A stretch of DNA of 64,000 bases from Flavobacteriales bacterium (lineage in GTDB: Bacteria; Bacteroidota; Bacteroidia; Flavobacteriales_D; Crocinitomicaceae), in assembly GCA_947475095.1 (NCBI GenBank), contig CANJLG010000002.1:1-64000 (forward strand). The letters are read 5' to 3'. A program made the translations under genes and the position numbers. Below, piece after piece: positions 1 to 64,000 of the stretch. The notes beneath the pieces are model-generated. The model saw only the letters and a list, made by a program, of their open reading frames with translations. It was not told where the DNA came from and searched no databases. Every line of letters begins with the position of its first letter. Position 1 is the stretch's first letter.

Positions 1-3000
1 CTTGGCAATGGAGCAATGCTGATGGTCATGGTAGCGCCGGTAGCACAGGTAGGCGTAGCAACAGAAGTTGGCGTAAAATTATAGGTAGTATTACCCACAG
101 CCGCAGTAGCAATTATAGCAGGTGACCAAGATCCTGCGATGCTTCCATTGTTAGAAGTTAGCGGAAGGGTACCGGGAATTCCATTAACACAATATGGGCC
201 GAGTTGGCTAAAAACTGGAATCGTTGTAGGATTAACCGTAAGATTAAAATTCGCGACACATCCAACATTATTGGTGTAAGTAATAACCACATTTCCTGCT
301 GTAATGCCATTAACAAGTCCAGTATTAGTTATTGTTGCAATCGCGGCATTTGAGCTAGACCAAGGAGTGGTAGTTGCAGGGGTTGGTGTACCGGTGAGTT
401 GAGTACTAGACCCGGCGCAAAGGGCATTATTACCAGTAACAACTGGTAGTGCGTTGACGGTTATCGTTGAAGTAAGCGAACAATTATTATTGTTCGTGTA
501 TGTAATGTTGGTTGTTCCAGCAGTAAGTCCAGTGATTTGTCCAGTATTTGATATTGTAGCAACAGCAGTATTGGAAGAAGCCCAGGCATTTAGAGACGCT
601 GCAGTTCCGCTTCCAGTAAGTTGTAATGTGCTGCTTACACAAAGTGCTGCACCACCTGAAATTGTTGGGTTAGCGAATACAGTAACAGGAACAACAACAG
701 CACATCCATTGGTATTCGTGTAGGTAATGGTTGCACTACCTGCAGAAATAGCAACTACAAGACCTGCATTTGATACAGTAGCAACGCCTACCGGATTTGA
801 AGTCCAAGTTGAAGCGGTTGCTGAGCCGCTCAATTGGCTTGTCGCTCCAATGCACAAGGAGGAATTCCCTGTTACGGTTGGCAGTGCATTAACAGTAACT
901 TGCAAAGTAGCAGTACAAGAGTTGCTGTTGGTATAGGTGATAGTTGTTGGTCCAGGAGTTACACCTGTGACCACTCCTAGATTGGAAACTGTCGCTACCG
1001 ATGGTGCAGAAGAGATCCAAGCATTGGATACAGCAGCTGTTCCATTTCCAGTAAGATTTAGCGTACTACCTGCGCAAAGGGAGGTATTTCCGGTAATGGT
1101 TGGGTTTGCATTGACGGTGATAGTTGCGGTATTCAAACAACCCTGCGAGTTAGTGTAAGTAATAAGTGAGGTTCCATTTGAAACTGCCGTAACTAATCCA
1201 GTTCCGTTTATGGTAGCCACTGCTGTTGTTCCTGAAGTCCATGGGGTAGCATTCGCAGGGGTAGGAGATCCATTGAGTTGAGAAGTGCCATTCGCACATA
1301 GTGATAAATTTCCAGAAATAGTTGGATTACCATTGACAGTAACCGTAACCGTTGCAGTACAGCCAATATTATTTGTGTAAGTGATATTTGCTGTCCCAGC
1401 AGAGACACCAATTACTGCGCCATTTGAGCTTACTGTTGCGATGGAAGGACTACCCGAAACCCAAGGATTGGTATTGTTTGGAGTACCGGTTCCTGTCAAA
1501 GGAAGTGATCCATCAACGCAAATTGGGTTGTTTCCAGCAATCGTTGGTAGGGAATTTACTGTCACCGTCATGGTAGCTGTAGAAGCACATTGACCATTAT
1601 TCGGGGTGAATGTGTAAATTGTAGTTTGATTATTATTTAAAGCAGGTGACCATGCGCCTTGGATTGAGTTTATCGAATTATTTGGTAGCTGAAAAGTTCC
1701 TCCGGTGCATATGGAAGCAATCGGATTGAAATTCGGCACTACTGGATTTGTTACATTGACTGATGTTATAACAGAACACCCACCGCTATTGACATAAGTG
1801 ATAGTAGTTATACCTAAGGACACCGCATTTACAAGCCCGGTGTTTGAAATGGTTGCCACTCCTGTATTACTTGAGGTCCAAGGATTCGCGGTTGCGGGTA
1901 TTCCAGATCCAGTTAATTGAGATGAGGTATTAACACACAATACCGTATTACCTGAAATGGAAGGATTTGGATTAACCGTAAGATTAAAGGTGGTAACGCA
2001 CCCTACATTATTGGTGTAAGTAATAACCACATTGCCTGCTGTGATACCATTAACAAGTCCAGTATTAGTTATTGTTGCAATTGCGGAGTTTGAAGAAGAC
2101 CAAGGAGTGGTAATTGCAGGGGTTGGTGTACCGGTAAGTTGAGTACTAGACCCGGCACAAAGTACAATATTACCAGTAACAACTGGAAGTGCGTTGACGG
2201 TTATCGTTGAAGTAACTGAGCAATTATTATTGTTTATATAAGTGATTATCGTTGTCCCTGCAGATACCGCAGTAACAAGTCCCGAATTTGAAATGGTGGC
2301 AACTGCGATATTTGAAGATGCCCACGCATTTGCCGCCGCAGCCGTTCCGCTACCTGTGAGTTGTAATGTGCTGCTTACACAAAGTGCTGCAACACCTGAA
2401 ATTGTTGGGTTAGCGAATACAGTAACAGGAACAACAACAGTACATCCGGTCGTATTCGTGTAGGTAATGGTTGCACTGCCTGCAGAAACGGCATTTATAA
2501 GACCTGTATTCGATACGGTAGCGATACCAACGGCATTCGAAGCCCAGTTAGATGCCGTTGGTGATCCAGTTAATTGGCTTGTAGTGCCGATACATAAGGA
2601 GGTATTTCCTGTTACGGTTGGCAGTGCATTAACAGTAACTTGCAAAGTAGCAGTACAAGAGTTGTTGTTGGTATAGGTAATGGTTGTAATTCCTGCTGAT
2701 ATACCTGTGACTACCCCTAGATTGGAAACTGTCGCTACGGATGGTGCCGAAGAGATCCAAGCATTGGATGCAGCAGCTGTTCCATTTCCAGTAAGAGTTA
2801 GCGTACTTCCTACGCAAAGGGAGGTATTTCCGGTAATGGTTGGGTTTGCATTGACGGCGACAGTTGCGTTAACTTGACATCCATTGCTATTCGTATAAGT
2901 AATCGTTGTGTTTCCTGCGGTAACTGCTGTTACCAATCCACTTGCAGAAATAGTGGCTACTCCTGTATTACTTGAAATCCAAGGTGTATTGGTCGCAGCG

Positions 3001-5642
3001 GATGCACTGCCAGTTAATTGAGAAGTGGCATTAACACAGAGCGACAAGTTTCCTGAAATGCTTGGGTTGGCATTTACTTGAACCAAAACAGTTTTAATAC
3101 ACCCAAGATCGCTTGTGTAGGTGATGGTAGTTTGACCTGGGGCTAACGCAGTAATGACTCCAAGATTGGATACTGATGCTATCAGTGGAGCACTTGAAAT
3201 CCATGGAGTGGATGTATTGGGAGTGCCCGACCCAATTAGGTTATTGGTTTGTCCAACACACAGGGGAATATTTCCGGAAATTGTTGGATTCGCATTCACT
3301 GTGATGGTTAGTGAAGAACTGCATCCGGCGAGATTCGTATAAGTAATGTTTGAGGTTCCCACACTGAGACCGGTAATCAGCCCTGAACTTGAAATACTTG
3401 CCACACCTGTAATACTTGAAACCCATGGATTATTAGCTGCTGCTGTTCCATTGCCATTTAATTGAAGTGTACCGTTTAAACACAATGCGTTTGAACCTGT
3501 AATAATTGGATTTGCATTCACAGTAACAGTAGTACTTGCATTACATCCAAAATTATTTGTATAAATAACCGAAACTGTTCCTGCTGAAACGCCGGTAACG
3601 ACTCCTATAGAGGAAACTGTAGCGATACTGCTGTTTGAAGTTGACCAAGCTGCTGCAGTGCCTGAACCCGTTAAAGTAATGGTGTTATTAACACATACTG
3701 AATTTAGACCAGTTATAGTGGGAACTGGATTGACACTAATGGGTGTCGTATTTTGGCATCCCGTATTGGTTATATAAGTAATTGTAGTATTTCCAACTGA
3801 AATCCCAGAAACTAATCCGGTTGAATTGACTGTTGCTACCGATTGATTACTTGAAGCCCAGCTGGCGGCAGTACCCGTCCCACTTAATTGGATAGTTGAT
3901 CCTAAACAAACTGCACTCGGCCCTGTAATTACGGGGAAAGCTACTACATTAACAGTTACGGAATTACTACAACCAAGCGAATTCGTGTAGGTAATTTGTG
4001 CGGTGCCAATTGATAGTGCGGATACGAGACCGGATGCTGAAATCGTTGCAACACCCGTATTATTTGACACCCAAGCATTATTATTGGCTGCTGTTGCTGT
4101 GCCCGTCAACTGTGATTGTGCATTCACACAAATAAAAGTTCCTCCGGAAATTACAGGTAAGGGATTTACTGTAACAGTCGTGTTTTGTGATGCACTACAA
4201 CCTGTAGTAGCATTGGTAGCGGTAACGGTATAGATTGTGGTTGATCCCGGACTGACTGTTACACTCGAAGAAGGAACAGCGTTTTGAGTGGTTACAGGTG
4301 AAGTATTCCAAACATAATTGTAATTATTCGGTGTGCTAGTGGCTGTAATACTTGCAGATTGGCCGGCACATAAGGTGGGAGGATTGGATAAGGAAAAGGT
4401 GGGTGTTGCATTTACAGTAATCGTAAACGTTCCCGCACAACCGGTTGAAGATGTGTAGGTTATAATTGCTTGGCCCGGAGATACTGCGGTAACCACCCCA
4501 GTAGATGCATTAACAGACACGTTGGTATTATTACTTGTCCAAGCATTTCCGGCAACAGGGGCTTGATTATTTGAAATACTCAATTGCTGAGTTGTACCTA
4601 CACACATAAGTTGATTACCACTGACTATTGGACTTGGATTAGTAAAGTTTATGGTATGTTGACTTGAATTCACGCACCCGTTATTATCGGTTATAATGAT
4701 TGCATAAGTTCCTGGCGTCAATGGTGGATAAGGGGCTGTTTGCGGAATGGTGTAATTTAAAAATCCTGGAGATTGTATTTCAATTCCAGCAGGATTATTA
4801 ATCGCTGCTCCAGTTAACTGCCATGATATATTAAAACCTACATTGGATGGAGTTCCATCTTGAGCGTTTAATCCACCCACTACAATTGAGCCGGCACCTG
4901 TGGCACAAGTCGCGTTGGTAGTTGTAATAACGGGTATAATTGGCGGGGGTTGGGTAATAGTAACAAGTATTGTATCATCACAATTATTGAAATCATCTAC
5001 TATAATTATATAATTACCAGCAAGTAAATTATTCATTTGATAATTTGATGAAACAATTTCTGGCGGGCAATTAAGATTTACACCATTTGGTGGAGATGTG
5101 GGGCCACTCCAAGTAACATTGTAACCTTGACAAAGTTCTCCGAATCCACCATAATATCCACCATTAGCCGAAATTGTAATGCTACCAGTGGCATCACCAT
5201 TACATAATATATTAGTCACATTGGAACTTGCTGCTACTATTAGTGGATAATCAGGCAGTCCAATTGCTCCTTGACTGCATATCGTTCCACCAGCTCCAGT
5301 TGTCCAAACATTTGCATTGACTGATATTTGTATAGTATATACTTGGTTACCTGTTAAACCTGGTAAATTATTAAATTGATAATTGTTTGTATATACTAAA
5401 AGAGATGTTTCTAATACACCTAATGTTGGGTGGATGATGCGCCAATAAATTCCTGAACTTGAATATGGGCAACCACATTGATTACTAACTGACGCGGTAA
5501 TTTGGCCAGTGCTTTCACCTGAACACAAAGGAGAAATTGATGTATTGGTTATTTGACATTGCCCCAAAACTTTCCCTCCCACAAACAACAAAAAGATGCA
5601 AAGAAGTATTTTTATTTTAGAAACTAATTTGTGTAATACCAT
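1..5642 (-). CDS. Giant secreted Ig-like/SprB-repeat surface protein, C-terminus cut by window edge
   Basis: An uninterrupted minus-strand frame runs from an ATG at 5642 past position 1, giving 1880 codons in the window; I spot-checked the frame along its length and saw no stop. It opens with a signal peptide (hydrophobic core about residues 9-22, ending VGGKVLGQ). About residues 30-300 hold SprB-type repeats (CNGDATGSITISANGG; LLAGNYIIIVDD; GTYAIIITDNNGC). From about residue 330 onward follow roughly 20 units of 72-74 residues like bacterial Ig-like (Big_2) domains: a W-x-SSN step, VATVS..GLVTGVSAGTTTITYTN, a Cys, then TVTVN..P.I.G...C. The composition (Ser, Thr, Asn, Gly; paired Cys per unit) suits a cell-surface adhesin. 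A T9SS C-terminal sorting domain is expected off the left edge but cannot be seen. Function beyond adhesin or surface structural protein is inference. Confidence 0.88.
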   Translation of the reverse strand, partial: MVLHKLVSKIKILLCIFLLFVGGKVLGQCQITNTSISPLCSGESTGQITASVSNQCGCPYSSSGIYWRIIHPTLGVLETSLLVYTNNYQFNNLPGLTGNQVYTIQISVNANVWTTGAGGTICSQGAIGLPDYPLIVAASSNVTNILCNGDATGSITISANGGYYGGFGELCQGYNVTWSGPTSPPNGVNLNCPPEIVSSNYQMNNLLAGNYIIIVDDFNNCDDTILVTITQPPPIIPVITTTNATCATGAGSIVVGGLNAQDGTPSNVGFNISWQLTGAAINNPAGIEIQSPGFLNYTIPQTAPYPPLTPGTYAIIITDNNGCVNSSQHTINFTNPSPIVSGNQLMCVGTTQQLSISNNQAPVAGNAWTSNNTNVSVNASTGVVTAVSPGQAIITYTSSTGCAGTFTITVNATPTFSLSNPPTLCAGQSASITATSTPNNYNYVWNTSPVTTQNAVPSSSVTVSPGSTTIYTVTATNATTGCSASQNTTVTVNPLPVISGGTFICVNAQSQLTGTATAANNNAWVSNNTGVATISASGLVSALSIGTAQITYTNSLGCSNSVTVNVVAFPVITGPSAVCLGSTIQLSGTGTAASWASSNQSVATVNSTGLVSGISVGNTTITYITNTGCQNTTPISVNPVPTITGLNSVCVNNTITLTGSGTAAAWSTSNSSIATVSSIGVVTGVSAGTVSVIYTNNFGCNASTTVTVNANPIITGSNALCLNGTLQLNGNGTAAANNPWVSSITGVASISSSGLITGLSVGTSNITYTNLAGCSSSLTITVNANPTISGNIPLCVGQTNNLIGSGTPNTSTPWISSAPLIASVSNLGVITALAPGQTTITYTSDLGCIKTVLVQVNANPSISGNLSLCVNATSQLTGSASAATNTPWISSNTGVATISASGLVTAVTAGNTTITYTNSNGCQVNATVAVNANPTITGNTSLCVGSTLTLTGNGTAAASNAWISSAPSVATVSNLGVVTGISAGITTITYTNNNSCTATLQVTVNALPTVTGNTSLCIGTTSQLTGSPTASNWASNAVGIATVSNTGLINAVSAGSATITYTNTTGCTVVVPVTVFANPTISGVAALCVSSTLQLTGSGTAAAANAWASSNIAVATISNSGLVTAVSAGTTIITYINNNNCSVTSTITVNALPVVTGNIVLCAGSSTQLTGTPTPAITTPWSSSNSAIATITNTGLVNGITAGNVVITYTNNVGCVTTFNLTVNPNPSISGNTVLCVNTSSQLTGSGIPATANPWTSSNTGVATISNTGLVNAVSLGITTITYVNSGGCSVITSVNVTNPVVPNFNPIASICTGGTFQLPNNSINSIQGAWSPALNNNQTTIYTFTPNNGQCASTATMTVTVNSLPTIAGNNPICVDGSLPLTGTGTPNNTNPWVSGSPSIATVSSNGAVIGVSAGTANITYTNNIGCTATVTVTVNGNPTISGNLSLCANGTSQLNGSPTPANATPWTSGTTAVATINGTGLVTAVSNGTSLITYTNSQGCLNTATITVNANPTITGNTSLCAGSTLNLTGNGTAAVSNAWISSAPSVATVSNLGVVTGVTPGPTTITYTNSNSCTATLQVTVNALPTVTGNSSLCIGATSQLSGSATASTWTSNPVGVATVSNAGLVVAISAGSATITYTNTNGCAVVVPVTVFANPTISGGAALCVSSTLQLTGSGTAASLNAWASSNTAVATISNTGQITGLTAGTTNITYTNNNNCSLTSTITVNALPVVTGNNALCAGSSTQLTGTPTPATTTPWSSSNAAIATITNTGLVNGITAGNVVITYTNNVGCVANFNLTVNPTTIPVFSQLGPYCVNGIPGTLPLTSNNGSIAGSWSPAIIATAAVGNTTYNFTPTSVATPTCATGATMTISIAPLP
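230..1130 (-). repeat. Copy 1 of a four-unit block duplicated inside the giant repeat gene
   Basis: This stretch aligns without indels to 1970-2870 at an offset of exactly 1740 bp. Several sub-stretches are nearly identical, for example 361-420 against 2101-2160, and about 40 identical bases starting at 661 and 2401. It covers about four of the roughly 220-bp Ig-like units, and 1740 bp equals eight units. Confidence 0.85.
1970..2870 (-). repeat. Copy 2 of the four-unit block
   Basis: This is the partner of 230-1130 at +1740 bp. The flanking units (1130-1970 and beyond 2870) are clearly less similar to each other. That suggests a segmental duplication, or gene conversion acting on a subset of units, rather than one recent whole-array expansion. 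Confidence 0.85.
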
Positions 5643-5947
5643 TAAAACTTATTGTTTTCTCTAGTAATATGGAGATATACAAACAAATTTACCATATTAT
5701 TTTATTGAAAGCAATTTAAGTTGGGTTATTTTAAGGTTAATAAAAGAATTACCCTATCTTCCCCGATTTTATATCGTGAAAAGATTGCTTTCTCCAAAAC
5801 TCGGTCTTTCCTGAGGGGATTCATTACAACCATAAAAATGACGATTTCCGAACCACAAGAATAAATTTACTTTTTTTCAGAAAATCCTTATTTTACGGTA
5901 TTCGTAGCGGGGTATAAAAATGGTGGTTTCCACTTATTTGAAAATCA
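5643..5947. other. Intergenic region upstream of the giant repeat gene
   Basis: AT-rich and without a convincing ORF. Reading towards the minus-strand gene at 5642, it must hold that gene's promoter, but I see no exact TAnnTTTG element. An imperfect inverted motif (TTACGGTATTCGTA, near 5892-5907) could be a regulator site; this is weak. Confidence 0.4.
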
Positions 5948-7087
5948 CTAATCCTTAACGCACCTAATGGCAAGGCCATTAACTGGGCCGGTTGAAGTTA
6001 ACCTTGCTCTATCTGTTTCATTAAGTATTTCAATATAATAACCACCACCAAAAGGCGAACCTGTATTTGAAGTCCAAAGCATACAATTTTCTTTTTTCAT
6101 AAAATACGCATGGTTGTTTATATGTGAACTTGGTTTGATATTAAGACCGCTTAGATTATTTCCATTACAACCAACACCACATAATTTGTCCGGATAAACC
6201 GTGCTGTTTTCCCATTCAGTTTTGCTTTTCAATTTTTCACCTATTACTTCACTGTAAAATACTTGATAAACTCCATCGATACTATCCATAAGATCTCCGG
6301 GCGTAAATTTAGTTTTTGGGTCTAAGGTTTTAAACATGATTTCCCAATCTTTAATTGAAGGTATATGCCAGCCCTTTGGTGCAATACCTCTAGAGTCAAT
6401 AACTGCATACCAATTATAAAGTTTACCATAAACTTTTCCATTTTCTGAATCATTATTATAATAGCACCATGCTGGTTGTTCATGATTCCCTGCCGATATC
6501 CACTCTTGTTTCGTTCTTGCCTCAGGTATTGGATCTCCGTTTCGAAAAGTTGAAATATTTAAATTTTCCGTCGTCCATGTTTGGGTTCCAATTTTTACCG
6601 ATTTGATTGCAGTGGCGTTTGTTATGTTTGAAATTGTATTCGTAAAGTTCCCAATAATTAAATTAGAATTAGAGTAATCCATGGTGAATTTTCCAAATCT
6701 TTCCATGGCGCTTTGTCCAAATAATAAAGGAGCTTGAGAGGTATGCACTATTGAAGCTTCAACATTATATAACACTTGTTTACCAACCTCTATTTTCTGG
6801 AGATTAATCATTGTCCCCTCTGCTATTTCTCCGTTTGCGATGCTATAGTATACAGTGCCTCTTATATCAGTTTCTTTTAAATATCCATTTTTTAGCATAA
6901 ATAGAGCTTCAGTAATCGAGATACTTACATTACTCGCTCCAGTATCAAAAATAAATTTTAGTGGAAGTCCATTTATCTTACATGGGATTTTATAAACTCC
7001 ATTCTCTTTTTCCATTTTCACAACATCTTGTCCAACAATAGTATTTATTCCAAAAAATAAAATAGTAATTGAAAAGAGAACTTTCAT
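5948..7087 (-). CDS. Secreted retropepsin-like aspartic protease fused to a FISUMP domain
   Basis: A 379-residue protein with a signal peptide (residues 1-19, ending NTIVGQ). Residues 25-155 form a clan AA (retropepsin-like) aspartic protease fold: the catalytic motif FDTGASNVSIS has D48-T49-G50, and a later FGQSAMERFGKFTMDY segment fits the strand that follows the flap. From about residue 163 to the end is a FISUMP domain (Fibrobacter succinogenes major paralogous domain): KIGTQTWTTENLN, YGKLYNWYAV, PKGWHIPSIKDWE, WTSN and the terminal LAIRCVKD. FISUMP domains are common in secreted Bacteroidota proteins and their role is unknown. No neighbour suggests a substrate. Single-chain retropepsins act as dimers, so the catalytic half is plausibly active. 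Confidence 0.85.
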   Translation of the reverse strand: MKVLFSITILFFGINTIVGQDVVKMEKENGVYKIPCKINGLPLKFIFDTGASNVSISITEALFMLKNGYLKETDIRGTVYYSIANGEIAEGTMINLQKIEVGKQVLYNVEASIVHTSQAPLLFGQSAMERFGKFTMDYSNSNLIIGNFTNTISNITNATAIKSVKIGTQTWTTENLNISTFRNGDPIPEARTKQEWISAGNHEQPAWCYYNNDSENGKVYGKLYNWYAVIDSRGIAPKGWHIPSIKDWEIMFKTLDPKTKFTPGDLMDSIDGVYQVFYSEVIGEKLKSKTEWENSTVYPDKLCGVGCNGNNLSGLNIKPSSHINNHAYFMKKENCMLWTSNTGSPFGGGYYIEILNETDRARLTSTGPVNGLAIRCVKD

Positions 7088-7345
7088 GTTAAAAAAATTA
7101 ACGTAAATTTAAATAAATAATACGAGCTTCATTAATAAAACTAGATTCACTATTGAGCGTCTATTCGAGTACTACGGAGAATAATCTTGCTAATGCAAGT
7201 AAAACTAGGTTTAATGTTGCCATGTGGGTTAAAATTATGGCATCTTACCCACATAAATTTGCATGCATATTTGCAAGCATTTGGTCTTTTTGGATAGATT
7301 TTGGCACTTTTTAGTAGTTTTCACCCCAAAACCAAAAACATAAAA
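7088..7345. other. Gap between the Fic operon terminator and the aspartic protease gene
   Basis: AT-rich. It must contain the promoter of the minus-strand protease gene starting at 7087. No exact TAnnTTTG element and no small gene are convincing here. Confidence 0.4.
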
Positions 7346-7382
7346 AAACCCAGTCCTTCGACTTCGCTCAGGAACAGGGTTT
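7346..7382 (-). terminator. Intrinsic terminator after the Fic gene
   Basis: On the minus strand an AAACCC/GGGTTT stem, extended by further pairs with one mismatch and a bulge, is followed by a run of seven T. The loop contains the sequence TTCGACTTCGCTCAGG (plus strand), a dispersed motif typical of flavobacterial intergenic hairpins. It lies about 100 bp beyond the Fic stop codon. Confidence 0.7.
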
Positions 7383-7479
7383 TCTAAATGTGGCCAAAGG
7401 TCTGAATTATCGAACCCGCTGAGGGAGGATGTGGAGCGTGTGTTGTCAATTCTAAATTAGCTTTACCAATCTTTAAAAT

Positions 7480-8076
7480 CTATGATTTTGCAAACAAAAT
7501 GAGTTTAGTCAGATCTAGATTATCAGCCATTTTAATGGCTTCTATATATGCTTTTCTTTTTTCAGTGGCCTTCACCAAATTCGAACTGCCCCATGTGAGG
7601 AAAGGTTTATTGTAAAGTTTTTCCATAATCAAATCTGCCATTAATCTGGAATGTCTTCCGTTTCCATTCGGAAAACAATGAATACTTATCAATTCATGCT
7701 TGAATCGAATTGCTATTTCATCTGGAGTCAGGATTTTGTTCTCATACCAAAATAGTGCATTATCTAATAATTGTTTGAGTTGGACCGTAATTAAAAAACT
7801 TTTAATCCCTAAATTCTTTTCTGAATTCCTGAAAGAACCTGCCCACAACCAAACATCTCCATACATTCGTTTATGTAAATCCTTAATGAACTTCTCTGAT
7901 AATAAATCTTTGGCTTGGATTTTTTTTCCGAACGACCATTGTATGGCCTTCTCGATGTATAATTGCTCAAACTCGTCCAACTCTTCTCGGGTTGTTATAG
8001 ATGAAATCTTCAATCCATCAATTTCTTCTTCACTCAGTGGCGTTTGACCGTCAAGATAATTGATTTCTAATCCCAT
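7480..8076 (-). CDS. Fic-domain protein, mobile mystery protein B family
   Basis: A 198-residue Fic protein. Fic enzymes usually transfer AMP or another nucleotide moiety to a target protein. The active-site motif is H133-C-F-P-N137-G-N-G-R141-H-S-R144. It keeps the catalytic His, the GNGR loop and the final Arg, but Asn137 replaces the usual Asp/Glu that helps bind Mg, and Cys134 replaces the usual Pro. The overall layout (N-terminal DGQTPLSEEE, WLWAGSFR before the Fic core) and the partner gene match the 'mobile mystery protein B' family, which I recall also having Asn at this position. It overlaps the upstream HTH gene by 10 bases, so the two are translationally coupled. A toxin or defence role is inference from the pair's mobility and layout. 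Confidence 0.88.
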   Translation of the reverse strand: MGLEINYLDGQTPLSEEEIDGLKISSITTREELDEFEQLYIEKAIQWSFGKKIQAKDLLSEKFIKDLHKRMYGDVWLWAGSFRNSEKNLGIKSFLITVQLKQLLDNALFWYENKILTPDEIAIRFKHELISIHCFPNGNGRHSRLMADLIMEKLYNKPFLTWGSSNLVKATEKRKAYIEAIKMADNLDLTKLILFAKS

Positions 8077-8531
8077 AAATATTTTGGCATTTGAAATTTG
8101 ATTTCAACTGTTTTCTGAGCAATTGCTTGTTCAATTCTTTCTTTTGAATTTTGTTGGTCCTCCAAGGTCATTGTGGTGTTGGTCCGCATGACAATTTCCG
8201 TAGCCAACTTTTTTGCACGTTCTTCAATCATTTTTTCTATGCTACCATGTTTAGAAACAAAGCCATATACCAACTTCAAGTCCAATTCATTTGCTGCATC
8301 CTTCAAAGAATTTAACGTAATTGTACCATTTGCTTCACGCTCTTCAATTTCTTTCACACTTTGAGAAGAAATTTTCAATCGATTTCCTAATTGTCTTAAC
8401 GATATATTCAAGGAAGTCCGAACGGTGTTAATCCATCCTTTTGGTGGAATAATGGTGGATGTTAACGGTGTAAATACCGCTAATTTCTTATCTGTTTGCT
8501 GAATAAGAAGTTGTTGTTTATTATTTTTCAT
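8067..8531 (-). CDS. HTH regulator, mobile mystery protein A family
   Basis: A 154-residue protein with a helix-turn-helix at about residues 35-80 (WINTVRTSLNISLRQLGNRLKISSQSVKEIEEREA), related to Xre/Cro-type DNA-binding domains. The C-terminal half is helical and charged. This matches mobile mystery protein A, which is found directly upstream of the Fic partner. It is first in a two-gene operon and probably represses it: two near-palindromic sites lie just upstream at 8564-8609. The arrangement resembles a toxin-antitoxin or restriction-type control module; which protein neutralises which is unknown. Confidence 0.86.
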   Translation of the reverse strand: MKNNKQQLLIQQTDKKLAVFTPLTSTIIPPKGWINTVRTSLNISLRQLGNRLKISSQSVKEIEEREANGTITLNSLKDAANELDLKLVYGFVSKHGSIEKMIEERAKKLATEIVMRTNTTMTLEDQQNSKERIEQAIAQKTVEIKFQMPKYLWD

Positions 8532-8563
8532 AAGGCTTTAAGCTGAAAATATATTACAAATAT

Positions 8564-8609
8564 AAGGGTATAACCTGAAATAAAAAATAAAAAATAAGGG
8601 TATAACCTT
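8564..8609 (-). promoter_or_regulatory. Tandem operator upstream of the mobile mystery A/B operon
   Basis: Two copies of AAGGGTATAACCT lie at 8564-8576 and 8596-8608 (the second extends to AAGGGTATAACCTT, 8596-8609). Each is a near-palindrome, AAGG-n-TATA-n-CCTT, and they are 32 bp apart, about three helical turns, starting 33 bp upstream of the HTH start codon. This is the expected form of an autoregulatory HTH-dimer operator. Confidence 0.65.
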
Positions 8610-8611
8610 AA

Positions 8612-8876
8612 AATAATTAATTTTTTGCCAAAATAGGGGGTTGAAATATTCGAAATTATGTAATAAAAGAAGAGTAAAAAATGAGTTTCTCGCTCAAAAT
8701 AACTCAAATTGAAGCTTAAATAGGTCTGAATTATCGAACTTTTGTTCTGATTTGAAGGGTGTTTTGGAGTGGAAAGATTCCCCTTTTATAAATCAAAAAG
8801 AGAGAGAAGCAGAAAGAGAATGAAGTAAAACAAAGTGGAGTGAACCGCTCTCGCACTTCGCTCTCACTCTGTTTCG
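8612..8876. other. Intergenic region between the A/B operon and the tRNA region
   Basis: No supportable gene. The left part is AT-rich. The right part (8800-8876) is richer in GC and contains short CTCTCGCACTTCGCTCTC-like sequence without clear structure. Confidence 0.35.
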
Positions 8877-8910
8877 TGGTCCCACGCGGGATCGAACCCG
8901 CGACTTGAAC
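8877..8910 (-). pseudogene. tRNA-like 3' fragment (T arm and CCA end)
   Basis: The minus strand reads like the 3' third of a tRNA: a GTCGCGGGTTCGATCCCGC T-arm-like hairpin, a short acceptor-like strand and a terminal ACCA. No D arm or anticodon arm precedes it; the adjacent upstream bases are the tRNA-His terminator. The T loop is one base short (GGG-TTCGAT-CCC). It is probably a remnant, perhaps left by an integration or deletion at a tRNA locus. Confidence 0.45.
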
Positions 8911-8921
8911 AATGTAAAATT

Positions 8922-8944
8922 AAAAAGTCCCGTTAAGGGACTTT
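8922..8944 (-). terminator. Intrinsic terminator of tRNA-His
   Basis: A perfect 8-bp stem, AAAGTCCC (8924-8931) with GGGACTTT (8937-8944), and a 5-nt loop. On the minus strand it is followed by TTTTT. It begins two bases after the tRNA 3' end. Confidence 0.8.
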
Positions 8945-8945
8945 G

Positions 8946-9020
8946 GGAGGGAGACGGGTCTCGAACCCGCGACCTTCGGTACCACAAACCGACGCTCTAA
9001 CCAACTGAGCTACAACCTCC
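8946..9020 (-). tRNA. tRNA-His (anticodon GTG)
   Basis: Cloverleaf on the minus strand: D arm GCTCAGTTGGTTAGAGC, anticodon stem TCGGT/ACCGA with loop TTGTGGT (anticodon GTG), and T arm GCGGG-TTCGAGA-CCCGT. The extra 5' G (-1) opposite C73 is the histidine identity element. CCA is not encoded. In the acceptor stem GAGGTTG faces CTCCCTC, so positions 5-68 (T/C) and 6-67 (T/T) do not pair, which is unusual for a working tRNA. A terminator follows at once. Confidence 0.88.
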
Positions 9021-9160
9021 ATTATTGTGGCAACAAATATACTAATTTTACCGGAATATAGCACAAGAAAGATCTCAATTTTTAATATTTGTGATACAGA
9101 GTAGCGCTTCGTAACCATTAAATTATTAAAAAATAAAGACCGAATAAAAGCGTTAAGCCT

Positions 9161-9168
9161 TACCTTTG
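9161..9168 (+). promoter_or_regulatory. -7 promoter element (TACCTTTG) for the TonB-dependent receptor
   Basis: Exact match to the Bacteroidota TAnnTTTG -7 consensus, ending 7 bp before the ATG at 9176, so the 5' leader would be very short or absent. No clear -33 TTG at the expected spacing. Confidence 0.55.
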
Positions 9169-9175
9169 TTTTCAT

Positions 9176-11818
9176 ATGAAATGGTTTTTCCTATTAATCC
9201 TATCGCTATTATCGCTGCGTGGTATCGCCCAACAAAGAACAATTGTTGGAAGCTGCATCGACAAAAGAGGCGAACCATTAGAAAACGTAAGAGTACAAAT
9301 CAACACACGTCCTAGCCAAGAAGCAATAAGCGATTCATTGGGTGCCTATTTATTTAATACAGAACAAATCGATACCCTGAAAATAGTTCTAACAATTGAT
9401 GAATACCGGGAAGTTCGAATGCTCTACATGGGACGGTCAAGCAAGTTAAAATATCAAATAGAAGCAGTAAAATTTCCAATACAGCAAGTCAAAACGATCA
9501 ATATAATTTCCAATAAAGATGATCCTTTTGAACTTACTCGACTTGCTCCTTTTGACCCGCAAAGAATAACAGGTAGCGTAGAACGTACCTTGACCTTAAT
9601 TACAGCAGCCGTTTCCAACAACGAACTCACCACAAACTATAACGTTAGAGGAGGGAACTACGACGAGAATTTAGTGTATGTAAATGGTTTCTTAGTATAT
9701 CGTCCGTTTTTAACGAGAAGTGGGCAACAAGAAGGCATGAGCTTCATTCATTCTGCACTCGTTGAATCAGTAAAATTTTCCGGCGGCGGATTTGACGCAG
9801 TATATGGCGACAAACTTAGTTCTGTTTTAGATATCGAATATAAAACACCCAAAAGCACCAAAGCATCAGCATTACTATCTTTACAAGGAACTGAGGCCCA
9901 TGTAGAACAAGCTGTTTCAAAAAAGTTCAACTATCTTGTTGGGGCACGATACCGATCAAATGGCTACCTACTTAATTCCTTGCCCACAAAAGGTGCCTAC
10001 AATCCAGTTTTTATGGACGCGCAAGTGCTTACTAACTTCCAAATTCATCCGAAAATCACCTGGTCGATACTCGGCCATTTTTCTTCCAATGATTATCAAT
10101 TTAGCCCACAAACCGCTGTAACTGACTTTGGAACTGCCAATGAAGCGTATTCCTTTAGGATCTACTTCGATGGTAGAGAAAGTACTCGTTTTCAAACCAT
10201 GATGGGTGGCACCTCCCTAAAATTCCAAGCCTCAAAGAAAACGGATTTAGACTTCTATGCCACAGTGTTTAACTCAAATGAAAAAGAGTATTTTGATATT
10301 CAAGGGCAATATTATATCAACGAATTGGAAATGGATCCCTCCAAAGAAACCTATGGTGATTCAATCGCAGTGTTAGGAATTGGAACTTTTTTAAACCATG
10401 CAAGAAATCAGTTAGATGCTACAATCACCTCTGTCTATCATCAAGGTGAGCATCGTTTTAAAGCCAATTACAGTGATTTCGAAAAAACAAAATTTATTAC
10501 CTCTACCTTAAAATGGGGGGTAAATTACCAACACGATGAATTCAATGATGTACTCAGTGAATGGAAGATGATTGATTCAGCCGGATACAGTGTGCCGCAG
10601 GGAACTCCAAATCAAGTTGAATTATTTGAAACCATCAAAAGTAATCTAAACCTCAGTGGTGAGCGCTTTACAGGATTTACCCAATGGAACATGAGTAGAA
10701 CAAACACTCTTCGTAATTATAAGGTAAATATCCTTAAAAAAACTAAAATATTGGGTGTCAAGAAGCAAGTCTTATATCAAGATACCCTCAGCGAATCCTT
10801 GAAAAAATTTGCCTTAAGTATTGGATTACGAAGTGGATATACCACCGTTAACAATGAATTTTACCTCACTCCTAGAGCGGCAATAATTTTTTATCCGCGA
10901 AACTACATGGTGAACAATGGACGTATTGCTAGAAGAAATATAAGTTACCGATTATCGTCTGGACTTTATTACCAGCCCCCTTTTTATCGTGAATTTAGAA
11001 CCTTAGAAGGCTCCTTAAATACACAGGTAAAGTCCCAAAAATCATTGCATGTGGTAGCAGGTACCGAATTATTGTTTTCAATGTGGGACAGGGAGCAACC
11101 CTTTAAGCTTTCCGGAGAATTGTATTACAAGTATTTATGGGATGTCAATCCCTATGAGATTGAGAATGTTCGTACGCGTTACTATGCCGACAACAATGCC
11201 GTTGCATATGCCTATGGTTTCGATGTAAACATTCATGGGGAATTTGTAGAGGGAATTGAATCATTTTTTAAGCTTGGCATACTCTCCACCAAAGAAAATT
11301 TGAAAGATGATTCTTATAAAGAATACTATAATGCAGCAGGAGATAAAATTATTTTTGGCTACAGTAATGATCAAGTAATTACCGATAGCGCAACATTCTT
11401 CCCCGGTTTCATCCCTCGTCCGACAGATCAATTATTCAATTTTGGTGCCTTGGTGCAAGACAAGATGCCTGGCCTTGAGGATTTTACCGTACAAATGGGA
11501 ATGCAATTTTCAACTGGATTGCCATATGGTCCACCCGACCGAACACGGTACAAAGACACCCTGCGGCTGAAAAGTTATTTTAGAGTCGATTTAGGATTGG
11601 CATACGATCTTATTTCCGACAATAAAACCAGAAAAGACAACTTTTGGGGAAGAAATTTTTCTGACGCACTAATTTCATTAGAGATCTTCAACCTCCTTGG
11701 AATTAATAACGTACTGTCGAAACAATGGATTCAAGATGTGCAAGGAAAATACTACGCCATACCAAACTACCTAACTCAGCGCAGAATCAATCTTAAATTT
11801 ATTTGTAAAATCCGTTAA
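9176..11818 (+). CDS. TonB-dependent outer-membrane receptor with CarboxypepD-reg-like domain
   Basis: An 880-residue protein with a signal peptide (about 1-19, LRGIAQ). Residues 22-100 form a carboxypeptidase-regulatory-like beta-sandwich (GSCIDKRGEPLENVRVQI). About residues 120-235 are a plug domain (YNVRGGNYDENLVYVNGF; FSGGGFDAVYGDKLSSVLDI), and the rest is an outer-membrane beta-barrel ending in an aromatic/basic strand (INLKFICKIR). The family imports ligands across the outer membrane using TonB energy; an ExbB-ExbD-TonB set lies at 43.8-45.7 kb. It has no SusD-like partner, so it is not a classic Sus transporter, and its substrate cannot be inferred. Its stop overlaps that of the convergent response regulator. 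Confidence 0.92.
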   Translation: MKWFFLLILSLLSLRGIAQQRTIVGSCIDKRGEPLENVRVQINTRPSQEAISDSLGAYLFNTEQIDTLKIVLTIDEYREVRMLYMGRSSKLKYQIEAVKFPIQQVKTINIISNKDDPFELTRLAPFDPQRITGSVERTLTLITAAVSNNELTTNYNVRGGNYDENLVYVNGFLVYRPFLTRSGQQEGMSFIHSALVESVKFSGGGFDAVYGDKLSSVLDIEYKTPKSTKASALLSLQGTEAHVEQAVSKKFNYLVGARYRSNGYLLNSLPTKGAYNPVFMDAQVLTNFQIHPKITWSILGHFSSNDYQFSPQTAVTDFGTANEAYSFRIYFDGRESTRFQTMMGGTSLKFQASKKTDLDFYATVFNSNEKEYFDIQGQYYINELEMDPSKETYGDSIAVLGIGTFLNHARNQLDATITSVYHQGEHRFKANYSDFEKTKFITSTLKWGVNYQHDEFNDVLSEWKMIDSAGYSVPQGTPNQVELFETIKSNLNLSGERFTGFTQWNMSRTNTLRNYKVNILKKTKILGVKKQVLYQDTLSESLKKFALSIGLRSGYTTVNNEFYLTPRAAIIFYPRNYMVNNGRIARRNISYRLSSGLYYQPPFYREFRTLEGSLNTQVKSQKSLHVVAGTELLFSMWDREQPFKLSGELYYKYLWDVNPYEIENVRTRYYADNNAVAYAYGFDVNIHGEFVEGIESFFKLGILSTKENLKDDSYKEYYNAAGDKIIFGYSNDQVITDSATFFPGFIPRPTDQLFNFGALVQDKMPGLEDFTVQMGMQFSTGLPYGPPDRTRYKDTLRLKSYFRVDLGLAYDLISDNKTRKDNFWGRNFSDALISLEIFNLLGINNVLSKQWIQDVQGKYYAIPNYLTQRRINLKFICKIR

Positions 11819-12495
11819 TTTAAGGCGTTAGGAGCAAAAAGAAACTTATTGGGATGCACCAATTCTGTCTTTACCGCATACATCACAATCCCAGCTGTAT
11901 TTCGAACACCTAATTTGCTCATGATATTTTTCCGGTGAGTATTAATGGTATGTGTACTTAAAAATAATGACTCCGCAATTTGAATATTAGTTAAGCCTTC
12001 AGCAATAAACTTAATGATCTCCGTTTCACGTTCAGTTAAGATAACCGCTTCACAAGTAAAACCATCGACATCTATATCGTGAACATCTATATTTGCTCGT
12101 TGAATGGTTTCTAATAATTGACCGCAAAAAAACCGATTACCCTTTTTTGTTTCTTTTACCGCATCTAATATTTCGGATAATTCACAATCCTTTTTCACAT
12201 AACTAATAACACCTGAACGAATAGCATCAACCAATGTTTGCGCACTTTGATCGGGCGTAATGGCAACAAACTTCACGCTTGCATCGTACTTTAAAACCTT
12301 AGAAATAATATTAATATCGAAACCTTGAGACGTGAAATCAATAAGCACCATGGAAGCGCCAAAAGACTTTATCTGATCTAGTAATTCCTGGTTATTTTGA
12401 GCATCACCAACAATCGTTAATGAAGAATCATTGCTCAGCACCGTACGCAAACCAATGCGCATAATGTCGTTGCTATCAGCAATTATAATTCCCAT
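11815..12495 (-). CDS. NarL/FixJ-family response regulator with LuxR-type HTH
   Basis: A 226-residue two-component regulator. The receiver domain is residues 1-120 (GIIIADSNDIMRIGLR start, phospho-acceptor D53 in VLIDFTS, conserved Lys in YVKKDC). A LuxR-type HTH follows at about 155-215 (LTERETEIIKFIAEGLTN..IAESLFLSTHTINTHRKNI). I chose the ATG at 12495. The longer reading from 12537 adds 14 residues unlike a receiver start and would run through a TATCTTTG promoter element at 12522-12529. No histidine kinase is adjacent, so its signal is unknown. Confidence 0.9.
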   Translation of the reverse strand: MGIIIADSNDIMRIGLRTVLSNDSSLTIVGDAQNNQELLDQIKSFGASMVLIDFTSQGFDINIISKVLKYDASVKFVAITPDQSAQTLVDAIRSGVISYVKKDCELSEILDAVKETKKGNRFFCGQLLETIQRANIDVHDIDVDGFTCEAVILTERETEIIKFIAEGLTNIQIAESLFLSTHTINTHRKNIMSKLGVRNTAGIVMYAVKTELVHPNKFLFAPNALN

Positions 12496-12521
12496 CTTAT
12501 TTAGAATTGTTTTAGATAAGA

Positions 12522-12529
12522 CAAAGATA
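12522..12529 (-). promoter_or_regulatory. -7 promoter element (TATCTTTG) for the response regulator
   Basis: Exact TAnnTTTG match on the minus strand, 26 bp upstream of the ATG at 12495. It decides the start codon, since the upstream ATG at 12537 lies outside the transcript. Confidence 0.6.
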
Positions 12530-12609
12530 AATTTCATTTTCTAATTGGCGGTCATTTTAAGCAATTAAATTCAAACATCTACCTAACAATCGTTTTCAAA
12601 GTAATTCTC

Positions 12610-12617
12610 TACTTTTG
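12610..12617 (+). promoter_or_regulatory. -7 promoter element (TACTTTTG) for sua5
   Basis: TAnnTTTG match ending 4 bp before the ATG at 12622, implying a leaderless or near-leaderless transcript. Confidence 0.5.
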
Positions 12618-12621
12618 TTCT

Positions 12622-13584
12622 ATGGAAACGATTATAACAGATAAGCTCTCCATAGCGAGTGAATGTCTGAAAGCAGGTGAACTTGTTGCCGTTCCAACGG
12701 AAACAGTATATGGACTAGCCGCCAATGGCATAGATCCCATAGCTATCCGTAAAATTTTTGAAGCGAAGGAGCGCCCATTAAACAATCCCTTAATCCTTCA
12801 TTTTGCTAATGAAGAGCAAATTTTGCCTTTTATATTAGATTTTCCTCCTATTCTAAAAGAACTGTCAAAAATATTTTGGCCAGGACCGCTCACCCTATTA
12901 CTCCCCAAAAGTACACGTGTAGATTACGCTATTACAGGTGATCGTTCACACCTCGCTGTTCGGATTCCTTCCCACCCACTCCTCTTAGAATTACTACGTA
13001 GTTTACCTTTTCCATTGGCGGCACCTAGCGCCAATTTATATGGTACGATTAGCCCAACTAGCGCTGCCCACGTATATAATCAACTAAAGGGAAGAATCCC
13101 AATAATTCTTGATGGTGGTCCTTGTGAAAAGGGCATTGAATCTACTATCATTGGCTTGGAAAATAATCGTGTACATGTTTATCGTTTAGGTGGCATATCG
13201 ATGGAGGAATTATCACTGCACTTAGAGGAATTGCCCCTAATCAACAATAAAGCGACAGATCATGGAATCGCGAGCGGCATGGTAAAGCACCATTATGCTC
13301 CAAAAACCCCCTTATTTTTTTACAAGGAGGGTCAACGTGATCTTAGCGAACAAAGCGGCTATATTTTTTACAAGAATAATCCCTTAAGCGATCGTTTCAA
13401 ACACGTTATTGTGTTAAGTGAAAGTGGAGATCTTAACGAGGCCGCACGAAAATTGTACAGTGTCTTGCACCTCTTCGATGCAAAAGGCCTTGTTAAAATT
13501 AGTATCGAACGATTTCCCAATGAAGGCTTAGGAATGACCTTAAACGATCGATTAAATCGTGCTACAGCAAAATTTACCCCATAA
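12622..13584 (+). CDS. sua5: L-threonylcarbamoyladenylate synthase, Sua5 type
   Basis: Makes threonylcarbamoyl-AMP from threonine, bicarbonate and ATP for the t6A37 modification of ANN-decoding tRNAs. The 320-residue length shows the two-domain Sua5 form: a YrdC/TsaC domain at about 10-190 (VPTETVYGLAANG, KERPLNNPLILH, FWPGPLTLLLP, AVRIPSHPL, APSANLYGTISPTSA) and a C-terminal Sua5 domain from about 215 (GMVKHHYAPKTPLFFY). Single-gene transcription unit, ended by a strong hairpin. Confidence 0.95.
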   Translation: METIITDKLSIASECLKAGELVAVPTETVYGLAANGIDPIAIRKIFEAKERPLNNPLILHFANEEQILPFILDFPPILKELSKIFWPGPLTLLLPKSTRVDYAITGDRSHLAVRIPSHPLLLELLRSLPFPLAAPSANLYGTISPTSAAHVYNQLKGRIPIILDGGPCEKGIESTIIGLENNRVHVYRLGGISMEELSLHLEELPLINNKATDHGIASGMVKHHYAPKTPLFFYKEGQRDLSEQSGYIFYKNNPLSDRFKHVIVLSESGDLNEAARKLYSVLHLFDAKGLVKISIERFPNEGLGMTLNDRLNRATAKFTP

Positions 13585-13586
13585 AA

Positions 13587-13613
13587 AAAGCCTTCCGAAT
13601 TCGAAAGGCTTTT
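13587..13613. terminator. Bidirectional intrinsic terminator between sua5 and rpmE
   Basis: AAAAGCCTT and AAGGCTTTT arms around an inner GAATTC palindrome, with A and T tracts on the two sides. It serves the convergent sua5 (+) and L31 (-) genes. Confidence 0.85.
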
Positions 13614-13633
13614 GAATATATTTAAGTTTCAAA

Positions 13634-13888
13634 TCACTTCATGTGACGACCGAAACGGTTGTTAAATTTATCGATTCTACCTGCAGTATCAACAAATTGT
13701 GCAATACCAGTAAAGAAAGGGTGAGATTTATGAGAAATATCTAATTTCACCAAAGGATATTCATTGCCATCTTCCCAAAGGATAGTTTCTTTAGTAGATG
13801 CGCAAGAAGGACATACAAATGCATATTCATTCGACATGTCTTTAAATACTACTAATCTGTAATCGTCTGGGTGAATTTCGTTTTTCAT
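13634..13888 (-). CDS. rpmE2: 50S ribosomal protein L31 type B (bL31)
   Basis: An 84-residue ribosomal protein with the type B signature: IHPDDYRLVVFKDMSN at the N-terminus and SHPFFTGIAQFVDTAGRIDKFNNRFG towards the C-terminus. It carries a single CPSC pair (C26, C29), where type B proteins normally lack zinc cysteines and type A proteins have four ligands. Monocistronic and convergent with sua5. Confidence 0.94.
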   Translation of the reverse strand: MKNEIHPDDYRLVVFKDMSNEYAFVCPSCASTKETILWEDGNEYPLVKLDISHKSHPFFTGIAQFVDTAGRIDKFNNRFGRHMK

Positions 13889-14414
13889 GCTATTATCGTT
13901 TTCAAAATGGATTGCAAAAATAAGTATTTCTTTTTTATTTCCAATACAATTCAGGATTTATTACTGACTATTTTTATTTATGTCCGATAAAAAAAATGAA
14001 TTTTATAAAAACCCTCATGAATTTTAGGATTATTGTAGATTACTACCGATGAGGCTAGGTTGTTATGATTTACCTCGGCCCTTCCACAAGCACTAGCGAT
14101 CTGAACGAGTAAGAAAAGTGCTTAAATTATCAAAATTATCTCCATGTTCGTTTTTCTTCGTCTCGATTGGCAAAGTGAGGATGAAGAAAATTTCGATGCG
14201 TAAGCGATACCGAAAAGCGCTTGTCGTTTGATAGAAGTGTCTTTCGACTCCGCTCAATTCACTTTCAACAGATAATCGAGCGGAGCCGAGAGGATCTGCA
14301 TAGTGTCTTTCGACTCCGCTCAATTCACTTTCAACAGATAATCGAGCGGAGTATTTTAACAAATGAGGGGGGATAACTCTCAGAAATAGGCTGTAATCAA
14401 AGCTAGTTTGTTCT
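13889..14414. other. Repeat-bearing intergenic region
   Basis: About 530 bp without a supportable gene. It contains a tandem pair of 49-bp repeats (14237-14351). The translated frame across the repeats is low-complexity and lacks family features. Confidence 0.6.
14237..14351. repeat. Two 49-bp direct repeats, each able to form a hairpin
   Basis: 14237-14285 and 14303-14351 appear identical, offset 66 bp, with a 17-bp spacer. Each holds CTCCGCTC and GAGCGGAG, perfect 8-bp inverted arms around a 22-nt loop. The TTTCGACTCCGCTC core belongs to the dispersed hairpin motif also seen at 7354-7372. Confidence 0.85.
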
Positions 14415-14422
14415 TAAATTTG
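14415..14422 (+). promoter_or_regulatory. -7 promoter element (TAAATTTG) for the LpxD-like gene
   Basis: TAnnTTTG match 16 bp upstream of the TTG start at 14439. It supports translation beginning at that rare start codon. Confidence 0.5.
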
Positions 14423-14438
14423 TTTAAAATAATTCCCT

Positions 14439-15350
14439 TTGAAACTAAATGTACCCTATCGTCTAGATGATATTGCTTCCATAATTGGGTGTCAATACAT
14501 CGGGAATCCTGCGCATCAGGTAACAGGAATCAATGAAATTCATCTTGTTGAATCTGGGGATATTGTTTTTGTCGACCATCCTAAATATTATGAAAAAGCC
14601 CTAAATTCTGCTGCCACAACCATCATTATAGATAAAGAAACAAATTGTCCTGAAGGGAAAGCACTCATCATTTCAGCAAATCCATTTGATGATTTTAATG
14701 CCTTAACACGCCATTTCGCACCAAAACTAGGACCTAAAACCGATTCTGTCGATCAAGATATTATTTATCCTAACGTTTACATTGGTCACAATGTACACAT
14801 CGGAAAAAACGTGCGTATTTACCCTGGAGCCTCCATTTTAGATGGTACAAGGATTCACGATAATGTAATTATTGGGGCAAACAGTGTGATTGGTCACGAT
14901 GCTTTCTACTACAAGAAAACAAATGGTAAATACAACGCCATGCATTCCTGCGGAAATGTAATTATCGAAGAAGGTGTCGAAATTGGTGCCTTGTGCACGA
15001 TTGACCGAGGCGTTACAGGCATAACCACTATCGGTAGAGGGACAAAAATCGACAATCAAGTGCATGTTGGTCATGATACCGTAATTGGGCAAGATTGTTT
15101 AATCGCTGCAGGTGTTGCCATAGCGGGTTGCGTAGTCATAGAAGATCGCGTGGTAATATGGGGCCAAGTTGGCATTGCTAGCAGTATAAAAATAGGGGAA
15201 GGAGCCATTATTTTAGCGCAAAGTGGTGTTATGAAAGAGTTAGAAGCAGGAAAAACCTATTTTGGAAGTCCTTGCGGTGAAGTGAAAGAAAAATTTAGAG
15301 AATTAGTTGCACTTCGATCCCTTCCGGATTTTATGCAGGGCAAAAAATGA
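14439..15350 (+). CDS. LpxD-like N-acyltransferase (left-handed beta-helix)
   Basis: A 303-residue hexapeptide-repeat acyltransferase resembling LpxD, which transfers a 3-hydroxyacyl chain from ACP to UDP-3-O-acylglucosamine in lipid A synthesis. An N-terminal uridine-binding-like domain covers about 1-100 (YRLDDIASIIGCQYIG, VESGDIVFVDHPKYYEKAL). The beta-helix follows at about 105-280 (IGHNVHIGKNVRIYPGA; KIDNQVHVGHDTVIG; GSP near the end). Start is TTG at 14439: no ATG occurs before the beta-helix and the N-terminal domain begins right there. Flavobacteria often carry a second, divergent LpxD-like gene; this looks like that paralogue, so the acceptor is uncertain. It overlaps the next gene by 4 bases (ATGA). 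Confidence 0.82.
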   Translation: MKLNVPYRLDDIASIIGCQYIGNPAHQVTGINEIHLVESGDIVFVDHPKYYEKALNSAATTIIIDKETNCPEGKALIISANPFDDFNALTRHFAPKLGPKTDSVDQDIIYPNVYIGHNVHIGKNVRIYPGASILDGTRIHDNVIIGANSVIGHDAFYYKKTNGKYNAMHSCGNVIIEEGVEIGALCTIDRGVTGITTIGRGTKIDNQVHVGHDTVIGQDCLIAAGVAIAGCVVIEDRVVIWGQVGIASSIKIGEGAIILAQSGVMKELEAGKTYFGSPCGEVKEKFRELVALRSLPDFMQGKK

Positions 15351-16579
15351 CCGAGGCCCTACAAAATAAGCTAGATCAAAAAATTGCATTACAGGCCTTA
15401 AAACTCAATGCCCTGTTGGAAATTACTACAGCAATTAACAACAATCTTTCCACCGAACAATTACTCAATAATTTTTCATTTGTCCTAAAGCAACAATTGA
15501 ATTTTCGCCGCTTTGTTTTATTGATTCAACAAGAAAAATGGAGCTGTATACTAAAGGAAGGCGTGAAGGGTAAAATTGATGCGGAAAAATTGATACTTGA
15601 TTTAGTGCGTTTTAAGGATACCACAATCGTTGTAGACTCCAACTCTGCCTTACTTAAAGAATTTAATGTTGTCCTCCCTGTGTTGCATTTAGGTAAACCC
15701 CTAGCCTATTTATTGCTGACTGATAATCAATTGAAACCGGCAGCATTGGAAGATGCCGATTCACACTTAACTTTCGCACAAACTATTACTAGCATCATTG
15801 CAGTAGCGATTGAAAACAAACGATTGGTAAAAAGTAATGTGGTAAAAGAAATCATATCCAAAGACCTCGAAGTTGCTTCGGAACTACAAAAATTACTTTT
15901 TCCATCCGATCTTCCGTCCGACCGAAAAATGGACATTCACGCAAAATACATTCAGCGACATGCAATTGGTGGTGATTACTACGACTTCATACCCCTTGGC
16001 GACGACGAATACATTCTTTGTATTGCAGATGTATCAGGAAAAGGAATTAGTGCAGCGATGTTGATGGCGAATTTTCAGGCAACCATACGAACGCTCTTTA
16101 AATACCAGCGTTTTGAGTTAGCCTTTTTAATGGAGGAATTAAATAAAAAAGTAATCTTGAATGCAAAAGGAGAAAAATTCATTACATTTTTCATCGCCCA
16201 CTTCAATGCCTACAGCCGAAAGCTAAAGTATATTAATGCCGGTCATAATTACCCAATTCTCTTCATGAACCAAAAGGTGCAAGTATTAGATAAAGGATGC
16301 ATTGGCTTAGGAATGTTGGATGAATTACCTTCCATAAACATTGGTTCACTGATTTTAAACAGCAGTGCTACCCTAGTACTTTATACCGATGGTGTTGTGG
16401 AGACATTAGATGAATCGGGGGAGGAATTTGGATCAGAACGCTTAATAAAAGATATAAAATCATACTCAAGTTTAAAGATGGAGGACATGAACAACATTAT
16501 TTTCTCACATCTTTCAGAGTGGTGCAACACCTCAAATTATGGCGATGATACGGCAATTATGAGTTGTAAATTTTTTTAA
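15347..16579 (+). CDS. PP2C/SpoIIE-type serine phosphatase with N-terminal GAF-like domain
   Basis: A 410-residue cytosolic regulator. About residues 15-180 resemble a GAF sensor (LLEITTAINNNLSTEQLLNNF). About 190-410 form a SpoIIE/RsbU-type PP2C phosphatase with metal-binding acidic motifs: GGDYYDF, ADVSGKGISAAMLMANFQA, NAGHNYP, YTDGVVET, and YGDDTAIM near the end. Such phosphatases act on anti-sigma-antagonist proteins or similar partners; none is adjacent. Coupled to the LpxD-like gene by a 4-base overlap; its stop overlaps that of the convergent PorU-like gene. Confidence 0.9.
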   Translation: MTEALQNKLDQKIALQALKLNALLEITTAINNNLSTEQLLNNFSFVLKQQLNFRRFVLLIQQEKWSCILKEGVKGKIDAEKLILDLVRFKDTTIVVDSNSALLKEFNVVLPVLHLGKPLAYLLLTDNQLKPAALEDADSHLTFAQTITSIIAVAIENKRLVKSNVVKEIISKDLEVASELQKLLFPSDLPSDRKMDIHAKYIQRHAIGGDYYDFIPLGDDEYILCIADVSGKGISAAMLMANFQATIRTLFKYQRFELAFLMEELNKKVILNAKGEKFITFFIAHFNAYSRKLKYINAGHNYPILFMNQKVQVLDKGCIGLGMLDELPSINIGSLILNSSATLVLYTDGVVETLDESGEEFGSERLIKDIKSYSSLKMEDMNNIIFSHLSEWCNTSNYGDDTAIMSCKFF

Positions 16580-19500
16580 CGAATTAAGTACATTTTACCC
16601 AATCCTTTTTGAATAAAATTATCGGCGCCAGATTCCAAATGACGAATGTTTTGGCCCTGAATTTTAGCTTGTACACGATATAAATAAAGGCCATTTGCCA
16701 ATTGGTCGCCAAATTGATCTTTCCCATCCCAAGCGAATTCCGTTACGTTTCTGCCTATGCGAATCGGGCCAAGTTCGCCCTCTGTTATTTCACGAACCAC
16801 TCGCCCATTTATGTTCATCACTTGAACTAAGATGTCGTCTGGTAGGGCATCTCCAGTTAAGGTAAACACAAAACGAGTACTCGTTGAAAACGGGTTTGGA
16901 TAATTTAAAAACTCAGTAATTGCAGACTCATGAATGACCTCAAAACTAATTTTATATTCCAGATCACCTGAAAGGTTTCCTGATTTATCGCTTCCTTGTA
17001 CCAAAAGTGTATATGTTCCTGTTTTATCAAAATAACAAGGGTAAATAATTTTAAATTTCTTATTCTGACTTTCGGCTGGAATCCATTGCATAATAACCTC
17101 CCCACTAGAATTCATAAATGGAATTTTAATTTGTAGACCATCTGGGTCGGTCAAATAAACGCCAAACAAAGAAGTATCGGCATCCTCATTCATAACTAAA
17201 TAAGGATTATCATCTTTCAAACTCATTACAATTTCAGATGTTGGCGAAATAATATCATTATTCAGGATATGTTGACCATTAAAAGTGACATCCAGTATTG
17301 GATTTAGATCCTCAGATAGCACGGTAAAAGGAAACTGTAAAATATTATTAATGTGGGTCAATTCAGGCTGATCGGTAAACACTTGCGCTATGTCGACATA
17401 AGGATTTATCTCCATTCGCAACCAATTATCCCCGACAAATCCCAAAGAAGAAAATTCAATGGTGTCGCGTAATAAACCACCCACTAGTAGGGGCTCTTGA
17501 CGAGGATAGCCAATCGGGTGAATGACCTCATTTTTATCCACAATAAAGTAATTCACCAATAAGGAATCCATACCATAATCGCTGATGTTGCGAACATCTA
17601 CAGCAAATTGTATCAACTGACCTTCTTTGATCGTATCATTGGGGTTTGTCCATGTAATACCATTGGATGGATCGATCGCTGCTTCTGGAAGTGGCGCAAA
17701 AACAAGATGCCAGAAATCCAATTGAGCAGGAGTTTGTGTTACTGAATCGTAATATTGAGCCTCAAGGCGGAGATAAGGAAATAACACGGGATCAATTAAA
17801 TTGGATAATTGTATAATTGAATCGTTCGGTGTCATAATCGTATCAATCGTATATTGATAAGCCCCATAAGCGTTGTATAATTTTATATTGAGAAGCGTAG
17901 AATCTCCTGGTGTTTGTTCTAAGGGATCCCGTTTCCAAAATAGCGACTCCCATTCTGCAACAGGTCCTATCAAAGGACTCGTCTCTCGACCAAATAATTG
18001 AGAGCCGGAAATTATCGTGTCGAGAAAGATATTTTCATTGTTTTGAGCGACCAATTCCACCACAAAACTTGGATCACCTTTCCGGGTTAAGAAAATAAAG
18101 GGACGGTTTGGCCTACCGGAATAAATACTATCCGATCCCAAATTAGCAAACGTTTGATACAAACCAGGGTCGTATAAATCCCACCAATCATAACGCGTAG
18201 TCATCGGAGAATAAATGAGTATGTAATCCCCATTTTCTACCACGTTTTCTACAAGATTTTGAAATGCATCTATCTGCGGAACACTGTTTTGATGAAAGGT
18301 AAAATACCTCATCGGACGTGGCTTGCAGCCATTGTTGTCATTAGCATTTCCAAAATTGTTATTGGGATTTACCACGGTGCCATTTGGATAAATATAGCGT
18401 GTTTCCCACGGCAACAAGGTTGCCTTATCGATAATTGCGACATGAAATTTTGGTGTCAAATTACACACTTCGTATTCTTGTTGCTCATCGTTCAAATACC
18501 AAGCATTGTCATAAATATACGGAGCAGCGGAGGAGGCTAATGCTAAACACGAAATCGTTTTTAAAATGGGGGCAAATTCTCGTTGTTCATTCAATTGGTT
18601 CAGATTAATCCCAATTGGAGTATTAAAAGTAAACTGATGAAAATCATCCTGACCCCAACCTTCCTTATTAATAATGTACTGATACGATCGATTTTTCCAA
18701 TTTGGCATCGCTTCATTTAAGGCAACTCGCCAATAATATACAGTGCTATCAGTCATTATAAGGGGTGACGACAGATTTGAAACAGATGAAATCCATTGAT
18801 TCCAATTAACTGATTTTACGCCTCCTAGCGCCGTAATAGTGGCATAACGACGAAAGCCGCTGTTAAAAGTGTGTACGGTATCAATTTCAAAACGATACGT
18901 ACTCATTGGCGCCAACGGATTGATCGTAGAGGCAAACAAAGCGATAGTATCGCGCGGTACTACAGCAAAATCTATTGGCAAAATTGGCTCAATTCCATCA
19001 ATGCTAATATTAAAATTTTTCAAAACTTGATTATTGGTGATTTCATCATATTGTTCAGAAATTACCGAAGGGATATCAGCACTAATTGTGAATCGATTCA
19101 AGCCTACACCAATCAGTGGATAAAAAGGCACTTTAACTTGGATTGTTTTTTCATAATCCAAACCATTAACAATAAATACATAGTTAGAATCGGCGGTTGA
19201 TCCCGGGAAATCGCGGAGAACTTGAAGCGTAAAATCCCCAGGAATGGATTGTCCTAAATTTCTAAGCGTAACAGCAATCTCTATTGAATCGGTAGCAAGC
19301 GTAATGTTGTTTGGTCCAAACACAATTCGGGGATCTGTCAGTTCAATTTCGGGTTTATTATGAGGATTCAAACGTAGCATTGGATCGCCGTGAAGTGTCA
19401 TTTGAGCAAAGGTGGATTCGGAAATTAAATCAGCATTCGGTGTCATTACCGTATCAATTAAATTTTTAATGTGGGAACCGATCGTACCACCATAATTATC

Positions 19501-21744
19501 TTGACTGAACTGCTTATAAAAATTATTGGAGAATTCATTAAGAGCAGAGGTGAAACCTAAATCAATTGTTCCGAGATAAGCAATGACACCAGCATTTGGA
19601 GCTAACACAAATTGCTCCGATTTTGTTGCTGCGCTTTGGAAAATATTTCCGTTGTAACATGAATTTGCAATCAACAAGGGGTATCGACCTTGGTTATCCC
19701 AATTTTCTGGCTCATCGAGATTTACATCAAAACCGCTGACAGAAGAAGAAGCATGCCCAAAGAAATTCATAACAGTTACGCCCTCTTGAATTCTATCTTG
19801 AATTGCTTGAACTTGTGTTGGTGTAAGAGGATTTCCAGATTGCTTAGCAACCAAGGTGGTATTGGCAGCAAAAAAATCATCTTCAGCAATCACCGCCATC
19901 TGATTCAAATAAGTTTGAAAAAGATACTGTTCATTCGCATTGTTACCTCCTGAAAAATGCAAAATTTGCTTTTGCCAATCCTTTGTTTGTGACGAATAAA
20001 TCGAGCCAGGATCTTGCTGCAACTCAAACGCCTTAACTTTGGTGAGATACGTTTGTAATTCCGCATTATTATTCACAGAAATCCGCCCAGTTGGTATTAA
20101 TGGCGCCCATTTATCCATTCCCAATAAATTAGAAGTGATACAAACATCCGATGAGGGATGGCCAAACGACGGAACGAGCGACAAAGCATAATTAGCGACA
20201 GAGGTTCGAGAACCCGGACCCGAAGAAAGTGCTGAGGTAACATTGGCTTCACGAATACCTTTCCCCAATAAGTATAGGCCAATCGGCTTTTGAGTGGATA
20301 AGGTATAAATATAATGCGCATATCGCCTTATGCCATTTATGTGCTTTGGAATACCGCCACCAAATTGCTGGTAGAGCTCATCGACTTTTGATAAAATAAC
20401 ATTGTAATCACCACCCAATAAAGAACTTCGATACGTGGCATACTCTACCACTGAATTTTCAAGTTTTGGATGATAAACAAACAATAAGGCTTTTTCTAAA
20501 TTTGGAATGGTAGAAAAATCAGTAAAAAACCCTGTTCCATTAACCAATTTAAAAGAAATGATACTGACTACCGTACTTGCATCTTGTAAGATTACTTTTT
20601 GCGAATTTCCTGAAGTGCTATTAGGGATGAGCACTTGAAAATTTCCAGCAGAAACTGCTACCACAGGAACTTTACGAGGAACATCACCAAGAACGAAGCA
20701 ATATGGATTAGTTAAAGATAGCAAGCTCATATTTAGTCTTATTTTGGTTTGATTTGAGTTATTCTCAACCAAAAAAGAAGTTTTATTAGCATTAAGGAAA
20801 GAAGGAGATCTAGGGTAAAGGAATGACCAATAATTTAAGGATTGAAAATCAGACAGTGCACTTTGATCGCCAAGTATGGAAACTTTATAGTTTGTGCCGC
20901 CAGAAGCTGGTAAGATAGAAACAGGAAATGATTTATTGATATGAATTCCCTGATAGCCAGTAAAAATAGTATCGTGTAAAACGTAATTAGATGCGCCTAT
21001 GGTATGCACCGAATGATGATTTCCAATTCCTCCAAAAGACGCATTTGAGGCCCCAACGGTAACAGCACGGTAATTAACCAAAGGCGCATCAAGCCCTTGA
21101 TATACATTTTCCAATAATGTTGACGAAAAATTCCATGTATAACCATTAACTCCATTTTGAATAGAGCTCCCCCACCCTTCTCCAGAAACATAAAATGAAC
21201 TAGCAGCCTCGGATGATTTTTCACCGGCGATATAGGCTTGAGAAAACGCCTGCCACTTTTCCGAAAACACATAGTTAGAGGGAGAATATGCGTTAAAATC
21301 CACATCGTTTTCAAGCACAAAGCGCTTGTTGTTCTCACTCGTATTCCAAGTTAAAAAGTACTGAATGGTATCATTGTAGAGACTATACCTCGGATTACCC
21401 ATTCTGTTGGGGTCATCATAGAGTGTAGAATCAAGCCAACCATCATTTTTTTCGGCATAAAAAAAGATAACATCTCCTACATCTAGCTGATTATCACCAC
21501 CATCTTGGATATACAAGGGAATTTCTTTTTGCCGACCAAAAATCTGAATGTTTCCCGCGGTAAAAGAATTAATTGGAATGCCTGCAGCACTTAATGAAGC
21601 AGCATCAATTTTAAAGAGGCCTGTTTGGGTTAATGAAAAAGAATAGTGTTGTTGTGAATAATTTATCCACTCATTTCCGAAGGTTTGCGCATTGAATGAC
21701 AAACAAATTAGAAGACAAGTTAATAAAAGGTAAAACTTTTTCAT
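16576..21744 (-). CDS. porU2: C25 (gingipain-family) cysteine peptidase, PorU2-type T9SS protein
   Basis: A 1722-residue secreted protein. Signal peptide about 1-19. The peptidase C25 domain lies at about 410-800, with catalytic His664 (MNFFGHASSS) and Cys696 (IANSCYNGN), a spacing close to that of the gingipains. Several beta-sandwich segments follow to about 1600. The last 100 residues are a FlgD-like/T9SS sorting domain (NYPNPFSTSTRFVFTL; TEFAWDGKDQFGDQLANGLYLYRV). PorU is the sortase that removes the sorting domain and attaches cargo to A-LPS. This protein is much longer than classical PorU (about 1100-1300), so I call it PorU2-type; sortase activity is inferred. It is coupled by a 4-base overlap to a PorV-like gene, and PorU works together with PorV in the attachment complex. 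Confidence 0.85.
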   Translation of the reverse strand: MKKFYLLLTCLLICLSFNAQTFGNEWINYSQQHYSFSLTQTGLFKIDAASLSAAGIPINSFTAGNIQIFGRQKEIPLYIQDGGDNQLDVGDVIFFYAEKNDGWLDSTLYDDPNRMGNPRYSLYNDTIQYFLTWNTSENNKRFVLENDVDFNAYSPSNYVFSEKWQAFSQAYIAGEKSSEAASSFYVSGEGWGSSIQNGVNGYTWNFSSTLLENVYQGLDAPLVNYRAVTVGASNASFGGIGNHHSVHTIGASNYVLHDTIFTGYQGIHINKSFPVSILPASGGTNYKVSILGDQSALSDFQSLNYWSFLYPRSPSFLNANKTSFLVENNSNQTKIRLNMSLLSLTNPYCFVLGDVPRKVPVVAVSAGNFQVLIPNSTSGNSQKVILQDASTVVSIISFKLVNGTGFFTDFSTIPNLEKALLFVYHPKLENSVVEYATYRSSLLGGDYNVILSKVDELYQQFGGGIPKHINGIRRYAHYIYTLSTQKPIGLYLLGKGIREANVTSALSSGPGSRTSVANYALSLVPSFGHPSSDVCITSNLLGMDKWAPLIPTGRISVNNNAELQTYLTKVKAFELQQDPGSIYSSQTKDWQKQILHFSGGNNANEQYLFQTYLNQMAVIAEDDFFAANTTLVAKQSGNPLTPTQVQAIQDRIQEGVTVMNFFGHASSSVSGFDVNLDEPENWDNQGRYPLLIANSCYNGNIFQSAATKSEQFVLAPNAGVIAYLGTIDLGFTSALNEFSNNFYKQFSQDNYGGTIGSHIKNLIDTVMTPNADLISESTFAQMTLHGDPMLRLNPHNKPEIELTDPRIVFGPNNITLATDSIEIAVTLRNLGQSIPGDFTLQVLRDFPGSTADSNYVFIVNGLDYEKTIQVKVPFYPLIGVGLNRFTISADIPSVISEQYDEITNNQVLKNFNISIDGIEPILPIDFAVVPRDTIALFASTINPLAPMSTYRFEIDTVHTFNSGFRRYATITALGGVKSVNWNQWISSVSNLSSPLIMTDSTVYYWRVALNEAMPNWKNRSYQYIINKEGWGQDDFHQFTFNTPIGINLNQLNEQREFAPILKTISCLALASSAAPYIYDNAWYLNDEQQEYEVCNLTPKFHVAIIDKATLLPWETRYIYPNGTVVNPNNNFGNANDNNGCKPRPMRYFTFHQNSVPQIDAFQNLVENVVENGDYILIYSPMTTRYDWWDLYDPGLYQTFANLGSDSIYSGRPNRPFIFLTRKGDPSFVVELVAQNNENIFLDTIISGSQLFGRETSPLIGPVAEWESLFWKRDPLEQTPGDSTLLNIKLYNAYGAYQYTIDTIMTPNDSIIQLSNLIDPVLFPYLRLEAQYYDSVTQTPAQLDFWHLVFAPLPEAAIDPSNGITWTNPNDTIKEGQLIQFAVDVRNISDYGMDSLLVNYFIVDKNEVIHPIGYPRQEPLLVGGLLRDTIEFSSLGFVGDNWLRMEINPYVDIAQVFTDQPELTHINNILQFPFTVLSEDLNPILDVTFNGQHILNNDIISPTSEIVMSLKDDNPYLVMNEDADTSLFGVYLTDPDGLQIKIPFMNSSGEVIMQWIPAESQNKKFKIIYPCYFDKTGTYTLLVQGSDKSGNLSGDLEYKISFEVIHESAITEFLNYPNPFSTSTRFVFTLTGDALPDDILVQVMNINGRVVREITEGELGPIRIGRNVTEFAWDGKDQFGDQLANGLYLYRVQAKIQGQNIRHLESGADNFIQKGLGKMYLIR

Positions 21745-22826
21745 TTCATTGCATTCTTGGGTTTTGCTAATTTAAACTTAATTGAAAAAATATGCGTGTA
21801 AAAATTAGCATCAGCATCGCCCAATCGAGTAAAAGCATAATCTAAATGAAAACCTTTAATACTAATGCCTAGCCCAATATTAGGTTGTACTCCCCAATAG
21901 GTGGAATTATCCATCCTACTAAATGATTGAATTGAAGAAATTCCTCCCCTCAACTTCACAATATCACGAAAACCAAACTGAATGCCCATATGAGGATCAA
22001 TTGAAAAAGGCGCACCACTAATTAAGGTATTTCTTTTGCCATCAGTAGTAAGGTCTAAATCAATCTCCGCAGCTAAGTTGAGGCCTTTTTTACCCAAATC
22101 AAATTGGCAAGCAGAAGCCATAATTATTCTAGGAAGTGTTAATTCTAAGCCATTACTAGGGATTTCGTTTTTAGTGGCCAAGAAAACCTGCTGCATTTCT
22201 GGATCTAAATTAAACACCCATGCATTAAAGGTTGAAGTCATATCGCGCGCAACAACACCAAAACGCCACGTTTTATTAACTTGGTATTTCCATCCGGCGT
22301 CTAGTCCAAATCCCCAAGCCTTTGCGAAATCGCCCACTTTTCGATAAACTACTTTTACTGTTCCACCAATACTCATTCCCTCCACCTTCAGCTTGGAGGA
22401 ATAGGTCCCCAGAAAAGCATAGTCACCGGCAGTAAATGTGGTAATATTGTCGTAATTAATGACACCATTGTTGTCTATTAATTGAGTCGTGTTTGGAATA
22501 TCATCTACGCCAAAACGAATAAAAGAAAGCCCCACAGCACTTCTATCATTTACAGCATGAGCTAGACCGACATAATCATACTTAGCAATTCCAGCAAAAA
22601 ACTCAGAGTGCATGGCACTGACCTCCAACCAGCTTTTCACCCCCACCAATCCCGCAGGATTCCAATAAGCAGCGCTTACACCATCAGCCGAAGCAACAAC
22701 TGCATTTCCCATTCCGTATGCATCTGCACCAACACCTATCGCTAAAAACTCATTTGAATATTTTTGAGCGAAAACCGCAGAAAATGCGGAAAGAAAAAGT
22801 AAAAAAGAAAAAGTTAAACCTCTCAT
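21741..22826 (-). CDS. PorV/PorQ-family outer-membrane protein
   Basis: A 361-residue outer-membrane beta-barrel of the FadL-like PorV/PorQ family. Signal peptide 1-20 (FSAVFAQ), then the family's opening motif FLAIGVGADAYGMGNAVVAS and AAYWNPAGLV. The C-terminal strands contain GIQFGFRDIVKLRGGIS and a terminal barrel strand. PorV shuttles T9SS cargo from the translocon to the PorU attachment complex. The 4-base overlap with the C25 protease gene downstream makes an obligate pair likely. It may be a second PorV paralogue rather than the housekeeping PorV, which cannot be decided from this window. Confidence 0.87.
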   Translation of the reverse strand: MRGLTFSFLLFLSAFSAVFAQKYSNEFLAIGVGADAYGMGNAVVASADGVSAAYWNPAGLVGVKSWLEVSAMHSEFFAGIAKYDYVGLAHAVNDRSAVGLSFIRFGVDDIPNTTQLIDNNGVINYDNITTFTAGDYAFLGTYSSKLKVEGMSIGGTVKVVYRKVGDFAKAWGFGLDAGWKYQVNKTWRFGVVARDMTSTFNAWVFNLDPEMQQVFLATKNEIPSNGLELTLPRIIMASACQFDLGKKGLNLAAEIDLDLTTDGKRNTLISGAPFSIDPHMGIQFGFRDIVKLRGGISSIQSFSRMDNSTYWGVQPNIGLGISIKGFHLDYAFTRLGDADANFYTHIFSIKFKLAKPKNAMK

Positions 22827-22967
22827 TGTTTTAAAAATTTAGGCTTGTTTAACCCAAATATTGGCAAAAAATTGTGTTATTTGTAATTCAAAAAATAGTT
22901 GCGATAAAAATACTTTATTTATATGTAATTTTAACGATATTTTTTTAGAGAAAATTTGAACCACTAA

Positions 22968-23804
22968 ATGTTTAGCCTCCCGAACTTACTTACTGCAATG
23001 AACTTGATTTGCGGAATAATTTCAATATTAGCGACGCTTGCAGGAAGAATAGACATTTCCCCTTTATTTTTATTCGCTGCAATGGGATTTGATTTTCTAG
23101 ATGGTTTTTTGGCAAGAAAACTTAACAAAAGTGGTCCTCTTGGAAAGCAATTGGATTCATTAGCCGACATGGTTTCATTTGGATTAGCACCAGGAATAAT
23201 CGTAATGGTCATGATAATTGTTGGCACGCATGATGGGACCATTGCTCCACATGATTATAACTTTCAAGCAAGCTCGTATACATGGTTTCAAATTCAAGCA
23301 TGGATGCAGGCCGTTTTTTATTCTGTGCCCAATAATTTTGACGCATCAATAAAATACCTTCCTTTTCTTGGCTTACTTATTCCGTTTTTATCCTTGTTTC
23401 GCTTGGCAAAGTTTAATATCGATGAAAATCAAAGTGACCAATTTATTGGTGTCCCAACTCCATTAAACACGCTATTCATTCTGTTCTTCCCACTATTTTT
23501 TTATGCCAATTTTTCGGAGTGGAATAGCCAACATTCATTCGTATTAGCAGTTTTTGATTGTTATACTATTACCTTAATTACCAGTCTGTTTTCCTTCTTG
23601 TTAATTGCTAAAATTCCACTAATTGCACTAAAATTTAAAAACCTTGGATGGGCAGACAATAAATTTCGTTACCTTTTAATTGTCTTTTCATTAATAAGTT
23701 TTATACTTTTTTACCTTTGGTCTATTCCTATAATTGTATTTTTGTATTTATTATTATCCTTAATTGGTAACTTTCAACACAAAACAAATGAAATTCAGAG
23801 CTGA
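22968..23804 (+). CDS. pssA: CDP-diacylglycerol-serine O-phosphatidyltransferase
   Basis: A 278-residue inner-membrane enzyme making phosphatidylserine, the precursor of phosphatidylethanolamine. The complete CDP-alcohol phosphotransferase motif is present: D45-G46-x2-A49-R50-x8-G59-x3-D63-x3-D67. About seven hydrophobic segments follow, and the length is typical of type II PssA in Bacteroidota. It starts a four-gene run (pssA-purS-coiled-coil protein-enoyl-CoA hydratase), and its 3' end overlaps purS by 17 bases. Confidence 0.94.
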   Translation: MFSLPNLLTAMNLICGIISILATLAGRIDISPLFLFAAMGFDFLDGFLARKLNKSGPLGKQLDSLADMVSFGLAPGIIVMVMIIVGTHDGTIAPHDYNFQASSYTWFQIQAWMQAVFYSVPNNFDASIKYLPFLGLLIPFLSLFRLAKFNIDENQSDQFIGVPTPLNTLFILFFPLFFYANFSEWNSQHSFVLAVFDCYTITLITSLFSFLLIAKIPLIALKFKNLGWADNKFRYLLIVFSLISFILFYLWSIPIIVFLYLLLSLIGNFQHKTNEIQS

Positions 23805-24039
23805 AATAGACATAATGCCACAAGATGCCTTATTGGACCCACAGGGAAAAGCAGTAAGTAGTGCCCTTAAAAATATCGGTCTATCCGAAATTAATGAGGT
23901 GCGAATTGGACGTCATATTCGATTATTAATTGAAAGTGCGGATAAAGAAAGTGCACAAGCAAAAGTGGAAGAGGCCTGCAAAAAAATGCTAGCAAATCAG
24001 ATCATGGAGACCTATCATTTCACGATTGAAAATTATTAA
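23788..24039 (+). CDS. purS: Phosphoribosylformylglycinamidine synthase subunit PurS
   Basis: An 83-residue small subunit of the three-part FGAM synthase (PurS-PurQ-PurL) of purine synthesis. The fold signature is visible: MKFRAEIDIMPQDALLDPQG, VSSALKNIG, VRIGRHIRL, AKVEEACKKMLANQIMETY. I chose the ATG at 23788, since the reading from 23764 adds eight residues outside the family's usual start. Overlaps the end of pssA, so it is probably coupled. purQ and purL are not in the window. Confidence 0.92.
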   Translation: MKFRAEIDIMPQDALLDPQGKAVSSALKNIGLSEINEVRIGRHIRLLIESADKESAQAKVEEACKKMLANQIMETYHFTIENY

Positions 24040-24070
24040 ATAAAGATTACTAACCTAATAGTATATTAAT

Positions 24071-25045
24071 ATGAGCGAAGAAAATAGAAAAAGCGGAACT
24101 GGTTTTTATGTAATTGCCATTTTAATTTTATTAATTGGGGTAGCCTATTTAACGTATATGTGGTCAGCTAAAAGAGCCGAGTTAGCTAAATGTGCTAACG
24201 AAAATTTAATCTTAAATTCAAAAATCAATGATTTGAATGGAAATATTAATGGCATTAACAAAATGATGGAGGGTTATGTAGGTAATTTATCTAATGACTT
24301 AAAAACAGATTTAAAAAGCATGTTGGAAACTTACGATAAGTTAATTAGCAAGGATCAAAGTAAGGCTGACAGCCTAAATATTCAAAAAGGCAAAATTCAA
24401 AGTTTGTTGAATGAACTAAGTTCAAATAAAAAATTAAGCGCATCTCAACTTTTTCAGCTAAAAAAAGAAAATGAAACCCTACGAAATATTATGAAAGGAT
24501 ATGTAAAGCAAATTGACGCTTTAAACACTTTAAACCTTGAATTAACCTCAAAGCTTGATGTGAAATCCACAGAATTAAATAATACAATTACAGAACGAGA
24601 CATTGTTAAATCGGAACTAGAGGAAAATAAAGAAAAAGTAAAAAAAGGCTCCGCCCTACAGGCGTATGATTTTAATTCAGTGGCTTTAGCATCTAAATGG
24701 AATAGTACAACGAAAGAAACTGATAAAGCTAAAAATGCCATCCAAATAGCATCCACTTTTACTGTTTCGAAAAATCCCTTAACCAGCGCAGGAAAAAAAT
24801 CAGTCTACTTGCAAATCATAAATCCTGATGGAAGAGTCCTTCAAGCCAATTCAAGTAATACCGTTGATACCGACCAAGGAAATGAAGCCTATTCCGATAA
24901 AAAAGTGATCGATTATCAGAATCAAGCGATTGACGTGTCCATATATTATGACTTTAAATCTGAAAAAGCAATTAAAGGAAATTATAAAATCAAGGTCATT
25001 TGCGATGGTGTTGTTATTGGAACAGATAGTATTACTCTGAAATAA
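24071..25045 (+). CDS. Membrane-anchored coiled-coil protein of unknown function
   Basis: A 324-residue protein I do not recognise. One transmembrane helix at about 13-31 (VIAILILLIGVAYLTYMW) precedes a long predicted coiled coil at about 35-190, rich in Lys, Asn, Leu and Glu. A C-terminal beta-rich domain covers about 195-324 (KSVYLQIINPDGRVLQ; YSDKKVIDYQNQAIDVSIYY; GNYKIKVICDG) and resembles an extracytoplasmic Ig-like fold. Probably an inner-membrane protein whose coil spans part of the periplasm. Position suggests co-transcription with pssA-purS and the following hydratase, but that says little about its job. Confidence 0.8.
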   Translation: MSEENRKSGTGFYVIAILILLIGVAYLTYMWSAKRAELAKCANENLILNSKINDLNGNINGINKMMEGYVGNLSNDLKTDLKSMLETYDKLISKDQSKADSLNIQKGKIQSLLNELSSNKKLSASQLFQLKKENETLRNIMKGYVKQIDALNTLNLELTSKLDVKSTELNNTITERDIVKSELEENKEKVKKGSALQAYDFNSVALASKWNSTTKETDKAKNAIQIASTFTVSKNPLTSAGKKSVYLQIINPDGRVLQANSSNTVDTDQGNEAYSDKKVIDYQNQAIDVSIYYDFKSEKAIKGNYKIKVICDGVVIGTDSITLK

Positions 25046-25057
25046 ATATCAAAATAA

Positions 25058-25819
25058 ATGGAAGAAATGGGTCACGTTGAGTCTTCAACAAACGACGGTA
25101 TCGCAACAATTACCTTCGGCCATCCACAAAGCAACTCGCTTCCAGGTAGCTTATTAAGATCGCTAGCAAAGACTATAAAAAGTACAAGCGACGATGCGAA
25201 TGTTAAGGTTATTATTCTCCAATCTTCAGGAGAAAAAACATTCTGCGCAGGGGCAAGCTTTGATGAGCTAGTTGCCATTGGGGATCTTGAGACAGGCTTA
25301 CAATTCTTCTCAGGATTTGCAATGGTCATTAATGCCTGCAGAACCTCATCAAAATTAATAATTGGTCGGATTCAAGGAAAAGCTGTAGGAGGTGGAGTTG
25401 GAATTGCAAGTGCCGTTGATTATTGTTTTGCCACCAAATATGCAGAAGTAAAATTATCCGAACTCGCCGTTGGCATCGGTCCTTTTGTGGTAGGCCCGGC
25501 CGTTCAACGAAAAATTGGTTTGTCGGCAATGAGTGAATTAGCTATTAATGCTAGTTCGTGGAGAAGTGCCGAATGGGCAATGCAAAAAGGATTGTATAAC
25601 GAGATTTTTGACAATCACGAGAAAATGGATGTGGCAATTCAAACATTGGCTGCTAAGCTTTCGAAGTCAAATCCTGCTGCAATGTTAGCCCTAAAAAAGA
25701 TTTTTTGGGAAGGAACTGACGATTGGGATACCCTATTAGTTGACCGTGCTGCTATAAGTGGTACACTCGTCCTTAGCGATTTTACGCGTGAAGCAATTCA
25801 AGCATTTAAAAATCGATAA
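25058..25819 (+). CDS. Enoyl-CoA hydratase/isomerase family protein
   Basis: A 253-residue crotonase-fold protein. The oxyanion-hole segments are TFCAGASFDELV (about 65-76) and GKAVGGGVGIASAVDYCFA (about 105-123). The catalytic position after SELAVGIGPF suggests hydratase chemistry of the methylglutaconyl-CoA or enoyl-CoA type, but the substrate cannot be fixed. The start may be the ATG at 25058 or at 25067. It sits 12 bp after the coiled-coil gene, so it is the probable end of the pssA operon. Confidence 0.87.
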   Translation: MEEMGHVESSTNDGIATITFGHPQSNSLPGSLLRSLAKTIKSTSDDANVKVIILQSSGEKTFCAGASFDELVAIGDLETGLQFFSGFAMVINACRTSSKLIIGRIQGKAVGGGVGIASAVDYCFATKYAEVKLSELAVGIGPFVVGPAVQRKIGLSAMSELAINASSWRSAEWAMQKGLYNEIFDNHEKMDVAIQTLAAKLSKSNPAAMLALKKIFWEGTDDWDTLLVDRAAISGTLVLSDFTREAIQAFKNR

Positions 25820-25847
25820 AAAATTATTTTCTTTTTTTTTGATATTC

Positions 25848-25878
25848 TTTGTTAATAAAAACAAAAATCCTATCTTTG
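25848..25878 (+). promoter_or_regulatory. Promoter of the rplM ribosomal operon
   Basis: A -33 TTTG at 25848-25851, a 19-bp spacer, and a -7 TATCTTTG at 25871-25878. This is the best complete match to the Bacteroidota primary-sigma promoter in the window. Confidence 0.75.
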
Positions 25879-25923
25879 CACCCCTAATTTAAGGGAATTA
25901 TTGCTCATATTAAAGATTAAAAC

Positions 25924-26379
25924 GTGGATACATTAAGTTACAAAACAATTTCTGGTAATGCTCAAACCGCAAATAAAAAGTGGTTTATAGTTGATGCTGA
26001 AGGACATACCGTAGGAAGACTAGCAAGTAAAGTTGCTAAAGTTATTCGAGGAAAGTATAAAACTAACTTTACTCCTCACGCAGATTGTGGCGATAATGTT
26101 ATCGTTATAAATGCAGAAAAAATAACCTTTTCCGGTTCGAAATTATCGGATAAAGAATATGTTCGGTTTTCTGGATATCCGGGTGGACAACGATTTACCA
26201 CAGCTGAAAACATGTTGAAAAATCATCCTGAAAGACTAATTGAAAAAGCAGTTAAGGGAATGTTGCCTAAAAATACGCTAGGAAGACAATTATTCACAAA
26301 CCTTAAAGTATATGTAGGCGATGTGCATAAGCACGAAGCACAGCAACCACAATTGTTAAATTTAGATTCACTTAAATAA
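25924..26379 (+). CDS. rplM: 50S ribosomal protein L13
   Basis: A 151-residue uL13 with VDAEGHTVGRLASKVAKVIRGKYK, CGDNVIVINAEKI, YRFSGYPGG-like and MLPKNTLGRQ segments. The start is GTG at 25924: the encoded MDTLSYKTISGN matches the conserved flavobacterial N-terminus and no in-frame ATG lies nearby. First gene of rplM-rpsI-rpsB-tsf, with a strong promoter about 45 bp upstream. Confidence 0.97.
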   Translation: MDTLSYKTISGNAQTANKKWFIVDAEGHTVGRLASKVAKVIRGKYKTNFTPHADCGDNVIVINAEKITFSGSKLSDKEYVRFSGYPGGQRFTTAENMLKNHPERLIEKAVKGMLPKNTLGRQLFTNLKVYVGDVHKHEAQQPQLLNLDSLK

Positions 26380-26380
26380 T

Positions 26381-26767
26381 ATGGAAATTATAAACGCTCT
26401 AGGAAGAAGAAAAACGGCAGTTGCACGTGTATATTTATCCAAAGGAAAAGGTACAATATCAATTAACAAAAAGGCAATGGCTATTATGTTTCCAATTGAT
26501 GTACTGCAAGCAAAAATAAATCAACCCTTCGTTTTAACCGAAACTGTTGGTCAATATGATGTAAAAGTTAATGTGATGGGTGGAGGTATCAATGGTCAAG
26601 CAGAAGCTATCCGATTGGGTATTTCTCGCGCACTCGTTGAAATTTCAGCTGATTATAAGCCATTACTAAAAGCAGATGGTTTGATGACTCGTGATCCTAG
26701 AATGGTAGAACGTAAAAAGCCAGGTCAGCCAAAGGCAAGAAAAAAATTCCAATTCTCGAAACGTTAA
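26381..26767 (+). CDS. rpsI: 30S ribosomal protein S9
   Basis: A 128-residue uS9: NALGRRKTAVARVYLSKGKG at the start, VNVMGGGINGQAEAIRLGISRAL in the middle, and the C-terminal basic tail GQPKARKKFQFSKR that reaches the P site. Begins one base after rplM ends. Confidence 0.97.
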   Translation: MEIINALGRRKTAVARVYLSKGKGTISINKKAMAIMFPIDVLQAKINQPFVLTETVGQYDVKVNVMGGGINGQAEAIRLGISRALVEISADYKPLLKADGLMTRDPRMVERKKPGQPKARKKFQFSKR

Positions 26768-26776
26768 TCGATATTG

Positions 26777-26831
26777 GTGGTTTAGTATCCAAACTTTTGA
26801 GCACCTATCGTAAGATCCCTCAACAGTTGAG
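26777..26831 (+). promoter_or_regulatory. Structured leader before rpsB (possible S2 autoregulatory element)
   Basis: The 97-bp gap between rpsI and rpsB can fold. GGTG (26777-26780) plus GTTT pair with AAAC and CACC in a bulged hairpin, and CTCAACAGTTGAG (26819-26831) is a compact inverted repeat. S2 autoregulates its operon in several bacteria, which makes a leader element plausible here; this example is inferred. Confidence 0.35.
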
Positions 26832-26864
26832 CTAATTAAGGAACGTAAACAAATAAAATAATAT

Positions 26865-27896
26865 ATGTCTAAATTAAATTTTGAAACACTTTTGAATGCC
26901 GGAGTTCATTTCGGACATCAAAAAAGAAAGTGGAATCCAGCAATGGCTCCTTATATTTTCGAGGAAAAAAAAGGAATCCATATCATTGACTTGAATAAAA
27001 CTATTGTTCACCTTGGCCAGGCCTGTGCCGCAATGAAACAAATTGCAAAATCAGGTAAAAAAATACTTTTCGTTGCTACTAAAAAACAAGCGAAAGAAAT
27101 TGTTTCTGAGCGAGTTATTAAAATCAATATGCCTTACGTAACTGAAAGGTGGACTGGTGGTATGTTAACAAATTTTCAAACGACAAGAAAATCAATCAAG
27201 AAAATGACCGTGATTGATAAAATGAAGTCTGACGGTACTTGGGAAACATTGAACAAGCGTGAGAAATTATTTAAAACACGTCAACGTGAAAAACTAGAAA
27301 AAACTTTTGGTTCAATTGCGGAAATGACAAGACAACCAGCAGCTATATTTATTGTTGATATCATGAAAGAGCATATTGCACTTGCTGAAGCGAAACGATT
27401 GAACATTCCTGTTTTTGCTATGGTAGATACCAACTCTAACCCAAAACTAGTTGATTTCCCTATCCCTGCTAACGATGATGCAACTAAATCAATTGCCCTA
27501 ATCTTAGATGAAATTTGTGATGCAATTCGCGATGGATTAGAAGATAGAAAAAATATAAAAACTGATGCCGAAACAGGTGGAGAAGAAACACTTGAAGCAG
27601 TGCCTACTCAAACTACTAGAAAACGTATTAATAAAGCAGAGGCTGTAGCCGATGTAGCTCCAGTTGCTGAAGAAGTACCAGTTGTTGAAGAAGCTCCGGT
27701 TGCTGAAGAAGCTCCGGTTGCTGAAGAAGCTCCGGTTGCTGAAGAAGCTCCGGTTGCTGAAGAAGCTCCAGTTGTTGAAGAAGCACCAGTTGCTGAAGAA
27801 GCTCCGGTTGTTGAAGAAGCACCAGTTGTTGAAGAAGCACCAGTTGTTGAAGAAGCACCAGTTGTTGAAGAAAACAAAGAAGACGAAGAAGCATAA
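26865..27896 (+). CDS. rpsB: 30S ribosomal protein S2 with a long acidic repeat tail
   Basis: A 343-residue uS2. The globular part (about 1-225) is normal: [68 protein letters not shown]. After a short linker ([10 protein letters not shown]), twelve hexads of the type [12 protein letters not shown] occupy about residues 265-336, ending NKEDEEA. S2 usually ends near 230-260, so the tail adds roughly 80 acidic, Pro/Ala/Val-rich residues, likely disordered and solvent-exposed. Third gene of the ribosomal operon. Confidence 0.96.
27657..27872 (+). repeat. Twelve 18-bp tandem repeats in rpsB
   Basis: Twelve in-frame units of GCTCCGGTTGCTGAAGAA and close variants. Four consecutive units (27693-27764) are identical, as are the last three. 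The 18-bp unit keeps all frames open, which produces long spurious reading frames on both strands. Such an array can change length by slippage in whole hexads without breaking the frame. Confidence 0.95.
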
Positions 27897-27929
27897 TCTT
27901 ATATTTTTTAACCCATAAACTTAAAGAAC

Positions 27930-28760
27930 ATGGCAATTACAGCCGCTGACGTCAATAACTTACGTCAACAAACAGGAGCAGGAATGATGGACTGCAAAAA
28001 CGCATTAGTAGAATCAAATGGTGATATCGAAATGGCGATCGACATTCTTCGTAAAAAAGGACAAAAAATCGCTGCTAAAAGAGGTGATAATGACGCAAAA
28101 GAAGGCTTAATTATGGCTCAAGCTGCAACTGATGGTCAGTCAGGTGTTATTCTAGCATTGAATTGTGAAACAGATTTCGTAGCTAAAAATGAGGGTTATG
28201 TTGCGTTTGTTCAATCAATTGTTGATTTAGCATTAAATCACAGACCAGCTAATGTTGACGCATTAAAAGCACTTGCTTACGATGAGAAGCTTACCTTAGA
28301 AGAAAAAATTATAGAGCAAATTGGTCGTATCGGCGAAAAATTAGAATTGTCTTCTTATGCTCTCATCCAATCTAATAAAGTTGTTGCATACAATCACCCT
28401 GGAAATCAATTAGCGACCTTGGTAGGTTTAAATAGTAATGTGAGTGATGCTGAAGAGGCTGGACGTCAAGTTGCGATGCAAATTGCTGCAATGAATCCTG
28501 TCGCGATAGATAAAAACGGCGTTGATCAAAAAACAATTGATCGTGAAATTGAAGTAGGAAAAGATCTTGCTATTCAGGAAGGAAAACCAGTTGAAATGGC
28601 AGAAAAAATTGCCATGGGTCGATTGAATAAATTCTTTCAAGAAAATACCTTATTAAGCCAGCCTTTTGTTCGAGATAATAAATTAAGTGTAGAACAATTT
28701 TTAAATTCTACTGAAAAAGGTTTGACAGTTACTGAATTCAAGCGATTTTCATTAAGTTAA
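27930..28760 (+). CDS. tsf: Translation elongation factor Ts
   Basis: The 276-residue EF-Ts recharges EF-Tu with GTP. An N-terminal UBA-like domain covers about 1-55 (ITAADVNNLRQQTGAGMMDCKNALVESNGD), with the core motif LNCETDFVAKNEGY at about 76-89. Last gene of the rplM-rpsI-rpsB-tsf operon, closed by a terminator. Confidence 0.97.
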   Translation: MAITAADVNNLRQQTGAGMMDCKNALVESNGDIEMAIDILRKKGQKIAAKRGDNDAKEGLIMAQAATDGQSGVILALNCETDFVAKNEGYVAFVQSIVDLALNHRPANVDALKALAYDEKLTLEEKIIEQIGRIGEKLELSSYALIQSNKVVAYNHPGNQLATLVGLNSNVSDAEEAGRQVAMQIAAMNPVAIDKNGVDQKTIDREIEVGKDLAIQEGKPVEMAEKIAMGRLNKFFQENTLLSQPFVRDNKLSVEQFLNSTEKGLTVTEFKRFSLS

Positions 28761-28784
28761 TCGTTGATTCAATAGAATTAAACT

Positions 28785-28814
28785 ATCCCGTTTTTTTAAG
28801 CGGGATTTTTTTTT
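28785..28814 (+). terminator. Intrinsic terminator after tsf
   Basis: ATCCCG (28785-28790) pairs with CGGGAT (28801-28806) across a 10-nt loop and is followed by a run of T. It lies 25 bp after the tsf stop. Confidence 0.85.
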
Positions 28815-28868
28815 GATTTATTTTTTATGAAGCAACGCTAAGAATTTGCTGAGCTACGTCGATTTAAA

Positions 28869-28876
28869 TAACTTTG
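28869..28876 (+). promoter_or_regulatory. -7 promoter element (TAACTTTG) for rluF
   Basis: TAnnTTTG match ending 4 bp before the ATG at 28881. It favours that ATG over the adjacent GTG at 28878. Confidence 0.5.
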
Positions 28877-28880
28877 AGTG

Positions 28881-29636
28881 ATGGAATCTGAACACAAGAG
28901 ACTGAATAAATTTATTAGTGAAAAAGGGTATTGCTCGCGCAGAGAAGCTGATAAACTCATTGAAGATGGTCGTGTCACTATAAATGGTAATGTTCCACAA
29001 ATGGGAACGAAAGTTAAACCAAGCGACAAAGTTTGTATTGATGGTGTTTCAATTAATGAAACGGAAGAGAAACTCGTTTATTTAGCGTTTAACAAGCCTG
29101 AAGGAATCGAATGTACCACCAATATAGATGTTCCTGATAACATCATAGATTATATCGACTACCCAACTCGGATATTTCCTGTGGGACGACTAGACAAATA
29201 CAGCAGTGGTCTTATTTTATTGACAAATGATGGGGAAATCGTAAATAAAATTTTGCGCGCAAGAAATAATCACGATAAAGAATACCTAGTAAAAGTAGAT
29301 CGCCCAATTAGCAAAGAATTTATAAAACAAATGGGCAATGGGGTGCCCATTTTAGAAACCGTTACAAGAAAATGCCGTGTGGAGAAAATAACTAGCTTCA
29401 CCTTTAAAATTATTCTTACACAGGGCTTGAACCGACAAATAAGAAGAATGTGCAGCTTCCTTGATTATGAAGTAGTTGAGCTAAAACGGACGCGCATACT
29501 AAACATTTCGCTAGACCTTCCCCTGGGACAATACCGCGATTTAGAAGAGGAAGAATTATCCGAATTACAACTGTTAATTGCTGATTCAAGCAAAACAGAA
29601 GATGCAAGTTTAGCTTGGGACATCGATGAGGATTAA
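28881..29636 (+). CDS. rluF: 23S rRNA pseudouridine synthase, RluF type
   Basis: A 251-residue RsuA/RluB/RluE/RluF-family pseudouridine synthase. An S4 RNA-binding domain is at about 6-55 (RLNKFISEKGYCSRREADKLIEDGRVTING). The catalytic domain has the family Asp in FPVGRLDKYSSGLILLTNDGE, followed by KEYLVKVDRPIS and LTQGLNRQIRRMCSF. The NRQIRRMC segment and length fit RluF (U2604) better than RsuA. ATG at 28881 is preferred, since a promoter element sits just upstream. Confidence 0.9.
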   Translation: MESEHKRLNKFISEKGYCSRREADKLIEDGRVTINGNVPQMGTKVKPSDKVCIDGVSINETEEKLVYLAFNKPEGIECTTNIDVPDNIIDYIDYPTRIFPVGRLDKYSSGLILLTNDGEIVNKILRARNNHDKEYLVKVDRPISKEFIKQMGNGVPILETVTRKCRVEKITSFTFKIILTQGLNRQIRRMCSFLDYEVVELKRTRILNISLDLPLGQYRDLEEEELSELQLLIADSSKTEDASLAWDIDED

Positions 29637-29655
29637 AAATCTAAAATAATCCTGC

Positions 29656-29663
29656 TATATTTG
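29656..29663 (+). promoter_or_regulatory. -7 promoter element (TATATTTG) for pyrH-frr
   Basis: TAnnTTTG match 18 bp before the ATG at 29682. The in-frame TTG at 29661 lies inside this element and so is not a start codon. Confidence 0.6.
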
Positions 29664-29681
29664 TCCTCAGTAAAACGTACT

Positions 29682-30389
29682 ATGAAATATAAGCGCATCC
29701 TTTTAAAACTCAGTGGCGAATCCCTTATGGGAAATAAGCAATTTGGTATTGATAATGAGAAAATAACCTCCTATGCCAAACAAATAAAAGAAATTTGCTC
29801 GGCAGGAGTTGAAATAGCAATTGTTATTGGCGGTGGAAATATTTTTAGAGGCGTTCAAGCAGAACAAGGTGGAATGGATAGAACCCATGGCGATTATATG
29901 GGCATGCTAGCCACCATGATTAATTCAATGGCCCTTCAAGCTGCACTAGAAGCTATTCAAGTTGAAACTCGACTTCAATCTGCCATTGAAATGAAAGAAA
30001 TTTGTGAACCATACGTTCGCCGAAAAGCCGTTCGACATTTAGAAAAAGGGCGCGTGGTCATCTTTGGAGCAGGAACAGGGAATCCTTATTTTACAACTGA
30101 TTCAGCCGCTTCTTTGCGCGCAATTGAAATAAATGCAGAGGTTATCCTTAAAGGAACACGAGTTGATGGTATTTATACCGCAGACCCTGAAAAAGATAAA
30201 ACAGCGAGTAAATATAGCCACATTACCTTCGATGAAGTGTACTCCAAAGGATTAAATGTGATGGACTTAACCGCATTTACACTTTGTAAAGAAAATAATT
30301 TACCCATCATAGTATTTGATATGGATACACCCGGCACACTTCTTAAAGTGCTCACGGAAGATCATATAGGTACAATCGTTCATAACTAA
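29682..30389 (+). CDS. pyrH: UMP kinase
   Basis: A 235-residue UMP kinase (UMP + ATP to UDP + ADP) of the amino-acid-kinase fold: [15 protein letters not shown] at the N-terminus, [50 protein letters not shown], and [17 protein letters not shown] chose ATG 29682 over the frame's TTG at 29661, because the family begins [13 protein letters not shown] and a promoter element overlaps the TTG. Paired with frr, as in many bacteria. Confidence 0.96.
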
Positions 30390-30399
30390 AAGATTTGAT

Positions 30400-30963
30400 A
30401 TGACAGAAGAACTTGAAATGGTATACGATGATTTGCGGAGTTCAAATGATAAAACAATGACGCATTTTGATCATGAATTGCTAAAAGTTAGAGCAGGAAA
30501 AGCAACACCCGCTATGCTGATTGGAGTTATGGTGGAGTATTATGGGGCAATGACCCCATTACAGCAAATCGCGAATGTGAATACAATGGATGCCCGAACC
30601 ATAACGGTTCAACCTTTCGAAAAGAATACCCTAAACGATATCGCGAAAGGCATCATGAATGCGAATCTTGGATTAAACCCACAAAGCAACGGAGAACAAT
30701 TATTAATTGCTGTGCCACCACTCACGGAAGAAAGAAGAAGAGATCTAGTAAAAAAGGCAAAAGCCGAAGGTGAATCCGGGAAAGTTGGTATTCGAAATAA
30801 TCGTAAAGACGCCTTGGATTTTATTAAAACCATGAAAAACGATGGTTTATCGGAGGATATGACCAAAGATGCTGAAGCTGTTGTTCAGGAAATCACCAAT
30901 AAATTCATTAAGAAAATTGACGATTTACTAGAGCAGAAAGAAAAGGAAATTATGACCGTTTAA
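30400..30963 (+). CDS. frr: Ribosome recycling factor
   Basis: A 187-residue RRF that splits post-termination ribosomes with EF-G. Family segments: HFDHELLKVRAGKATPAML, VEYYGAMTPLQQIANVN, DARTITVQPFEKN, NLGLNPQSNGEQLLIAVPPLTEERRRDLVKKAK, VGIRNNRKDALDFIKTM. It starts 10 bp after pyrH and is surely co-transcribed. Confidence 0.97.
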   Translation: MTEELEMVYDDLRSSNDKTMTHFDHELLKVRAGKATPAMLIGVMVEYYGAMTPLQQIANVNTMDARTITVQPFEKNTLNDIAKGIMNANLGLNPQSNGEQLLIAVPPLTEERRRDLVKKAKAEGESGKVGIRNNRKDALDFIKTMKNDGLSEDMTKDAEAVVQEITNKFIKKIDDLLEQKEKEIMTV

Positions 30964-30983
30964 ACGGATTAATTACACCTATT

Positions 30984-32147
30984 CTATAAGGTCCCTCTAT
31001 TCTCTTGTTCTCTTTCAATCGCTTCAAATAAAGCTTTGAAATTCCCTTTCCCAAATGATTGCGCCCCTTTGCGTTGAATGATTTCAAAAAACATCGTCGG
31101 TCGATCAACCACTGGCTTTGTGAATAATTGAAGCAAGTAGCCCTCTTCATCGCGATCAATTAAAACACCATGTTGTTTTAATACCTCCACATCCTCATCT
31201 ATATGGCCCACTCGATCAATTAAATCAAGATAATACGAATCTGGCACATACAAAAATTCGACTCCACGATCGCGCATCGCCGAAACTGTTGCTATAATAT
31301 CATCCGTTGCAAGCGCAATGTGCTGTACACCTGGTCCATTATAAAAATCAATGTATTCCTCTATTTGAGACTTTTTCTTGCCTGCTGCAGGTTCATTTAT
31401 TGGAAACTTAATACGACCATTCCCATTACTCATTACCTTACTCATCAAAGCTGTATATTCAGTCGAAATGTCGTTGTCATCAAAAGAAATGATCTGTGCA
31501 AAGCCCATAACTTGAGCATAAAACTGGCACCAAGTATTCATTTCATTCCAATCCACATTTCCTACCATGTGATCGATAAATTTTAACCCTACAGGTGTTG
31601 GATTGTAGTGTGATGTCCATGCTTTGTAGCCCGGTAGAAAAATGCCTGAGTAATTAGAACGTTCAACAAAAATATGAACTGTTTCACCGTAAGTATAAAT
31701 ACCTGAACGAATTACAAATCCGTGTTCGTCTTCTTCACGGGTAGGTTCCATAAAAGGCTTCGCCCCTCTTTTAGTTGTTTCTTCAAAGGCCGAAGTAGCA
31801 TCTTCCACCCAAAGCGCAACTATTTTCACTCCATCGCCATGCTTATTAATATGTTCATTGATTACGCCATCCTTCGTTAAGGGTGTAGTTAACACTAAAC
31901 GGATTTTATCCTGCTTCAAAACATAGGATACACGATCCTTGCATCCCGTTTCTAATCCGGCAAAAGCCTCCGATTGAAAACCAAATGCCGTCTTATAATA
32001 AAGAGCAGATTGCTTGGCATTTCCTACATATAATTCAACATAATCAGTTCCCAATAGGGGAAGAAAATCTTGTGCATCGTTGAATAATTTCTTCAGACCA
32101 TAGGTCGTATTTTGAAGATTTTTTAAATTTTTAATTTCTGCAGACAT
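30984..32147 (-). CDS. hpd: 4-hydroxyphenylpyruvate dioxygenase
   Basis: A 387-residue Fe(II) dioxygenase converting 4-hydroxyphenylpyruvate to homogentisate in tyrosine breakdown. Two vicinal-oxygen-chelate halves are visible. The metal ligands are the His of FIDHMVGNVD, the His of GPGVQHIALATDD, and the Glu of FFEIIQRKG near the C-terminus, where the family's product-specific helix (FGKGNFKALFEAIEREQ) also appears. Second in an operon with hmgA, 12 bp apart, which catalyses the next step. Confidence 0.96.
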   Translation of the reverse strand: MSAEIKNLKNLQNTTYGLKKLFNDAQDFLPLLGTDYVELYVGNAKQSALYYKTAFGFQSEAFAGLETGCKDRVSYVLKQDKIRLVLTTPLTKDGVINEHINKHGDGVKIVALWVEDATSAFEETTKRGAKPFMEPTREEDEHGFVIRSGIYTYGETVHIFVERSNYSGIFLPGYKAWTSHYNPTPVGLKFIDHMVGNVDWNEMNTWCQFYAQVMGFAQIISFDDNDISTEYTALMSKVMSNGNGRIKFPINEPAAGKKKSQIEEYIDFYNGPGVQHIALATDDIIATVSAMRDRGVEFLYVPDSYYLDLIDRVGHIDEDVEVLKQHGVLIDRDEEGYLLQLFTKPVVDRPTMFFEIIQRKGAQSFGKGNFKALFEAIEREQENRGTL

Positions 32148-32159
32148 TGTTTTACTTTA

Positions 32160-33320
32160 TTAATGGTTCATCCATGATTTTGCGTAATCTTTCTCCTCAA
32201 TACCCATCGCAAAAGTAGTAAGTTGGAGGGGCTTGAAAGTATCAATCATCACAGCTAATTCTTCGGTGGAAGTTTTTCCAATACTTCTTTCGTAGGCGCC
32301 CGGATGCGGACCATGCGGAATACCAGATGGATGTAGCGTGATTTGTCCCTTCTCAATGTGGTTGCGACTCATAAAGTCCCCATCAACGTAATATAATACC
32401 TCATCGGAGTCAATGTTACTATGATTATAAGGCGCAGGAATAGATAAAGGATGATAGTCATAAAGTCGTGGAACGAAAGAACAGATCACAAAGGCACTTG
32501 TTTCAAATGTTTGGTGAACGGGAGGAGGTTGATGAACACGTCCAGTGATGGGTTCAAATTCATGAATGCTAAAAGCATAAGGGTAATTGAATCCATCCCA
32601 TCCGACAACATCAAATGGATGATGGGCATAGACATAATCGTGAAGAATATCCTGTTTTTTAATCTTGATTAAGAAATCCCCTGATTCATTGTGCGGTTCA
32701 ACATAACTTGGAGGACGAATATCGCGCTCGCAATAAGGTGAATGCTCTAGTAATTGTCCAAACCAATTTCGATAGCGCTTTGGCGTATATATAGGATGAA
32801 AAGATTGAAAAATTAGTAATTTATTATCGCTAGTATCAAAATGAATTTGATAAATCATGCCTCTTGGAATAACAATATAATCGCCATATTTAAATGCGAT
32901 GTTTCCCAATTGAGTTTTCACTGTTCCTTCCCCACGGTGAATAAAAATAACCTCATCCGCATCAGCGTTCTTATAAAAGTAATCCGACATAGAAGAACTA
33001 GGGGCAGCTAATTCTATGTAAACATCTTTGTTTACCAAAATTGGTTTTCTACTCTCTAAAAAATCATTGCAAGGCTCCACATTAAAACCTTGAAAACTAC
33101 GCATTTGCATATTATGTGAGAGAGCAATTTCAGGAGCAATATTCTTTTGGCCAAGAATTTCCTTGACCATCGTTGGTGGATTAATATGATACAATAAAGA
33201 AGACATGCCATCAAAACCTACCGTACCGAATAATTGCTCATGGTATAGCTTTCCGTTATCCTGACGGAAAACAGTGTGTCGTTTACCGGGAATTGATCCT
33301 AATTTTTGATAAAAAGGCAT
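32160..33320 (-). CDS. hmgA: Homogentisate 1,2-dioxygenase
   Basis: A 386-residue cupin-type Fe(II) dioxygenase that opens the ring of homogentisate to maleylacetoacetate. Motifs: FIHRGEGTVKTQLGNIAFKYGDYIVIPRG (N-terminal cupin), PPPVHQTFETSAFVICSFVPR, and PYNHSNIDSDEVLYYVDGDF with HPSGIPHGPHPG, which carry metal-binding His and Glu. Somewhat shorter than the human enzyme (about 445), as usual for Bacteroidota versions. First gene of the hmgA-hpd operon; maleylacetoacetate isomerase and fumarylacetoacetase are not in the window. Confidence 0.94.
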   Translation of the reverse strand: MPFYQKLGSIPGKRHTVFRQDNGKLYHEQLFGTVGFDGMSSLLYHINPPTMVKEILGQKNIAPEIALSHNMQMRSFQGFNVEPCNDFLESRKPILVNKDVYIELAAPSSSMSDYFYKNADADEVIFIHRGEGTVKTQLGNIAFKYGDYIVIPRGMIYQIHFDTSDNKLLIFQSFHPIYTPKRYRNWFGQLLEHSPYCERDIRPPSYVEPHNESGDFLIKIKKQDILHDYVYAHHPFDVVGWDGFNYPYAFSIHEFEPITGRVHQPPPVHQTFETSAFVICSFVPRLYDYHPLSIPAPYNHSNIDSDEVLYYVDGDFMSRNHIEKGQITLHPSGIPHGPHPGAYERSIGKTSTEELAVMIDTFKPLQLTTFAMGIEEKDYAKSWMNH

Positions 33321-33367
33321 AGACTAACATTTCAGGCTATTTCAAGATTGAAACAGACTATTCAAAA

Positions 33368-33375
33368 CAAATGTA
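33368..33375 (-). promoter_or_regulatory. -7 promoter element (TACATTTG) for hmgA-hpd
   Basis: TAnnTTTG match on the minus strand, 47 bp upstream of the hmgA start. Confidence 0.45.
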
Positions 33376-33461
33376 AGCATTTAAGTAATTTCAAGGAAGT
33401 GTAATTCAATTAGAACAAAAAATTTATTCTAAAACTAATCGGAGATATTGTTTTCAAAGGT

Positions 33462-33469
33462 TAAATTTG
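33462..33469 (+). promoter_or_regulatory. -7 promoter element (TAAATTTG) for the threonine dehydrogenase gene
   Basis: TAnnTTTG match 18 bp upstream of the ATG at 33488. It overlaps the in-frame TTG at 33467, ruling that out as the start. Confidence 0.55.
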
Positions 33470-33487
33470 TTTCAAAAAATAGAAAGA

Positions 33488-34426
33488 ATGAAAAAAATAT
33501 TAGTGATTGGTTCAAATGGCCAAATCGGAACGGAACTCGTTCTTAGCCTTCGTGAACGCTACGGAAATGAAGCTGTTTTTGCAGCAGATTTAAGTAAAAG
33601 TTGCCCAGCAATCATTATTAATGGGCCTTATGTGCAACTGGATGTATTACAAAAAGAAGCCATTAGAGAATATATTATTTCCAACGAGATCAAAGAAGTT
33701 TACCTGCTTGCAGCCTTGCTTTCCGCAACAGCAGAAAAAAATCCTGATTTTGCATGGAAACTTAACATGGAAGGACTGTTTACAATATTAGATCTAGCCA
33801 AAGAGAAACATATTGACAAAATCTTTTGGCCAAGCTCGATCGCTGTTTTTGGACCAACAACCCCTGCCGACAAAACCCCACAGTATACTATTATGGAACC
33901 CAGCACCGTGTATGGCATCTCGAAATTAGCTGGTGAACGCTGGTGCGAATACTATCACAAGAAACATCAAGTGGATGTTAGAAGCCTTCGTTACCCTGGG
34001 TTAATTTCCTATAAAAGCCCCCCAGGAGGCGGAACAACCGATTATGCAATAGATATCTTCCATAAAGCAACAGCAGGAGTTGACTATGACTGCTTTCTAA
34101 ATGAAACAAGCGCCTTGCCCATGCTTTTTATGGATGATGCTATTAGAGCTACCATTGAACTAATGGAAGCACCAAGCGAACAAATAAAAATTAGATCCTC
34201 CTATAATTTAGCAGGAGTAAGTTTTACCCCAAAAGAATTAAGCGAAGCGATTAAAAAACAGCTGCCCGATTTTAAAATCACGTATAATCCAGATTTTCGA
34301 CAGGCCATCGCCGACAGCTGGCCAAACTCTATCGATGATGCTATTACTGAGCAGCATTGGGGATGGAAGCCACGATTTGACCTCCCGAAAATCGTTGATG
34401 AGATGATTAAAAATATCAAAAAATAA
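33488..34426 (+). CDS. NAD-dependent L-threonine 3-dehydrogenase (SDR/epimerase type)
   Basis: A 312-residue extended short-chain dehydrogenase that oxidises L-threonine to 2-amino-3-ketobutyrate. Rossmann motif ILVIGSNGQIGTEL at the N-terminus; catalytic YGISKLAGE (Tyr-x3-Lys); substrate-loop sequences RYPGLISYKSPPGGGTTDYAIDIF and LPMLFMDDAIRATIELM, typical of the flavobacterial threonine dehydrogenase branch rather than the zinc-dependent Tdh. The ATG at 33488 is preferred to the TTG at 33467, which lies in the promoter. Diverges from the tyrosine catabolism operon. Confidence 0.9.
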   Translation: MKKILVIGSNGQIGTELVLSLRERYGNEAVFAADLSKSCPAIIINGPYVQLDVLQKEAIREYIISNEIKEVYLLAALLSATAEKNPDFAWKLNMEGLFTILDLAKEKHIDKIFWPSSIAVFGPTTPADKTPQYTIMEPSTVYGISKLAGERWCEYYHKKHQVDVRSLRYPGLISYKSPPGGGTTDYAIDIFHKATAGVDYDCFLNETSALPMLFMDDAIRATIELMEAPSEQIKIRSSYNLAGVSFTPKELSEAIKKQLPDFKITYNPDFRQAIADSWPNSIDDAITEQHWGWKPRFDLPKIVDEMIKNIKK

Positions 34427-34437
34427 TTTTTTTATTA

Positions 34438-34511
34438 TTTTGTTTAATCTTTATTAGTTTTTGTTAAACAATTTTGTTTAAGTTTGTATCGTAAACATTA
34501 AACAAAATTGT
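34438..34511 (+). promoter_or_regulatory. Repeat-rich promoter/operator of the sigma-carotenoid operon
   Basis: TTTTGTTTAA occurs at 34438-34447 and 34472-34481, with a close variant at 34458-34468. ACAATTTTGTTTAA (34468-34481) and TTAAACAAAATTGT (34498-34511) form a perfect 14-bp inverted repeat that ends at the ATG. Between the arms is TTTGTATCGTAAACA (34483-34497), which also occurs upstream of the subtilase gene at 52168. The layout suggests an ECF-type promoter plus a repressor or activator site; this is inference. Confidence 0.6.
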
Positions 34512-35024
34512 ATGTCGACATTAGAATTTAACCAAGCCCTCGTAGATTTAGAGTTTAATCTGCGTTCATTTGCGATGAGTTTCACTAGAAATAAGGCTGA
34601 TGCGCAAGATTTAACACAGGAAACCATGTTAAAAGCAATCACCTACAAAAACTACTACACTCCTCAAACAAATTTTAAAGCGTGGGTTTTTACAATTATG
34701 CGTAATATTTTTATTAATCAATACAGAAGGAAAGTGAAATCCAGAAGTATTTTTGATAGTTCTAAGGAATTAGAAACCATTTCAAATATGGTTGGTTCAA
34801 AATCAACACCGCTAGAATATATTTCAACCAAAGACATACGAAACAAAATTTCAAAATTAGACTCAGAATTTAAAAAACCATTTGAAATGCATTTTGAAGG
34901 TTTTAAATACCAAGAAATTGCAAACGAGTTAAAAATACCAATTGGAACAGTTAAAAGTCGTATCTTTATCGCTCGTAAAAAATTAATGGTAGCCCTTTCA
35001 GACTATTCCTATTCGGCAAATTAA
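34512..35024 (+). CDS. ECF-family RNA polymerase sigma factor heading the carotenoid operon
   Basis: A 170-residue ECF sigma factor. Region 2 is at about 10-75 (SFTRNKADAQDLTQETMLKAIT; TNFKAWVFTIMRNIFINQYRR) and region 4 at about 110-160 (LDSEFKKPFEMHFEGFKYQEIANELKIPIGTVKSRIFIARKKL). No anti-sigma gene is adjacent. It is immediately followed (0 bp) by crtI and leads a row of light- or oxidation-related genes, so it probably controls them and itself. Linked ECF sigma and crtI/crtB genes are known in other flavobacteria; induction by light or singlet oxygen is inference here. Confidence 0.93.
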   Translation: MSTLEFNQALVDLEFNLRSFAMSFTRNKADAQDLTQETMLKAITYKNYYTPQTNFKAWVFTIMRNIFINQYRRKVKSRSIFDSSKELETISNMVGSKSTPLEYISTKDIRNKISKLDSEFKKPFEMHFEGFKYQEIANELKIPIGTVKSRIFIARKKLMVALSDYSYSAN

Positions 35025-36494
35025 ATGAGTAAAAAAATTGTCATTCTAGGCGCTGGCATTGCCAGTCTTTCAGCGGCTTCTTTTTTAGCTAAAAAAGGAT
35101 ATAGCGTGACAATTTTAGAAAAAAATTCAAGCATTGGTGGCAGAGCAAGACAATATTCAGCCGAAGGATTTACATTTGATATGGGTCCTAGTTGGTATTG
35201 GATGCCTGATGTTTTTGAGAACTTCTATCAAAAATTCGGTTACACCACCTCTGACTTTTATGAACTCAAACGTCTAGATCCATCCTACAGTGTATATTGG
35301 CCAGATCATTCTAAATCTGAAATTCCAGCAGGAATGACAGAAATTGAAAATTGGTTTGAATCATTAGAGCCTGGAAGTGCTTTGAAGCTTAAAAAGTTTT
35401 TAAAAGATGCCAAATACAAGTATGATGTTGGCATGAATGATTTGGTGTTTAAACCTAGTTTAGGGGCTTTGGAATTTGCCGACATGCGTATTTTAAAAGG
35501 CATATTTAACCTACATCTTACGCAATCATTTTCAAGTTATATTAGAAAATACTTTACGCATCCAAAGATAATTTCCTTGTTAGAATTTCCAGTATTATTT
35601 CTTGGTGCTATGCCAAAAGATACGCCTGCACTTTACTCTTTAATGAATTATGCTGATTTATCACTAGGTACATGGTATCCAATGGGCGGCATGTATAAAT
35701 TTATTGAGGCTTTTGAAAAAATTGCCTTAGAACAAGGCGTAATCATTAAAACAAATTCAGAAGTTCTTTCGTTCGAATACTCAGGAAATAAAGCAATAGC
35801 TGCTATAACAGCCACAGAGAAATATGAAGCCGATATATTTATTTCGGGTGCAGATTATCAGCATACTGAAGCAAATTTACTGAAGGATAAAGCAAATTAT
35901 GATGATAGCTATTGGAATTCACGCACCATGGCTCCTTCCAGCTTAATTTTTTATGTAGGTCTCAATAAACGAGTTGAAAATTTAAACCATCACAACCTTT
36001 TCTTTGATGAGTCGCTAGAAGCGCATGGTGAAGAAATTTACAAGAATCCAAGATGGCCAAAAGCACCTTTGTTTTATTTGTCTGTTCCCTCTTTAACCGA
36101 TGCCAGCACAGCACCTTCAGGATATGAAAATTTATTTTTCTTGGTGCCAATCGCACCAGATCTAGAAGATACCGAAGAGATTCGGGAAGATTATTTTCAA
36201 CGCCTACTACTGAGACTAAAAACGATAACCGGCAATGATATAGAAAAGAATATCGTTTACAAAAGGAGTTTTTGTATTTCAGACTTTAAAAATGATTATC
36301 ACGCCTTCAAGGGCAACGCTTATGGTTTAGCGAATACGCTTAAACAAACAGCCATTTTTAAACCAAAGATTAAGAGTAAAAAACTAAGTAATTTTTATTA
36401 TACAGGACAGTTAACCGTTCCTGGACCCGGCGTTCCTCCCTCAATAATTTCTGGGGAAGTAGTTGCTAATTTAATTTTGAAAACCCATAAATAG
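35025..36494 (+). CDS. crtI: Phytoene desaturase (CrtI)
   Basis: A 489-residue FAD-dependent desaturase converting phytoene to lycopene through stepwise dehydrogenation. N-terminal dinucleotide-binding motif KIVILGAGIASLSAASFLAKKGYSV followed by EKNSSIGGRARQY and FDMGPSWYWMPD; C-terminal FAD signature FYYTGQLTVPGPGVPPSIISGEVVA. ATG directly follows the sigma factor stop. crtB follows 10 bp later; no cyclase or hydroxylase gene is present, so the end product cannot be told. Confidence 0.95.
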   Translation: MSKKIVILGAGIASLSAASFLAKKGYSVTILEKNSSIGGRARQYSAEGFTFDMGPSWYWMPDVFENFYQKFGYTTSDFYELKRLDPSYSVYWPDHSKSEIPAGMTEIENWFESLEPGSALKLKKFLKDAKYKYDVGMNDLVFKPSLGALEFADMRILKGIFNLHLTQSFSSYIRKYFTHPKIISLLEFPVLFLGAMPKDTPALYSLMNYADLSLGTWYPMGGMYKFIEAFEKIALEQGVIIKTNSEVLSFEYSGNKAIAAITATEKYEADIFISGADYQHTEANLLKDKANYDDSYWNSRTMAPSSLIFYVGLNKRVENLNHHNLFFDESLEAHGEEIYKNPRWPKAPLFYLSVPSLTDASTAPSGYENLFFLVPIAPDLEDTEEIREDYFQRLLLRLKTITGNDIEKNIVYKRSFCISDFKNDYHAFKGNAYGLANTLKQTAIFKPKIKSKKLSNFYYTGQLTVPGPGVPPSIISGEVVANLILKTHK

Positions 36495-36504
36495 ATCTAT
36501 TGCC

Positions 36505-37341
36505 ATGAAATCACTTTTCGATAGCATAAGTCAAGAAATGAGTGAGTTGACTACCAAACGGTACAGTACTTCATTTTCAATGGGTATTAGCTTACTCCAC
36601 AAAGACCTGCACAAACCAATCTACTCTATTTATGGATTTGTACGTTTCTCCGATGAAATTGTCGATTCATTTCATGATTTTGATAAAAAAGCACTTTTGG
36701 AAGACTTCAAAAACCAAACGCACCAAGCCATCCAATCCAAAATATCATTAAATCCAATTCTAAATAGTTTTCAATGGGTAGTTAATACCTACAACATTCC
36801 CATGGATTTAATCAATACTTTTTTGCATTCGATGGAAATGGATTTAGAGAAGCAAGATTATGACAAAGAAACATACGATAAATACATCCTTGGATCAGCA
36901 GAAGTAGTTGGACTAATGTGTTTATGTGTTTTTGTTGATGGCAATATCAAAGAATATGAGGCGCTTAAACCATCTGCAATGAAATTAGGATCTGCCTTTC
37001 AAAAAATTAATTTTTTAAGAGACTTAAGCACAGATTTCCAAGAATTAGGTCGTACCTACTTCCCTGGTCTTAGCATGAACGAATTCAATGCCCAAATCAA
37101 AGCAACAATTGAAGCCGATATTGAAATCGACTTTAAAGCGGGGTATGAGGGAATTAAAAAGCTACCGAAAAAAGCCCGCCTAGGTGTTTATTTAGCCTAC
37201 CGATACTATTTTAAGCTTTTCAAAAAAATTAAAAATACATCCATAGAAAAAATTCTAAAAGAAAGAATAAGGATTCCAAACAACAAAAAAATAGGTATTT
37301 TAATGATGTCCTACTTAAAAAACAGAATTAACAAAATATAA
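36505..37341 (+). CDS. crtB: Phytoene synthase (CrtB)
   Basis: A 278-residue squalene/phytoene synthase condensing two geranylgeranyl diphosphates. The first Asp-rich motif lies in FVRFSDEIVDSF (about 47-58). A second Asp cluster is in GSAFQKINFLRDLSTDFQELGRTYFPG (about 157-183), replacing the usual NxxRDxxxD with NFLRDLSTD. Shares an operon with crtI and overlaps the idi start by one base (TAATG). Confidence 0.94.
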   Translation: MKSLFDSISQEMSELTTKRYSTSFSMGISLLHKDLHKPIYSIYGFVRFSDEIVDSFHDFDKKALLEDFKNQTHQAIQSKISLNPILNSFQWVVNTYNIPMDLINTFLHSMEMDLEKQDYDKETYDKYILGSAEVVGLMCLCVFVDGNIKEYEALKPSAMKLGSAFQKINFLRDLSTDFQELGRTYFPGLSMNEFNAQIKATIEADIEIDFKAGYEGIKKLPKKARLGVYLAYRYYFKLFKKIKNTSIEKILKERIRIPNNKKIGILMMSYLKNRINKI

Positions 37342-37865
37342 TGAGTACAGACGTTATTTTAGTAGATGAAAACGACCAAGAGATTGGTCTTATGGAAAAA
37401 AATTCAGCACATGAATTAGGATTGCTTCATCGTGCTTTTTCGGTTTTCATCTTCAACGACAAACATGAACTATTACTTCAACAGCGGGCAGCAACTAAAT
37501 ATCACTCCCCAAGCCAATGGGCAAATACCTGCTGCAGCCATCCATATCCGAATGAAACGCTTGATGATGCAGCAAGTCGCCGATTAAATGAAGAGATGGG
37601 CATCTCCTGTGCGCTTCACAAACTATTTTCTTTTACCTACAAAGCCACCATGGATAACGGATTAATTGAACACGAGATAGACCATGTCTTTGTGGGCAAT
37701 TATGAAGAAAATCCACAACCTAATCCGGAAGAAGTTGCTCAGTTTAAATGGATTTCAATCAATGATTTAAAGAAAGAAATTATGGATTGTCCTCAGCAGT
37801 ATACTGAATGGATTAAAATAATTTTTGAGCATCATTCTGATCAATTTATACAAATAACATCATGA
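37341..37865 (+). CDS. idi: Isopentenyl-diphosphate delta-isomerase, type 1
   Basis: A 174-residue Nudix-fold enzyme interconverting IPP and DMAPP, feeding the carotenoid precursor pool. Catalytic Cys is in QWANTCCSHPYPNE, the Nudix-like ETLDDAASRRLNEEMGI follows, and the second catalytic Glu lies in NGLIEHEIDHVFVG. Overlaps crtB by 1 base and the pterin synthase by 4 bases, so it is translationally coupled on both sides. Confidence 0.95.
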   Translation: MSTDVILVDENDQEIGLMEKNSAHELGLLHRAFSVFIFNDKHELLLQQRAATKYHSPSQWANTCCSHPYPNETLDDAASRRLNEEMGISCALHKLFSFTYKATMDNGLIEHEIDHVFVGNYEENPQPNPEEVAQFKWISINDLKKEIMDCPQQYTEWIKIIFEHHSDQFIQITS

Positions 37866-38269
37866 TTAAAGTTTGTAGAAGAAGTACATTTAATTCGGCT
37901 CATCGCCTTTTTAGACCAGATTGGAGCGACGAAAAAAACAATGCCGTTTTCGATAAGTGCAACAATCCCAACTACCATGGGCATAATTACACCTTAGAAG
38001 TGTGGGTTTCGGGAGAAGTTGATCCTGAGACAGGGTACCTAATAGACCTAAAAATCTTGAAAACAATCATTCAAAAAGAAATCATTGATCGATTTGACCA
38101 TCGAAACCTAAACCTAGATTGCCCAGAATTCGAACAATTAAATCCCACTGCCGAAAATATTGCTGCAGTAATTTACAGGTTGATGCGAGAAGCCATGGAT
38201 AAGAAATATGAGCTGAGTATTACACTATGGGAAACCGAAAATAACATTGTTTATTTCGATGGAAAATAA
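37862..38269 (+). CDS. 6-pyruvoyltetrahydropterin synthase-like enzyme (PTPS-II motif)
   Basis: A 135-residue COG0720 protein. Zinc ligands are H14 (NSAHRLF), H39 and H41 (YHGHNY), and the catalytic Cys is C33. The spacing is C-x5-HGH (KCNNPNYHGHNY), the pattern of PTPS-II enzymes that make 6-pyruvoyltetrahydropterin, not the C-x3-HGH of QueD in queuosine synthesis. It also shares CNNPN-HGHNY with animal PTPS. It sits between idi (4-base overlap) and the photolyase gene (9 bp), so a pterin for the photolyase or another light receptor is the natural guess. The activity itself is inferred; many genome annotations would call this queD. Confidence 0.85.
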   Translation: MIKVCRRSTFNSAHRLFRPDWSDEKNNAVFDKCNNPNYHGHNYTLEVWVSGEVDPETGYLIDLKILKTIIQKEIIDRFDHRNLNLDCPEFEQLNPTAENIAAVIYRLMREAMDKKYELSITLWETENNIVYFDGK

Positions 38270-38278
38270 TATTGTCAC

Positions 38279-39589
38279 ATGAGTAATACCGTACTTTTCT
38301 GGCATAGAAGAGACCTACGAATCAACGATAATGCGGGATTATTTAAGGCCCTAACATCAGGATTAAAGGTACAGCCCGTTTTTATTTTTGATAAGCAAAT
38401 CCTCTCTAATTTAGCGAAAGATGACCAGCGAGTCGCTTTTATTTATCAAGAAATTCAGCGCTTAAAACAACAATATCAATCACTTGGAACTGATTTACTT
38501 GTACTATACGGCGATCCCACGCATTGGATTCCTGACCTATGTTCAAAACTAGCGTGCAGTCATGTTTTTACAAACTCAGATTATGAGCCTTATGCCTTCA
38601 TTCGAGATAATGAAATCAAGATAAAACTTAGCAGTGTAAACTGTGCGTTTATTGAAGCCAAAGACCATGTTATTTTTGAAAAAAGTGAAGTCACAAAAGA
38701 CGATGGTCTCCCCTACACGATCTACACACCGTATGCGAATAAATGGAAAAAACTATTAACTGAAGATCAACTTATTGCCTTTGGAAGTAGCGAGCAGGCT
38801 CATCAACTTAGACAAGCGAATGAATTTACTTCACTTATCTCGATGGAAGAAATGGGGTTTAATTCCAACATCAAAACAAATTTTCCAAGTAATCTTTTTC
38901 CTGAAACGATTATTTCAAACTACCACGAGACCAGAAACTTCCCAGCTTTATTAGGCACATCACGTTTAAGCATTCATTTACGCTTTGGCACCATTAGCAT
39001 TCGTTCACTAGCGGCATATGCCCTAAAACACAACGCTACCTATCTCAATGAATTAATCTGGCGAGACTTTTACCAAATGATTATTTTCCATTTTCCAAAA
39101 ACAATCAATAATGCTTTTAAACCACTTTACGATCAAATTAATTGGGAGCGTAATGAAGTGCACTTTCAAGCCTGGTGCGACGGGAAAACAGGATATCCTT
39201 TAGTTGATGCCGGAATGCGTGAACTCAACGAAACGGGCTTTATGCATAACCGAGTAAGAATGGTGGTGGCTAGTTTTTTAACCAAACACTTACTTCTTGA
39301 TTGGAGGCTTGGCGAAGCCTATTTTGCCGAAAAACTATTGGATTTTGAATTGGCAAGCAATGTAGGTGGTTGGCAATGGGCCGCAGGTTCCGGCTGCGAT
39401 GCTGCACCCTATTTCCGAGTATTCAATCCAACAAGTCAACAAGAAAAATTTGACCCAACGTTTTCATACATTAAAAAATGGGTGCCTGAATTTGGAACAA
39501 GTAATTACCCAAAACCAATTATAGAACATACTTTTGCCCGAGAACGAATTTTAGCACGATATAAACAAGCATTAACATCAAACGCATGA
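38279..39589 (+). CDS. phrB: Cryptochrome/photolyase family protein, probable CPD photolyase
   Basis: A 436-residue class I-type photolyase, repairing UV dimers with blue light. The N-terminal antenna-binding domain (about 1-130) has VLFWHRRDLRINDNAGL. The FAD domain contains TSRLSIHLRFGTISIRSL, LIWRDFYQMIIFHFP, DAGMRELNETGFMHNRVRMVVASFLTKHLLLDWRLGE and NVGGWQWAAGSGCDAAPYFRVFNP, the DNA- and FAD-contacting core. Trp residues suitable for electron transfer are present (WRDF, WRLGE, WQWAAG). Part of the sigma-carotenoid operon; ends with a 4-base overlap into the peroxiredoxin. Confidence 0.94.
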   Translation: MSNTVLFWHRRDLRINDNAGLFKALTSGLKVQPVFIFDKQILSNLAKDDQRVAFIYQEIQRLKQQYQSLGTDLLVLYGDPTHWIPDLCSKLACSHVFTNSDYEPYAFIRDNEIKIKLSSVNCAFIEAKDHVIFEKSEVTKDDGLPYTIYTPYANKWKKLLTEDQLIAFGSSEQAHQLRQANEFTSLISMEEMGFNSNIKTNFPSNLFPETIISNYHETRNFPALLGTSRLSIHLRFGTISIRSLAAYALKHNATYLNELIWRDFYQMIIFHFPKTINNAFKPLYDQINWERNEVHFQAWCDGKTGYPLVDAGMRELNETGFMHNRVRMVVASFLTKHLLLDWRLGEAYFAEKLLDFELASNVGGWQWAAGSGCDAAPYFRVFNPTSQQEKFDPTFSYIKKWVPEFGTSNYPKPIIEHTFARERILARYKQALTSNA

Positions 39590-40044
39590 TTAAAGTTGAC
39601 GATTATTGCCCGGGATTTAAACTGCTAAACCAGGACAGCATGAGCATTGACATGAGTGAGCAACTAGGAAACTCAATCATTATATTATTTTTTTATCCAA
39701 AAGATGATACCCCTGGTTGTACAAAAGAAGCGTGTCGTTTTCGAGATACCCATCAAGATTTTCAAGACCTTGGATGTACGGTTTTTGGGATTTCATCCGA
39801 CTCAACTAAAAGCCACAAAAAATTTGCTAATAATCACCAATTACCATTTGATTTATTAAGTGATGAGGGTGGTAAAATCCGAAAATTATTCGCCGTACCT
39901 ACCAATCTATTTGGATTAATACCGGGAAGAGTTACCTATATTATCGGAAAGGATAAAAAAATTCATGGTATTTACAATTCTCAAACAGACCCAATTGGTC
40001 ACGTTAGCAAAGCATTAGAATTTGTAAAGCAACTCGCTGTTTAA
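39586..40044 (+). CDS. Peroxiredoxin, BCP/AhpC-TSA family
   Basis: A 152-residue thiol peroxidase. Peroxidatic Cys is in FYPKDDTPGCTKEACRFRD (about 34-52), with the second Cys five residues later, as in E. coli BCP. The C-terminal RVTYIIGKDKKIHGIYNSQ completes the thioredoxin fold. Last gene of the ECF-carotenoid-photolyase operon, which strengthens the oxidative or light-stress theme. Its stop overlaps the stop of the convergent acyl-CoA dehydrogenase. Confidence 0.94.
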   Translation: MIKVDDYCPGFKLLNQDSMSIDMSEQLGNSIIILFFYPKDDTPGCTKEACRFRDTHQDFQDLGCTVFGISSDSTKSHKKFANNHQLPFDLLSDEGGKIRKLFAVPTNLFGLIPGRVTYIIGKDKKIHGIYNSQTDPIGHVSKALEFVKQLAV

Positions 40045-41183
40045 TCGGATAAGAGACCCCGAGAAATAACAATTTTTTGAATTTCAGAAGTTCCCTCATA
40101 AATCTGAGTGATCTTTGCATCACGCATTAAGCGTTCAACATGGTATTCTTTCACAAAACCATATCCACCATGAATCTGAACAGCCTCAATGGTTTGTTCC
40201 ATTGCGACTTTAGAAGCATAAAGCTTCGCCATTGCACTCGATTGATCATAGTTTCTTCCCGCATCTTTATCGAGTGCTGAACGATAAACCAACAAACGTG
40301 CTGCTTCTATCTCCGTGGCCATATCTGCTAACTTAAAAGCAATCGCCTGGTGTTTATATATTTCTTTTCCAAATGTTTTTCGTTCTTTCGAATAAGCCAA
40401 GGCTAATTCAAATGCGCCTGCAGCAATACCTAGCGCTTGAGCAGCAATACCAATTCTACCACCACTTAATACCTTCATCGCGAATTTAAATCCAAAACCA
40501 TCTTCACCGATCCTATTTTCTTTAGGAACCTTAACATCATTAAATAGCAAGGTATGCGTATCACTGCCGCGAATGCCCAATTTATCTTCCTTTGCACCGA
40601 CGATAAAACCATCCATTCCACGCTCCACAATTAATGCATTGATCCCTTTGTGACCCAGCTCTCTGCTCGTTTGCGCAATAACCAAGTAAACCGAAGCGGT
40701 TGATCCATTAGTAATCCAATTTTTTGTTCCATTTAAGAGATAATGATCCCCCATATCGATGGCGGAAGTCACCTGAGATGTAGCATCTGATCCTGCTTCT
40801 GGCTCCGACAAACAAAAGGCTCCAATTTTTTCACCGTTTACTAACGGAGGTAAATACTTTTGTTTTTGCTCTTCTGTTCCAAATTTTTCTATACCCCAAC
40901 ATACCAATGAATTATTGACCGACATACAAACTGAGGCAGAAGCATCTACCTTAGAAATTTCTTCCATCGCTAAAACATACGATAAGGTGTCCATTCCACT
41001 GCCTCCGTATTTTGGATCAACCATCATTCCCATAAATCCGAGTTCAGCTAATTGCTTTATTTCTTCAGCGGGAAATTTCTGAAGGTTGTCTCTTTCAATT
41101 ACGCCTGGCTTCAATACATTTTGAGCGAAATCTCTCGCTGCCTCCTTAACCGCTTTATGTTCTTCTGTTAAATCAAAATTCAT
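40041..41183 (-). CDS. Acyl-CoA dehydrogenase
   Basis: A 380-residue FAD-dependent dehydrogenase. FAD- and substrate-binding motifs are present: GAFCLSEPEAGSDATS, NGTKNWITNG, KLGIRGSDTHTLLFNDVKVP, and RKTFGKEIYKHQAIAFKLADM. The C-terminal QIYEGTSEIQKIVISR contains the catalytic Glu typical of short-chain enzymes. Substrate chain length is uncertain. Single gene, divergent from anmK. Confidence 0.94.
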   Translation of the reverse strand: MNFDLTEEHKAVKEAARDFAQNVLKPGVIERDNLQKFPAEEIKQLAELGFMGMMVDPKYGGSGMDTLSYVLAMEEISKVDASASVCMSVNNSLVCWGIEKFGTEEQKQKYLPPLVNGEKIGAFCLSEPEAGSDATSQVTSAIDMGDHYLLNGTKNWITNGSTASVYLVIAQTSRELGHKGINALIVERGMDGFIVGAKEDKLGIRGSDTHTLLFNDVKVPKENRIGEDGFGFKFAMKVLSGGRIGIAAQALGIAAGAFELALAYSKERKTFGKEIYKHQAIAFKLADMATEIEAARLLVYRSALDKDAGRNYDQSSAMAKLYASKVAMEQTIEAVQIHGGYGFVKEYHVERLMRDAKITQIYEGTSEIQKIVISRGLLSD

Positions 41184-41210
41184 AGTAAATAGTTATTGCA
41201 TTATATTTAC

Positions 41211-41218
41211 AAAAATAA
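41211..41218 (-). promoter_or_regulatory. -7 promoter element (TATTTTTG) for the acyl-CoA dehydrogenase
   Basis: TAnnTTTG match on the minus strand 27 bp upstream of the ATG at 41183. Confidence 0.45.
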
Positions 41219-41255
41219 GAGATTTTTGTTCTTTATTCCTTAAAAGTTACCACAA

Positions 41256-42323
41256 ATGACTCAAATCATCGGTTTAATGTCTGGAACATCAAAAGATGGA
41301 TTAGATATTGCGCATGTTTCTTTTAAACATAGTGATGAGGGATACTCATTCAAACTGCTCCACGGTTTAACAATCGCCTACCCCAAAGATATCCTTGACG
41401 CCTTAGACAGCATTGAGACACTTTCAGCGAGTAATGTATTTCAACTAGACAAGCAAATAGGACAATTTTATGGCGAATCGGTCAACGATTTCATGCAAAA
41501 ATTCAATATTAATCCTAAAGATATTGAGGCAATAGCAAGCCATGGTCAAACTATTTTTCACCAACCGAGTAAAGGATTTTCAACCCAGATTGGCTGCGGA
41601 AGCACCCTCGCATTCCAAACTGGCATTAAAGTAGTCAATGATTTTAGAACCCGGGATATTTTAGCTGGCGGACAAGGGGCTCCATTGGTTCCATTAGGCG
41701 ATGAATATTTGTTTTCAAATCTTGCAGAAGCATTTTTAAATATTGGAGGCTTTACTAACATCAGCTTTAAGAAAGATGGTCAACTCAAAGCATTTGATAT
41801 TTGCCCGGGAAATCTGCCAATTAATCGATTTGCTAACAAATACGGGATGGATTTTGATTCCGGTGGGGAAATTTCAAGAAGCGGCGAATTAAATACCCAA
41901 TTATTAGAGACCTTAAATCAGATTGAATATTATAATAATATTGGTCCTAAATCTATTGGAACTGAATGGCTAAGTTCAGAATTTCTTTCATTAATAAATG
42001 ATTTTTCTGTGCCAAGTTCCATTATGCGAACCATTGTTGAACACGAAGCTATCCAAATAGCAAAGGTTCTTATCAATGAGAAGTTAAGCTCCGTTTATAT
42101 TACAGGCGGTGGCGCAAAGAACAATTTCTTAATTGAACGCATCGCAGCCCACTATTCAGGCAATATTATTATTCCTGAACTCGAACTTATTGATTTTAAG
42201 GAAGCCATTATCTTTGCCTTTCTTGGGTATCGATACTTGGAAAATAAAGCCACTAATGATCCTAGCGCTACCGGTGCGAATCGAGCCATAGTAAGCGGCG
42301 TGTTACATATTCCCGGTTACTAA
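41256..42323 (+). CDS. anmK: Anhydro-N-acetylmuramic acid kinase
   Basis: A 355-residue sugar kinase that hydrolyses and phosphorylates 1,6-anhydro-MurNAc during peptidoglycan recycling. N-terminal phosphate-binding IIGLMSGTSKDGLDIAHVSF, EAIASHGQTIFHQP, GAPLVPLGDEYLF, FLNIGGFTNISF and ITGGGAKNNFLIERI are family motifs. Slightly shorter than the E. coli enzyme (about 369). No other recycling gene is adjacent. Confidence 0.94.
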   Translation: MTQIIGLMSGTSKDGLDIAHVSFKHSDEGYSFKLLHGLTIAYPKDILDALDSIETLSASNVFQLDKQIGQFYGESVNDFMQKFNINPKDIEAIASHGQTIFHQPSKGFSTQIGCGSTLAFQTGIKVVNDFRTRDILAGGQGAPLVPLGDEYLFSNLAEAFLNIGGFTNISFKKDGQLKAFDICPGNLPINRFANKYGMDFDSGGEISRSGELNTQLLETLNQIEYYNNIGPKSIGTEWLSSEFLSLINDFSVPSSIMRTIVEHEAIQIAKVLINEKLSSVYITGGGAKNNFLIERIAAHYSGNIIIPELELIDFKEAIIFAFLGYRYLENKATNDPSATGANRAIVSGVLHIPGY

Positions 42324-42366
42324 TTCCCCTATAATCCGAGATAATTTAACAACTAATATAAAAGCG

Positions 42367-42374
42367 TACCTTTG
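42367..42374 (+). promoter_or_regulatory. -7 promoter element (TACCTTTG) for the amino-acid dehydrogenase
   Basis: TAnnTTTG match 22 bp before the ATG at 42397. Confidence 0.5.
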
Positions 42375-42396
42375 CCGGCGCTAATAAGTGAGCAAT

Positions 42397-43626
42397 ATGA
42401 AAGAATTATTAAAAAAATTTGAGGGTAAAAGACCTGAAATCGTTTTCGAATGGAAAGACAGTGAAACGGAAGCAGAAGGATGGATCGTTATCAATAGCCT
42501 ACGCGGCGGCGCAGCTGGTGGCGGCACTAGAATGAGAAAAGGACTTGACAAAAGAGAAGTTGAATCGCTAGCGAAAACAATGGAAGTAAAATTTACCGTT
42601 GCAGGTCCGCCAATTGGTGGTGCAAAGTCGGGAATCAATTTCGATCCCACTGATCCAAGAAAAAAAGAAGTCTTAAAAAGATGGTTTGCTGCAGTATCTC
42701 CTTTATTGAAAAACTACTACGGAACAGGAGGAGATTTAAATGTAGATGAAATTCATGAAGTTATTCCGATAACCGAAGATTGCGGCGTATGGCATCCACA
42801 AGAAGGTGTTTTTAATGGGCACTTTCAACCGAAAGAATCTCAAAAAATAAATAGAATAGGACAATTAAGACAAGGCGTTTCTAAAGTGGTTGAAGACGAG
42901 GGCTACTCTCCTTCAGTTAGTCGAAAATACCTCGTTGCTGATTTGATTACAGGTTTTGGCGTAGCTGCCTCTATTAAACATTATTATTCCATTTGGGGAG
43001 GTCAATTAAAAGGTAAAAAAGTAATCGTGCAAGGATGGGGCAATGTTGGCTCTTCTGCAGCGTATTATTTAGCAAAAGAAGGCGCTTTAATAGTTGGGAT
43101 TATTGATCGCGATGGCGGATTAATCAATGAAAATGGCTTTACATTTGAGGAAGTTCGTTCCTTGTACTTAACAAAAAAAGGAACTGCGCTTCACCACGAA
43201 AAACTATTATCGTTTGAAGAAGTTAACACGCGGATTTGGGATGTAAAGGCCGATGTCTTTATTCCTTGTGCTGGCAGCAGAATGATTACCGAGGAACAAT
43301 TAACTCGCATGCTTACTGCTGGGATTAGCGTGATATCTTCCGGTGCCAATGTCCCTTTTGCCGATCCGGAAATATTTTTTGGCGCAATCGCAGAAAAAGC
43401 AGATAATAACTTGTCATTAATTCCTGATTTTATTGCTAATTGTGGCATGGCACGGGTATTTGCTTATCTCATGAGTAACGATTTAGAAACGATTGAAGAT
43501 CATGCGATTTTTGAGGATACCAGTGTCATTATTAAAAAAGCGCTACTTTCTACCTATGCCAAGAATGAGGCAAAAACTCGGATCGCAAAGGCAGCACTAG
43601 AAATCGCCCTCCAACAACTCGTTTAA
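42397..43626 (+). CDS. Glu/Leu/Phe/Val dehydrogenase family protein
   Basis: A 409-residue NAD(P)-dependent amino-acid dehydrogenase. The substrate site is around RGGAAGGGTRMRKGLDKREVESLAKTMEVK and AGPPIGGAKSGI (catalytic Lys), with GTGGDLNVDE holding the conserved Asp. The nucleotide-binding fold carries GWGNVGSSAAYYLAKEGALIVGIID. Whether it works on glutamate, leucine or valine cannot be settled by eye. I chose ATG 42397; GTG 42388 would add three residues. Confidence 0.9.
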   Translation: MKELLKKFEGKRPEIVFEWKDSETEAEGWIVINSLRGGAAGGGTRMRKGLDKREVESLAKTMEVKFTVAGPPIGGAKSGINFDPTDPRKKEVLKRWFAAVSPLLKNYYGTGGDLNVDEIHEVIPITEDCGVWHPQEGVFNGHFQPKESQKINRIGQLRQGVSKVVEDEGYSPSVSRKYLVADLITGFGVAASIKHYYSIWGGQLKGKKVIVQGWGNVGSSAAYYLAKEGALIVGIIDRDGGLINENGFTFEEVRSLYLTKKGTALHHEKLLSFEEVNTRIWDVKADVFIPCAGSRMITEEQLTRMLTAGISVISSGANVPFADPEIFFGAIAEKADNNLSLIPDFIANCGMARVFAYLMSNDLETIEDHAIFEDTSVIIKKALLSTYAKNEAKTRIAKAALEIALQQLV

Positions 43627-43786
43627 TTTTTGTTTTTTTTTTACTGGAATAAGTGTAACGATTTTTTATCAATTCATTTTTTTATTAAAAAGGTAACAAT
43701 CCAATGTGGATATCTAATTGCCCTTTTTTTTTTACAGTAACACCTTATTTTTAATTTTGATTAACTAATATTCTTACGAAAGAAAT

Positions 43787-44518
43787 ATGAAAAAACAACT
43801 TAAACTATTTATTACCCTATCGTTTTTAATGATAGGAGCATTTGCTATTGCTAATACGACTGAAGCCTCCTCAAATAGCACATCTTCTGATATCTCAGCC
43901 TTTGAATTTTTAATGAAAGGTGGGGTGTTTTTAATTCCAATTGGAATACTCTTATTTTATTCCTTAATAGTTATCGTTGAAAAGTATCGGTACATTAGAA
44001 AAATGACACGATATAATGCGAGCTTATTAGCCGATATTAAATCGGATCTTAGTTCAAATAATTTTGAGCAGGCACTAAATACATTAGCAAAAGATAAAAG
44101 CGCTTTTGGAAGTGTTTTAAATGAAGGGGTTTTATCAATGGACCGGCCTTATTTAGAACGTCAATCAAACATGGAAAAAGCCGCAAATATTGAAGTTGGT
44201 AAAATGGAAAAGAATTTAGGGCACTTAGGATTAATCGCCGGAATTGCGCCAACCTTAGGATTTATCGGTACTATTTCAGGGGTAATTAAAATTTTCTACT
44301 CTATTTCAATAACAGAAAATGTTTCGATCAGCAATATTTCTGGTGGACTCTATGAAAAAATGATTAGTTCTGGCTCCGGTTTAGTTGTCGGTATTATCGC
44401 ATTCGCTGGATACCATTTGCTAAACGGTATGATTGATAATTACGCCTTGAATATTCAGAAAGTGAGTTTAGATTTCGCAAACCTTTTTAGACAAAAAAAT
44501 GGCAATAAAGCGCAATAA
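43787..44518 (+). CDS. exbB: ExbB/TolQ-family proton channel protein
   Basis: A 243-residue MotA/TolQ/ExbB protein, the proton-conducting part of a TonB energy complex in the inner membrane. An N-terminal hydrophobic stretch (about 8-22), a transmembrane helix at about 48-66 (GVFLIPIGILLFYSLIVIV), and a helix pair with the family motif GHLGLIAGIAPTLGFIGTISGVIKIF, ending with GSGLVVGIIAFAGYHLL. Overlaps exbD by 20 bases and forms an exbB-exbD-tonB unit. Confidence 0.93.
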   Translation: MKKQLKLFITLSFLMIGAFAIANTTEASSNSTSSDISAFEFLMKGGVFLIPIGILLFYSLIVIVEKYRYIRKMTRYNASLLADIKSDLSSNNFEQALNTLAKDKSAFGSVLNEGVLSMDRPYLERQSNMEKAANIEVGKMEKNLGHLGLIAGIAPTLGFIGTISGVIKIFYSISITENVSISNISGGLYEKMISSGSGLVVGIIAFAGYHLLNGMIDNYALNIQKVSLDFANLFRQKNGNKAQ

Positions 44519-44894
44519 ACGCTTCCATGTCGAAGTGGCTACTTCGGCATTAAGCGACATCATGTTTTTCTTACTTTTATTTTTCTTGATCATTTCAACA
44601 TTGGCCAATCCTAATGTAATAAAGGTTCCTTTGCCAAAATCAGATGCGAATGAAACCACGAATAAGCAGCATGTAACCCTGACAGTAACAGAAGACAAAA
44701 AATACTTTATCTACAAAGAAGAAATTTCAAAGGATCAAGTTGAGGCAAGGCTCGTGGCAGAAACAAAGAAGCTAAAAGATGAAACCGTTGTTTTAAGGAT
44801 TCCTAAAGAATCGCAAGTGCAAGAATTAGTCGATTTATTAGGCCTTGGAATGAAAAACAATTTAAAAATTATTATTGCTACCACTGAAAAATAA
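44499..44894 (+). CDS. exbD: ExbD/TolR-family biopolymer transport protein
   Basis: A 131-residue protein with one N-terminal transmembrane helix (ALSDIMFFLLLFFLIISTLA) holding the conserved proton-path Asp (D20 in ALSDIMFF), then a small periplasmic domain (HVTLTVTEDKKYFIYKEEIS, VLRIPKESQVQELVDLLGLGMK). Starts 20 bases inside exbB, so strong translational coupling is likely. Confidence 0.93.
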   Translation: MAIKRNKRFHVEVATSALSDIMFFLLLFFLIISTLANPNVIKVPLPKSDANETTNKQHVTLTVTEDKKYFIYKEEISKDQVEARLVAETKKLKDETVVLRIPKESQVQELVDLLGLGMKNNLKIIIATTEK

Positions 44895-44971
44895 ATTTCA
44901 ATTGGAGGTGTAATTGTAACGAACCTAATAAAGAGTTGTTAAATATTACCCCGTAATTATAAAAATAATAT

Positions 44972-45694
44972 ATGACCACGATAAGATGGCAAAATACTGA
45001 TGAGAACAAAGAGCGTAAAATCGCCATTGTTGCATCTGCTATGTTTATTTCTTTCCTTTTGATTTCTTCATACTTTATTCGATTATTTATACACATTCCC
45101 CTTCCTGTAGACCTCCCCCCACTTCGATCTGATGAAGTGATAGAAGAATTTAAAATTGATAAAGAGGATATTGAAATAGCACAAACAGGAGGTAGTTCTG
45201 GCGGTGGAACCGAAAATAACGCTCCTGTAAACCAAGTTAAAACAACAAATCCTTCCGTATTGGAAGGCAATGATTTTAGTGGCCCCCCTAAAAACGGAAC
45301 TAATACGGATTCAAATCCTTTTGGTACAGGTGGTACAGGTGGTGGAAATGAAACAGGGCAGGGAAAACTTGGAGGACCTGGCAGAGGAGAAGATGAAGGA
45401 AAAGATGATGGGCCTGGCAAAGGAGAAGGTTCCGGAGAAAATAGAATACGAAAAAATGATCCAATATTAGATAAATTCAAAACGGATGTTGATATAACAA
45501 TAAACCTAAAATTAATCATCAATAGCAGTGGAAAAGTAGTCAGTGCTACCAATATTGCATCCAAAACAACGACAACAGATAACCGTATTATCAACGGAGT
45601 TATCAGCGAAGTAATGAAGCAAGTAAAATATGACGAGAAAAAAAATGCGCGTGATGAATATGTCTATATCACCTGTAAAATCCGTGCACAATAA
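44972..45694 (+). CDS. tonB: TonB-like energy transducer
   Basis: A 240-residue protein: cytoplasmic tail, one transmembrane helix at about 17-37 (IAIVASAMFISFLLISSYFI), then a long periplasmic linker and a C-terminal domain at about 165-240 (TINLKLIINSSGKVVSATNIAS...EVMKQVKYDEKKN.RDEYVYITCKI). The linker is Gly-rich (GGSSGGGT, GTGGTGGGNE, GRGEDEGKDDGPGKGEG) rather than the usual Pro-Glu/Pro-Lys. Follows exbB-exbD, so it very likely energises TonB-dependent receptors such as the one at 9.2 kb. Confidence 0.88.
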   Translation: MTTIRWQNTDENKERKIAIVASAMFISFLLISSYFIRLFIHIPLPVDLPPLRSDEVIEEFKIDKEDIEIAQTGGSSGGGTENNAPVNQVKTTNPSVLEGNDFSGPPKNGTNTDSNPFGTGGTGGGNETGQGKLGGPGRGEDEGKDDGPGKGEGSGENRIRKNDPILDKFKTDVDITINLKLIINSSGKVVSATNIASKTTTTDNRIINGVISEVMKQVKYDEKKNARDEYVYITCKIRAQ

Positions 45695-46907
45695 ATATCA
45701 TCAAACTATTGATTGGCTTTTTCAACAATTTCCTTCGTATCAAGAAATTGGAGCCGAGGCATATAAGCCAGGTTTAGAGCGGGTTGAAAAGCTTTTAAGT
45801 ACGTTTGGCAATCCGCATTTTAAGACAAAAACAATTCATGTTGCAGGCACGAATGGAAAAGGTTCTACCTGTTCATTTATAGCATCCATTCTTACCGAAA
45901 AAGGCGAAAAAGTGGGGCTTTTTACCTCCCCTCATATTTTTGATTTCAAAGAGCGAATACGGATAAATGGTACAACTATTTCTGAGGATGATGTTGTTTC
46001 ATTTTGTGCGAAACTACAAGAAATCGAATTGCCTTTTCAACCCTCCTTTTTTGAAATTACTTTCGTGATGGCAATGGAATACTTTGCTACACAAAATTGC
46101 ACATACGCAATTATAGAAACAGGCTTAGGGGGGCGCTTAGATGCTACCAATGTGGTGCAACCTTTGCTGAGTATCATTACAAATATAGGACTTGACCATC
46201 AACAATTTCTTGGGCATAGCATAGCAGAAATTGCAGCAGAAAAAGCAGGCATTATTAAGAAAAATATCCCTGTATTTGTGGCAGAAGAAACAGCACAAAC
46301 AAAAAATATTTTCTTGACCCACGCCCAAGAAAAGCAAACGAGCATTAATTTTTTAAAGCCTTCCCATACTAAAGTAGACGGCATTGCAAATTACCAACAA
46401 ACAAATCTACAAACAGCGATACAAGCTTTATCGATTATTGACATTGATGTCATTGATGCTGAAGTGAGTTTGGCCCTTAAAAATCTATTTAAGAATACTG
46501 GCCTTTTCGGACGCTTTCAAGAAATCAAAAGCTCCCCAAGAATTATTATAGATGCTGCACACAATGAAGCGGGAATAAAAATCCTATTGAAAGAATTACA
46601 GGATACACCACATGAAAAATTAAAATTTATCGTCGGAAGCAGTGGTGATAAGGACTTGAAGAAACTCATCGCCAATTTACCCCAATCCAGTGAGTTATAT
46701 TTATGTGTTTTCAAAAATGAACGGAGTACTACTTACCATGAACTGTCAGAATTGGCCGCGGAAAATGGCTCAGTAAAAAAAGTATATAAAGAAATAAATC
46801 AAGCCATAAACGAAATAGTTAGCGACACCTTGTCCAACGAAACAATTGTCATCTGCGGAAGCTTTTTCCTCATTAGCGATATTAAACTATCGCTTTTGAA
46901 TCAATGA
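45660..46907 (+). CDS. folC: Folylpolyglutamate synthase/dihydrofolate synthase
   Basis: A Mur-ligase-like enzyme adding glutamate to (dihydro)folate. ATP-binding P-loop HVAGTNGKGSTCSFIASIL, then VGLFTSPHIFDFKERI, YAIIETGLGGRLDATNVV, ITNIGLDHQQFLG, EKAGIIK and IDAAHNEAGI. Start is uncertain: in-frame ATGs lie at 45630, 45645, 45654 and 45660, all inside the 3' end of tonB. I chose 45660 because it gives the smallest overlap (35 bases) and the family usually begins close to the NKYHQTIDWLFQQFP segment. Confidence 0.92.
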   Translation: MSISPVKSVHNKYHQTIDWLFQQFPSYQEIGAEAYKPGLERVEKLLSTFGNPHFKTKTIHVAGTNGKGSTCSFIASILTEKGEKVGLFTSPHIFDFKERIRINGTTISEDDVVSFCAKLQEIELPFQPSFFEITFVMAMEYFATQNCTYAIIETGLGGRLDATNVVQPLLSIITNIGLDHQQFLGHSIAEIAAEKAGIIKKNIPVFVAEETAQTKNIFLTHAQEKQTSINFLKPSHTKVDGIANYQQTNLQTAIQALSIIDIDVIDAEVSLALKNLFKNTGLFGRFQEIKSSPRIIIDAAHNEAGIKILLKELQDTPHEKLKFIVGSSGDKDLKKLIANLPQSSELYLCVFKNERSTTYHELSELAAENGSVKKVYKEINQAINEIVSDTLSNETIVICGSFFLISDIKLSLLNQ

Positions 46908-47019
46908 ATTTTTATCTTTTTTTTTTGACAATTGGAAGTATTGAACTATTTTTATTAGAAATATAGTGCCTTAAAAACAAACTAATTCATTCAAGTGTTA
47001 TTAACTTAAGTAATAAGTA

Positions 47020-47406
47020 ATGATTGACAAGCGAACCATACGTATTGAAATTGAGGTAACTAGTAGTTTTCTAGAACAAGAATCAAGCATCCCAAATGGC
47101 CCATTTCGTTACAGGTACGACGTAAAAATTACCAATCACTTGCCGAATACCGTTCAATTACTAAGGCGATATTGGAAAATTGAGCACGTATTATTAGGAA
47201 ATGCTGAAGTTGAAGGAGAAGGCGTAATAGGTTTTACTCCCCAAATTAATCCTGAAGAAAGTTTTGAATATTCAAGTTTTACAGAATTATTTATGCCCTA
47301 TGGTAAAATGTCTGGTCATTACACCTTTAAAGATTTAGTTTTGGGTGATATTTTTAAGGTAGAAATTCCAGCCTTTGTATTAACCTATCCGATACTACTC
47401 AATTAA
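47020..47406 (+). CDS. apaG: ApaG-domain protein (Co2+/Mg2+ efflux protein ApaG)
   Basis: A 128-residue beta-sandwich protein of the ApaG/DUF525 family: IEIEVTSSFLEQES near the start, FRYRYDVKITNHLPNTVQLLRRYWKIE, EGEGVIGFTPQINPEESFEYSSFTEL, and MPYGKMSGHYTF. The biochemical role is poorly defined. Convergent with rsmG; the 3' ends overlap by 8 bases. Confidence 0.94.
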   Translation: MIDKRTIRIEIEVTSSFLEQESSIPNGPFRYRYDVKITNHLPNTVQLLRRYWKIEHVLLGNAEVEGEGVIGFTPQINPEESFEYSSFTELFMPYGKMSGHYTFKDLVLGDIFKVEIPAFVLTYPILLN

Positions 47407-48022
47407 GTTCTACATGCACCACTTTTTTTGTTTCAAAAAAAGGTTCTTCAAAATAATCGCTTAATGAATAGATTCTATGCTTTTGTTTAACAGTAGACAG
47501 CTCTTCTTTCAAGTCCCCGCCTTTCAAGTAAAGTATACCATTTTTTAGGTTATGTGCTGAATGCTTTTCTATTTTTGAAGATACCCAGCCTATAAATTCG
47601 GGCATTTGTGTAACTGCGCGACTTACAATGAAATGATATTTTCCCTTTACTTCTTCTGCACGCAGATGGTGCGCACTTATATTTTGCAAGCCTAATTCGT
47701 TTGAAATTTCTTTCACCACTTTAATTTTCTTTCCAATCGAATCTACCAATGTAAAATGAACCTCCGGAAATAGAATCGCTAAGGGAATTCCTGGAAAACC
47801 GCCACCTGTTCCAACATCCAATACTTGTGTGTCCTTTTTAAACGAAATAACTTTAGCTATTCCTAAAGAATGAAGTACGTGACGCTCATTAAAATTCTCC
47901 ATGTCTTTCCGTGAAATGACATTAATTTGCTCATTCCAGAAACGGTACAAACTCGGTAATTTTTCGAATTGCTGTGCTTGACTTTTTGAAAGCTCACTAA
48001 AATAAGATTCAATACTTATCAC
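47399..48022 (-). CDS. rsmG: 16S rRNA (guanine527-N7)-methyltransferase
   Basis: A 207-residue SAM-dependent methyltransferase modifying G527 of 16S rRNA. SAM motif QVLDVGTGGGFPGIPLAILFPEVHFTLVDSIGKKIKV, then ISAHHLRAEEVK and FIVSRAVTQMPEFIGW. Last gene of a minus-strand trio (glycosyltransferase, ECF sigma factor, rsmG); it begins one base after the sigma gene stops. Confidence 0.95.
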   Translation of the reverse strand: MISIESYFSELSKSQAQQFEKLPSLYRFWNEQINVISRKDMENFNERHVLHSLGIAKVISFKKDTQVLDVGTGGGFPGIPLAILFPEVHFTLVDSIGKKIKVVKEISNELGLQNISAHHLRAEEVKGKYHFIVSRAVTQMPEFIGWVSSKIEKHSAHNLKNGILYLKGGDLKEELSTVKQKHRIYSLSDYFEEPFFETKKVVHVELN

Positions 48023-48628
48023 TTAAATCGTATCCTTTGTTTTTTCAATCATATTCGCTAGAAAGTCCCTAGCTCGAAATAGCTGCGCTTTAACAGTGCC
48101 CAGTGGCAAGTTTAATTGTTGGGCTATTTCTTCGTAACTAAGCTCTTCAAAGTAACGTTTTTCAACAAGTTCTTTATAACGAGGCTTTAGTTTACTAACC
48201 AATAAACGCATGTGTACTATGCGCTGACCGTATATCAATGATTCCTCTGGATTATGCGTCATTGATTTAGCATCAATGCGACGAGTCTCACCATCTGATG
48301 TAGCGATTCCAGTATCCATACTCAACACTTGAATGCGTTTTTTTCGGATAAAATCGATGCAATTATTTGAAGCAATTTTAAATAACCATGTACTAAAAGC
48401 AAAACTAGGCGAATATTGCTCTAATCGATTAAATGCTTTACCGAAGGCCTCAATCGTTAAATCGTCGGCATCATCTTGGTTCTTTACCATTTTTAACATC
48501 ATAAAATAAATGGATTCACGGTAGCGATCCATTAATTCTGCATAAGCGGCTTGCTTGCCCGATTTTGCAGCCTCAACCAACACTAAATCATGCTTCGCTT
48601 TATCTGATAAATGCTCGTTTTCTACCAT
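48023..48628 (-). CDS. ECF-family RNA polymerase sigma factor
   Basis: A 201-residue ECF sigma factor. Region 2 is at about 25-95 (AYAELMDRYRESIYFMMLKMVKNQDDADDLTIEAFGKAF; FSTWLFKIASNNCIDFIRKKR) and region 4 at about 140-190 (KPRYKELVEKRYFEELSYEEIAQQLNLPLGTVKAQLFRARDFL). Overlaps the glycosyltransferase gene by 7 bases and abuts rsmG; no anti-sigma factor neighbours it. Unlike the carotenoid sigma at 34.5 kb it is embedded among housekeeping-type genes, which suggests constitutive use. Confidence 0.93.
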   Translation of the reverse strand: MVENEHLSDKAKHDLVLVEAAKSGKQAAYAELMDRYRESIYFMMLKMVKNQDDADDLTIEAFGKAFNRLEQYSPSFAFSTWLFKIASNNCIDFIRKKRIQVLSMDTGIATSDGETRRIDAKSMTHNPEESLIYGQRIVHMRLLVSKLKPRYKELVEKRYFEELSYEEIAQQLNLPLGTVKAQLFRARDFLANMIEKTKDTI

Positions 48629-49755
48629 TTTTTATACCTTTTATGATCGGAAAAATTATACAACATCGGCATTAATAATGCATGGCCTAAATCCCACAGC
48701 GGAAAAGCCAATGCAAAACCTTTTTCATTTAATGTTCGAAGGCATTTTCCTTGAATTAACCATTTTACTATGATCATAAATCCAAATAGAATTAAGCTAA
48801 TTGCAAACCATTTCGCATTAAACAACAAAATAACAAATGTTAACCACACCAACAACAAGGATATGGGGTAGATTCCTAACAATGCTTTCTTGATAACCTT
48901 ATATCGACTTGAAGTAGAGTAATGCCTTGTTTTTTGTCTTACCCAACCTTTCCAAGTCTCAGATGCTTTTGAATAACAAAATGTTTGCGGCGAAATCTGT
49001 ATGGTATAGTTTTGATTTACTGCCGCTTCTTGAATAAATAAATCATCGTCCCCAGAGGGTAATGAATAATGAGATTTAAATCCTCTTACGGAATCAAATA
49101 CTTTTTTTGTATAGGCTAAATTTCGACCAACTCCCATGTATGGAATTTTTGCTAAGGCAAATGATAAATAACTTGCGCCAATAAAAGCGGTATCATAACG
49201 AATAATTCTATTTATTATTCCTTTCGTTCTAAAATAAGGCGCATAACCCAATATAATCTGATGATTTTCCGTGAACGTTTCACTCATGATTCGTAACCAT
49301 TGATTGGAGGCAGGTTTACAATCCGCATCAGTAAAAACCATCTTCTCGTATTTTGCCGCTTTTACACCCAAAGTAATAGGAAGTTTTTTTCCAGGTAACA
49401 AATGCTTGTTTTTAGCAATCTCTACAACCTTTAGGTTTTTATGTTGAAGACACAAGGCTTTTAATAACCATGCGCTTTCGTCAACCGATTGATTATTGAC
49501 AATAATCACCTCAAATTCTGGGTAATCTTGCGTAAGGATGAAGGGTAAATTATCATATAAATTATCCGATTCATTTCGAGCTGCAATAATAATACTGATC
49601 GGCAAAAGCGTCGATGCGACGGTTTTTTTTTCCTTAAAAAATGCTAAGCGAAGAAATATGAAAACAACATAACTCAGTTGTATCGCAACAAAAAAGAGGA
49701 AAATTAAAAAAATAACTGAAAAAAGATCCCATGACCAATGGGTAGGAAACAACAT
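48622..49755 (-). CDS. Family 2 glycosyltransferase, membrane protein
   Basis: A 377-residue GT2 enzyme. An N-terminal transmembrane helix (about 10-32) precedes the GT-A domain: ISIIIAARNESDNLYDNL, EVIIVNNQSVDESAW, KMVFTDADCKPAS (DxD-like), GDDDLFIQEAAV and QKTRHYSTSSRY (QxxRW-like). Two or three C-terminal helices follow (IYPISLLLVWLTFVILLF; FAISLILFGFMIIV). Layout is that of a processive polysaccharide synthase or lipid glycosyltransferase; the sugar is unknown. ATG 49755 is preferred to the TTG at 49788. First of the trio with the sigma factor and rsmG. Confidence 0.88.
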   Translation of the reverse strand: MLFPTHWSWDLFSVIFLIFLFFVAIQLSYVVFIFLRLAFFKEKKTVASTLLPISIIIAARNESDNLYDNLPFILTQDYPEFEVIIVNNQSVDESAWLLKALCLQHKNLKVVEIAKNKHLLPGKKLPITLGVKAAKYEKMVFTDADCKPASNQWLRIMSETFTENHQIILGYAPYFRTKGIINRIIRYDTAFIGASYLSFALAKIPYMGVGRNLAYTKKVFDSVRGFKSHYSLPSGDDDLFIQEAAVNQNYTIQISPQTFCYSKASETWKGWVRQKTRHYSTSSRYKVIKKALLGIYPISLLLVWLTFVILLFNAKWFAISLILFGFMIIVKWLIQGKCLRTLNEKGFALAFPLWDLGHALLMPMLYNFSDHKRYKKW

Positions 49756-49800
49756 AACACTTGAATTTTTACAAAGATGAGGTAGCAAATTAAATACACC

Positions 49801-49808
49801 TATCTTTG
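49801..49808 (+). promoter_or_regulatory. -7 promoter element (TATCTTTG) for tgt
   Basis: TAnnTTTG match 24 bp upstream of the ATG at 49833. It overlaps the in-frame TTG at 49806, which is therefore not the start. Confidence 0.6.
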
Positions 49809-49832
49809 CTTTACTTTTTTTTCAACATTCTT

Positions 49833-50963
49833 ATGCACTTTGAACTACTCCAGGAAGATAAAGATACCTCAGCGCGTCTTGGATTAATCCATACCGATCA
49901 TGGTAGCATCACCACGCCGATTTTCATGCCCGTTGGCACTGTTGGAAGCGTTAAAGGTGTCCATCAACAAGAACTAAGAGATGATATTGGCGCCCAAATA
50001 ATTCTTGGAAATACCTATCATTTATTTTTACGCCCCGGTGTTGAGATCATTGAAAAAGCAGGAGGCTTGCATCAATTCATTGGCTGGGAACGCCCAATGC
50101 TTACCGATAGTGGTGGATACCAAGTTTACTCCCTATCAGGATCAAGGAAAATAAAAGAAGAAGGCGTTACGTTTCAATCGCACCTTAATGGGAGCTACTT
50201 ATTTTTTTCACCAGAAACAGCCATTGACATGCAGCGAAGCATTGGGGCAGATATTATCATGGCTTTTGACGAATGTACCCCATATCCGTGTGATTATAGT
50301 TATGCTAAAAATTCAATGGAACTTACACACCGATGGTTAAAACGATGTGATGACCATATGAACAATACGCGACCACTTTATGATTATGAACAGACCTTAT
50401 TCCCTATTGTACAAGGGAGCACATATAAAGATTTAAGAACAATTTCAGCAGAAACCATCGCTCAATATGGTAAGATCGGTAATGCAATTGGAGGTTTATC
50501 CGTTGGGGAACCTGAGGATGAATTATACGCAATGACAGAACACGTTTGTCAAATTTTACCAAAAGATAAAGCGCGCTACTTAATGGGCGTAGGAACACCC
50601 TGGAATATCCTAGAGTGCATAGCACTAGGAATCGACATGTTTGATTGTGTAATGCCAAGTCGAAATGCACGACATGGTATGCTTTTCACCTGGGAAGGAA
50701 CCTTAAATATAAAAAATAAAAAGTGGGCAGATGATTTTAGTCCCATTGATCCAACTTCAAAAGTTTGGGTAGACCAAGTATATACAAAGGCGTATTTAAG
50801 GCATTTAATAAGTTCCAAAGAATACCTCGGAATTCAAATTGCGACCATTCATAATTTAGCCTTTTACCTTGAATTAGTTGATCAAGCAAGGCAGCATATT
50901 AAAGCCGGCGACTTTTTGACATGGAAAAATACGATGGTAAAACAACTTTCTCAAAAAAGATAA
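49833..50963 (+). CDS. tgt: tRNA-guanine transglycosylase lacking the canonical zinc cysteines
   Basis: A 376-residue Tgt that swaps G34 for preQ1 in queuosine tRNAs. The base-exchange core is intact: LTDSGGYQVYSLSG with a catalytic Asp, GIDMFDCVMPSRNARHGMLF with the nucleophile Asp, and GGLSVGEPEDE. The zinc site is altered: where bacterial Tgt has DPxCxCYTCxxYSRAYLRHL, this reads DPTSKVWVDQVYTKAYLRHL, losing all three Cys, while the later His (ATIHNLAFYLELV) remains. The ATG at 49833 is chosen because the longer reading starts inside the promoter. Followed 3 bp later by an LptF/G-type permease gene. Confidence 0.93.
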   Translation: MHFELLQEDKDTSARLGLIHTDHGSITTPIFMPVGTVGSVKGVHQQELRDDIGAQIILGNTYHLFLRPGVEIIEKAGGLHQFIGWERPMLTDSGGYQVYSLSGSRKIKEEGVTFQSHLNGSYLFFSPETAIDMQRSIGADIIMAFDECTPYPCDYSYAKNSMELTHRWLKRCDDHMNNTRPLYDYEQTLFPIVQGSTYKDLRTISAETIAQYGKIGNAIGGLSVGEPEDELYAMTEHVCQILPKDKARYLMGVGTPWNILECIALGIDMFDCVMPSRNARHGMLFTWEGTLNIKNKKWADDFSPIDPTSKVWVDQVYTKAYLRHLISSKEYLGIQIATIHNLAFYLELVDQARQHIKAGDFLTWKNTMVKQLSQKR

Positions 50964-50966
50964 GGC

Positions 50967-52043
50967 ATGCTGAAAATCCTCGATAAATACATTATCAGAA
51001 AGTTTTTAAGCACTTTCTTTTTTATGTTGGGGATTATTATGCTATTCGCTGTTGTTTTTGATGTATCTGAAAAACTAAGCGAATTTATCTCGCATCGCGC
51101 GCCATTTTCCGCCATTATTTTTGAATATTATTTGGGCTTCATCATTTTTCATGGCAACATGTTTTCATCGATGATTATTTTTATTTCAGTGATTTGGTTT
51201 ACCGCTAAAATGGCTCAGGACACTGAAATAATTCCAATGTGGTTCAGTGGTAGGCCAATTAATCGATTCTTAAGGCCCTATATTATTGCCTCAACGATCC
51301 TTATGGTTTTATCCTTGGTGTTAAACCATTTTATTGTGCCACGAACCAATAAGATACGATTAGAATTTGAAGAAAAATATTACCGCGATGTAATGACGGT
51401 AGAAAATTATCATGCCGAATATCCGGGCAATCAAATTGTTTATTTTTCTAATTACTCCAACCAAGAAGACGAAGTAAAAGATTTAGTCGTTCAGCAATGG
51501 AACGATAGCATGCAACCCTGCTTTTTCTTAAAAGCGCGAAAAGCAAAAAACATTCGAGGTACCAACAAGTGGATTCTAACGGATGTCTATGAAAAACACT
51601 TAGACTTTCCAAAAGGCACCTTAATTCATGCTGCAAAAAAAGACACCCTTTTTAATTTTCAAATCGATGAAATGTCACAACGTGAAAATATAGCTGAAAC
51701 AATGACTTATAGTGAATTAACCAAAATGATTCAACGCGAAAAGTTTAAAGGCTCTGCCTTTGTGCCTTATTATGAAATAGAATTATACCAACGTACCTCT
51801 TATCCATTTGCTACTTATATTCTTACAATAATTGGCGTTGCTGTTTCGTCAAGAAAAAAACGTGGTGGCGTTGGTATAAATATCGCCATTGGATTAGGTT
51901 TTGTTTTCGTTTATATATTCTCCATGAAGGTAATGGCAGTTGCGGCCATAAAAATTGGCTTTCCCGCCTACATATCGGTTTGGATTCCAAATATCTTATT
52001 TGCCATTGTAGCTCTATTTCTATTTAGGTCCGCTCAAAAATAA
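50967..52043 (+). CDS. LptF/LptG-family permease (YjgP/YjgQ)
   Basis: A 358-residue inner-membrane permease of the LPS export ABC transporter family. Six transmembrane helices are visible: about 15-35, 55-80 and 97-117 at the N-terminus, and three more from about 275 to the end (YPFATYILTIIGVAVSSRKKRGG; IGLGFVFVYIFSMKVMAVA; IPNILFAIVALFLF). The beta-rich periplasmic jellyroll sits between. Starts MLKILDKYIIRKFLSTFFFML, the usual family opening. Three bases after tgt, an arrangement seen in other flavobacteria. Confidence 0.93.
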   Translation: MLKILDKYIIRKFLSTFFFMLGIIMLFAVVFDVSEKLSEFISHRAPFSAIIFEYYLGFIIFHGNMFSSMIIFISVIWFTAKMAQDTEIIPMWFSGRPINRFLRPYIIASTILMVLSLVLNHFIVPRTNKIRLEFEEKYYRDVMTVENYHAEYPGNQIVYFSNYSNQEDEVKDLVVQQWNDSMQPCFFLKARKAKNIRGTNKWILTDVYEKHLDFPKGTLIHAAKKDTLFNFQIDEMSQRENIAETMTYSELTKMIQREKFKGSAFVPYYEIELYQRTSYPFATYILTIIGVAVSSRKKRGGVGINIAIGLGFVFVYIFSMKVMAVAAIKIGFPAYISVWIPNILFAIVALFLFRSAQK

Positions 52044-52049
52044 TGGCAT

Positions 52050-52101
52050 AACTACGTATAATTACTTAGACATTTATTAAAACTACGTATGCCTTACTTA
52101 G
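52050..52101. promoter_or_regulatory. Paired 20-21-nt direct repeats between the permease and subtilase genes
   Basis: AACTACGTAT-AA-TTACTTAG (52050-52069) and AACTACGTAT-GCC-TTACTTAG (52081-52101) differ only in the spacer, and are 31 bp apart, about three helical turns. They lie 100-150 bp upstream of the subtilase ATG. The form suits tandem binding of a dimeric transcription factor. Confidence 0.55.
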
Positions 52102-52149
52102 TAAGTAAGTGTATTTTGACTCATCACCTTTCAAATAGCTTCTTGGGAC

Positions 52150-52182
52150 TTGTTTAAATCAGCTTGATTTGTATCGTAAACA
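52150..52182 (+). promoter_or_regulatory. Candidate ECF-type promoter of the subtilase gene
   Basis: TTGTTTAA (52150-52157) and, after a 10-bp gap, TTTGTATCGTAAACA (52168-52182). The 15-nt second motif is identical to 34483-34497, just upstream of the carotenoid-operon sigma gene, where TTGTTTAA also occurs nearby. Shared use of one alternative sigma factor is a reasonable inference. Confidence 0.5.
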
Positions 52183-52201
52183 ACAAACAAAAACTAGCAC
52201 C

Positions 52202-54343
52202 ATGAAAAAATCGAACTCTCTTAAAAATTTCTTAGCGATTGTTATAGGAATCTTATCTTTTTCGTATCATGCTCAAAACAACTCAAAAATTTGGGCAACA
52301 CTTCCCAATGAGTCAGTAGTTCCGATTTTAAATTCAGACGGTCAGCTTTATTCAAGTAGTGTTGAATTTAATGCGCTAATTTCTTCCCTATCAATTACGA
52401 AAGTAATTAAAGCGCTTCCAGCTTCGAAACAAGACAAATTACAAAAAGTGTATGAAATTAGCTGCAACTGTAGCGAACAGCAATTGGTTAATGCCTTTAC
52501 AAAAGCTACAAGCCTTGCCCAGGGAATTGTCGTTGCACCGAAATATGAAGCGCTTTATACCACCAACGACTATAACGTTGAATTCGCAACTGATTATGCC
52601 TTAGATCTAGTCAATGCTAGCGGTGCTTGGGATATAACGCATGGAAATAGCAACATCGTTATTGGGATTTCTGACCAAAATTTTAATATTAACCATGAAG
52701 AATTAGTTGGTAAAGCAGTTTATTATGATGCTAGCAATGTGTCAACCCCAACACACGGAACCTCAGTGGCCATTGTTGCCGCAGGGAATACCGATAACAA
52801 TATTGGCAAAAGCTCCATTGGTTTTAATAGCTCCTTAGCGCTTTATCAAATGTCATATAATGAAATCCTAGCTGCAAGCTATGCTGGCATAGACATTATT
52901 AATTTAAGTTGGACATCGGGTTGTTTTTATAACCAATACGCTCAAGATGTAGTCGATGAAGCATACAACAACGGAAGTTTTATACTTGCTGCTGCCGGAA
53001 ATGGAACAACATGCGGATCAGCGGATCAATTGGTTTATCCATCTGCTCACAATAATGTTTTCTCTGTAACAAGCATTGGATACAATGATAGTCACGAACA
53101 AATTGCAGGAGACCCTTTGAGTACTCACCAACACAATGTAACGGTAGACATGAGCGCTCCTGGATACAATGTTGCAATTTCTCCAGCTCCAGGATGGTAT
53201 TTAACTAGTTCAGGAACTTCTTTTGCTACACCACTTGTAAGCGGGATAGTTGCTTTAATGCTTGATGTTAACCCTTGCCTCAATAATCTTGATATAGAAT
53301 ATATTTTAAAAAATAGCGCAACAAATATTGATAATTTAAATCCAAATTATGCTGGAAAAATTGGAGCAGGAAGAGTGAATGCTGCAGCGGCTGTTTTAAT
53401 GGCAAGCACCTTTGTATCAAGCCCGATTCAAACGAATGCTGAAATTACAGGAAGTTGTGTTACAAACTCATCAAGCATATTAATTAACCCAACTGGTGGC
53501 CAAGCACCCTACACCGTTCAGTGGTCAAACAATGGCACAGGATTGTTTCAAGATAGCTTGCCAGCTGGCACTTACAATATTCAAATCACAGATGCACATG
53601 GATGCGTTTTAGATACAGCAATTGATGTGACAACTAGCCCTGCTGCCCTGTTTACTGCAAATCAAGTGAATATATCTTGTTTTGGTTCAAACAATGGATC
53701 CATAGATGTTACTGTATTGCTAGGCACACCAAATTTTTCTTATGCTTGGGATAATGGCGCTACCACCGAAGACATTAGTAACCTATCTCCTGGCACCTAT
53801 CGCTTTGTCTTAACAGATGGTAATGGTTGTAAAACATCATCAAGCTATACTATCACTACACCAAGCCAACTGAACGCATCAGTAATAACTAGCACAGCAA
53901 ATAGTAGTAATAATGGTGCGATTGACCTAAGTGTAAGCGGGGGAACACCAGCATATACGTACCTATGGAACACCAACGAAACAAGCGAAGATTTGTCAAA
54001 CCTAGCGGCTGGAAACTATTCAGTAACAGTTACCGATGCGAATGGTTGTCAAACTATAGTGAACGCTGAGGTGATGGTTGAAAGCACAAATGCATTAATT
54101 GATCAAGAAAACAACGAATGGATGATCTACCCTAACCCAACTAACAATGATGCAACCATTGAATGGAGTAACAATGATGTTGATGAATTAATTATCACGG
54201 ATTCAAATGGAAAAATAATGAGTAGAAATACTGTTGTCAATGAAAACAACTATAAAGTTCAAAATTTATCGTCGGGTATTTATTTTGTTTCTCTTTACCA
54301 ATTAAACGAGAAAATTGGTTCTAGAAAACTGATCGTTTTGTAA
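52202..54343 (+). CDS. Secreted subtilisin-like (S8) serine protease with SprB repeats and T9SS sorting domain
   Basis: A 713-residue T9SS substrate. Signal peptide about 1-24. The S8 domain lies at about 130-405 with D158 (GISDQNF), H185 (THGTSVA), oxyanion N267 (AAAGNGT) and S340 (SSGTSFATPL). Two or more SprB-type repeats follow at about 420-630 (CFGSNNGSIDVTV; TEDISNLSPGTYRFVLTDGNGC; NNGAIDLSVSGGTPAYTY). A sorting domain ends the protein (MIYPNPTNNDATIEW; SSGIYFVSLYQ; SRKLIVL). The catalytic Asp motif is D-Q-N-F rather than the usual D-T/S-G. ATG 52202 is the start; the TTG at 52169 lies in the upstream motif. Confidence 0.94.
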   Translation: MKKSNSLKNFLAIVIGILSFSYHAQNNSKIWATLPNESVVPILNSDGQLYSSSVEFNALISSLSITKVIKALPASKQDKLQKVYEISCNCSEQQLVNAFTKATSLAQGIVVAPKYEALYTTNDYNVEFATDYALDLVNASGAWDITHGNSNIVIGISDQNFNINHEELVGKAVYYDASNVSTPTHGTSVAIVAAGNTDNNIGKSSIGFNSSLALYQMSYNEILAASYAGIDIINLSWTSGCFYNQYAQDVVDEAYNNGSFILAAAGNGTTCGSADQLVYPSAHNNVFSVTSIGYNDSHEQIAGDPLSTHQHNVTVDMSAPGYNVAISPAPGWYLTSSGTSFATPLVSGIVALMLDVNPCLNNLDIEYILKNSATNIDNLNPNYAGKIGAGRVNAAAAVLMASTFVSSPIQTNAEITGSCVTNSSSILINPTGGQAPYTVQWSNNGTGLFQDSLPAGTYNIQITDAHGCVLDTAIDVTTSPAALFTANQVNISCFGSNNGSIDVTVLLGTPNFSYAWDNGATTEDISNLSPGTYRFVLTDGNGCKTSSSYTITTPSQLNASVITSTANSSNNGAIDLSVSGGTPAYTYLWNTNETSEDLSNLAAGNYSVTVTDANGCQTIVNAEVMVESTNALIDQENNEWMIYPNPTNNDATIEWSNNDVDELIITDSNGKIMSRNTVVNENNYKVQNLSSGIYFVSLYQLNEKIGSRKLIVL

Positions 54344-54363
54344 TAAATTCCTATCTGCTATTT

Positions 54364-54399
54364 AAAAAAGAAGGCTAGTTTTCACTAGCCTTCTTTTTT
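54364..54399. terminator. Bidirectional terminator between the subtilase and GNAT genes
   Basis: AGAAGGCTAGT (54369-54379) and ACTAGCCTTCT (54384-54394), a perfect 11-bp stem with a 4-nt loop and flanking A and T runs. The stop codon of the minus-strand GNAT gene (TAG, 54377-54375) lies inside the stem. Confidence 0.9.
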
Positions 54400-54815
54400 T
54401 CCATTAAATAATGTTGGATTTCTCCAAACAATAAGTGCGATTTCTCTACTATCCGAAATCCTAAGCGTTCATAAAAAGGCACTGCGATTTCTCTAGCATG
54501 TAAAATGATGGTATGAAGATTCTCCTGCTCACAACGAGCCATAATAAATTCCATTAATGCTTTTCCAATATTCTTTCCTTGAAATGTTTCCTCCACCGCC
54601 ATATACCTCACTTTACCGACAGAATCATTAAGAACATCCAACCTACCAACAGCGATAATTACGAGATCTTGAAAAACGGCAAAATGCGCTGCCTCCTCCT
54701 CGTACTCATCCCGTTCACTCCCTTTTAATTGATTCCAAGGTTTGCGTAAAACTCGATACCGTAAATCATAATATAATTCCCATTCTGAGGGCGTTTGCGG
54801 GGATCTTATTTCCAT
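54375..54815 (-). CDS. GNAT-family N-acetyltransferase
   Basis: A 146-residue acetyltransferase: EWELYYDLRYRVLRKPW at the start, AVGRLDVLNDSVGKVRYMAVEETFQGKNIGKALMEFI containing the acetyl-CoA-binding loop (Q/R-x-x-G-x-G/A), then IILHAREIAVPFYERLGF. The substrate is unknown. Overlaps the upstream CoA-transferase gene by 10 bases, so the two form an operon; its stop codon lies within the terminator hairpin. Confidence 0.9.
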   Translation of the reverse strand: MEIRSPQTPSEWELYYDLRYRVLRKPWNQLKGSERDEYEEEAAHFAVFQDLVIIAVGRLDVLNDSVGKVRYMAVEETFQGKNIGKALMEFIMARCEQENLHTIILHAREIAVPFYERLGFRIVEKSHLLFGEIQHYLMEKKKASEN

Positions 54816-55861
54816 TTGAAAGCAATTTGAGACATGCGTTTGGTCGCTTTAGCATTTATATTTTCTGTCTTTATCATTTTTTTAGAAGCTTCACTAGCTA
54901 GTACCTCATCGATATTTTTAACAATTCCATAAGGTACTTTTTCTGCTCTCATTGCAGTACTAATTTGCTCACTTGTTCGCTGAGATACTTTTTCATCGAG
55001 TAATTTCTCAAGTTCCCTCCGATGAATAACCCGCTGTTGATTATCCATAAACCGAATATCATTTAATACAAGATCCAACTCAAGAAAACGACATAATTTC
55101 GAAAAATGAAGGTTGCTTCCAATTGCAAAAGTAATGAGTTGACCATCCTTAGTTTCAAATAACTCGCCGTATGGGGCAATGTTGGGATGCAAACTCCCCA
55201 ATCTTTCTGGAATTTTACCAGACATTAAATAATTTGATGCTTGATTCATTAAACTACAAACGGCCGCGTCATACAGCGAAACCTCCACCGTTTTTGCAGT
55301 ACCATTTTTCGTTCGATCCATTAGCGCAAGCAACAGCCCTTCTTTTAGATGGTGTGCAGCCAGGACATCAATTAGCGCAACCGGCATTTTCAGAGGCCCG
55401 CTTTCCTGTGTGCCATTTATTGACATAAACCCTGTTTCTGCTTGTAGAATCAAGTCATAGGCAACTCGGTCACTTTCATCGCTAAAACCCTGTATTTTTC
55501 CAATAATTAAGCTTGGATTAATCACTCGAAGAACCTGATCGCTCACATTTAATTTTTCTTCGTCTCCCTGTTTAAAGTTGCTTATAAGAATATCCGTGTT
55601 GGATATTTCCTCTAGGAAAGAAGTATAATCAATTGGGTTTAATAAATCGAGGGACCGGTATTCTTTTTTATAATTTATACTCGAAAAATAAGCCGAAACA
55701 TCTTGTTTTTCTTCCCCATGAAAAAACCATGACCGCGTGACGTCGGGATTGTTCTTATTTTCGATTTTTATGACTTGACTTCCTAACTCAGCAAAAAATG
55801 TAGCCACTGATGGCCCTGCCAATACTGTTGAAAGATCAATAATTTTAAGTTTTTCTAACAC
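54806..55861 (-). CDS. CaiB/BaiF-type (class III) CoA-transferase
   Basis: A 351-residue CoA-transferase family protein. N-terminal KIIDLSTVLAGPSVATFFAELGSQVIKIEN, then DILISNFKQGDEEKL, GKIQGFSDES and MPVALIDVLAAHHLKEGLLLAL, where the family's catalytic Asp lies, and RLGSLHPNIAPYGELFETKDG. Acceptor unknown. Starts at a GTG codon (55861); a TACCTTTG element lies 8-15 bp upstream and no nearby in-frame ATG precedes the conserved N-terminus. Confidence 0.91.
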   Translation of the reverse strand: MLEKLKIIDLSTVLAGPSVATFFAELGSQVIKIENKNNPDVTRSWFFHGEEKQDVSAYFSSINYKKEYRSLDLLNPIDYTSFLEEISNTDILISNFKQGDEEKLNVSDQVLRVINPSLIIGKIQGFSDESDRVAYDLILQAETGFMSINGTQESGPLKMPVALIDVLAAHHLKEGLLLALMDRTKNGTAKTVEVSLYDAAVCSLMNQASNYLMSGKIPERLGSLHPNIAPYGELFETKDGQLITFAIGSNLHFSKLCRFLELDLVLNDIRFMDNQQRVIHRRELEKLLDEKVSQRTSEQISTAMRAEKVPYGIVKNIDEVLASEASKKMIKTENINAKATKRMSQIAFKWK

Positions 55862-55868
55862 CTTAAAT

Positions 55869-55876
55869 CAAAGGTA
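55869..55876 (-). promoter_or_regulatory. -7 promoter element (TACCTTTG) for the CoA-transferase/GNAT operon
   Basis: TAnnTTTG match on the minus strand, ending 7 bp before the GTG start at 55861. It supports that start codon. Confidence 0.55.
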
Positions 55877-56026
55877 ATAGTTGAATAGTAATAATACTAA
55901 TTTAACTACGCTCTTCTATAAATTAGAAACCAAGTTCAGTAGAAATTTTGGAAAAAATATCGGTGTAATCAAGCTTCCCAACGAACAAAAATTCTTACTT
56001 TTACTGAAATTTTTAAGTAAATAAAT

Positions 56027-58291
56027 ATGGTTTTTGATATTGAAATGATAAAAAGGATTTATTCCTTATATCCTGAGCGAATAGAAGCTGCACGAAAATT
56101 AGTTGGGCGCCCTTTAACATTGACTGAAAAAATTCTTTATACGCATCTTTGGGAAGGTAATGCAAGCCAAGTATATTCTCGTGGGGAATCATACGTAGAT
56201 TTTGCGCCGGATCGTGTTGCTATGCAAGATGCAACTGCTCAAATGGCCTTGCTGCAATTTATGCAAGCAGGAAAAAAGAAAGTAGCTGTTCCCTCTACCG
56301 TTCATGCAGATCACCTCATCCAAGCCAAAGTTGGCGCAAGCAAAGACTTACAAGAATCACTCAACCAAAACAACGAAGTTTTTAATTTTTTATCCTCTAT
56401 TTCAAATAAATATGGCATTGGTTTCTGGAAGCCAGGCGCAGGAATTATTCATCAAGTAGTCTTGGAAAATTATGCATTTCCCGGTGGAATGATGATCGGA
56501 ACAGATTCTCATACTGTAAACGCTGGGGGCTTAGGCATGATTGCTATTGGCGTTGGTGGAGCCGACGCAGTAGACGTAATGGCTGCCATGGCATGGGAAT
56601 TAAAATTCCCTAAATTAATAGGTGTTAAATTAACAGGAAGACTCAATGGTTGGACATCTGCAAAAGATGTCATTCTTAAGGTAGCGGATATTTTAACCGT
56701 GAAAGGAGGAACCGGAGCAGTAGTAGAATATTTTGGAGAAGGAGCACTTGCTTTATCTTGTACCGGAAAAGGCACCATTTGTAACATGGGCGCTGAAATC
56801 GGAGCTACCACCTCAACCTTTGGTTATGATGAATCTATGCGACGGTATTTGAATGCAACAGGAAGAGCAGAAGTAGTGAGTGCAGCGGATCTTATAGCTG
56901 AACATTTAACCGGTGACCCTGAAGTTTATGAGAATCCGACAGCATATTTTGATCAACTTATTGAAATAAACCTGAGTGAATTAGAGCCACACATTAATGG
57001 GCCCTTCACCCCAGATCGTGGGACGCCAATTTCTAAAATGAAGAAAGAAGCAGAGGAAAATGAGTGGCCAACTAAAGTAGAATGGGGATTAATCGGTTCA
57101 TGTACAAATTCATCGTACGAGGATTTAGCTAGAGCATCATCCATTGTAAAACAAGCTGTTGCTCATGGCCTTTTGCCAAAAGCTGAATTTGGTATCAATC
57201 CAGGGTCTGAACAAGTACGCTTTACTGCAGAGCGCGATGGAATATTAGAAGATTTTGAAAAAATGGGAACCAAAATATTTACCAATGCTTGCGGTCCTTG
57301 TATTGGACAATGGGCGCGTGAAGGTTCAGAAAAGCAAGAAAAGAATACCATCATTCACTCGTTTAATCGTAATTTCTCAAAACGTGCTGATGGAAATCCA
57401 AATACGCATGCTTTTGTTGCTTCTCCAGAAATTGTAGCTGCAATAGCAATTGCTGGTGACCTTTCTTTTAATCCATTAACTGATTCTTTACTAAATAAAA
57501 ATGGGGAGGCGTTTAAATTCGCTCCTCCACAAGGAGATGAACTCCCTCTATTAGGTTTTTCAGTAGAAGATAATGGTTATCAAGCTCCCGCTGAAGATGG
57601 CGCAAGTGTTCAAATTATTGTTACTGAAGATTCTTCTAGGTTGCAATTATTAGACAATTTTCCAATGTGGGACGGTGAAAACATCACTGGGGCGAAGTTG
57701 CTTATCAAAGCAAAAGGCAAATGTACTACCGACCATATTTCTATGGCTGGACCTTGGCTAAAATACCGTGGACATTTGGATAACATCTCCAATAATTTAT
57801 TGATTGGTGCTGAAAACGCATTTAATGGCAAAGCAAATTCCGTAAAAAATTCACTAAGCTTAAATTACGGAGAAGTCCCTGCAGTTCAACGAGCCTACAA
57901 AGCAGCTGGAATTCCAACAATTGTTGTTGGAGACCATAATTACGGGGAGGGTTCCTCGCGAGAACATGCGGCAATGGAGCCAAGACATTTAGGTGTAGCT
58001 GCAGTAATCGTAAAATCCTTTGCACGTATTCACGAAACTAATCTCAAAAAACAAGGAATGTTAGGCCTTACTTTTCAAAATGAGGCAGATTATGATAAAA
58101 TACAAGAAGATGACACATTCAACTTTATTGATTTGAAATCATTCCATCCTGATAAAGCATTGACATTAGAAATTGTGCATTCAAATGGTAAAACAGATAC
58201 TATTTTATTGAATCACACCTACAATAGCTCTCAAATTGATTGGTTCAAGGCAGGATCAGCGTTAAATTTGATTAAGTTAATGGAGAACTAA
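56027..58291 (+). CDS. acnA: Aconitate hydratase
   Basis: A 754-residue TCA-cycle enzyme converting citrate to isocitrate through a [4Fe-4S] cluster. Cluster cysteines are in IGSCTNSS and [11 protein letters not shown]. Other family motifs: [52 protein letters not shown], and [16 protein letters not shown] with [21 protein letters not shown] in the swivel domain. The length matches the mitochondrial-type enzyme rather than the longer AcnA. The next frame, a probable lipoprotein, starts within about 30 bp. Confidence 0.96.
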
Positions 58292-58316
58292 GGCTATATT
58301 TACATTTAAAAAAGCC

Positions 58317-59612
58317 ATTATAAAAAATTATTCTTTTTTTACTCTTTTCATAGTTATAATTGCGATTCTTTTTTCGTGTAAAAAAAACGATTCGAGTAAT
58401 ATTAACGTACACATTGAAAGTATTCCTGGAAGTAAGTACCACCAAGAAAATGGAACATGGTGGGGATACAACCAGCAAAAAATTGTTCGATTTGAAAACA
58501 AAGTCTTCATGACTGTTGTCGATAATGATAATTTAACGAACGGCTTACCCAACGCAAGCAATCCCTCTACCGTTTACCTCTATTGTAAAACAGAAAATGG
58601 ACCTTGGGTGAAAGGTGCAGGCATTCCTACTTCACGTCCTGCAAATATCTTGGTCGATTCAAAAGGCGCCATTCACTTAATTGTTTTTGAACCCACGGAA
58701 ACTGATCCCACAGAAAATGGGTCGCTTGGAAAACTGAAACACTACACTTTTCCAAATGCTAAAAGTGGTGACATAACTAACCACACAATAGAATTAATCG
58801 TTGATCATACGCCCGGAACCTCAGAAACTGTCAACATACGCATTGGAGCATCCATCAGCGCGGACGATATATTGTATGTTTCATTTGGATTGTACCAAGA
58901 TCTTAAACTCTATTACAAACATGTCGATGCACCAAATTGGACCGAAGAAATGGCTGGCCAAAATTTGGGTAATTCCTACTACTACCCTTTCGTATTAGGA
59001 ACACCTAATGGACCTTGCGTTTTGGCTGTACAAGACGATTATGTTGGTCCCGGATTACCGGCTATTTATTATAAAAATAAATTCTTCAACCGTTTTAGTG
59101 GCACATGGAACAACCAAACTATTTGTGATTTAAGCACCCATCCCTTGGCAGCGACTCGGAGCAAATTAGTAGACAATTGCGAATTATTTCTGAGTTCCTC
59201 TAACAAAGTTATTGGTATTTATCAAAAACTCCTTGACCCCTCGGAGGAATGGAAATCGAGCTACTTCCAACTAGAAGTTGATGCTAGCGGGCAAACCACC
59301 GAAACTCCAATTCCATTAGAAATGGATGATGTCAATCGGATTCGACTGATTGAGCACCAAGGAACATTATATTACCTGTGTATCAAGTACAATGGTTTAT
59401 TTATTAAGAAAGGGCTCGATGGAAGTCTAAAAGAAATCAATTTGCCATCTTTTGTTTCAGGAAACTATATGTACTTGAGCAATGCCTCTGGTGGCAGTTC
59501 CATAAATTCAAACTACATAGACATTCTTTTACTGAATGGGTATGCACAAGATTATCCCAACGGTACCAACCATTATGTACGCATAAATAAATGTGAGCTA
59601 GAGAAACTATGA
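58317..59612 (+). CDS. Probable lipoprotein, start codon lost or non-canonical
   Basis: A beta-rich protein of about 430 residues with no recognised family. The first ATG in this frame is at 58509, but the frame stays open back to 58281 and encodes a textbook lipoprotein signal just upstream: KNYSFFTLFIVIIAILFSC followed by KKNDSS, where LFSC is the lipobox. No ATG, GTG or TTG precedes it; the natural place for the start holds ATT (58317) and ATA (58320), with ATA-AAA-AAT matching a typical Met-Lys-Asn opening. The mature part has repeated beta-propeller-like phrases (NILVDSKGAIHLIVFE; GASISADDILYVSFGLYQD). Either an ATA/ATT start, a start-codon mutation, or a sequence error. Confidence 0.6.
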   Translation: MIKNYSFFTLFIVIIAILFSCKKNDSSNINVHIESIPGSKYHQENGTWWGYNQQKIVRFENKVFMTVVDNDNLTNGLPNASNPSTVYLYCKTENGPWVKGAGIPTSRPANILVDSKGAIHLIVFEPTETDPTENGSLGKLKHYTFPNAKSGDITNHTIELIVDHTPGTSETVNIRIGASISADDILYVSFGLYQDLKLYYKHVDAPNWTEEMAGQNLGNSYYYPFVLGTPNGPCVLAVQDDYVGPGLPAIYYKNKFFNRFSGTWNNQTICDLSTHPLAATRSKLVDNCELFLSSSNKVIGIYQKLLDPSEEWKSSYFQLEVDASGQTTETPIPLEMDDVNRIRLIEHQGTLYYLCIKYNGLFIKKGLDGSLKEINLPSFVSGNYMYLSNASGGSSINSNYIDILLLNGYAQDYPNGTNHYVRINKCELEKL

Positions 59613-59891
59613 TGAGATTACTTTAATTTCTTTCTGTAAAGAAAATAACTGACTGATCGCTTTCTTACCACAAAATCTTTTTGTCATGATTTTATATAAA
59701 AATACACGCCAAAAAGGGATTCATTTCCTATTTTTTCGCTGGATTACATCCAGCGTTAAATATAGTTAACCCCTTAGCGGGGTTATATATTATATTCTTG
59801 TGATATAATTAAGACCAGTCAAAAGAAATAATCTAAAACAGGTATTTACAAATCATTATTGTACTTTTAACAAAAAGTTAAACCAACTACC
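59613..59891. other. Intergenic region with two tandem hairpins
   Basis: No gene is supportable. It contains the palindromic element at 59737-59784; the remainder is AT-rich and includes the upstream region of the gene at 59892. Confidence 0.6.
59737..59784. repeat. REP-like double palindrome
   Basis: CGCTGGAT-TAC-ATCCAGCG (59737-59755, 8-bp stem), then 12 bp later AACCCC-TTAGC-GGGGTT (59768-59784, 6-bp stem). Paired palindromes of this type resemble dispersed REP-like elements of Bacteroidota. No transposase is in the window, and I see only this one copy. Confidence 0.6.
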
Positions 59892-61211
59892 ATGAAAAAA
59901 ATACTACTCCTTTTTATATTGATTGCTGTTAATACCTGTTTTGCACAGAATGGCCCCATAACATTTGAAACCGGTGGATACGGAACACTTTGGACATGGA
60001 CCGTATTTGAAAATGACAATCAACCCCCATTGGAGATCGTTGCAAATCCATCAGTTGCTGGGATAAATCTTTCAGCGCAGGTCGCGAAATTTACCGCTAA
60101 ACAAAATGGAATGCCTTGGGCAGGATGCGAATCGCAGCATGGAACTAACCTAGGAACCTTCACCTTAACATCGAGTAATTGTATTGTAAAAATAATGGTT
60201 AACAAACCCGTTATCAGCCCTGTTGGGATAAAATTCGCTACAGCTGCAGGTGCCTCCACAGGCGAAATATTGGTCAGTAATACACTCGTGAATCAATGGG
60301 AAGAATTGACCTTTGATTTCACCGCCATCATTGGTGCTCCATCGTCTACAGGCATCGATCAAATAATTATTTTCCCAGATTTTCAACAACGAAATCAAGA
60401 CCGCATTTGCTATTTCGACAACATCAAATTTAGTAGTCAAGGGCCTCCATTAGCGGAACCGATGGTAGCAGCGCCAACACCAACTTACAATCCTACAAAT
60501 GTTATTTCCATGTTCAGCAATCCTTACACAAACGTAAGCGTTGACACTTGGCAAGCCCCATGGTCGCAAGGCACACTAACTAATTTACAAATCGCAGGAA
60601 ATGACACAAAAAAATACACGGATTTGAATTTCGTAGGCATCGAAACATTGGGCGTGAATATTCTAAATGTAAGCGCTATGACCCATCTCAGAATAGATGC
60701 TTGGACTGCCAATATCACTACTTTAAAAATTAAACTGGTTGATTTTGGGGCTGATATGGCCTATGCAGGCGGCGATGACAGCGAACACGAATTATCCTTT
60801 GTGCCTATCCTAGAACAGTGGAACACTTACGACATTCCATTGAGTAATTTCACTTCCTTGAATAGCACCCAACACATCGCGCAGCTTATTATTTCTGGTA
60901 CTCCTGTGTCTTCTGGCGTTGTATATATTGATAATGTATTATTCAGAAATGACAATAATATTGGTTTGGGAGAAAATAACAACATCGAAATGGAAGTCTT
61001 TCCCAACCCAACACGCGATGAATTGATCATTCGACATACTAAAGAAACCGCTCGAATTATACTCGTTGATTGCTTTGGCCAAAGCCTAATGGAGATTATC
61101 CCTACCTCTTCAGAAACGATCATAGACCTTTCTAACTTTCCGGCAGGATGTTATCTTCTACAAAGCGAACAAGCTGAGCAGAAGATGACAAAAAGAATTG
61201 TTAAGCTGTAG
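59892..61211 (+). CDS. T9SS-exported protein with tandem carbohydrate-binding-like domains
   Basis: A 439-residue secreted protein. Signal peptide 1-19 (NTCFAQ). Two beta-sandwich modules follow, at about 22-182 and 200-355; each ends with a DNIKF/DNVLF segment typical of CBMs found in Bacteroidota glycan-binding proteins. No catalytic domain is present. The C-terminal 80 residues are a T9SS sorting domain (MEVFPNPTRDELIIRHT; FPAGCYLLQSEQ; KRIVKL). Probably a cell-surface glycan-binding protein; the ligand is unknown. Confidence 0.86.
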   Translation: MKKILLLFILIAVNTCFAQNGPITFETGGYGTLWTWTVFENDNQPPLEIVANPSVAGINLSAQVAKFTAKQNGMPWAGCESQHGTNLGTFTLTSSNCIVKIMVNKPVISPVGIKFATAAGASTGEILVSNTLVNQWEELTFDFTAIIGAPSSTGIDQIIIFPDFQQRNQDRICYFDNIKFSSQGPPLAEPMVAAPTPTYNPTNVISMFSNPYTNVSVDTWQAPWSQGTLTNLQIAGNDTKKYTDLNFVGIETLGVNILNVSAMTHLRIDAWTANITTLKIKLVDFGADMAYAGGDDSEHELSFVPILEQWNTYDIPLSNFTSLNSTQHIAQLIISGTPVSSGVVYIDNVLFRNDNNIGLGENNNIEMEVFPNPTRDELIIRHTKETARIILVDCFGQSLMEIIPTSSETIIDLSNFPAGCYLLQSEQAEQKMTKRIVKL

Positions 61212-61285
61212 TTCATATATCAACTAAACGCTTCCTTCTATTCTCAAAAGATCTTTAGAAAACGAGCTCTTTACTTTTAGCGCAT

Positions 61286-61323
61286 AAAAAAAGCCATCCG
61301 TTGCTTGACGGATGGCTTTTTCA
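61286..61323. terminator. Bidirectional terminator between convergent genes
   Basis: AAGCCATCCGT (61291-61301) pairs with ACGGATGGCTT (61308-61318) across a 6-nt loop, with a run of A on the left and of T on the right. Serves the plus-strand CBM-like gene and the minus-strand barrel gene. Confidence 0.9.
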
Positions 61324-61336
61324 TGTAATTCTTAAC

Positions 61337-61996
61337 TTAGAATTTAGCTGAAAGTCCAAATTGGATTAAGCCTCCACCAAAAACGCCTAATTCTACATGG
61401 GCACCAATATTCTGAGTGAAATATATTTTTGTCCCAATCGCTAACCTTCCGGATACAGGAATCAATGCCTTATTAAAACTGTCATTTGTACTCATTGGAT
61501 TGTTAGGAGTGGTAGTAAATTCACGATTAACACTTTTATACCCAGCAGCAAAACCAGTGTAAACATCCACTTTATCACTTTGGAAAAAATGATAATTTAG
61601 ACGAAACATGGCACGTAATTTTTTTGCTGTATATTCATCTGTGTATTCTGCTGTCAATGCATTTCCATTTATGTCATATATATAATTTCCAGAAGCATCG
61701 TATTGATAATCAACATAATCAAAAGAAAAGCCTGAAACTTCATAATTGATATCTGCTCCAATACCCACTTTATCAGCGATCATATATTCAATTCTCCCCC
61801 CATAAGACAATGCACTACCTATCGTTTTATAATTGGATACTTGAGTATTAGATCCATCATATTGACCATACAATAAACTATTCGCCCAATTAGGAACCCC
61901 AATGTATGGGTCAATCATAACATTACCTTGCATGATTTGAGCATTCACAGAAACTAGACCAATTGAAAATCCAGCGATTAAAAGTAGTTTTTTCAT
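61337..61996 (-). CDS. Outer-membrane beta-barrel protein
   Basis: A 219-residue small barrel protein of the OmpW/OMP_b-brl type. Signal peptide MKKLLLIAGFSIGLVSVNAQ, then alternating strands (GGRIEYMIADKVGIGADINYEV; KLRAMFRLNYHFF; VDVYTGFAAGYKSV; PVSGRLAIGTKIYFTQNIGAHVELGVFG), ending with the outer-membrane C-terminal pattern LIQFGLSAKF. Starts at ATG 61996 (61999 also possible); the longer reading from 62050 adds an unlikely basic segment before the signal peptide. Function unknown. Confidence 0.87.
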   Translation of the reverse strand: MKKLLLIAGFSIGLVSVNAQIMQGNVMIDPYIGVPNWANSLLYGQYDGSNTQVSNYKTIGSALSYGGRIEYMIADKVGIGADINYEVSGFSFDYVDYQYDASGNYIYDINGNALTAEYTDEYTAKKLRAMFRLNYHFFQSDKVDVYTGFAAGYKSVNREFTTTPNNPMSTNDSFNKALIPVSGRLAIGTKIYFTQNIGAHVELGVFGGGLIQFGLSAKF

Positions 61997-62152
61997 CATT
62001 TTTTTTTTAGACAAGTTAAAAATGTTGTTTCCAAACTTTTTGGTCAACATATAATTTACGAAGCGAAATTAATAATTATTTTTTTTTAGGCAGAAGATTA
62101 GTTACACAAAGTTCACTTACAGACTAAAAGGTAGAAAGAAGTAATTAATGGC

Positions 62153-63397
62153 CTAAACACTAACACTTAGCTCGTTGAAATCGTTGAAAAAATTAGGATA
62201 CGATTTCGCTACACAGTCCACATTATCGATGATAATATCTGAAGTACTTATACAAGCTGCAATAGCGCCAGCCATCGAAATGCGATGATCATTATAGGTA
62301 GCGATCGTTCCACCATGGACCTTTCCCTTACCTTCAATAAAGATGCTGTCCGCAACAATTCGATAATTCACCCCAAGAACGTTCAGCATCTTGACAATAC
62401 TACGTTGACGATTTGATTCTTTATTATCCAAACGATGAAGCCCTATAATTTCACTCGTGCCCACTGCAGCACATGCCAAAATTGCTAGAGGAGGAAATAA
62501 ATCTGGGCAGTGGGTGGCATTAAAAACAAATGGTCGTTTTTCATTTTGCTGCACCTTAATTTCATGCTCGTGAACTTCCACCATTGCACCAAAGTCACTT
62601 AAGGCATCCAATATGCTTTTGTCTGCTTGAGTAGAAATAATCGACAATCCTTTCATTGTGATTTCACCTGAAATTGCCGCGCCTACCAAGTGATTCGCCG
62701 CACCGCTCCAATCGCCTTCTATAATCATTTTTTGAGGAGACATCAGTTGATTGCCATTGACATAAAATGTGTTGTAATCTTCATGGCGCACACGTACGCC
62801 GAAATCGCTCAAAACATCGAGGGTTAAATCAATGTAAGGCTTACTGCTTAATACTGTTACGTTCACTACACAATCAAAAGGTCTTTGAGAAAGTGCGATT
62901 AATAGACCCGAAAGAAATTGAGAACTATCCGATGCATTCACAGACAAAGAAGTATTCGTAATTTCTCCCACAATTATGATAGGAAGAAATCCATTATTCG
63001 ATTCAACTTGCAAGCCTATTGCTCGCAATTGATCTACTAGTGAAACAACCGATCGTTGAAGCAAAGTGCCCTCACCCTGAAGAATCAATCGTTTGGCAAA
63101 GCCTAATCCAATCGTTGACATTAAGCGAAGCAACAAGCCTGACTCACCGCAAGACAACTCCAATTCATCCAGCCTACTAGCAGAAGATGTTGGAAGAATG
63201 ATTCCATTCTGAAAGGAAGCACCCAAAGCAGGCAAAAGACGAAGCGCAGCAGATACATCGTCGGAAGGATTATCAATTGAAAAATGTGTTTTTTCTTTCG
63301 CTAGAACGGCGCAAACAATAGCCCTTTGAAGGTAACTTTTGGATGGATTAGCCACCAGACTTCCTTGATACTTAAAAGGAAGAATTGTTTTATTCAT
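62153..63397 (-). CDS. aroA: 3-phosphoshikimate 1-carboxyvinyltransferase (EPSP synthase)
   Basis: A 414-residue enzyme joining PEP to shikimate-3-phosphate. It has the double inside-out alpha/beta repeat, but the sequence is divergent: SLVANPSKSYLQRAIVCAVL at the N-terminal Lys/Ser site, LSCGESGLLLRLMSTIG, SDSSQFLSGLLIAL, IEGDWSGAANHLVGAAI, CPDLFPPLAILACAAVG, RLDNKESNRQRSIVKML and YNDHRISMAGAIAACIS. ATG 63397 overlaps the stop of the upstream DAHP synthase/chorismate mutase gene by 8 bases (ATGAATAA); an ATG at 63409 is also in frame. Confidence 0.93.
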   Translation of the reverse strand: MNKTILPFKYQGSLVANPSKSYLQRAIVCAVLAKEKTHFSIDNPSDDVSAALRLLPALGASFQNGIILPTSSASRLDELELSCGESGLLLRLMSTIGLGFAKRLILQGEGTLLQRSVVSLVDQLRAIGLQVESNNGFLPIIIVGEITNTSLSVNASDSSQFLSGLLIALSQRPFDCVVNVTVLSSKPYIDLTLDVLSDFGVRVRHEDYNTFYVNGNQLMSPQKMIIEGDWSGAANHLVGAAISGEITMKGLSIISTQADKSILDALSDFGAMVEVHEHEIKVQQNEKRPFVFNATHCPDLFPPLAILACAAVGTSEIIGLHRLDNKESNRQRSIVKMLNVLGVNYRIVADSIFIEGKGKVHGGTIATYNDHRISMAGAIAACISTSDIIIDNVDCVAKSYPNFFNDFNELSVSV

Positions 63398-64000
63398 GAT
63401 TTTTGTCATTCAAAATTTGCGACTGAATATGAATTGATTCCTGATGAATAAGCTTAAACAATTGCGTTGAGAATTCTTTGGAGAGGTTAAGCTTAACTGC
63501 TTTATCGACATTACTTACAAGTAACTCTTCCCATCGAGCTTTCTGCAAGATTGCTAAATTATGTTCTTTCTTAAATTTACCAATCAATCCAGAAGTAAAC
63601 ATTCTTTCGGTCAACAAATGAATAATAGCCTCATCCATTGCATTAATTTTCGCTCTAAACTCCAATAATTCTGCCTCCTCAATTTCCCTTCTATCCCTGA
63701 AATGCAATTTTTCCAAAAGCGCCGATAATTCCGCCGGCGAAACTTGTTGTTTAGCATCTGTCCATGCTTCTCGCGGATTACAATGAGTTTCAAGCATTAA
63801 GCCATCATATTTCAAATCAATTGCTTTCTGGGCAACTTCCAACAACATGGAGGCATCGCCTGTGATATGAGAGGGATCGCACAGAAGTGGTAGTTGAGGC
63901 AATTCCTGTTTTAAATCGATTGGAATTTGCCAATTAGGGTTATTGCGGTATTTTGCGATTTCATAAACGGAAAATCCACGATGAATAGCGGAGACATTAA
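63390..64000 (-). CDS. Bifunctional DAHP synthase/chorismate mutase, N-terminus cut by window edge
   Basis: The frame is open to the right edge of the window, so this is the C-terminal part (about 203 residues). It begins with the end of a DAHP synthase barrel (SAIHRGFS, YRNNPNWQIPIDLK, LPLLCDPSHITGD, GLMLETHCNPREAWTDAKQQVSP), typical of the KDPG-type bacterial bifunctional enzymes. A type II chorismate mutase domain follows (FRAKINAMDEAIIHLLTERM...IGKFKKEHNLAILQKARWEELL). It feeds chorismate synthesis and the branch to Phe/Tyr, and is coupled to aroA. Confidence 0.93.
   Translation of the reverse strand, partial: NVSAIHRGFSVYEIAKYRNNPNWQIPIDLKQELPQLPLLCDPSHITGDASMLLEVAQKAIDLKYDGLMLETHCNPREAWTDAKQQVSPAELSALLEKLHFRDRREIEEAELLEFRAKINAMDEAIIHLLTERMFTSGLIGKFKKEHNLAILQKARWEELLVSNVDKAVKLNLSKEFSTQLFKLIHQESIHIQSQILNDKNHE

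Follow-up and report, generated by a model that had tools for sequence, protein, structure and literature searches.

The window, by which we mean the whole 64,000-nucleotide stretch of DNA that was analysed, contains a tightly packed operon, sigECF-crtI-crtB-idi-PTPSa-phr-prx (34512-40044), whose consecutive genes are separated by no more than 10 bases or overlap by 1-4 bases (Table 1). The PTPSa gene, the subject of this report, overlaps with its start the stop of the upstream Idi gene by 4 bases, and the photolyase gene (phr, product Phr) begins 9 bases past the PTPSa stop. Two dyads resembling an operator stand ahead of the sigma factor gene, and a scan of the operon with the sigma-70 consensus found 18 matches, against 21.0 expected in shuffled sequence. 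An HPPD gene and a divergent HGO-like gene, the latter scoring 65.6 bits against a cut-off of 510.75, adjoin the operon in many of the loci read in the genus.

Table 1. Features of the operon and its surroundings, with positions in the window.
Feature	Position	Strand	Evidence
HPPD gene and divergent HGO-like gene	30984-33320	-	
Operator-like dyad 1, TGTTTAA-N16-TTAAACA	34441-34470	+	exact dyad
Operator-like dyad 2, TGTTTAA-N16-TTAAACA	34475-34504	+	exact; 7 bases before sigECF start codon
ECF sigma factor (sigECF)	34512-35024	+	NCBIfam sigma70-ECF 85.5 bits, cut-off 42.9; Pfam Sigma70_r2, r4_2
CrtI/CrtID-type phytoene desaturase	35025-36494	+	NCBIfam CrtID 713.9 bits, cut-off 640
CrtB-type phytoene/squalene synthase family	36505-37341	+	Pfam SQS_PSY 4.2e-39; under all NCBIfam equivalog cut-offs
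Type 1 isopentenyl-diphosphate isomerase (Idi)	37341-37865	+	NCBIfam IPP_isom_1 142.6 bits, cut-off 105.8
PTPS-II-type 6-pyruvoyltetrahydropterin synthase (PTPSa)	37862-38269	+	Pfam PTPS 4.5e-35, solved relatives, alignment, model
Codons of C33-x5-H39-G40-H41 in PTPSa	37958-37984	+	
Class I-type photolyase, 436 aa (Phr)	38279-39589	+	Pfam DNA_photolyase, FAD_binding_7 3.7e-74; best solved 1owl/1tez
PrxQ/BCP-like peroxiredoxin (Prx)	39586-40044	+	Pfam AhpC-TSA 5.4e-34; under NCBIfam equivalog cut-offs
tRNA guanosine(34) transglycosylase (Tgt)	49806-50963	+	483.7 bits, cut-off 306.75

The arrangement recurs in the genus. Among 20 PTPSa loci, picked to include odd cases, sigECF lies ahead of PTPSa in all 20 and Phr lies beside PTPSa in 17, two of which are cut by contig ends; Phr is not beside PTPSa in L017, L020 and L029, and at some loci the two are separated by one gene or a few. 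Counted over 59 PTPSa genes of the genus, a photolyase domain follows on the same strand at no more than 3 kb for at least 46, and for 13, some of them at contig ends, none was found within 10 kb among the matches listed. One locus (L032, genome G039) has lost crtI, crtB and idi and retains sigECF, one dyad, PTPSa, Phr and Prx. We found no published description of the sigECF-crtI-crtB-idi-PTPS-phr-prx operon in the literature searched, and one may exist; the proposed light link across the operon, the dyads and the SDR links described below were found in this analysis. An earlier note on this DNA had proposed a light-related setting from one neighbouring gene, and that proposal is now carried by the operon, by the conserved dyads and by CarH-like genes in relatives.

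Type of the pterin synthase

In the passages of PMC5041015 that we draw on, C-x5-HGH denotes PTPS-II, C-x3-HGH denotes QueD and E-x-x-HGH denotes PTPS-III. The PTPSa reading frame is intact and encodes 135 aa with the motif KCNNPNYHGHNY, that is C33-x5-H39-G-H41, so the spacing claimed in the earlier note stands. An alignment of 14 PTPSa proteins leaves H14, C33, H39, G40, H41, D79, H80 and E124 invariant, the His, Cys, Asp, His and Glu positions among them being presumably the zinc and catalytic sites. The closest solved structures are those of human (1.5e-31), rat (1.9e-30) and C. elegans PTPS (3.5e-24); the next after these animal enzymes comes at 8.6e-11, and E. coli QueD at 1.7e-9 or weaker. 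The AlphaFold2 model (mean pLDDT 91.3) matches human PTPS with a TM score of 0.91 and E. coli QueD with one of about 0.75, and the NCBIfam QueD model gives PTPSa 73.9 bits, below its cut-off of 89.25, as against 111.4 for E. coli QueD. Judged by its sequence and predicted fold, PTPSa is of the PTPS-II type, with animal PTPS as its closest kin and QueD at a clearly greater distance. With the PTPS-II enzymes known as human and rat PTS and Synechococcus PTPS-II it shares the C-x5-HGH motif, the conserved His/Cys/Asp/His/Glu set, length, fold and the best sequence match; unlike them, it stands in a carotenoid-photolyase operon with conserved dyads, belongs to a genus without detectable aromatic amino acid hydroxylase (AAAH) and is known here from sequence. 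With QueD (PTPS-I) it has in common the family (PF01242) and the overall fold, whereas the motif spacing, the length, the QueD score and the lack of a full-length QueC in the genus set it apart.

If PTPSa were nevertheless a QueD, it would make 6-carboxytetrahydropterin for queuosine and its motif spacing would be unimportant, a reading that gains something from the presence of tgt in the window, 11.5 kb from PTPSa. Since Tgt is encoded there, salvage of a queuosine precursor, or another supply, is possible. The earlier note had seen on one side a photolyase in place of a queuosine gene, which is correct, and the other neighbour is not a queuosine gene either, though tgt lies at that distance; no QueC, QueE or QueF gene was seen by eye at the loci read. 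What tells against QueD is that a search of 61 genus genomes turned up no full-length QueC. Partial QueC matches at E<=0.001 occur in 40 of the 61 (best 3.8e-8, all those listed being partial), most of them in frames of about 370-800 aa, and we take them for other ATP-pyrophosphatase-type enzymes; full-length QueC in a draw from the phylum mostly scores about 1e-44 to 1e-76, and in the organism's own class 1 of 37 genomes has a long match (G131, 1.1e-33). QueD was rejected on this absence. PTPSa does not have C-x3-HGH, and with the QueD score under its cut-off and animal PTPS as nearest relatives we regard QueD as very improbable. The preference of the earlier note for PTPS-II over a queuosine role is upheld by the animal affinity and the missing QueC. 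A folate bypass of the PTPS-III kind, supplying the photolyase with MTHF, would make sense of the adjoining photolyase, MTHF being a common photolyase antenna. It was rejected on the presence of FolB (58 of 61 genus genomes, and all 38 near-complete ones) and by the absence of E-x-x-HGH from the 14 aligned PTPSa; the MTHF contacts of the photolyases are also not kept (see below), and we give this reading next to no weight.

The worth of motif spacing itself came out lower than the earlier note had supposed: the C-x5 form is indeed present, but as an argument against QueD it is weak, being the common form in the Bacteroidota proteins read and occurring together with QueC in two genomes. Among 181 Bacteroidota PTPS rows, which include repeats of the same genes from overlapping loci, a script counted 171 as C-x5, 9 as C-x3 and 1 as neither; the L140 protein is C-x5 by eye, with an overlapping HGHGH. 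Because two genomes (G120 and G160) each pair a single family match, of the C-x5 form, with a full-length QueC, C-x5 enzymes may act as QueD somewhere, a point on the side of the QueD reading, and a role as QueD may not be excluded in Bacteroidota by looking at the motif spacing and nothing else. The missing QueC in the genus is the better argument against QueD than the spacing, and we would warn that annotation within COG0720 may need more than C-x5-HGH in Bacteroidota. C-x3-HGH QueD-like proteins were also seen at L164 and L165, in genomes of the own class (G139 and G204) without a full-length QueC match. The COG0720 phylogeny suggested in the earlier note gave a divided answer: in a tree of 170 rows PTPSa does fall in a clade apart from the C-x3 rows, but that split has an SH-aLRT of 60 only, the tree being too short for so deep a split. 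PTPSa groups there with Idi-PTPS proteins of Flavobacteriaceae and PTPS-FolE proteins of Cyclobacteriaceae and others (SH-aLRT 80), and a second PTPS of the genus, PTPSb, falls in a separate clade (SH-aLRT 86).

Dyads, regulators and linked genes in relatives

At least one dyad precedes sigECF in all 21 genus loci, and two or more do so in 20 of them; all 11 loci with sigECF in named genomes likewise have at least one. At named PTPS-FolE loci without the sigma gene, a dyad stands before PTPS in 9 of 24 and is missing in 15, 8 of the 9 lying 29-33 bases from PTPS; the L112 dyad is weak, with two mismatches and a distance of 78 bases. None was found at 29 Idi-PTPS loci without sigma, and one at 12 other named loci. 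These counts by locus type allow up to 2 mismatches and spacers of 15-18. With at most 1 mismatch, the named and SDR loci together gave 37 dyads against 6 in shuffled sequence (one shuffle per locus), and none is listed at 12 PTPSb or 20 SDR loci. The dyad of L066 overlaps the sigma reading frame as called.

Three named loci (L066, L071 and L092) encode MerR-B12 proteins of 286-293 aa just upstream of sigECF or PTPS, and no such regulator occurs in the window or in any other locus read. All three proteins have MerR_1 and B12-binding_2 domains above the Pfam cut-offs and contain W-x9-EH; the one in L066 lacks the E-x-H-x-x-G/S/A form tested. The best solved matches of the regulator in L071 (Lishizhenia tianjinensis) are Thermus proteins of the CarH type (3whp, 2.4e-16; 5c8d, named CarH, 2.8e-16), and the part of it aligned with CarH takes in a 'wHei' stretch where the B12-ligating His is expected. 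In L071 and L092 a dyad also precedes the start of the regulator itself. The passages of PMC9304148 used here describe W-x9-EH as a signature of CarH, whose operators are 11-bp direct repeats with TnnACA for their core. The half-site TTAAACA contains this core, whereas the dyads are inverted and the operators described in those passages are direct repeats. The CarH/LitR control of carotenoid synthesis that the same passages report for Thermus and Myxococcales has its likeness in the W-x9-EH MerR-B12 gene beside the operon in three relatives; unlike it, the operon here includes PTPS and a photolyase, and the regulator gene is seen in the loci of relatives. We infer that a CarH-like repressor pairs with the dyads. 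The dyad also supplies an operator-like motif with which the light regulon of aquatic Bacteroidota could be mapped.

PTPS matches occur in 59 of the 61 genus genomes and two copies in 55. PTPSb likewise has the C-x5 spacing and in the own genome is 49% identical to PTPSa; its gene immediately precedes FolE in all 12 loci read (FolE confirmed for the own genome); these 12 loci and the 20 SDR loci were hand-picked. A scan of named genomes was limited to the best 80 PTPS loci, all from Bacteroidota by title, and recovered a PTPS reading frame in 76; the locus includes Idi in 40 cases, FolE in 26, Prx in 17, Phr in 16 and sigECF in 11. L066 has the order sigECF-crtI-crtB-idi-PTPS-flavin reductase-Phr-Prx, and L103 the order PTPS-FolE-SDR-flavin reductase-class I photolyase-CryDASH.

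An orthologue of the L103 SDR was found in 30 of the 31 genus genomes searched (46-59% identity, E 1.1e-53 or better), the SDRs that follow it beginning at 2.8e-28. Its distance to a photolyase domain is 3 kb or less in at least 15 of the 30 genomes and 10 kb or less in at least 20, the two always being on the same strand; for the own genome there is no photolyase near the SDR among the matches listed. At 10 of the 20 loci read, the next gene after the SDR is of the photolyase, cryptochrome-like or DPRP type; a flavin-reductase-like gene is near in 3. All 31 sequences, which include L189 9437-10099, L103 9060-9776 and L190-L208, have I or V at the position of the catalytic Tyr, keep the Lys and have an invariant FH. 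Because I or V replaces the catalytic Tyr, the photolyase-linked SDR appears to be no textbook sepiapterin reductase. It is like sepiapterin reductase and FolM-type SDRs in that its gene adjoins FolE and PTPS in L103, L112 and several Algoriphagus, and unlike them in that the NCBIfam models that match it best describe general SDRs, and it reaches the cut-off of none of these. A flavin-reductase-like gene stands between or beside PTPS, SDR and photolyase genes in L066 (8383-9051), L103 (9777-10415), L112, L194, L199 and L205, and such a gene is present at L021-L024 too (by eye or by BLAST against the reference set); the proteins of L066 and L103 belong to PF01613.

Possible uses of the pterin

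We propose that FolE, encoded elsewhere beside PTPSb, would make dihydroneopterin triphosphate, that PTPSa would convert it to 6-pyruvoyltetrahydropterin, its presumed product, and that a separately encoded SDR probably finishes the pterin. A CarH/LitR-like MerR-B12 repressor probably sits on the twin dyads in the dark and leaves them in the light, and the ECF sigma factor, carotenoid genes, Idi, PTPSa, photolyase and peroxiredoxin would form one light-responsive operon. The pterin would serve light protection, most likely together with photolyase or cryptochrome, as their antenna, electron donor or another kind of cofactor; failing that, it would be a photoprotectant. We consider it likely that PTPS activity belongs to a light-controlled operon; that the photolyase consumes the pterin is plausible, with appreciably less confidence. 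These observations suggest that a reduced pterin helps these bacteria to cope with light. The complete scheme, in which light leads to a tetrahydropterin by way of FolE, PTPS-II, a Tyr-less SDR and a flavin-reductase-like protein, and this tetrahydropterin serves several photolyase/cryptochrome families as a dedicated cofactor (antenna or electron donor) in some Bacteroidota, is put forward tentatively and with some doubt; if true, the biopterin route would have a use here other than those in hydroxylases and nitric oxide synthase.

Pseudomonas offers a precedent for pterin synthesis tied to light: according to the parts of PMC9758184 on which we rely, light raises folM and folE a few-fold and phrB about thirtyfold there, and a LitR-like site stands before folM. 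The LitR regulon described in them (phrB, cryB, folM-folE-folX) is similar in its light-linked photolyase and pterin genes, MerR-B12 regulator and paired sites; it differs in a FolX/FolM pterin route instead of PTPS, in the operator TGTACA-N12-TGTACA, in a class II LitR that works with a LOV protein, and in that carotenoid genes are not among the genes named in those parts. They place light-inducible pterin genes beside photolyase genes and give no role for them. For Chryseobacterium lacus, the text of PMC7064467 available to us describes light-induced carotenoid synthesis of unknown regulation. The puzzle addressed here is why light would turn on pterin synthesis in non-photosynthetic bacteria, and its PTPS version, a Bacteroidota family with a conserved dyad, a photolyase-adjacent SDR and no detectable AAAH in the genus, makes the question testable.

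Who consumes the pterin is where the remaining explanations part. A cofactor for AAAH, or for another tetrahydropterin-dependent oxygenase, could be looked for on account of the tyrosine-catabolism genes (HPPD, HGO-like) that adjoin the operon, of carbinolamine dehydratase in 39 of the 61 genus genomes, the own genome included, and of AAAH in 28 of the 46 named PTPS genomes tested (46 from the best 80 loci); yet AAAH was found in none of the 61 genus genomes, for which reason the AAAH use was rejected in the genus, and the explanation as a whole is improbable in our view. In the named genomes AAAH is present in only 1 (L066) of the 12 with PTPS and Phr on the same strand within about 3 kb, as against 27 of the 34 others (Fisher p 2.3e-5, a test that ignores kinship and completeness), and photolyase-linked PTPS therefore tends to go without its usual consumer AAAH. 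A soluble reduced pterin, perhaps glycosylated at a later step, might instead quench light-born oxidants, as the carotenoid and the peroxiredoxin would, and have nothing in particular to do with the photolyase. Such a photoprotectant has a precedent in the biopterin glucosides of cyanobacteria, and the operon shared with crtI, crtB, idi and a PrxQ-like gene, as well as the Prx that adjoins PTPS in several named Flavobacteriaceae, would suit it; by itself it leaves the SDR and flavin-reductase-like orthologues beside photolyases at other loci unexplained, and we hold it to be possible rather than probable.

The explanation we favour, use of the pterin with photolyase or cryptochrome, includes as a special case that the adjoining photolyase binds the PTPSa pterin as its light-harvesting chromophore. 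The 24 photolyase rows aligned with E. coli PhrB do not keep its MTHF contacts, which we take to be N108, E109 and K293 (crystal numbering): the class I rows have A or G in place of E109, the N is retained in a few rows and is Y in the window photolyase, and K293 lies where the alignment is broken by gaps. On these contact residues an antenna of the E. coli MTHF type was rejected, and a de novo 8-HDF antenna because none of the 61 genus genomes passes the CofH cut-off (weak partial matches occur in 22). With the MTHF contacts not kept and CofH below cut-off, it is not clear that the photolyase has either of these two widespread antennae to draw on; there is room for another, though none is shown. 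A pterin antenna also draws on the adjacency of PTPSa and photolyase in the genus and on the photolyase genes of the class I, cryptochrome-like, DASH and DPRP types near which PTPS, FolE, SDR and flavin-reductase-like genes repeatedly occur. Linkage that recurs with more than one type of photolyase favours a use tied to these proteins; a general photoprotectant, too, agrees with the carotenoid and peroxiredoxin genes nearby. Against the antenna, Phr is not beside PTPSa in some genomes, Idi-PTPS pairs without an adjoining photolyase are common in named Flavobacteriaceae, and the site could be empty or carry flavin; we know of no biopterin-type photolyase antenna, and we judge this special case unlikely.

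At three named loci (L068, L086 and L109) tandem PTPS genes, one PTPSb-like and one PTPSa-like, stand before FolE with a photolyase nearby, a possible trace of duplication.
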